IMG/VR virus record: IMGVR_UViG_3300037504_000599
Span: 1 to 23,784 of that record
From: a virus
Reading direction: 5' to 3' (one strand)
DNA length: 23,784 nt
Part shown: piece after piece, positions 1 to 23,784 of the stretch
Numbering within the stretch: position 1 is the stretch's first letter
Layout: each line of letters opens with the position of its first letter
Notes under the pieces: generated by a model
Seen by the model: only the letters and a program-made list of their open reading frames with translations
Told to the model about the DNA's origin: nothing
Database searches by the model: none
Program-made: the position numbers and the translations under genes

Positions 1-1
1 C

Positions 2-1246
2 TTTCAACTACGCCCCGGGGATCTGTTCGTCATTAACCATGCGCCGATGGGCATTTCCGATGTGGTGGCCCGAGTAGTGCAATTGGAAGAAGGCCCCCTG
101 GAAAGCGAGGAGATCCGGATCACGGCGGTGGAGGCCATCGAATACCTTTCCGGAACCCTGGACACCAAGGAGTATTACGAGGACGCGGGGTTGGGCGACG
201 GTCCGGCAAGCCTGGCCGAACCCGAGGACTACAGCCTGGACGCCCTGAGCGTGCTGGACGTGAAGGAAGCGCCCTATGCCCTGGTGGGCGCGGAGGATAT
301 CCGGGCCTTGACCCTGGCCGGTCGGGAGACGCTGTCCGAGGTGGGCTACGTGGTCTATCTGAGCCTGGACGGGTCGGCGGATTACGTCTTTATCGACACG
401 GTATCCCATTACAGCCCCCGCGGCACACTGGTTGCCGAATACACCGTCGACACCTACGCCATTGACGACGAGACCGGCTTTCAGGTCGATTTTGACAACG
501 GCGACGTCGCCTTGATCGACTCCATTTCGCGGGCGTCCAATCTATTGGGCTATAACCTGGCCATGCTGGGCGACGAGATCATCAGCTTTGAAACGATCAC
601 CCCGGTGAGCGGCGATCGATACGAATTGAGCGGCATTATCCGGGGCATGTTCGACACGGAGCAGGAAACGCATTCAGCCGGTGAGGTGTTCTGGTTTCTG
701 GGCGGCGGGTATTACGGCCTGGTGGACAGTTCCCAGTTTCTGAAGGAATCGACGCGCTATTTCAAGTATGTGCCTTTTTCCGGCCTTTACAACGGGGCCT
801 TGGCCGACGCGGCGGCGGACAATGTTACCTTTGCGGGCCGGGCCTTCAAGCCGTATCGGCCCTGGGGCTTTCAATGCAACGACGGCGGCGGGCACGGGAT
901 CTATTCAACCGATTGCGTCTTGACCTGGAGCCCGCGGATACGGCACGGCGCGGGCGCCGGCCTTCAAAATGAATCGGTGCCGGACGCGGCCGCAAGCTAT
1001 GAAGGCTTTTTTGAACTGGAAATGTGGGAGCCGACCCTTGCCGGGAGCAAAACCGGCTCTCAGGGGAGCATTGAAGCCATGACCTACACCATGACGCCGA
1101 CATTGGGCGGGGACGCGGCTTTTCGGCTTCGCAACGGGATCACCACGGACGGCATCACTTATTATTCGGACTGGTCGGACATTACCGTCACTTATGCGGC
1201 GACGACGACCACCACGACGAGTACAACCACCACCACAACGGCATAG
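2..1246 (+). CDS. Phage tail protein, 3' part (tail tip / host-specificity type)
   Basis: The reading frame is open to the left edge of the window, so the gene starts upstream and the ATG at 47 is probably internal. The first visible residues (RPGDLFVI followed by VQLEEGPLESEEIRI) resemble the central part of phage tail-tip or baseplate hub proteins that have an 'RPGD' strand, as in the Phage-tail_3/GTA gp15-like group. The product is a structural virion protein near the tail tip. Around residues 150-200 a motif of the type GYNLAMLGDEIISFE followed by LSGIIRGMFDTE recurs in such proteins. The C-terminus ends in a run of 12 threonines broken by one serine. It is followed after 8 bases by the collar fibre gene, consistent with a tail operon. 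The family assignment is from memory of motifs; the exact structural role is inferred. Confidence 0.7.
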   Translation, partial: FQLRPGDLFVINHAPMGISDVVARVVQLEEGPLESEEIRITAVEAIEYLSGTLDTKEYYEDAGLGDGPASLAEPEDYSLDALSVLDVKEAPYALVGAEDIRALTLAGRETLSEVGYVVYLSLDGSADYVFIDTVSHYSPRGTLVAEYTVDTYAIDDETGFQVDFDNGDVALIDSISRASNLLGYNLAMLGDEIISFETITPVSGDRYELSGIIRGMFDTEQETHSAGEVFWFLGGGYYGLVDSSQFLKESTRYFKYVPFSGLYNGALADAAADNVTFAGRAFKPYRPWGFQCNDGGGHGIYSTDCVLTWSPRIRHGAGAGLQNESVPDAAASYEGFFELEMWEPTLAGSKTGSQGSIEAMTYTMTPTLGGDAAFRLRNGITTDGITYYSDWSDITVTYAATTTTTTSTTTTTTA

Positions 1247-1254
1247 AGGGCAAA

Positions 1255-2517
1255 ATGGCATTTACCGACAAATACGACCTGGAAGAGATCGCTTACGGCA
1301 CCACGGGCTGGAATACGATCCTGACCACGAACCTGGGTAAGATCGACGACGCGATGCAAACCTATTTCGAGGCGACCGCCGGCGAGGCGATCAGCCAATA
1401 TGACGCGGTGTATCTGGAATCCGACGGCAAGGTCTATCAAGCCCTGGACGATGCCACGCCGCAATGGCCGTGCCTGGGAATCGCCATCGAGGCGGCGGCG
1501 GCCGATGCCACCATCCGGATTCAACGGGTCGGGGTGATGACGAATGCCGGTTGGTCGTGGACGGTGGGGGCTAAGATTTACCTGGACGGAAGCACTCCCG
1601 GGGCATTGTCCGAGTCCGAATCCACGAACACGGTCCAAGTTGTTGCTATTGCGATTTCGGCGACAAAAATATTGATCCTCGGGGGATTGTCCCTGTCCGG
1701 CGTGACGGACGCGGACGCCATTCATGACAACGTGGCCGGCGAGATAGCAGCCGTGACGGAAAAGGCCACGCCGGTCAGCGCGGATTTGCTGTTGATCGAG
1801 GATTCGGCCGATTCTAACAACAAAAAGCGGTTGCAGGTCGGAAATATCGATCACGACATACTATCGGGATTGACCGACGACGACCACACCATCTATACGC
1901 TGGCTGACGGATCACGAGATTTTTCGGCCAAGGTTAGTTACTCGTCGCACCCCACGTTCAGCGCCGACACCGAAATCGTGGATAAAAAATACGTGGATGA
2001 CAACGCGGTGGCCACACCGGTGGGCGCGGTCATGGATTATGCCGGATCAAGCGCGCCTTCGGGCTGGCTGCTGTGTTACGGGCAAGCCGTCAGCCGGACG
2101 ACCTACGCGGATCTGTTCGCGGCGATCGGGACCACCTATGGTGTCGGCGACGGGTCCACGACGTTCAATGTGCCGGACCTACGCGGCCGGGTCACTGCGG
2201 GCAAGGACGACATGGGCGGCACCGGCGCGAATCGGTTGACATCCGGCAGCGCCGCCGCGCTTGATGGGACCACATTGGGGGCCGCGGGCGGAGATGAAGA
2301 GCATCAACTGACAGAGTCAGAACTGGCGGCACACAACCACGGCCCCGGTGATCACACCTATTTTGTCGAAATGAATGTCACCGGATCAAGCGCGGTCAAT
2401 GCGGGCTCCGGATCCGTCACCAGCTATTCATCGACAACAACCGGTGATACCGGGGGCGACAGTGCGCATAACAACGTCCAGCCCACATTGATCCTGAACA
2501 AGATCATCAAACATTAG
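1255..2517 (+). CDS. Phage tail collar fibre protein
   Basis: The 420-residue product carries a phage tail collar domain (PF07484 type) at about residues 255-310, seen as PVGAVMDYAGSSAPSGW, then LLCYGQAVSR, then FNVPDLRGRV. The N-terminal 150 residues form a beta-rich attachment or decoration-like segment. The middle contains a fibre-shaft motif (LTDDDHTIYTLADG) common in trimeric fibres. The end (NVQPTLILNKIIKH) is the usual terminus of collar-domain fibres. It probably forms a short tail fibre or receptor-binding tip. The ATG at 1255 follows GAGGG-type Shine-Dalgarno bases 8 bases after the tail-tip gene. The collar domain call is strong; which receptor it binds cannot be told. Confidence 0.88.
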   Translation: MAFTDKYDLEEIAYGTTGWNTILTTNLGKIDDAMQTYFEATAGEAISQYDAVYLESDGKVYQALDDATPQWPCLGIAIEAAAADATIRIQRVGVMTNAGWSWTVGAKIYLDGSTPGALSESESTNTVQVVAIAISATKILILGGLSLSGVTDADAIHDNVAGEIAAVTEKATPVSADLLLIEDSADSNNKKRLQVGNIDHDILSGLTDDDHTIYTLADGSRDFSAKVSYSSHPTFSADTEIVDKKYVDDNAVATPVGAVMDYAGSSAPSGWLLCYGQAVSRTTYADLFAAIGTTYGVGDGSTTFNVPDLRGRVTAGKDDMGGTGANRLTSGSAAALDGTTLGAAGGDEEHQLTESELAAHNHGPGDHTYFVEMNVTGSSAVNAGSGSVTSYSSTTTGDTGGDSAHNNVQPTLILNKIIKH

Positions 2518-2525
2518 GGGGCATT

Positions 2526-2783
2526 GTGACCGAAGAAATCATTCAAGAAGACCGCGAGCTGATAAAGATGAAATCGAAGCGCCGCATGGCCTGGGCCGCG
2601 TTCTGGCTGTTGGCCGTGGTGGGGATAGGGCTAATCATCGTCGGCGTTTACTCCGACAATATCAACCGCAGGATCGGCGATTTGTCGTTCCTCGTTGGGA
2701 CGCTGTTCACCATCTGGGCCGGGATCATCGCGGCCTATTACGGCGTGAGCGCTTGGATTACGAACACGAGGAGCAAGAAGTGA
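2526..2783 (+). CDS. Small two-helix membrane protein, holin candidate
   Basis: This is an 85-residue protein starting with GTG, preceded by AGGGGG. A charged N-terminus (residues 1-20, KSKRR at 16-20) is followed by two hydrophobic helices at about 22-42 and 53-78 and a basic tail (RSKK). Size, topology and position, after the tail fibre and before spanin-like and endolysin genes, fit a class II-like holin that would let the endolysin cross the inner membrane. No family signature is recognised, so holin is a positional inference. It could instead be another lysis-accessory membrane protein. Confidence 0.55.
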   Translation: MTEEIIQEDRELIKMKSKRRMAWAAFWLLAVVGIGLIIVGVYSDNINRRIGDLSFLVGTLFTIWAGIIAAYYGVSAWITNTRSKK

Positions 2784-2785
2784 GT

Positions 2786-3070
2786 ATGAGACGTTGGTTA
2801 ATCGTTGCGACTGTTCTGCTTGTCGCAATCCTCGTTGTGTCAAGTATTTGGGGAAATATCAGACACAAACAGCGTCAAATCGCCGAGATCAAGCGACTGG
2901 AAGCGCAAGTGGTTGAATTACAAGAACGAATCGAGCACCAGGAAACGCGGCTGTCGGAGATCCAAAGGGAAATGGACGCCATCACGGCGGATATCAACGA
3001 CCAAATTGACGCGGCGCTGAACGGAGAAGGCGACCCGCTAAGTGAATGGGAGGAATCATGGGCAAATTAA
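2786..3070 (+). CDS. Rz-like i-spanin candidate (TM plus coiled coil)
   Basis: This is a 94-residue protein if the ATG at 2786 is used; a GTG at 2780 overlapping the upstream TGA is an equally possible start, since the GAGGAG at 2768-2773 suits either. Residues 4-22 form one membrane helix, followed by a heptad-rich coiled coil at about 28-72 (IAEIKRLEAQVVELQERI) and an acidic tail. This is the layout of inner-membrane spanins (Rz), which pair with an outer-membrane lipoprotein to fuse membranes in the last step of lysis. The next gene encodes such a lipoprotein and overlaps this one by 13 bases, like Rz/Rz1. Function is inferred from architecture, not sequence identity. Confidence 0.6.
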   Translation: MRRWLIVATVLLVAILVVSSIWGNIRHKQRQIAEIKRLEAQVVELQERIEHQETRLSEIQREMDAITADINDQIDAALNGEGDPLSEWEESWAN

Positions 3071-3513
3071 TGTGCGTCATCTGCTTATTATTTTTGATGG
3101 GGTGTTCCACCGGCCCCGCCTTGGGTCCGCTGGAGTTCAGCCCGACGCCGCAGCCGGTGAGTTATCAGGCCGACATCAACCGTATGGTCAAGCGGATCGG
3201 CAAGCCCGAAACGCCGGAAGTAATCCATCGGGGCGAATCGACGCTCTACGCGTTTAACCGTGACGGCCTGGCCAAACTGACGGCGCGAAACCATTTGTTG
3301 AATTACCTCAGAGATCTGGTGCGGCTTCAGTACGAGGCGGCCCGGGTCTATGTGCAAGAGATCAACACGCTAAAAAAGCTGGCCGCAACCCAGCGGCAAG
3401 AGACCATCAAATACCAGGAATTGTATCTATCCGAGCGGCGAACATGGGCCGACCGATTCAGCCGGGTGCTGAATTTCGTGGCCGTGGGCGCGCTCCTGGC
3501 GGTGGGGTTATGA
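3058..3513 (+). CDS. Lipoprotein with hydrophobic C-terminus, spanin candidate (o- or u-spanin-like)
   Basis: The ATG at 3058 is chosen because GGGAGGA lies just upstream; the in-frame ATG at 3046 would place that site inside the gene. The 151-residue product has a signal sequence ending in a lipobox (LMGC, Cys16), then a proline-rich stretch (GPALGPLEFSPTPQP), as in Rz1-type o-spanins. Residues about 70-125 look helical. Unusually, the last 15 to 18 residues are hydrophobic (VLNFVAVGALLAVGL), as expected for a C-terminal inner-membrane anchor. Lipobox plus C-terminal anchor is the topology of single-gene u-spanins such as phage T1 gp11. The upstream gene already looks like an i-spanin, so its role is ambiguous. 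The stop overlaps the next ATG. Confidence 0.6.
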   Translation: MGKLMCVICLLFLMGCSTGPALGPLEFSPTPQPVSYQADINRMVKRIGKPETPEVIHRGESTLYAFNRDGLAKLTARNHLLNYLRDLVRLQYEAARVYVQEINTLKKLAATQRQETIKYQELYLSERRTWADRFSRVLNFVAVGALLAVGL

Positions 3514-3815
3514 GTGTGAGAGATCTTCATAACAGGGCGATGCATTGGGCCGAGCGGGCCGTCGTCCACCGAAAAACGAACTCGGATAAGTTTACGGCCT
3601 ACACATTACGGGCTCTATTGCTGGAGACAAAAGCCGCGAGACTATTGGACCCTGTGCCTGAAAATGAACCCACGCGGGGAATATTGTATTTAAGCGCGGC
3701 CTCGTTGGCACAACAGGCCGGACAACCGGACGAGGCGAAAACCCTTGTTCAATTAGGATTGTCCGGTCACCCCGACGGAAGAACTAAACAGGCACTATTG
3801 GCGGTGGGATTATGA
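3510..3815 (+). CDS. Small all-helical TPR-like protein
   Basis: This is a 101-residue protein starting at the ATG that overlaps the preceding TGA. Two helix pairs resemble TPR-type packing: LHNRAMHWAERAVVHRK followed by AYTLRALLLETKAARLL, then ILYLSAASLAQQAGQPDEA followed by LVQLGLSG. It has no signal peptide or membrane helix, so it should be cytoplasmic. I associate this helical pattern with small cellular TPR-like proteins of unknown role rather than with classical lysis proteins. It lies between the spanin-like lipoprotein and the endolysin, and its C-terminus (ALLAVGL) repeats that of the upstream gene, suggesting insertion into the lysis cassette. Function unknown. Confidence 0.65.
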   Translation: MSVRDLHNRAMHWAERAVVHRKTNSDKFTAYTLRALLLETKAARLLDPVPENEPTRGILYLSAASLAQQAGQPDEAKTLVQLGLSGHPDGRTKQALLAVGL

Positions 3816-4318
3816 TTTACGAATTCGAAGCCGAAATCAAGGCGGCCGGGAAGAAGCACGGTATTGACCCGGAGCTGATCAACGCCGTGATCATGGCCGA
3901 GAGCGCCGGTGATCCGAACGCCATCCGGTTTGAATATCATAACTACCTCAGCGGGGCATACCATATCCGGCCCTATTCCAAGGTCAAACCAAAGATAAGC
4001 AGTCTTCAGACCGAGCGCATGGGGCAGTCCACCAGCTGGGGCCTAATGCAGGTCATGGGGTTCAATGCTCGGGGCCTGGGCTTCAGGCGGCGCTGGCTGG
4101 TGGAACTGTGCCGCCCTGATATCGGGATTGACCTGGGGTGCAAGATTTTGGCGCGGCTGCTGAAGAAATACGACATAGTCGAAGACGCCGTCAGCGCCTA
4201 TAACCAGGGATCGCCCCGCAAGCAGGAAAATGGAGAATACACCAATCAGGCCTATGTGGATCACGTCATGGGCCGTACAGGAGGGACGCTTGAGAGTCGC
4301 CATACTGACCGCCTTTGA
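3812..4318 (+). CDS. Phage endolysin, SLT-type lytic transglycosylase
   Basis: The product has 168 residues, with the catalytic Glu30 in the motif AVIMAESAGDPNA and the substrate-binding motif SWGLMQVMG at residues 75-83, followed by ARLLKKYDIVEDAVSAYNQG. These are hallmarks of soluble lytic transglycosylase (goose-lysozyme-like) domains that cleave the MurNAc-GlcNAc bond of peptidoglycan with 1,6-anhydro product formation. There is no signal peptide, so it likely depends on a holin. About 32 residues between the catalytic Glu and SWGLMQ form an insert longer than in compact SLT enzymes. The ATG overlaps the upstream TGA. The 3' end overlaps the first glycosyltransferase by 29 bases. Confidence 0.87.
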   Translation: MIYEFEAEIKAAGKKHGIDPELINAVIMAESAGDPNAIRFEYHNYLSGAYHIRPYSKVKPKISSLQTERMGQSTSWGLMQVMGFNARGLGFRRRWLVELCRPDIGIDLGCKILARLLKKYDIVEDAVSAYNQGSPRKQENGEYTNQAYVDHVMGRTGGTLESRHTDRL

Positions 4319-5549
4319 TGAACTGAATCCCGGCTATTCCCTGACCGGGATCGTCCGGGACCAATGCACCATGCTCCGTAAATACGGGCACAACCCGGCC
4401 TTGTTCGTGCGCAAGGGCTTCCGCGAGCCGGACGCGCCCGTCGAGGCCGATATTCGTCCGGTCATGCCCAATGCGCCCTTGACCGACTATCAACGCGCGC
4501 AGGACATTTCGGAAGACCACGGCGACACCGTGGAAGAAACGGCGGCCGTGCTGGTCAAGGAACTGGCCGAATTCGACGCGGTTTTGACCCATGACTTGAT
4601 TTTTACCGGCTGGAATTTGCCCTATGCCCTGGCCATTCGGGCGGCGTCGCCGCATTTGCCGCGCCTCAAGTGGCTTCATTGGATTCATTCCATCCCTTCC
4701 GGCCGCAAGGACTGGTGGGATCTTCGAGCCTACGGCCCCAATCACCGCCTTGTCTTCCCCAACAAAACCGACGCGCTTTATGCCGCCGAGGCCTACGGCG
4801 TGGGGCTGGACCGAGTCGAGGCCATACCCCACATCAAGGACATCCGGACATGGTTCGGTTTCGGCGAGGAGACCCGGGCCTTTATCGACCGTTACCCCGG
4901 CCTGATGTCGGCGGATGTGGTGCAAATCCTACCGGCGTCGGCGGATCGGCTGTATTATAAGCGGGTGGACGATGTGATCCGCTTTTTCGGGGCATTCAAG
5001 CAGATGGGCCTTTCGGTCTGTTTGGTGGTGGCCAATCAGTGGGCCACGGGCAAGCAACGCAAGGAGGATGTGGACGAATACAAGACCATCGCCCGGCGGC
5101 AGGGGTTGAACGACGGCGATGTGATCTTCACGTCGGATTTCGGCCCGGCGTATGAAGCCGGCCTCCCGGGGCGCATGATCCGGGAGTTGTTCCTCTGTTC
5201 CAACCTGTTCATTTTCCCCACGCACCACGAATCCTTCGGCCTGGTCATCCCGGAGGCGGCCTTGTCCGGCGTCTTGCAAGTGCATAACCGGTCCTTGCCC
5301 ATGCAACGGGAAGTGGCCGGGAACACCGGGCTTTATTGGGATTTCGGCAGCTTTTGTCAGGAAATGAGGGGGAGCCGGGATTCGCGCTGGTATCGGGCCG
5401 TGGCCGCGCATATTCTCGGGCAAATGCGGCGGGAGCAATCCATCCTGGCCAAGACATACGCCCGGCAACGCTACAACTACGACGCCGTGTACCGGGGCTA
5501 TTACGAGCCTTTGTTGACTGACCCGGCGCAAGGAAGCGAGGCGGCCTGA
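4290..5549 (+). CDS. GT-B glycosyltransferase (GT1/GT4-like)
   Basis: The start is placed at TTG 4290, with AGGAGGG at 4279-4285 just upstream, because the protein then begins with a GT-B first strand (RVAILTAFDE). The product has 419 residues. The C-terminal Rossmann half carries the GT4-type nucleotide-sugar site FPTHHESFGLVIPEAALSG at about residues 312-330, where the Glu pair contacts the donor. It should transfer a sugar from a nucleotide donor in the cytoplasm; donor and acceptor are not visible. It is the first gene of the sugar cassette, and its 29-base overlap with the endolysin gene implies shared transcription and translational coupling with lysis genes. No membrane segments are seen. 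Confidence 0.82.
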   Translation: MRVAILTAFDELNPGYSLTGIVRDQCTMLRKYGHNPALFVRKGFREPDAPVEADIRPVMPNAPLTDYQRAQDISEDHGDTVEETAAVLVKELAEFDAVLTHDLIFTGWNLPYALAIRAASPHLPRLKWLHWIHSIPSGRKDWWDLRAYGPNHRLVFPNKTDALYAAEAYGVGLDRVEAIPHIKDIRTWFGFGEETRAFIDRYPGLMSADVVQILPASADRLYYKRVDDVIRFFGAFKQMGLSVCLVVANQWATGKQRKEDVDEYKTIARRQGLNDGDVIFTSDFGPAYEAGLPGRMIRELFLCSNLFIFPTHHESFGLVIPEAALSGVLQVHNRSLPMQREVAGNTGLYWDFGSFCQEMRGSRDSRWYRAVAAHILGQMRREQSILAKTYARQRYNYDAVYRGYYEPLLTDPAQGSEAA

Positions 5550-5914
5550 TGTATACCAAGAGCCAAGTATCAAAAATAACCGGCCTCACACCACGACAGG
5601 TGACGTTCTACACCGAAGAAGGACTTGTTCATCCCCTTAATATGGGGGCCGGACCGGGTATACCACGGCTTTATTCGAAAGAAGACGTTCAAGACCTTGT
5701 GCTGACAAGGCTTCTCGTGAAATACGGGACGCGGCTCGACACCATCAAAACCCTACTGGACAAACTCAAGTCGATGGGAATCAAGGGGGGAATCATCGTG
5801 CTCGTCGACGACACCGACATATACCGCCTCGACGATTTCCAATGGGACGACTATGCGGGGGCCATTGTGGTGAACATGACAAAACTGTTCGAACCCATCG
5901 AAAGCGAGGCCTGA
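5549..5914 (+). CDS. MerR-like HTH protein inside the sugar cassette
   Basis: This is a 121-residue protein whose ATG overlaps the upstream TGA. Residues 1-70 match a MerR-type winged HTH: KSQVSKITGLTPRQVTFYTE, then EGLVHP, then RLYSKEDVQDL. A short helix (IKTLLDKLKSMGI) leads to a compact beta-rich tail (IIVLVDDTDIYRLDDF) in place of a metal-binding or large ligand domain. It may regulate the cassette or another phage promoter, but no MerR-type promoter with a long spacer is visible nearby. The bases around its stop resemble those around its start junction (AAGCGAGGC then CTGATG), suggesting insertion between the glycosyltransferase and the radical SAM gene. Confidence 0.72.
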   Translation: MYTKSQVSKITGLTPRQVTFYTEEGLVHPLNMGAGPGIPRLYSKEDVQDLVLTRLLVKYGTRLDTIKTLLDKLKSMGIKGGIIVLVDDTDIYRLDDFQWDDYAGAIVVNMTKLFEPIESEA

Positions 5915-6837
5915 TGTTCAAGAAGGCTCACTTTTACCTGGACAAGATCGACGCCCTGACGGCCGGGCGATACACGCCCCCGGTGACGGTGGAGATCGAC
6001 CCGAGCAACCTCTGTCAGCTGAACTGCGAGTTTTGCATGTACCGGGATTATCTCAGGGAGACCGGGACGTCGCGCTTGTCAGCCACCGCGTATGAACGGC
6101 TTCTGGCTGATATTAAGGGTATCGTCAAGTCCATCACCTTTACCGGCGGCGGCGAACCGCTGACCCACCCGCATTTCAACGAGATGGCCGATATGGCCTA
6201 CCGCGACGGGTTTGAGATGGGCCTGATCACCAACGGCGTCAACCTGGATTGGCTGGACCATCCGGAGCGTTTCAGGTTCATCCGGGTATCGCTGGACGCA
6301 GGGGACCGGGAGACATACCGGGCGGTGAAGGGCGCGGACCGTTTCGACCGGGTGGTCGACAACCTCATCCGGACGGCCAAGCGGGCGCAATGCCTGGGCA
6401 TCAGCTTTGTGGTCACGGAAACCAACGTGGACACCCGGCAAAAAGCGGCCGAACTGGCCGACGAGATCGGCCTGGCCTATGTGCAATTCAAACCGGCGAT
6501 CTATCCCGGCGGCAAATACGACCGATGGGAAAAGGTGTCGAACGTCCGGGCCATTCATACCGGGCGCCACGCGCCGAGCCCGACCGCGTGCCGTATCGCC
6601 GGCCTGGTGGGCATCATCGGGGCCGACGCCACGGTGTATTACTGCTGCCAGCATCGCGGAGACCCGGATTACGCCCTGGGCAGCCTGACCGAGGAAACGT
6701 TCACGGACATCTGGCGGAGGCGTCCCGCATTCATCCCGAATTTACGGTCATGCCCGCCGTGCCGCTATTCCGGATATGCCGACGAATACCGGCAAGCCAA
6801 GGAGGATATGACGGTCCAGCACCGGTATTTTCTATGA
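5914..6837 (+). CDS. Radical SAM enzyme with C-terminal Cys-rich (SPASM/twitch-like) region
   Basis: This is a 307-residue protein with the radical SAM 4Fe-4S motif C34-x3-C38-x2-C41 (NLCQLNCEFCMY), the GGGEP SAM-binding motif at 78-82, and further cysteines in the C-terminal part (TACRIAG, YYCCQH, RSCPPCRY). The latter could bind an auxiliary cluster as in SPASM or twitch proteins. These enzymes form a 5'-deoxyadenosyl radical to modify peptides, sugars or cofactors. In a glycosyltransferase cassette it may make or modify an unusual sugar, or a peptide to be glycosylated. The substrate cannot be read from sequence. The ATG overlaps the MerR-like gene stop. The family call is firm; the role is inferred. 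Confidence 0.88.
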   Translation: MFKKAHFYLDKIDALTAGRYTPPVTVEIDPSNLCQLNCEFCMYRDYLRETGTSRLSATAYERLLADIKGIVKSITFTGGGEPLTHPHFNEMADMAYRDGFEMGLITNGVNLDWLDHPERFRFIRVSLDAGDRETYRAVKGADRFDRVVDNLIRTAKRAQCLGISFVVTETNVDTRQKAAELADEIGLAYVQFKPAIYPGGKYDRWEKVSNVRAIHTGRHAPSPTACRIAGLVGIIGADATVYYCCQHRGDPDYALGSLTEETFTDIWRRRPAFIPNLRSCPPCRYSGYADEYRQAKEDMTVQHRYFL

Positions 6838-7730
6838 GATGGCTCATCCTTAACCGCTATGATCCGCGAAACACCGTGCTTTACATGACCACGTTCGTGG
6901 ACTACCTGAAACGCGCAGGCCACATGGTCTACGGCCCCGGGCATGACGGCTTCGAAGCGAACCGGCCCCTCGGCGACGTCATTAATTACAGCAAATGCGA
7001 TGCGGTCCTGGCCGTGGACAAGCGCCAAGACTGGCACAACGGCTTGCGGCGGGCCGGCCTCCCCAAGGCCTGGCTGATGGCCGATTATTTTCCGGCCAAG
7101 AATCAAGTCGTCCGCTATAACCGCGTCATCGAGCGGGACCGCTACGATCTGCTTTTGGCGCAAACCGCCCCGGAATACGCCAGGCTGTCCGAGGACAAGC
7201 GGCGCTACATCCCCATGAGCGTGGATCCGGATTATTTCCAAGACATGAGGCTTGATCGCGACATCGACATCGCCGCGCCCTGGAACGCGCTCCCCAAATA
7301 CTACCCGCTCCGGCCGGTGATACGAAAACGGCTCCACCAGGGCGCATGGACTGCCCATACCGATTATGTGTTTTACCGCGGGTATGTCAAGCTGTTGAAT
7401 CGATCCAAACTGTTCGTCAATTCCGGGACCGTATTTCTGAACATTCAGTCCCGCTACACCGAGGCGGCGGCGTGCGGGTGCCTGATGCTGACGGACGATT
7501 CCGCGCCGGACGACTTCGAGCGACAGGGATGGATTGACGGCCTGAACATGGTCATCTGGCGCGGCCTGAACGATCTGACGGACAAAATCGAATATTACCT
7601 GGCCCACGAGGCGGAGCGGGTGCATATCGCGGCCAATGCCCAAAAAATGGTCTTGCGGCGATACACTCACGCCCACACCGAAGCGCGGATAAAAGAGGCG
7701 CTAGTTTCCTTGGATGGGAGCAGAAATTAA
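6834..7730 (+). CDS. GT-B glycosyltransferase (Glyco_trans_1_2 / CgeB-like)
   Basis: This is a 298-residue protein from an ATG overlapping the previous TGA. The N-terminal strand (RWLILNRYDPRNTV) and the C-terminal region with VFLNIQSRYTEAAACGCLML, the aspartate-rich DDSAPDDFE and the final helix (AAAQK-type, seen as AANAQKMVLRRYTHAHTEAR) match the PF13524-type GT-B domain often annotated as CgeB-like. It should be a soluble cytoplasmic sugar transferase. Its last 30 bases form the first copy of the 48-bp repeat array that follows, read in another frame. The TAA shares its final A with the next ATG. Confidence 0.78.
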   Translation: MRWLILNRYDPRNTVLYMTTFVDYLKRAGHMVYGPGHDGFEANRPLGDVINYSKCDAVLAVDKRQDWHNGLRRAGLPKAWLMADYFPAKNQVVRYNRVIERDRYDLLLAQTAPEYARLSEDKRRYIPMSVDPDYFQDMRLDRDIDIAAPWNALPKYYPLRPVIRKRLHQGAWTAHTDYVFYRGYVKLLNRSKLFVNSGTVFLNIQSRYTEAAACGCLMLTDDSAPDDFERQGWIDGLNMVIWRGLNDLTDKIEYYLAHEAERVHIAANAQKMVLRRYTHAHTEARIKEALVSLDGSRN

Positions 7731-8033
7731 TGACGGATATAGTGGTGCTTAGTTTGTGTCCCCAATGGCAGAAAATAGCGCCCGTTATAGTTTGCGCTAA
7801 TTTCCGCCCCGGCCGACAGAAGCGAGGCGCGCTTATAGTTTGCACTAATTTGTGTGCATGCGAAGAGAAATTAGTCGAGCTTATAGTCGGCGTTAATTTC
7901 CATCCTCGGTGGCAGAAAATAGCGGAGCTAATACCGCGTGCTAATTTCCATCCTCGGTGGCAGAAACCAAGCCGAACTATAAGCGGCGGTAATTTGAGCG
8001 GCCGTCAACACAAAATAGCGAGGACTAATTGAG
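7698..8033 (+). repeat. Tandem array of seven imperfect 48-bp repeats
   Basis: Seven units of exactly 48 bases begin at 7698, 7746, 7794, 7842, 7890, 7938 and 7986 with no indels. Most conserved are C-TAATTT (bases 4-10 of each unit), CAGAAA-TAG (about 24-33) and TATAGT near the end. CTAATTT and AAATTAG are inverted, so each unit can form a hairpin: unit 3 has eight perfect pairs (ACTAATTT with AAATTAGT around a 16-base loop) and other units keep partial pairing with different bases. Units 4 and 5 share an identical CTCGGTGGCAGAAA core. The first unit lies over the end of the upstream glycosyltransferase and the last reaches the start of the next. Confidence 0.85.
7730..8032 (+). CDS. Six-fold 16-residue repeat protein, unknown function
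   Basis: This 100-residue reading frame consists of MTDI plus exactly six 16-residue repeats, with approximate consensus VxxNFxPxWQKIAELI. Asn4 of the repeat is kept in five of six copies, the Lys in five or six, and the hydrophobic final position in most. It starts at an ATG sharing a base with the upstream TAA and ends at a TGA overlapping the next gene's TTG, so it fits the translational coupling of the cassette. The 48-base period guarantees an open frame in multiples, so the frame might be incidental to a DNA or RNA repeat. No known family is recognised. If translated it could be a small solenoid or a set of short amphipathic units. Confidence 0.5.
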   Translation: MTDIVVLSLCPQWQKIAPVIVCANFRPGRQKRGALIVCTNLCACEEKLVELIVGVNFHPRWQKIAELIPRANFHPRWQKPSRTISGGNLSGRQHKIARTN

Positions 8034-9000
8034 GCTTTTATTTTGTTATTCCCGGATGGACCGGACATTGTCGCCGGAGCACTTCATGGCCGATGGATAT
8101 TTTTACCTGGTCCGGCGCATGACCGAGTCAGGCATTATTGACGGATGCGACGTGATTCTGGACGGCGGCGATCCGGACGAGCGGGAACTGTGCCCGGGCG
8201 TGACCTGGCGGGTGGTCCATAGCCTGGAATCGGTCCGCCATTGGCCCGGCCCGCTCATCTGGGTGCGCGGCGGATTCAAGCCGACCGACGTCTATCAGCA
8301 CTGGAAGGACGCAGGCAAACGGATCATTTTTTACGCGGCCAATACCGGCCGGGAACGCTGGCCGTTCTGGTCGGACCTCCTGGACGACCTGACCGGGCGG
8401 GATTATGTCGACCACCGGGGCGTCCGGTGTTGGAATTTTCGGAAGCCGATCAACGAGGAGATATTCTATTTCAAGTCGACCGAGCCGCAATACGATTTGT
8501 GCATTGGCGGATCCATGATCACCGACAAGAAGGGCCAGCACCGAGTGATGGGGGCCGTGGCCCGGGATATGCCCGCGCTGAAGTGCGTCATGCCGGGCGG
8601 CATCCGGCACGGCGTCCAATCCAGTAAAATAATGGACGTGGCCCGAAAACACCGACTGGCCATCCATTGCCCCGGCATGGTGTCACGGCGACGCATGGCC
8701 GATGTCTACCGGTCAGCCCGGGTCATGGTGCACGCAGGCAGCGGCCAGCACGACCGGAGCGTGTTGGAGGCACTGGCGTGCGGCCGTCCGGTGGTGATCG
8801 ATCAACCACAATATCACCCACCCTGGTTGCGCGATGCCTCCGAGAAGGACGGCGTCTTCATTACCAACGGCGATTTGACCGGGACCATCTTGCGTGCCCT
8901 GGGGGCCGACGTGAAGCCGGCGGATGCGGCCCTGTTCCGGCGCAGGGAATCAGGAATGGATGAGGTGATATTGCCTTTTTGGCGGGAGCTTTTATCATGA
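8029..9000 (+). CDS. GT-B-like glycosyltransferase
   Basis: The TTG at 8029, preceded by GCGAGG at 8018-8023, is preferred because it gives the typical first beta strand (RLLFCYSRMDRT); the next ATG at 8047 would remove it. The 323-residue product ends with a GT-B donor-binding region: VMVHAGSGQHDRSVLEALAC followed by GRPVVIDQPQYHPPWL. This resembles GT1/GT4 families with an S-x-L-E-A-L-A-C-G core. Soluble and cytoplasmic. It is the third GT-B enzyme in the cassette. Acceptor and donor are unknown. The gene start overlaps the repeat-protein stop (TTGA), and the stop overlaps the methyltransferase ATG. Confidence 0.75.
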   Translation: MRLLFCYSRMDRTLSPEHFMADGYFYLVRRMTESGIIDGCDVILDGGDPDERELCPGVTWRVVHSLESVRHWPGPLIWVRGGFKPTDVYQHWKDAGKRIIFYAANTGRERWPFWSDLLDDLTGRDYVDHRGVRCWNFRKPINEEIFYFKSTEPQYDLCIGGSMITDKKGQHRVMGAVARDMPALKCVMPGGIRHGVQSSKIMDVARKHRLAIHCPGMVSRRRMADVYRSARVMVHAGSGQHDRSVLEALACGRPVVIDQPQYHPPWLRDASEKDGVFITNGDLTGTILRALGADVKPADAALFRRRESGMDEVILPFWRELLS

Positions 9001-9506
9001 ACGAACACCGCTATATCATTCAAGAACTGGCCCGGGCCTTTCGGCCTCGGGTTTACGTCGAGATCGGGGCGCACTACGGCGACACTTTCAATTTAGTGTC
9101 CATGCATGCCGAGCGGTCCATCGCCGTGGATCCGGCCCCGCGCTATATCAAGACGCGGTCGGGCGTCGAAGTGTTCCGGGGAACGTCCCGGGCGTTCGCT
9201 CACGGCTGGGCCGAGCCGATCGATATGCTGTTCATCGACGGCGACCACGCCAAGGATGCGGTAATGGCCGATTTTAATAAGATCGGACGTCATGTCCGCG
9301 AAGATACCGGCCTGATCCTGATCCATGACACGCACCCTGTCCGGCCGGAGTTGACATCGCCGGAGGCGTGCCACGATTCCTGGAGACTCCCGCGCATCAT
9401 AAAGGTCGATTACTCCTTGGAGTTTGTCACGTTGCCCGGCCCGACGTGCGGCTTGACTATCGTTCGCAAGACCACCGGCGGAGGAAAACCGACATGGATG
9501 AACTGA
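8997..9506 (+). CDS. Class I SAM-dependent methyltransferase (Methyltransf_24-like)
   Basis: This is a 169-residue protein from the ATG overlapping the upstream TGA. The SAM-binding motif I is VEIGAHYG (residues 21-28), followed by an acidic strand end (SIAVDPAP). The motif IDMLFIDGDHAKDAVMADF, then GLILIHDTHP, is typical of the PF13578 type, in which the Asp and His residues bind a metal used in O-methylation of sugars or small molecules. In this cassette it probably methylates a sugar hydroxyl. It overlaps the second methyltransferase gene by 13 bases. The family is clear; the substrate is inferred from context. Confidence 0.82.
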   Translation: MNEHRYIIQELARAFRPRVYVEIGAHYGDTFNLVSMHAERSIAVDPAPRYIKTRSGVEVFRGTSRAFAHGWAEPIDMLFIDGDHAKDAVMADFNKIGRHVREDTGLILIHDTHPVRPELTSPEACHDSWRLPRIIKVDYSLEFVTLPGPTCGLTIVRKTTGGGKPTWMN

Positions 9507-10078
9507 GCCTGGAACGACTCTACCCGCCGCGGTTCTTCGCCCGCAGGTATAAACTGAACTGGCGCGCGCCCATCGTGGTGGAGGCGATACAGCGGATTTT
9601 CCAGCCGGACAGCGTGCTGGACGTGGGGTGCGCCACCGGGGACCTGGTGGCCGAATGGGACCGTCGGGGCGTCATGGCCTTCGGCCTGGAGGGATCGACG
9701 GCGGCCTTGGACTACCTGGAGACGAAGCAGGTGTTTTTTTACGACCTAAAATTACCGGTACAACTGGATGTCCGCTTCGACCTGGCCACGTGCTTTGAAG
9801 TGCTGGAACACATCGAACCGGAAGGCGCCGACCAACTGGTAGAGAACCTGGTCGGCTTTTCGGATCGCTTGCTTTTGAGCGCGGCTCCTCCGGGGCAAGG
9901 CGGCCACCACCATGTCAACTGCAAGCCGCTGGAATACTGGCTGGAGCGATTCGCGCGGCATGATTATCTGTCGAAAAAGCGGCCTGTCGAAGCGATCAAG
10001 GCGGCCTGGGCCCCCTGGCGGAACAAGCCCGGGATCACGGCGTTTTACCACAACCTGTTTTACGTGGAGCGTGTATGA
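9494..10078 (+). CDS. Class I SAM-dependent methyltransferase (Methyltransf_23-like)
   Basis: This is a 194-residue protein with motif I VLDVGCATGD at residues 41-50, an acidic loop (GLEGS), and motif IV-like FDLATCFEVLEHIEPEGAD, followed by LLLSAAPPGQGGHHHVN. These are the features of the PF13489 type, common in O-antigen and glycan clusters and often acting on sugars or lipid precursors. The ATG at 9494 lies inside the preceding methyltransferase gene. With two different methyltransferases in one cassette, the final glycan is probably multiply methylated. Soluble; substrate unknown. Confidence 0.82.
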   Translation: MDELSLERLYPPRFFARRYKLNWRAPIVVEAIQRIFQPDSVLDVGCATGDLVAEWDRRGVMAFGLEGSTAALDYLETKQVFFYDLKLPVQLDVRFDLATCFEVLEHIEPEGADQLVENLVGFSDRLLLSAAPPGQGGHHHVNCKPLEYWLERFARHDYLSKKRPVEAIKAAWAPWRNKPGITAFYHNLFYVERV

Positions 10079-10803
10079 ATATTGCCCTGAGCATGACCGC
10101 GTGCCGCCGGCCTGAAATCATGGAGCGGACCGTGCGCAGTTTCGGGCGGTATATGCCGGAGCTGATAAAGGCAACCGCGATTGTGAATATTGACCCGGCG
10201 GGCGGAGACTTCGGCGACGGTGAAACGTGCGCCCATATCATCCGGAGCAGCTTTCGTCTCCAGAGGTATTTTCAGCCCCATGCCCCGAGTTTCGCCAAGG
10301 CATTCATCAAGGTCTGGTCGGTCGCTTCCGTCGCTGATTACGTCTTTCACCTGGAGGACGACTGGGAACTGTTGCGGCCGGTCAGCCTGGACCGCATGGT
10401 CGAGGTCCTGGAGGCCGAACCGGATCTGGCGGTGCTTCGGCTCCCATGGAAAGCGGCAGGCGACACGGCGGCCAAACAATGGAAGGTGTGGTTCCCCTGG
10501 AACGGAACCTACTTCGAGTGCCCTCCGAACGCGCGGCGGGAGGTCGGCTTTTGCGGCCATCCGTCCTTGATTCGAGGCGAATTTGTGCGGCAAGCGGTGA
10601 ACGTGTTGGACCCGTCGAGCAACCCGGAAAAGCAATTCCATCACGGGCCGGCGGCTGAAATCGTGGATCAATGGCGGTTCGGCGTTTGGGGACCGCCCAA
10701 CAGCGGACCGGCGGTCAAGGACATCGGCCGGGAGTGGATGGTTAAAAACGGATACAAAAAGGCAGGCAACAAGGCCTTTTTCGACACATGGGAGCGAGTA
10801 TAA
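10075..10803 (+). CDS. Putative GT-A-like glycosyltransferase
   Basis: This is a 242-residue protein from an ATG overlapping the upstream TGA. The N-terminus (NIALSMTACRRPEIMERTVRS) matches the opening strand and loop of GT-A enzymes that bind a nucleotide sugar. VFHLEDDWELL carries an acidic E-D-D triad at the expected position of a DXD metal site. Later, GFCGHPSLIRGEFVR and EIVDQWRFG resemble acceptor-side loops. It has no membrane helix. It is followed with no gap by another GT-A gene, and the two may act on one glycan. The family assignment is moderately confident; specificity is unknown. Confidence 0.68.
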   Translation: MNIALSMTACRRPEIMERTVRSFGRYMPELIKATAIVNIDPAGGDFGDGETCAHIIRSSFRLQRYFQPHAPSFAKAFIKVWSVASVADYVFHLEDDWELLRPVSLDRMVEVLEAEPDLAVLRLPWKAAGDTAAKQWKVWFPWNGTYFECPPNARREVGFCGHPSLIRGEFVRQAVNVLDPSSNPEKQFHHGPAAEIVDQWRFGVWGPPNSGPAVKDIGREWMVKNGYKKAGNKAFFDTWERV

Positions 10804-11778
10804 ATGGATTTATCGGTCGTCATACCCTTTGCCGGGGAATATCCCCTGGCCCTGACCACGGTTGCGTCGGTCTATGAGGAACTGCGGGACCGGGGCATTG
10901 AATTTGAAGTGATCGCCGTGGATAACGATTGTCCGGAATGGCGGGCGCAATTGCAAAAGAACGCCTCCCCGGAAGGCGGGGCCCTGGTCAATCAGGTATC
11001 CGGCGACGGCCGGTCGCGCAGCCGGGAAGCGTTGGAGGCGGCGGCCAAAAGCCATTCATGGCTGAAGGTGGTCGAATACACGGAGCGTCTGAGCCACTGG
11101 CAGGCGAAAAACGTCGGCGTCCGCGCCTCCTCCGGAAAATACCTCTGGTTTTGCGACGCCCACGTCATCGTTCCCCGGGACAATCTCTGGGAGATGCTGA
11201 GCTGGTTCCACTTCGAGAATCACGGTCGGGGTTCGGTGCATTTCGCCGACACCTACAAACTGCTCGAAGCAAAGCCGAATCAATACAAACTGAAAAACGA
11301 ACTGGACAAGGGCTTCATCGGCTATGCCCTGAGCGGCTGGCACCCGAAGCCGGACCCCTACGAGGTCCCGGCGGCGTCGAGTTGCGGCATGCTGACCACT
11401 CGGGCCTTGTGGGACCGTCTGGGCGGCTGGCCGCAAAAACACAGCTATTCCGGCGGCGAGCATTTCTGGAATTTCGTCCTGGCCACGCTGGGCGAGCCCA
11501 AATACCTATGGACGCGCGGCTTCCTCCGACACCACGGCGCGCCCCGGGATTATCACTGGACCCTGGACGGCTATATCTGGAACCAGTGCGCGGCCATGTA
11601 TATGATCGGCGGCCAAGCCCTGGCCCTGAAATACATTGATCACCGCAAGGGGAGGCCCGAGGCGCTGGCCGGAATCCTGAGCGACGTCTTGTCCGAATGC
11701 TTTGAACAGCGGCAGGCGATCAAAAAACAACAAACCATATCGATCGAGGAGTGGGTGAAACAATGGCAAAATGGTTGA
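10804..11778 (+). CDS. GT2/GT27-like family glycosyltransferase
   Basis: This is a 324-residue protein. The N-terminus LSVVIPFAGEYPLALTTVAS is a classical GT2 start. The metal site appears as FCDAHVIV, a DxH rather than DXD, as found in polypeptide GalNAc-transferase-like enzymes. SSCGMLTTRALWDRLGGW followed by SGGEHFWNFVLA resembles their GG-E acceptor segment. This suggests, weakly, transfer of a HexNAc-type sugar, perhaps to a protein. The ATG follows the upstream TAA directly. The gene's end overlaps the epimerase by 16 bases. The GT2 call is strong; the GT27 resemblance is an inference. Confidence 0.78.
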   Translation: MDLSVVIPFAGEYPLALTTVASVYEELRDRGIEFEVIAVDNDCPEWRAQLQKNASPEGGALVNQVSGDGRSRSREALEAAAKSHSWLKVVEYTERLSHWQAKNVGVRASSGKYLWFCDAHVIVPRDNLWEMLSWFHFENHGRGSVHFADTYKLLEAKPNQYKLKNELDKGFIGYALSGWHPKPDPYEVPAASSCGMLTTRALWDRLGGWPQKHSYSGGEHFWNFVLATLGEPKYLWTRGFLRHHGAPRDYHWTLDGYIWNQCAAMYMIGGQALALKYIDHRKGRPEALAGILSDVLSECFEQRQAIKKQQTISIEEWVKQWQNG

Positions 11779-12707
11779 TTACCGGCGGCGCGGGATTTAT
11801 CGGCAAGGCCACGGCGGCGGAATTGATTCGCCGGGGCGAGGACGTCCGCGTCTTGGACAATCTTTCCACGTCGTCCGGCGATGCGGTCATGGAACTATAT
11901 CAGGCCGGGAAATATGAATTTATCCTGGGGGATATCCGAAAGCAATCCGATTGCAAGCGGGCTGTGGACGGCGTGGATTACGTGGTCCATCTGGCCGCGT
12001 TGGGGTCGGTGCCGCGGTCCATGCAAACCCCGGACCAAACCAACGACCACAACGTCGCAGGCACGCTGAATGTTTTTATTGCCGCCCGGGACGCCGGCGT
12101 CAAAGGCATGGCCTCGGCATCCTCCAGCAGCATTTACGGCGGATTGCGTGACTTCCAGCGCGAGGAACAACCGCCCTTCCCCATGTCGCCCTATGCGGCG
12201 TCCAAGCTGGCCGGGGAGATGTACGCCCGTATATTCGCCGAATCGTTCGGCCTTCCGGTGGTCTCGCTTCGCTATTTCAATGTATACGGACCGGGGCAAC
12301 GCGCGGACGGGCCGTATTGCGCGGTGATTCCGATCTGGATACGTTGCCTCCTTAACGGCGAATCGCCGACCGTTCACGGGACCGGAGAGCAGGCCCGGGA
12401 TTTCACCTTCATCGACGACGTGGTGGATGCCAATATTTTGGCGGCGACCCATGCCAAGCCCTCATCCGGCGAGGCCTTCAACGTCGGAGCAGGCGGTCGA
12501 ACTTCGCTCCTTGAAATTCACGAGCATTTGTCGAACATCATCGGGCGTCTACCCCTGATGTATGCCGAGCGACGTCCCGGCGACGTGGATTCGACCTGGT
12601 CGCGGATCAAAAAGATGGAGCACGCGTTCGGCTGGACGCCGAAAACGGCCATTTACGAGGGGTTGCTGAAGACGGTGGTTTATTACCGCTCGCAGCGGGC
12701 GGCGTGA
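11763..12707 (+). CDS. NAD-dependent UDP-sugar epimerase/dehydratase (extended SDR, GalE/WbpP-like)
   Basis: This is a 314-residue protein from the ATG at 11763, with GAGGAG at 11746-11751; an upstream GTG at 11751 would overlap that site. It shows the NAD-binding motif GGAGFIG (8-14), Asp32 for the adenosine ribose, the serine run SSSS at 120-123, and the catalytic Y144-x3-K148 (SPYAASK). RYFNVYGPGQ follows, and then GTGEQARDFTFIDDVVDA. This closely fits UDP-hexose or UDP-HexNAc 4-epimerases, which would supply a nucleotide sugar for the cassette's transferases. It is the last gene before the attachment region. The C4-epimerase activity is likely; the exact sugar is not determined. Confidence 0.87.
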   Translation: MAKWLITGGAGFIGKATAAELIRRGEDVRVLDNLSTSSGDAVMELYQAGKYEFILGDIRKQSDCKRAVDGVDYVVHLAALGSVPRSMQTPDQTNDHNVAGTLNVFIAARDAGVKGMASASSSSIYGGLRDFQREEQPPFPMSPYAASKLAGEMYARIFAESFGLPVVSLRYFNVYGPGQRADGPYCAVIPIWIRCLLNGESPTVHGTGEQARDFTFIDDVVDANILAATHAKPSSGEAFNVGAGGRTSLLEIHEHLSNIIGRLPLMYAERRPGDVDSTWSRIKKMEHAFGWTPKTAIYEGLLKTVVYYRSQRAA

Positions 12708-12746
12708 TATATAATTATATGTCAATTATAATAATTTGTGCAGGGC

Positions 12747-12769
12747 GGTGTACCAAAATGGTGTACCAA
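12747..12769 (+). repeat. Integrase arm-type site pair, left arm
   Basis: Two direct copies of GGTGTACCA at 12747-12755 and 12760-12768, 13 bp apart. The same 23-bp block recurs at 12955-12977. A pair on each side of the core is expected of arm sites bound by the N-terminal domain of a lambda-type integrase. Binding is inferred. Confidence 0.65.
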
Positions 12770-12814
12770 TTAAAAAAATGACTCAAGCCGATCAGTCTAA
12801 GTCCTTGTAATTTA

Positions 12815-12861
<47 letters not shown>

Positions 12862-12954
12862 AGATGGTCTATATTATATATGGCCTGTCATCCGCTTAAT
12901 TGCTCGATGTTGGTGTGTATATTAGTCTAATATAGTCCATTAGAATTCATCAAT

Positions 12955-12977
12955 GGTGTACCAAAATGGTGTACCAA
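12955..12977 (+). repeat. Integrase arm-type site pair, right arm
   Basis: Two direct copies of GGTGTACCA at 12955-12963 and 12968-12976, identical over 23 bases to the left-arm block and in the same orientation. The block ends three bases before the integrase stop codon, so the arm sits just beyond the end of the integrase gene. Confidence 0.65.
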
Positions 12978-12979
12978 AA

Positions 12980-14071
12980 TCAATCGTCAAATTTCGGGAC
13001 TTTAATCCCATCAATTATTCTCCGCCTGGTGTCGTCAATCAGATGATAATAGACCGACAGCGTGGTATTTGTCGTGGAATGCCCAAGTGCTTCGGAGACG
13101 GATTTTATATCTGCTCCCGGAGACGACAACACGTTCGAGGCGAATTTGTGCCTCAGATCGTAAAGCCGAATTCGGCGAGGTTGATCCTTGGCTCTTGCCT
13201 TTAGCTGGCCGGTGTAGGTGGTCTCACGCGAACGCTCTTGATATATCCCGGCCCTGACCAGCGTGTTTACCCAGGCACGCTTGACGGATTTAACCGGACG
13301 CCCCTCATATTCAACCAAATAGGTTTGCTCACGCCTCTGCTTAATTTGGCTCATGAATTCAGGCGTGCAATACAATAATGATCGGTCGCTATGCGTTTTT
13401 GGGCGGTCGATCCATATCCCGGCGCGTTCAAAATCCACGTCCGCCAACTTGATCTTGAACAATTCGGTCGGTCCCGGACGGACGCCCAGGTTCAGCATAC
13501 AAATGATGATCCAGCGGATATGTTCCGGCGCGGTCTGCCAAATTTTTAAAACTTCATCATCGGTAATGAGCGGCGGGGCCTTCCCTTCTCTCTTTTTATC
13601 CGGTCGAAACCTGGCAAACGGATTTGATTGAATTAAATCGTTATCGGTTGCCCATTGACAAATAGCCCGGCAATATGACCGATATCTATTTCGTGTAGCT
13701 AATTTAAGGCCGCGTTTGATTAACAGCGTGTCAAGGTTTGATAGGTCTTGCATGGACAATCTGTTACATGGCGTTTTGCCGAAAACCTTAATGATATGCT
13801 TGTTTATGGCATAGCCTATAGTATCGCGTGATTTTGGCGAGATGGGTTTTTGCGTTAAATATTTTTGAGCGATCTCAAGAAATGTCGACTGGTCGGCGGT
13901 ACGAACTTCCGGCACTCCGAATTTCTTGGCGCGCTTCTTGTGGAAATCGAATTCTTGAGCGGCCAATTCGGCAGCGGCCCCCCGCCCGAAATAACGGCGG
14001 TGTTGCTTTCGCTCGCCGGGCTCCCGCCATACCGCGTACCAGCGCCCATCCTTGGTGCATCCGACGCTCAT
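12980..14071 (-). CDS. int: Tyrosine-recombinase integrase
   Basis: This is a 363-residue phage integrase. The N-terminal 50 residues form an arm-binding-like domain (GRWYAVWREPGERK). A core-binding SAM-like domain spans about 60-155. The catalytic domain shows Arg198 (GVRPGPTE), a box II with Tyr304 in place of the usual His and Arg307 (LYDLRHKFAS), His331 (ALGHS) and the nucleophile Tyr341 (SVYYHL). The Tyr-for-His change is common in phage integrases. It should catalyse recombination between attP, directly downstream of its stop, and a host tRNA-Arg gene. It is transcribed leftward from the repressor side, 2 bases after the zinc-ribbon gene. Confidence 0.94.
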   Translation of the reverse strand: MSVGCTKDGRWYAVWREPGERKQHRRYFGRGAAAELAAQEFDFHKKRAKKFGVPEVRTADQSTFLEIAQKYLTQKPISPKSRDTIGYAINKHIIKVFGKTPCNRLSMQDLSNLDTLLIKRGLKLATRNRYRSYCRAICQWATDNDLIQSNPFARFRPDKKREGKAPPLITDDEVLKIWQTAPEHIRWIIICMLNLGVRPGPTELFKIKLADVDFERAGIWIDRPKTHSDRSLLYCTPEFMSQIKQRREQTYLVEYEGRPVKSVKRAWVNTLVRAGIYQERSRETTYTGQLKARAKDQPRRIRLYDLRHKFASNVLSSPGADIKSVSEALGHSTTNTTLSVYYHLIDDTRRRIIDGIKVPKFDD

Positions 14072-14073
14072 GA

Positions 14074-14322
14074 CTAAAGTCGCTGGAAATAGCTCACGAT
14101 GTAGATGAGCGCCAGCGGCAGGAGTATGTACTTGATGACGCGTTCGACAGTCCGGCCGATGTCCCGATCCTTAACGACGAAATCATTGGCCAACCCTTGC
14201 GTTGGGATACGCATGCGGTGACCGCACCCGGGGCACTTGGCGGATAATCCGGGCTTGGCCTTTTCCGCCGGGAAGGCCAATCCCTTTTTACACTTGGGGC
14301 AATTAAACTTGATTTTGTCCAT
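14074..14322 (-). CDS. Zinc-ribbon protein with C-terminal membrane helix
   Basis: This is an 82-residue protein. A zinc ribbon is formed by C8-x2-C11 and C30-x2-C33 (NCPKCKKG and AKCPGCGH), like small cytoplasmic MJ0042-type ribbons. A charged linker precedes one hydrophobic helix at about 66-79 (ILLPLALIYIVSYF), leaving the ribbon in the cytoplasm. The start ATG is preceded by AGGTCAGG. It lies between repressor and integrase on the same strand, so it is probably expressed in the lysogen. A superinfection-exclusion role is possible but unsupported by homology. Function unknown. Confidence 0.72.
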   Translation of the reverse strand: MDKIKFNCPKCKKGLAFPAEKAKPGLSAKCPGCGHRMRIPTQGLANDFVVKDRDIGRTVERVIKYILLPLALIYIVSYFQRL

Positions 14323-14356
14323 TTACCTGACCTCACACCTTCCCGTCCGTCCACTC

Positions 14357-15070
14357 CTACTCCAAATTATCCCGGCCGATCCATATCACTCGGCCGAGGA
14401 TTTCGAGGTTTTTATCACGCTTCAAATCGTGCGTCCAGACCGGGTGTTTGCTCTTGTTGGGGCTGTCTGATTCGATAATCAGGATGTGATCGCGTTGATA
14501 CAAGCGCTTGATGTAGAGCACGTTGTCCACTCGCAACACATACACCCGGCCGTTGGCGATATTTTGATCCGGTGTAGCATCGTAGAGCACGGTGTCGCCG
14601 TCCAGGATATTGGGGGCCATGGATTGTCCGCGCACCCGCATGGATTTCAACATATTTCGCGGGACTCCAATGTCGTGCAACCAGTCCCGGCGAAACGCCA
14701 GCTTGGCCTCCACGTTTTCGGCCGTGTAATCCACTTCCATTCCGTCTCCGGCCGCGGCCCTCGCCCCATATAGCGGAACCTTGTAAAACTCACTCTCGTC
14801 CGGTTCGTCGAAATGCACCGTCGGATGTTGTTCCCCCTCCAATATCCAGCTTGAATCCAGCCCGAGTTTTTCGAGACCCTTTTTTATTTGATGCATCAAG
14901 ACCAGACCGGGACCATTTTTACTTGATCTATTTTTCTCCCGACCAAGCGCTGTACGCAGAGCACTGTAGTTTACGCCCAGCGCCCTGGCTATTTCGGTGT
15001 CATTCTTGCCAGGGAACAAGCTAAAAATCTTCTCCCTAAATTGTTGCACTATTTCAGGTGTTTCAGACAT
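14357..15070 (-). CDS. CI/LexA-type repressor with S24 autoprotease domain
   Basis: Using ATG 15070, the product has 237 residues. An N-terminal HTH (KNDTEIARALGVNYSALRTA) is followed by a linker with a likely cleavage site Ala107-Gly108 (YGARAAAGDG). An S24 peptidase domain carries Ser150 (RVRGQSMAPNILDGD) and Lys188 (LYIKRL) as the catalytic pair. It should keep the phage dormant and self-cleave with activated RecA after DNA damage. An alternative ATG at 15112 would add 14 residues; it lies where a leftward transcript could begin, giving a leaderless mRNA. It faces the three 32-bp-spaced operators and the early promoter. Confidence 0.92.
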   Translation of the reverse strand: MSETPEIVQQFREKIFSLFPGKNDTEIARALGVNYSALRTALGREKNRSSKNGPGLVLMHQIKKGLEKLGLDSSWILEGEQHPTVHFDEPDESEFYKVPLYGARAAAGDGMEVDYTAENVEAKLAFRRDWLHDIGVPRNMLKSMRVRGQSMAPNILDGDTVLYDATPDQNIANGRVYVLRVDNVLYIKRLYQRDHILIIESDSPNKSKHPVWTHDLKRDKNLEILGRVIWIGRDNLE

Positions 15071-15096
15071 TTTTACGCAATTACATGTTTTTTCTG

Positions 15097-15125
15097 TTGA
15101 CGTGTTACGCATTTGCGTTTATACT
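15097..15125 (+). promoter_or_regulatory. Rightward early promoter (PR-like)
   Basis: A -35 box TTGACG (15097-15102), a 17-base spacer and a -10 box TATACT (15120-15125) form a near-consensus sigma70 promoter. It drives the ribbon-helix-helix gene starting at 15164. The spacer contains the middle operator, so repressor binding would block RNA polymerase. Confidence 0.8.
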
Positions 15126-15144
15126 CACCATTAACGTTACGCAA
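15118..15144 (-). promoter_or_regulatory. Possible leftward repressor promoter (PRM-like)
   Basis: On the minus strand a -10-like TATAAA (15123-15118) overlaps the rightward -10 box, and TTGCGT (15144-15139) lies about 15 bases upstream, a short spacer. Transcription would begin near 15112, close to an alternative repressor ATG. The weak -35 and short spacer suggest a promoter that needs activation. Confidence 0.4.
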
Positions 15145-15163
15145 TCACACGAGAGGTTTTAAC

Positions 15164-15346
15164 ATGAGAGAAGAAAAGCTTCAACGTTTTTCCATCAGTT
15201 TACCCGCCTATGTTGTCAAAGACATTGAACATCTCGCCGAAGAACAACAGCGGACCCGGGCCAATATGATCAGGGTGGCCTTGCTTGACTACATCAAAAA
15301 GGCTGACCGTCAAATAGAACCTACACCGCAACAGGCAACAAAATAA
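15164..15346 (+). CDS. Ribbon-helix-helix (CopG/Arc-like) regulator in the cro position
   Basis: This is a 60-residue protein from ATG 15164 with GAGAGG at 15151-15156; a longer upstream frame would run through the promoter. LQRFSISLPAYVVKDIEHLA forms the beta strand and first helix, and RTRANMIRVALLDYIKK the second helix of an RHH fold, which binds DNA as a dimer through paired strands. It is the first gene of the rightward early transcript, where lambda-like phages encode Cro, so it probably antagonises or complements the CI-type repressor at the TTACGCA sites, like Arc or Mnt in P22. The fold is confident; the target is inferred. Confidence 0.82.
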   Translation: MREEKLQRFSISLPAYVVKDIEHLAEEQQRTRANMIRVALLDYIKKADRQIEPTPQQATK

Positions 15347-15367
15347 GCATAATTTTAGGGGGTTATT

Positions 15368-16147
15368 ATGCCGAAGAGCATCAAAGAACTGATACCGCTC
15401 CGGTCGACCGACGCGTTTCCGATTGACGCCCGGGACCTCCACGAGTTTTTGGGAGTAAAAACTAGGTATGACATGTGGATCGAGCGGCGGATCGAAGAGT
15501 ATAATTTTGTAGTAAAATCGGACTTTTGCACAAAATTGAGCAAAACTACAAGCTCACAAGGTGGCCGACCGACAATGCAATACCGCCTGACCCTGAACAT
15601 GGCAAAGGAATTGTGCATGGTTGAGCGGTCGGACCGGGGCAAGGAGGCGCGCCTCTATTTTATCGAGTGCGAGCGTGTCGCCCGCGAGAACAAGGACCGC
15701 CAGGTCCGGCGACTGATTGAGCACTATATTTCGCCGGAGCTCCAGCCCTACGAGAAGACCTTCCCCACCGAATTTTACCGTCAGATTTACCGGCTTCGCG
15801 GCTGGAAGTGGTCTCCGAGCAACAACAAGCACCCCCAGATTATCGGCAAATGGACCAATGACTTTGTCTACCGCCGCCTGGCCCCCGGCATGGACCAGGT
15901 GCTTCACGACATATGCGGACGGGACCACAAGGGCAACCTGAAGACGCACATGCACCGGCATATCGACCCGGACAACGGGCGGGCTCCGCTGTCTCACCTG
16001 ATCGCCACGGTGACGGCCTTCATGCGAGCCAGCGCCACTTGGCGCGAGTTCAGGCGAATGCTTCAGCTGGCCTACCCGGCCCCGGAAACCAATCTGTTGC
16101 TTTATTTGCCGGAGCCGGAAGAGGACGAGGGCGATTATGTCGCTTAA
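15368..16147 (+). CDS. AntA/AntB-type antirepressor with P63C C-terminal domain
   Basis: This is a 259-residue protein starting after AGGGGG (15357-15362). The N-terminal 100 residues match the AntA/AntB antirepressor domain (IDARDLHEFLGVKTRYDMWI, then YRLTLNMAKELCMVER). The C-terminal half matches the P63C domain: FPTEFYRQIYRLRGWKW, then KHPQIIGKWTNDFVYRRLAP, then HRHI and a MRAS motif. Such proteins bind phage repressors or regulate early genes; a role in relieving CI-type repression is inferred from the family. It is the second gene of the early operon, and its end overlaps the CII-like gene by 11 bases. Confidence 0.88.
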   Translation: MPKSIKELIPLRSTDAFPIDARDLHEFLGVKTRYDMWIERRIEEYNFVVKSDFCTKLSKTTSSQGGRPTMQYRLTLNMAKELCMVERSDRGKEARLYFIECERVARENKDRQVRRLIEHYISPELQPYEKTFPTEFYRQIYRLRGWKWSPSNNKHPQIIGKWTNDFVYRRLAPGMDQVLHDICGRDHKGNLKTHMHRHIDPDNGRAPLSHLIATVTAFMRASATWREFRRMLQLAYPAPETNLLLYLPEPEEDEGDYVA

Positions 16148-16586
16148 AGGACCGGACCGTCAATTTCAGTTGTTAATCCACGAGGTGGGGCACCGGGACC
16201 GCAACGTCAAGGGCCTGGCTTACGCCTGGGGCGTCCCGGAGCCCACGCTGTTCGAGTGGCTCAATCCGAACAACGAGAAAAAGTTCCCGGCGGGATATCT
16301 ACCGGCGTTGATTGCCGACATGGACGACGACCGCTTGATTCATTATCTGTGCGACCTTCGCGGGTTGGTGGCGGTTTCCCGGCCGACGCATGAGGGGATG
16401 TGTGATCGGGACTGGCTTAGGCATATATCGGCGGTCACGCGGGAGGCGTCCGAGGCGGTGACGACGTTGGCCGACGCGGTGGCGGACGGCGTGGTGACGC
16501 CCGAAGAGCGGGCCGCATGCTTGAAAGAGGTGGACGAGGCCGTGGCGGCCCTGATGGCGCTACGCGTGGAACTGGAGGAGGAATGA
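16137..16586 (+). CDS. CII-like (CP76-type) phage regulatory protein
   Basis: This is a 149-residue protein. Residues about 20-70 form an HTH of the type NVKGLAYAWGVPEPTLFEWL followed by NPNNEKKFPAGYLPALIADM and a short helical region (LIHYLCDLRGL). This resembles the Phage_CP76 'regulatory protein CII' family of P2- and Mu-like phages, which helps choose between lysogeny and lysis. The C-terminal 60 residues are a helical, acidic, oligomerisation-like segment. The ATG overlaps the antirepressor stop. The family call is moderate, based on the characteristic 'NP-N' loop. Confidence 0.65.
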   Translation: MSLKGPDRQFQLLIHEVGHRDRNVKGLAYAWGVPEPTLFEWLNPNNEKKFPAGYLPALIADMDDDRLIHYLCDLRGLVAVSRPTHEGMCDRDWLRHISAVTREASEAVTTLADAVADGVVTPEERAACLKEVDEAVAALMALRVELEEE

Positions 16587-16759
16587 TGTATCAAATCGAT
16601 TACGGCGACGGGTACCGCGAGGCCGCACGCGATGAGGTGTCGCGGCTGATCAAGGATCATCATCGGCGGACGACGATATACGGGACCAACGGGACGTTGT
16701 TTATTTTGGCCCATGACCGGACGGGCGAGGAGATCCGGTTGGTGACGGAGGCGGACTAA
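16586..16759 (+). CDS. Small early phage protein, unknown
   Basis: This is a 57-residue protein from ATG 16586, with GGAGGAGG at 16573-16580; an ATG three bases earlier is also possible but leaves only two bases of spacing. The sequence looks beta-rich and charged (YQIDYGDGYREAARDEV, then TTIYGTNGTLFILAHDR). No known fold is recognised. It is coupled to the CII-like gene (TGATG) and to the excisionase-like gene (TAATG), so it belongs to the early regulatory operon. Confidence 0.65.
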   Translation: MYQIDYGDGYREAARDEVSRLIKDHHRRTTIYGTNGTLFILAHDRTGEEIRLVTEAD

Positions 16760-16980
16760 TGTGGCTAACCGTGGCGGACGCTGTCGAATATTCCCAAATA
16801 TGCCGATCCACGCTGTTCAAATTAAGGCGGCAGGGCCGATTGCGCATGGTCGGCACGGAACGCAAGCGGCTGATCAACCGGGAGCACTTAGACGAGCAGA
16901 TAGAGAAGGGCTTCCCGCCGTTGGGGCCGGCGGCGGTTCCTAAGCGGCGCAAGCCTCCGATTAAGAAGCTGGTTTGGTAG
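16759..16980 (+). CDS. Excisionase-like HTH protein
   Basis: This is a 73-residue protein. The first 50 residues match the AlpA/Xis winged-HTH (HTH_17) pattern: LTVADAVEYSQICRSTLFKL, RRQGRLRMVGTERKRLIN, then REHLDEQIEKG. A basic proline-rich tail follows (KRRKPPIKKLVW). These proteins bend DNA at attachment sites or act as small regulators, so it is the best excisionase candidate in the window, although it lies far from attP. The stop at 16978-16980 is followed at once by the first NNGGC array. Confidence 0.72.
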   Translation: MWLTVADAVEYSQICRSTLFKLRRQGRLRMVGTERKRLINREHLDEQIEKGFPPLGPAAVPKRRKPPIKKLVW

Positions 16981-17100
16981 GGCATGGCATGCGGCGCGGC
17001 AAGGCCTGGCGAGGCTGGGCCGGGCGTGGCTGGGCCGGGCGTGGCGAGGCGGGGCGAGGCTTGGCCGGGCGGGGCCTGGCGCGGCGAGGCAAGGCAAGGC
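16981..17100. repeat. NNGGC pentanucleotide array 1
   Basis: After two GGCAT units, 22 consecutive 5-base units of the form NNGGC run from 16991 to 17100 without an indel, with the GGC invariant and the NN dinucleotide freely varied. The array starts at the base after an upstream stop codon and ends 30 bases before the ATG at 17131, so it fills the leader of that gene. Random NN with fixed GGC argues for protein recognition or periodic structure, not a simple slippage tract. Confidence 0.9.
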
Positions 17101-17130
17101 AAAGGATTTAAACCAAAACAAGGAGAACGT

Positions 17131-17694
17131 ATGTTTGAAGCGCACGCGGATATAGAATCGTTAAGTCCCTATAGTCAAAGCAAGGTCATCACGACAAGAA
17201 AGAAAGACAAGGAGACACACGAAGACCATGAAAAGCGGGTGTGGCGCGAGCGATTACACACAAACGAAAAGGGGGAGGTATTCATCCCCCCCACGGCATT
17301 TAAAAACAACCTGTCGGAAGCGGCCAAGTATTTGAGTATACAAATCCCGGGCAAGGGAAAGGCGACGTATACCAAGCACTTTGAGGCCGGCATCCTCGTT
17401 GTTGACAGCCTCATATTACCAATACCCCGAGACGATGTCCAGGGCGAATGGGTGTATGTCCCATCCGACGGCCGTCGCGGCGGCACGACGCGGGTGTGGA
17501 AATGCTTCCCTCTGATCCCCGAATGGGCGGGGACCGTCCGTTATTTAATCTTCGACGAAACGATCACCTATGACGTGTTTAGATATCACCTGGAGCAAGC
17601 CGGGCAGTTTATCGGGCTCGGGCGGTTCCGGCCGCGAAACAACGGCTACTATGGCCGGTTCAAGGTCAATGGTGTGGAATGGAGCGAGCGATGA
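17131..17694 (+). CDS. Conserved-looking phage early protein, possible RAMP/Cas7-like fold
   Basis: This is a 187-residue protein from ATG 17131, with AAGGAG at 17120-17125. No family name is certain. Visible motifs are RVWRERLHTNEKGEVFIPP, then TAFKNNLSEAAKYL, KGKATYTKHFEAG, and near the end a glycine/arginine-rich segment FIGLGRFRPRNNGYYGRF. The 'IPP-x-AFKN' strand-helix and the Gly-rich C-terminal loop are reminiscent of RAMP (Cas7-like) RNA-binding proteins, but this rests on motif impression only. It overlaps the next gene (ATGA). The pair is flanked by the two NNGGC arrays, and it may bind its own leader or phage RNA or DNA. Function unknown. Confidence 0.75.
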   Translation: MFEAHADIESLSPYSQSKVITTRKKDKETHEDHEKRVWRERLHTNEKGEVFIPPTAFKNNLSEAAKYLSIQIPGKGKATYTKHFEAGILVVDSLILPIPRDDVQGEWVYVPSDGRRGGTTRVWKCFPLIPEWAGTVRYLIFDETITYDVFRYHLEQAGQFIGLGRFRPRNNGYYGRFKVNGVEWSER

Positions 17695-18170
17695 CCCTTA
17701 AGCGGACATTGGAGACGAACCTGTTAGTCGCGCTGTTGTGCAACACGGAGGAAGGCGAGTTGGTGACCTACGAGCAAATGAACGATAAAACCGGCACTGA
17801 CAATCAGCGCGACCGCTCCAACCTTGTCTCGGCGATGAATATCGTGCGCGACGATTACGGCTTTGTCTTCGATAACGTGCGGGGGGAAGGCTACCGGCGG
17901 CTTGCTAACGCCGATATCCCGAAAAAGGCGGCGGCCCGCAAAAAGCGAATGCGGTCGCAAGCCAAGAGCGGCCTGAGGGAGCTTGGGTGCGTCGATGCGG
18001 GCCGGCTGGGCCAGAACGGCGAGATGGCCGGGTATCTGTTGGGCGTTTCCTATTTTTCGTTTTTGGATTACGCCCTGTCGGCAAAATCCGAGCGGGCGCT
18101 AAAATCGGCCGTTGAAAATGCGCGCGAGGCGCTCCCGGTGAACAAAACGATTGAATTTTTCAAAAAGTGA
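17691..18170 (+). CDS. Winged-helix-like phage early protein, partner of the upstream gene
   Basis: This is a 159-residue protein whose ATG overlaps the upstream TGA. The N-terminal half has a winged-helix-like pattern (GELVTYEQMNDKTGTDNQ, RSNLVSAMNIVRDDYGFVF, then VRGEGYRRL). A basic linker (KKAAARKKRMRSQAKSG) leads to a helical C-terminus. It could bind nucleic acid. No specific family name is known to me. Translational coupling to the 17131 gene suggests the two act together. The second NNGGC array begins two bases after its stop. Confidence 0.7.
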   Translation: MTLKRTLETNLLVALLCNTEEGELVTYEQMNDKTGTDNQRDRSNLVSAMNIVRDDYGFVFDNVRGEGYRRLANADIPKKAAARKKRMRSQAKSGLRELGCVDAGRLGQNGEMAGYLLGVSYFSFLDYALSAKSERALKSAVENAREALPVNKTIEFFKK

Positions 18171-18172
18171 CA

Positions 18173-18257
18173 CAGGCACGGTAGGGCTTGGCCGGGCGGG
18201 GCATGGCATGGCATGGCGCGGCATGGCATGGATAGGCTCGGCGAGGCAAGGCGAGGA
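18173..18257. repeat. NNGGC pentanucleotide array 2
   Basis: Seventeen 5-base units stay in one phase from 18173 to 18257; 14 end in GGC and the exceptions are GGT or GGA. The array starts just after the TGA of the upstream gene. Its last unit, GAGGA, doubles as the ribosome binding site for the ATG at 18263. As in array 1, the two non-GGC bases vary freely, although AT is frequent here. Confidence 0.88.
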
Positions 18258-18262
18258 TTAAA

Positions 18263-18433
18263 ATGAACGATCAGACGGACATGCGGCGGATGTTTGAAGT
18301 GATGCATAAAACCGGAGCCCTGGAGGGTCCGGGGGCGAGCCGGAAGCGGTCTTTACCGGGTCTTTTGGCGGGGCTGGTGATCGGGTTTCCGGCGGGCGTT
18401 TTGGTAGGCCGTTTTTTGATGGGGATCTTTTAG
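18263..18433 (+). CDS. Short phage membrane protein, unknown
   Basis: This is a 56-residue reading frame whose ATG follows GAGGA, the final unit of the NNGGC array, by five bases. The first 30 residues are polar and end in a basic patch (RKRS). Residues about 31-55 form one hydrophobic, glycine-rich helix (PGLLAGLVIGFPAGVLVGRF). The start site and topology support a real single-pass membrane protein. No family is recognised. Confidence 0.6.
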   Translation: MNDQTDMRRMFEVMHKTGALEGPGASRKRSLPGLLAGLVIGFPAGVLVGRFLMGIF

Positions 18434-18445
18434 CGGCCGACCATT

Positions 18446-18640
18446 ATGGATGAGTGGCCGGTCGTCGGGGGACGCCTCGGCGGACGGCGGGCAACCGCAA
18501 CCATCGCAACCGCGATATCGCAGCAGACTGAAGGTCTCGGGGTGCGCACTCCGGGGAAACAGGAACAATACACTATATCGGATTACTCAATGAACCCGGC
18601 CGCCCCAAAATGGCCGGAACCGGTCCCGCTCGGCACATAG
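18446..18640 (+). CDS. Doubtful short reading frame
   Basis: This is a 64-residue frame lacking a convincing ribosome binding site. It has low-complexity content derived from repeated GCAACCGC/ATCGCA bases and a proline-rich end. No homologous motif is seen. The surrounding 246 bases (18434-18679) hold no other gene and contain several GC-rich inverted repeats, so this may be non-coding. Confidence 0.2.
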   Translation: MDEWPVVGGRLGGRRATATIATAISQQTEGLGVRTPGKQEQYTISDYSMNPAAPKWPEPVPLGT

Positions 18641-18679
18641 TATAGGCGGGGCCGGTTAAACCAAAACCGGGAGCGAGCA

Positions 18680-19027
18680 ATGACACACGACCAGTGGTTG
18701 AAAAAATATACGATTAAGTGCAAGCCGTTACGGGCGAGAATCAGCCGGGGGCAATGCAAGCGTCGTCAGGATCTGGCCCAAAAAGCAGTCAAGTATCCCA
18801 ATAAACGAATCAAACACCCGGAATGGATGGACGCCTTCGGAAGTTGCGTCCGGGGCAATTGTTCCCGCTCGAAGATCAGCGACCCCACGGCCCGGGCGGA
18901 CAAGCTGGCGGAAGACCTGGAAAAATATGTCGGCGACAAGGCGCCTCCGGTTATCGGCGGCGTGTATGGAAGCGATTATGACGGTGGGTTGCGGCTGGCC
19001 GGGAACATGTGTGCCGGGTCGGAATGA
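18680..19027 (+). CDS. Cysteine-containing phage protein, unknown
   Basis: This is a 115-residue basic protein starting after GGGAGCGAG. Four cysteines at 14, 26, 56 and 61 (IKCKP, RGQCKRR, GSCVRGNCSRSK) could bind a zinc ion, and one more lies near the C-terminus. Lysine- and arginine-rich stretches around 35-46 suggest nucleic-acid contact. No known family is recognised. A perfect hairpin follows the stop. Confidence 0.65.
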   Translation: MTHDQWLKKYTIKCKPLRARISRGQCKRRQDLAQKAVKYPNKRIKHPEWMDAFGSCVRGNCSRSKISDPTARADKLAEDLEKYVGDKAPPVIGGVYGSDYDGGLRLAGNMCAGSE

Positions 19028-19029
19028 GA

Positions 19030-19047
19030 AACCCGCCGGAGCGGGTT
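19030..19047 (+). terminator. Perfect 7-bp hairpin after the Cys-protein gene
   Basis: AACCCGC and GCGGGTT pair perfectly around a CGGA tetraloop, three bases after a stop codon. The following bases (GGGGTTTAT) give only a short T run, so it may be a weak terminator or an mRNA-stability or processing hairpin. Confidence 0.4.
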
Positions 19048-19090
19048 GGGGTTTATATGCCGGACTACCGAGCATGTGGAGGAAATAATA

Positions 19091-19312
19091 ATGGAAAACT
19101 CGGCGAATGTCAACAATTTTGACGATTTGAAAAAAATATTATCCGGAAACGGCGTGTTGGCCGAGGCGATACGGCGTCTGGAGCGGCATCCGTGCGGCCA
19201 CCGGTTCATCGGACCGCAGTGTTACGGGTGTTATCCCAAATGCATTGATTATGAGCGATACGACGACGGGCCGGAGGAGGAGATGTTGTTAGATTTGGAG
19301 GACCGGGAGTGA
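19091..19312 (+). CDS. Small Cys-rich phage protein, unknown
   Basis: This is a 73-residue protein from ATG 19091, with GGAGG at 19078-19082. The cysteines and histidine of HPCGHRFIGPQCYGCYPKC (residues about 33-51) look like a compact zinc-binding knuckle, and the C-terminus is strongly acidic. Its stop overlaps the GTG of the nuclease gene, so it may be an accessory to recombination. No family is recognised. Confidence 0.65.
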   Translation: MENSANVNNFDDLKKILSGNGVLAEAIRRLERHPCGHRFIGPQCYGCYPKCIDYERYDDGPEEEMLLDLEDRE

Positions 19313-20115
19313 TCGACCGCATCCGCCAATCATCACTTGATACCTGGGAGCGTTGCCCGGAGCAGTTTCGGCGTCGCTACCTGGAGGGCGAGATCGTTCC
19401 GCCGGGGATCGCGGCGCGGATCGGCACGGGGCTCCACAAAGGGGCCGAAGTGAACCATCGGGGCAAGATCCGGACCGGGTCGGACGAACCGCTGGACGTG
19501 GTTCAGGACGCGGCCCGGGACGGCTATGTCCGGAGCCTGGGCAACGGCGTATTTTTCCCGCCGGAGGAGGTTCCGAGCGCGCGGGTGCAATTGGCCGAGG
19601 GTGTGGACGTCACCACCATGCTGGCGGGCGTCTACCATACGTCCCTGGCACCGCACATCCGGCCCAAACTGGTCGAGGAGACGGTATACATGGACGTTGA
19701 CGCCATCCCCTTGCCCATCAGCGGGACCATTGACGTGCTGACCGAGGACGGCTGGCTCCCCGACCTGAAGACGGCGGCCAAAGCCTGGCCCAAGGGCCGG
19801 GCGGATAAATCCAACCAGGCGACGATATATAACGAGCTGGTCAAGTCGGCCACGGGCGAATACCCGGACAAGATCAGCTTCGAGGTGTTCACCAAGGCCA
19901 AGGCCGAGCACCACAGCTATGAGACGGCGCGAACGCCCGAGGATTTCTCGGTGGTTCGGATGAAAATCGACCTTATGCTCCGCATGATCGGGGCCGGGCT
20001 TTTTCCGCCGGCGTCGTCGGACAGCTGGATGTGTTCACCGAGATATTGCGGGTATTACTACACCTGTCGATACATACCGAACCACAAGAAGATATTGCCG
20101 AAAAGGAGCAAATAA
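19309..20115 (+). CDS. Cas4/RecB-like PD-(D/E)XK exonuclease with predicted Fe-S cluster
   Basis: This is a 268-residue protein starting with GTG. It shows His43 (GTGLHKGAE, the RecB-type first motif), Asp142 (SGTIDVLTEDG), the D152-x-K154 core (PDLKT) and a QxxxY-type motif at 170-174 (NQATIYNEL). Cys16 (WERCPEQF) and C242, C247, C253 (MCSPRYCGYYYTC) match the four cysteines that hold a 4Fe-4S cluster in Cas4 and AddB nucleases. It probably resects DNA ends for phage recombination together with the following gene. Coupled to both neighbours by overlapping stop and start codons. Confidence 0.87.
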   Translation: MIDRIRQSSLDTWERCPEQFRRRYLEGEIVPPGIAARIGTGLHKGAEVNHRGKIRTGSDEPLDVVQDAARDGYVRSLGNGVFFPPEEVPSARVQLAEGVDVTTMLAGVYHTSLAPHIRPKLVEETVYMDVDAIPLPISGTIDVLTEDGWLPDLKTAAKAWPKGRADKSNQATIYNELVKSATGEYPDKISFEVFTKAKAEHHSYETARTPEDFSVVRMKIDLMLRMIGAGLFPPASSDSWMCSPRYCGYYYTCRYIPNHKKILPKRSK

Positions 20116-21236
20116 TGGCTGAAAATTTCGGAGACGTGCAAATTTACACCGGTCAACCCGAACCGTTCAATGGGGGCGGCCAGGAGTTCACCCCGGCGCA
20201 AGTTCACGCCCCCACGGCGGCGGCGTCGATTGACCAGAGCCGGGCCATTGCCGAGGTGCAAGCGGCCCTGGTGATCGCTCGAGCCAACCCCAGGGATGAG
20301 AACGCCGGATATCTGAGGATCATTAAATCGTGCAAGCGGCGTAGTCTGGCCGAGTCTGCGACCTACGCATTTAAGCGCGGGGGCACGCTGGTGACCGGAC
20401 CGTCGATCCGGCTGGCCGAGGTGATGGCCAGGTGCTGGGGAAACATGAACTACGGGTTCCGGGAAATCGGCCGAGCCGGAGACTATAGCGAAGTGGAGGC
20501 CTTCGCCTGGGACCTGGAGACCAATACCAAGGCGACGCGGCAGTTTCAAGTGCGGCATTACCGGGACAAAAAAAGCGGCGCGGTGGCCCTGGAAGCCGAA
20601 CGGGACAAATACGAGCACATCGCCAGTCAGGCGCAACGCCGGGTGCGCGCGTGCATATTGGAGTTGATCCCCGGCGACATTGTCGAGGCGGCGGAGACAG
20701 AGTGCGACCGGACACTAAAGGCGGGAGACGGACGGCCGCTGGAGGACCGCATCCGGGACATGGCCGCGGCGTTCGACGAGATCGGCGTGAGCACCGAGGA
20801 CCTGGAGTCCTATTTGGGGCATAAACTCAAGTCGGTGGCCGAGTCCGAATTCGTGCGACTCAAAAAGATTTACCGGTCGATCAAGGACGGCGTGGCCGAT
20901 CCGCGTGAGTTTTTCAACCAGCAACAAAGCAAGGAAGCACCAAAAGCGAAGTCCGAACCCAAAGAGACCCGGAACCAACCGGACGAAAAATTCGCGCTCA
21001 ACGGCAACTCGACGCCGCCGGAGCCGAAGCCGTGGAAGCCGGGCACGGCCCTGGTAAACCGTATCCGGTCCCTGGGGCTGATCCCCAAGGACGAGACCAA
21101 AAAGCTGGTCAAGGCGTTCGAGGCGGAAGGTAAGACCACGTCCGACCAGGTCGAGCCGCTGATCGCCGAGGCGATGGCCATGAAAGACGAGCAATTCGCC
21201 GGGTGGCTCCACAAGATGACCAACGGCGGCATGTAG
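20115..21236 (+). CDS. Phage recombination-associated protein, possible annealing factor
   Basis: This is a 373-residue protein whose ATG overlaps the nuclease TAA, with AAAGGAG upstream. The conserved-looking core (residues about 35-190) includes IDQSRAIAEVQAALVIARAN, CKRRSLAESATYAFKRGG, TGPSIRLAEVMARCWGNM, FQVRHYRDK and QAQRRVRACILELIPGDIVE. I associate this core with phage early regions next to exonucleases. A low-complexity linker (about 275-320) precedes a small C-terminal helical domain. Its place beside the exonuclease suggests a RecT/Beta-like single-strand annealing partner, but homology to those families is not evident. Confidence 0.68.
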   Translation: MAENFGDVQIYTGQPEPFNGGGQEFTPAQVHAPTAAASIDQSRAIAEVQAALVIARANPRDENAGYLRIIKSCKRRSLAESATYAFKRGGTLVTGPSIRLAEVMARCWGNMNYGFREIGRAGDYSEVEAFAWDLETNTKATRQFQVRHYRDKKSGAVALEAERDKYEHIASQAQRRVRACILELIPGDIVEAAETECDRTLKAGDGRPLEDRIRDMAAAFDEIGVSTEDLESYLGHKLKSVAESEFVRLKKIYRSIKDGVADPREFFNQQQSKEAPKAKSEPKETRNQPDEKFALNGNSTPPEPKPWKPGTALVNRIRSLGLIPKDETKKLVKAFEAEGKTTSDQVEPLIAEAMAMKDEQFAGWLHKMTNGGM

Positions 21237-21343
21237 ACCATATGCCGGCCCTTGCGGCTTCTTCATACCTCCTTTGAGCAGACGCCCCGCCCCGGGCCGC
21301 TATACGCAAAACGGGGCAAACCGCTGGAATAGCCGGAGGCACC
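21237..21343. other. Intergenic leader before the replication initiator
   Basis: These 107 bases separate two early genes. A small hairpin GCCG-CGGC at about 21244-21258 is followed by TTCTTC, and a 6-bp inverted repeat GCCCCG/CGGGGC spans about 21286-21316. Neither is a convincing terminator. GGAGG at 21334-21338 serves the GTG at 21344. Confidence 0.4.
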
Positions 21344-22222
21344 GTGGACGGCTGGATAAAACTACACCGGAAAATCATCCACTCGGCTGTGTATCAGGAC
21401 CCGAACCTGTTCCGCACATGGGTGACGTGCCTATTGCTGGCCAACCACAAGCCGAAACAGGTCAAGGTGGATGGGGTGACCGTGCCGATTCTTGTTGGGC
21501 GCGGCGAGTTTGTGACCGGCCGATATGAGTTCTACGCCACCATGTTCCCTAAGAAGCGCAAACAAACTAAGCCGTCACCTATCACTGTGTGGCGATGGCT
21601 AAAAGCGCTCGAGGAGCTCGGAAATCTGTACATCAACTCGAACAACAAATATTCAATCATAAAAATAGTAAATTACGACACTTACCAGTCTATGCCAGAT
21701 GACAATGAACAGCAAAATGAACAAGTCGTGAACAACAGACGAACAACAGATGATCAGCTCGTGATCACAACCAAGAATGTACAAGAAGTACAAGAAGTAC
21801 AAGAAGTACAAGAAGAAGAAGTATGTCCGGAGCGATTCGACTCCGAACCATCACCTACCGAAATTCTTCAACCGCCCATCCTGACCATTCCACTGGTGGA
21901 TAAAACCGAGCACCCGATCACGGAGGATGACTTGGCCGAATGGGTCGAGGCCTACCCGGCCGTGGACGTGGAGCAGGAGTTGCGCAATATCCGCCAGTGG
22001 AACCTCGCCAACCCCACGCGCCGGAAAACGCCGAGGGGCGTCCGGCGCCATATCGTCCAGTGGTTGGCCAAGGAACAAGACAAGGGCGGCAACAGCCGGG
22101 AAAGCCCGAGCAACGGCAACGGGCGGAAAACGTTTCGGGAGATGGAAGAGGAGAAACGGCAAGAACAATTGCAGCGGCTCATAGAGCAAGGGCCGCCGGA
22201 GGGCAACAAATGGCGGAATTGA
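21344..22222 (+). CDS. Phage replication initiator (O-like / DnaD-like N-terminus)
   Basis: This is a 292-residue protein from GTG 21344 after GGAGG. The N-terminus (GWIKLHRKIIHSAVYQDP, RTWVTCLLLANH, then SPITVWRWLKALEELG) is a winged-helix replication-initiator domain of the phage replisome-organiser type. The AT-rich centre encodes a hydrophilic linker with VQE repeats and the 9-bp DNA repeats described separately. The C-terminus (DLAEWVEAYPAVDVEQELRN, then TPRGVRRHIVQWLAKEQD) resembles the segment that contacts a helicase or loader in such proteins. It likely binds the origin within its own gene. It overlaps the loader-like gene by 13 bases. Confidence 0.82.
   Translation: MDGWIKLHRKIIHSAVYQDPNLFRTWVTCLLLANHKPKQVKVDGVTVPILVGRGEFVTGRYEFYATMFPKKRKQTKPSPITVWRWLKALEELGNLYINSNNKYSIIKIVNYDTYQSMPDDNEQQNEQVVNNRRTTDDQLVITTKNVQEVQEVQEVQEEEVCPERFDSEPSPTEILQPPILTIPLVDKTEHPITEDDLAEWVEAYPAVDVEQELRNIRQWNLANPTRRKTPRGVRRHIVQWLAKEQDKGGNSRESPSNGNGRKTFREMEEEKRQEQLQRLIEQGPPEGNKWRN
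21779..21814 (+). repeat. Four 9-bp iterons inside the replication-initiator gene
   Basis: GTACAAGAA is repeated four times without interruption in the AT-rich middle of the replication-initiator gene. A degenerate GAACAACAGA pair (about 21730-21750) and GTGATCAC lie just upstream. In lambda the origin iterons sit in the middle of gene O, so this is a candidate phage origin. It also encodes VQE repeats, so coding microsatellite growth is an alternative. Confidence 0.5.
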
Positions 22223-22743
22223 GATATAGCGACTGGCCGGAATTTACTCGAAGCATGCACGCGCTGGCCGATTGTTTCGGCGCCAGAATTAGCGACAACC
22301 GCATAGAGCAGTATTGGGAGGCGCTGAAGCCGTACCCCTGGCCGGTCGTTAGGCGGGCATTCAACGCGTGTCGGGACTATGAGGAGCGATTCCCGCCGGT
22401 GGCGCGGGTGATAGGCCATTGTCAGGCTAACCAGCCGATTCGGCGGCAAGGGGCCGGCTATGACCCCGGCCCGGCCGAACGGGAGGCCATCGCGGCATTT
22501 TGGCGTGATTTCACGCGAACGTTTCCACTGTTCGGCGTGGCCATCTGGGGGAAAGACGGGCTGGGCGGCCACGGCCTATGCACGAGCGACGCAACCCGGG
22601 ACCAGGAATTGACGGTGGAGGAATTCAGGGCGCGGGTCCCAAAATATCAGGAGGCGGCAATTATGGGCCGCGAGATCGACCGAAAAAACGCAGAAAACGA
22701 ACGAGACGTGGCCAATTTCGGCCGATCGTCCGAAGAGGTATAG
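22210..22743 (+). CDS. Probable helicase loader (G39P-like N-terminus)
   Basis: This is a 177-residue protein from ATG 22210, inside the end of the initiator gene. Residues 1-65 (LADCFGARISDNRIEQYWEA, PYPWPVVRRAFNACRDYE, then RFPPVARVIGHC) fit the pattern of phage helicase loader/inhibitor N-terminal domains such as SPP1 G39P, including the 'FPP' turn. A middle region with FWRDFTRTFPLFG and an acidic helical tail follow. An early gene right after an initiator is the usual loader position. The match is by pattern, so it is moderate. Confidence 0.58.
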   Translation: MAELRYSDWPEFTRSMHALADCFGARISDNRIEQYWEALKPYPWPVVRRAFNACRDYEERFPPVARVIGHCQANQPIRRQGAGYDPGPAEREAIAAFWRDFTRTFPLFGVAIWGKDGLGGHGLCTSDATRDQELTVEEFRARVPKYQEAAIMGREIDRKNAENERDVANFGRSSEEV

Positions 22744-22749
22744 ATTTAT

Positions 22750-23088
22750 ATGGGTGACCCGCAAAAAACCGAAAATGCGAAGCGTCAGCGCATTAAAATG
22801 ACCGAACGGGACGTGACCCGGGCCGTCCGGGAGCTTCTCAAAAATTGCAATATCTGGCATTTCAAGCATTGGGGCGGCCCCATGAGTCCCAAGGGGGTCG
22901 CGGACATTCTGGGATGCTACCAAGGCCGCATGCTGGCCATTGAGCTGAAGGCGCCGGGGAACAGACCTACACGTGACCAGTCGCGGTTCCTGGAGCGCGT
23001 CAAGGCGGAGGGCGGCATCGCCTTCTGGGCCGATTCCGTGGACCGGGTCGTCGAGGAGCTGAAATTGCAAGGCGTGAGGTTGTTATGA
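22750..23088 (+). CDS. VRR-NUC domain nuclease
   Basis: This is a 112-residue protein consisting almost entirely of a VRR-NUC (PF08774-type) PD-(D/E)XK domain: Glu19 (MTERDVTRAVRELL), Asp52 (SPKGVADILGCYQGR) and E65-x-K67 (LAIELKAPG), then RPTRDQSRFLERVKAEGG. Such stand-alone phage proteins cut branched or Holliday-junction DNA and may resolve replication or recombination intermediates before packaging. It starts at ATG 22750, six bases after the loader-like gene. Confidence 0.87.
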   Translation: MGDPQKTENAKRQRIKMTERDVTRAVRELLKNCNIWHFKHWGGPMSPKGVADILGCYQGRMLAIELKAPGNRPTRDQSRFLERVKAEGGIAFWADSVDRVVEELKLQGVRLL

Positions 23089-23105
23089 GCGTAGCTCCGG
23101 GTTTT
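23087..23105 (+). terminator. Weak hairpin with T-run after the VRR-NUC gene
   Basis: GAGC-GTA-GCTC at 23087-23097 is followed by CGGG and five T residues. The stem is only four base pairs, so this could be a weak intrinsic terminator or a chance match. Confidence 0.25.
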
Positions 23106-23133
23106 TATGCCGATACCAAAAGCGAGGTGAAAC

Positions 23134-23358
23134 ATGATCGGCTGTTCGTGTGATTTCGGTATTGATTGTGAGTTTTACCACTTCTCTATTCAGCGGGCGA
23201 GGAAAACCCATAAATGTTGTGAGTGCGGCGATACCATCAACCCAGGTGAAAAATATGAGTGTGTAACATGTAAAGGGGATGGCCACTTGGATCGGTTTAA
23301 AACGTGCATGCCATGGTCGGCAGTTGAAAAGATCGAAAAAGAACTGGGGTGGACTTGA
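23134..23358 (+). CDS. Small zinc-finger-like phage protein, unknown
   Basis: This is a 74-residue protein after GCGAGGTG. Cysteines and histidine in KTHKCCECGDTINPGEKYEC and TCKG form likely zinc ligands, as in small phage zinc-finger proteins that accept HNH-like or treble-clef knuckles, but no nuclease motif is visible. An N-terminal CSCDFGIDC adds more cysteines. It overlaps the next reading frame. Function unknown. Confidence 0.7.
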   Translation: MIGCSCDFGIDCEFYHFSIQRARKTHKCCECGDTINPGEKYECVTCKGDGHLDRFKTCMPWSAVEKIEKELGWT

Positions 23359-23588
23359 GGATTGATCCAAAATTTGACGACGAAAACAGGAAGAGACGCG
23401 AGCGTGAAAAAGCACGCCTCATCGCCGCCGCGCCGGAATTGTTGGAAACATTGGAAGAGGTTACGGAGTGGCTGCAAGACGCGGCCCCCCATGGGCTGAT
23501 TCGGTGGCAGCCGGTGTATGAGGAGGTAATCAAGAAGTCACTATCGTTAATCAATAAGGTAAAAGGGGGCGATGATGCCGACGGTTGA
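23349..23588 (+). CDS. Small helical phage protein, unknown
   Basis: This is a 79-residue frame from GTG 23349; TTG 23355, overlapping the upstream TGA, is an alternative start. The sequence (ARLIAAAPELLETLEEVTEWL) is the short 'AAPELLE' helix pattern common in small phage early proteins of unknown role. Its end (KVKGGDDADG) is acidic. Confidence 0.6.
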   Translation: MDLRIDPKFDDENRKRREREKARLIAAAPELLETLEEVTEWLQDAAPHGLIRWQPVYEEVIKKSLSLINKVKGGDDADG

Positions 23589-23594
23589 TAAACG

Positions 23595-23784
23595 GTGCTC
23601 CTAAGGGGTGCGAAACAAATCGCCGAATACGTCGGCGAGCATCACACCCGAATCGCCGCCCTGGTCGAGCGCGAGGGCCTTCCGGCCTGGAAACGGTATC
23701 ACCGCGGGGAGTGGAAGGCGCTCGAATGCGACCTGATCGAGTGGCTGAAAAGCCAGCGCGACCGGTATCTAAAAAAACCTTGTC
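23595..23784 (+). CDS. HTH-type DNA-binding protein, cut by the right window edge
   Basis: From GTG 23595, after an in-frame TAA at 23589, the frame stays open to the window end (63 codons seen). LLRGAKQIAEYVGEHHTRIA, then LPAWKRYHRGEWKALECDL and IEWLKSQRDRYLK, match a MerR/Nu1-like winged HTH with the 'PAWK-W-A-DL--WL' pattern. This is often seen in phage packaging (terminase small subunit) or regulatory proteins. The ribosome binding site is weak, so the exact start is uncertain. Confidence 0.65.
   Translation, partial: MLLRGAKQIAEYVGEHHTRIAALVEREGLPAWKRYHRGEWKALECDLIEWLKSQRDRYLKKPC

Follow-up and report, generated by a model that had tools for sequence, protein, structure and literature searches.

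A base-exact 48-bp lattice of palindromic boxes recurs in otherwise different phages and may be a platform of symmetric DNA sites

The window considered here, i.e. the whole 23,784-bp stretch of an IMG/VR virus record, belongs to a temperate phage that encodes an integrase, a repressor and an antirepressor. Between its lysis gene and the integrase gene (4230-12707) lie glycosyltransferases, a MerR-like regulator, a radical SAM/SPASM protein, methyltransferases and a nucleotide-sugar epimerase, a cassette that is likely to be a lysogenic-conversion surface-modification locus. Within this cassette, the gap between two glycosyltransferase genes, GT1 and GT2, is filled by an array of 48-bp repeats (Table 1). 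Elsewhere in the window, a perfect 13-bp tandem repeat (AATGGTGTACCAA, 2.2 copies) at 12952-12980, at the 3′ end of the tyrosine integrase gene (12980-14071, minus strand), is a candidate attP or integrase arm site. A GC-rich 15-bp repeat at 17003-17090 gives the ORF at 16984-17694 a GEAGPGVA-like low-complexity N-terminus, and a 9-bp in-frame repeat at 21772-21815 encodes (VQE)n within a DnaD-like helicase loader gene.

The array (7700-8032) is real and lies far beyond chance: with up to three mismatches allowed, the two-unit consensus matches the window eight times, compared to 0.00 matches expected from shuffled sequence. Tandem Repeats Finder detected only its best part because most of the units are only ~65% alike. 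The starts of the successive units step by exactly 48 bp, which bears out the phasing reported in a first-pass annotation of this DNA, although the seven units counted there resolve into six full units with partial ends. The same annotation pointed to inverted AAATTAG/CTAATTT half-sites about every 24 bp and to a recurring TATAGT, and it was right that these phased features matter. The half-sites are indeed present, but they are not evenly spaced (measured from box end to box start, 16 bp within a unit and 14 bp between units), while TATAGT is exact in four units and a wider 18-mer has five matches. At the left end of the array, the linker has the 14 bp seen in 16 of the 17 arrays analysed; at the right end, the gap is the 4 bp of a shorter one-dyad form discussed below. 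This right end also carries a Shine-Dalgarno-like GAGGA and the TTG start of GT2. The array supplies the last codons of GT1 and the start of GT2 merely through its position.

Table 1. Features of the array and its flanking genes in the window
Feature	Position	Strand	Remarks
Upstream glycosyltransferase GT1 (Glyco_trans_1_2)	6837-7730	+	Pfam match stops just short of the array, at residue 282 of 297
Array, left end	7700-7722		Right half-box GCTAGTTTC (7700-7708) and 14-bp linker; inside the GT1 3′ end
Unit 1	7723-7770		Holds the GT1 stop TAA and the ATG of the 100-aa ORF
Unit 2	7771-7818		Matches the unit consensus perfectly
Unit 3	7819-7866		Left box decayed to GAAGCGAGG
Unit 4	7867-7914		Matches the unit consensus perfectly
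Unit 5	7915-7962		Core TAATAC
Unit 6	7963-8010		Core ACTATAA
Array, right end (truncated unit)	8011-8032		Short one-dyad form CAAAATAGC-GAGG-ACTAATTGA
Fortuitous 100-aa ORF through the array	7730-8032	+	Begins in the GT1 stop (TAATG); no Pfam match
Downstream glycosyltransferase GT2 (Glyco_trans_1_4)	8029-9000	+	Pfam match; start codon within the last box

The 100-aa open frame had suggested a new peptide of 16-residue repeats, and in another phage contig (G001; L137:5307-5891, minus strand) the array likewise lies in frame within a longer ORF, whose 194 codons begin with a signal-peptide-like stretch and include a CxxCH motif near the end. However, with the boxes held fixed, shuffling of the spacers leaves the window frame open in 39% of trials (P = 0.39), meaning that the ORF exists but is expected from the box layout. 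Differences at codon positions 1, 2 and 3 number 114, 97 and 104 in the window and 123, 110 and 122 in G001, i.e. there is no excess at position 3, and the 194-aa ORF shows no protein constraint by this measure. The open frame with synonymous-biased variation that characterises a repeat protein is not what the arrays present: in most of them the reading frame is interrupted, stops occur in all frames, and relatives contain units of 58, 47 and 49 bp (+10, −1 and +1), lengths that are not divisible by three. Such indels and internal stops in relatives are what the first-pass annotation had named as refuting a protein role, and translation of the array as a repeat peptide is exceedingly improbable.

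The same element was found in ~18 otherwise different phage or prophage contigs. Arrays were collected by a single-unit pattern scan, blastn and further pattern scans and were re-read on fuller contigs; as the IMG/VR scans require exact matches, the abundance is underestimated. The carriers comprise IMG/VR phages, phage-like contigs from Nitrosomonas and Gimesia bins, and an isolate, Bacteroides phage BU183P (BU183P1 and BU183P2); array-bearing contigs span 33 to 58% GC. Across 84,980 species genomes, six contigs contain the exact two-unit pattern; L091 and L092, two of the six, have just one chance-like match each, in AT-rich DNA, and a further genome-contig match (L094) is a lone site at most. 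Another 396 genomes from the phylum of Nitrosomonas yielded no array, and blastn of the arrays gave no convincing match in plasmids or in E. coli and only BU183P1 and BU183P2 as convincing matches among phages. Matches in Vibrio cover 34 bp within a tail gene and look like chance. All-against-all blastp of the array-bearing phages, many of whose contigs are fragments, found no protein cluster shared by the whole set apart from the array ORF itself, and relatives of both flanking glycosyltransferases, sought for an empty junction, were absent from IMG/VR and the phage records. A description of the element was not found in the open-access literature, and no described family fits the array. The earlier idea that an expanding junction is creating a gene de novo does not hold for a widespread phage repeat that was not made at the glycosyltransferase junction.

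In one IMG/VR record (IMGVR_UViG_3300006802_000066; L192 and L195), the contig is broken at both ends within an array of 58-bp units, and the BU183P1 and BU183P2 records likewise break inside the array. Near-identical arrays thus seem to break assemblies, and the element is therefore probably under-sampled.

From 118 units, we obtained the consensus SAAAWTARY-N4-RYTATARY-N4-RYTAWTTTS-TG-N10-CA, which is palindromic about TATA and consists of the boxes with their 4-bp spacers, up to RYTAWTTTS, plus a 14-bp linker. Per-column conservation is ~0 bits in the spacers and reaches 2.0 bits in the boxes, the latter being inflated because the units were gathered by consensus searches. Box identity amounts to 68% between arrays of different phages and to 63-87% within one array; spacer identity between arrays is 27%, equal to the chance level, and within one array the spacers are mostly near the level expected from composition. 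Spacing of the units is fixed to the base, at 48 and sometimes 58 bp (+10, one helical turn), with 47 and 49 bp also occurring. Within units, gaps of 16 bp were counted 87 times (in 16 arrays), gaps of 4 bp, the shorter one-dyad form of the element, 23 times (in six arrays) and gaps of 26 bp (+10) four times, while linkers measure 14 bp in 89 cases, 15 bp in nine and 24 bp (+10) in two. These distances are free of the search bias, as the single-unit scan fixed one unit only and BU183P was found by blastn; since neither fixed a between-unit distance, the 48-bp period does not stem from the search. Taken together, conserved boxes, near-chance spacers and quantised spacing argue that selection holds the boxes and their distances but not the rest, and increments close to one helical turn suggest that the DNA would be read in its double-stranded form.

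This bears on another suggestion of the first-pass annotation, namely that the array is a tandem RNA hairpin element, and on the related idea of hairpins in single-stranded DNA. The box pairs are complementary in the consensus, and RNA folding of the window gives z values of about −2.6 to −2.8. Nevertheless, permutation within arrays revealed no covariation in the within-unit, half-unit or between-unit register: pairing is no commoner than chance, all three registers show uncompensated loss of pairs, and W-W and S-S mismatches are as frequent as independent variation predicts. Rfam contains no match to the array either, and we regard a hairpin element as highly improbable. ToxI and AntiQ, the repeat arrays of type III antitoxin RNAs, resemble the array in the tandem arrangement and similar length of their repeats and in their phage-related contexts, but the conserved base pairing of such structured RNAs is not a constraint here, and no toxin gene was recognised among the flanking genes examined. 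An enzyme with no need for full pairing could, however, also recognise the dyads in single-stranded form, which would count against a double-stranded platform.

BU183P carries the array as a clean insertion of 488 bp that separates terS from terL, whereas in BU1-1, BU241P2 and C2_18_80S2P it is absent and the terL ATG lies within a few bases of the terS stop. BU3-1 and EMB1/EMB2 have a LamG-domain gene or an unnamed gene at this position. Given that these relatives are 91-94% identical in the terminase region and that the remainder of BU183P has only small unique patches, the BU183P array is accessory and brings no gene.

Among the roughly 18 lineages, ~7 have the array next to terS and/or terL, and a further two have it next to other head genes. 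It occupies the terS-terL gap in G004/G010, G014/G015/G018, G003 and BU183P, lies between terL and the portal gene in G017, beside terS in G012a and near terL in G009; in other cases it is found between glycosyltransferase genes (the window), close to a helicase gene (G016) or surrounded by unknown genes. The genes on its flanks are those for terminase, portal and glycosyltransferase as well as unknown ones. Its enrichment beside terminase genes is suggestive only, because several lineages are related and because terminase genes are over-represented on short viral contigs through the way these are selected. A pac- or cos-like packaging site read by the terminase would account for this neighbourhood. 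However, such a site is required and present in all close relatives, yet BU1-1, BU241P2 and C2_18 carry the same terminase genes without the array, and a glycosyltransferase cassette and the vicinity of a helicase gene harbour arrays as well, making a packaging site quite unlikely. In the related phages G014, G018 and G015 (L145, L146 and L164), the array lies in the terS 3′ end between imperfect direct repeats of 20 bp (ATGTTAGTRCGGCTYC), which may represent an insertion duplication. Copy number at one site is six in G014, five in G018 and two in G015.

Several arrays can also occur per genome, with two in G017 and three in the Nitrosomonas MAG G012, while G010 has a second single unit distant from its array. 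This, the location at intergenic junctions and the presence or absence between near relatives would suit a selfish, dispersing palindromic phage repeat akin to REP/BIME, mobilised in trans by a putative recombinase whose requirements the boxes would reflect. The array shares with REP/BIME regularly spaced palindromic motifs in alternating orientation at extragenic junctions, and REP/BIME elements are described as binding sites for several proteins (PMC2817692). Several differences render such an origin unlikely. Within arrays, boxes and spacing are maintained next to spacers of near-chance identity, which argues for selection in place rather than recent copying. The element is rare in bacterial genomes and has few copies per genome instead of many copies scattered over a bacterial chromosome, its carriers are unrelated phages with unrelated spacers, and its palindrome forms no conserved hairpin, given the tolerated mismatches and the lack of covariation. 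Moreover, the REP-type Y1 (RAYT) transposase (PF01797) was absent from 17 array-bearing records, many of them fragments, in a search with a positive control.

A further likeness concerns promoters of T7-family single-subunit RNA polymerases. In each half-unit (AAWTARYN4RYTAWAR), an A-rich box and a TATA box stand at exactly the spacing of T3 and K11 promoters; 14 of the 14 constrained positions match T3, 13 match K11, 12 SP6 and 11 T7. Promoters of this family combine AT box, specificity bases, TATA box and a +1 G in one orientation. In the array, the AT and TATA boxes match, but the specificity bases (−10 to −7) are random, the short dyads lack the −1/+1 bases, and there are two antiparallel overlapping copies, a symmetry that promoters leave unexplained. 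A phage-type RNA polymerase was not found in the contigs, albeit with a positive control that was itself silent. An array of such promoter-like sites, perhaps as a decoy against competing T7-like phages, is very unlikely.

The array is not CRISPR-like either, as previously noted: its boxes are degenerate, variable bases lie inside the repeat and the linkers have 14 bp, as opposed to near-identical repeats, unique spacers of constant length and cas genes. Iteron and operator arrays of plasmids and phages are likewise tandem, evenly spaced protein sites, but the consensus of the present array is the same across unrelated phages, and no initiator or partition gene is seen alongside. Possible likeness to the RuvC consensus (WTTS) and to FNR/CprK-type dyads was judged too weak and set aside.

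The element occurs in unrelated phages, is present or absent between near-identical relatives and changes its copy number in one-unit steps. With moderate confidence, we favour the view that it is a non-coding accessory phage element, i.e. a tandem platform of symmetric double-stranded DNA sites for protein. The elementary site would be the dyad SAAAWTARY-NNNN-RYTAWTTTS; in the usual 48-bp unit, two such dyads would be fused via a shared RYTATARY core, with units repeating at the 14-bp linker. One or more proteins with two-fold symmetry would read the boxes and need them on a fixed face of the helix, leaving the sequence between the boxes free to vary. We infer that a protein binds the array and that the array acts by gathering this putative protein, be it as a decoy that titrates a DNA-binding protein of the host or of a competitor, or as a platform for DNA architecture or packaging. 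No HU/IHF-type protein encoded by the array-bearing phages was found. A more specific version is possible but doubtful: here, the array would belong to a new class of accessory phage DNA that serves as a tandem decoy or scaffold with one consensus across unrelated phages, captures a widely conserved DNA-binding protein of the host or of a rival phage, and is exchanged among tailed phages without any gene.

The same base-exact lattice occurs in a Bacteroides phage, in Nitrosomonas- and Gimesia-binned contigs and in other phages that share nothing else, suggesting that something common to these infections must read it. The comparison of BU183P, which has the array, with BU241P2 and BU1-1, which do not, makes this idea directly testable in Bacteroides uniformis. 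Identifying the protein that reads the array would reveal either a shared host target of these phages or a conflict between phages.
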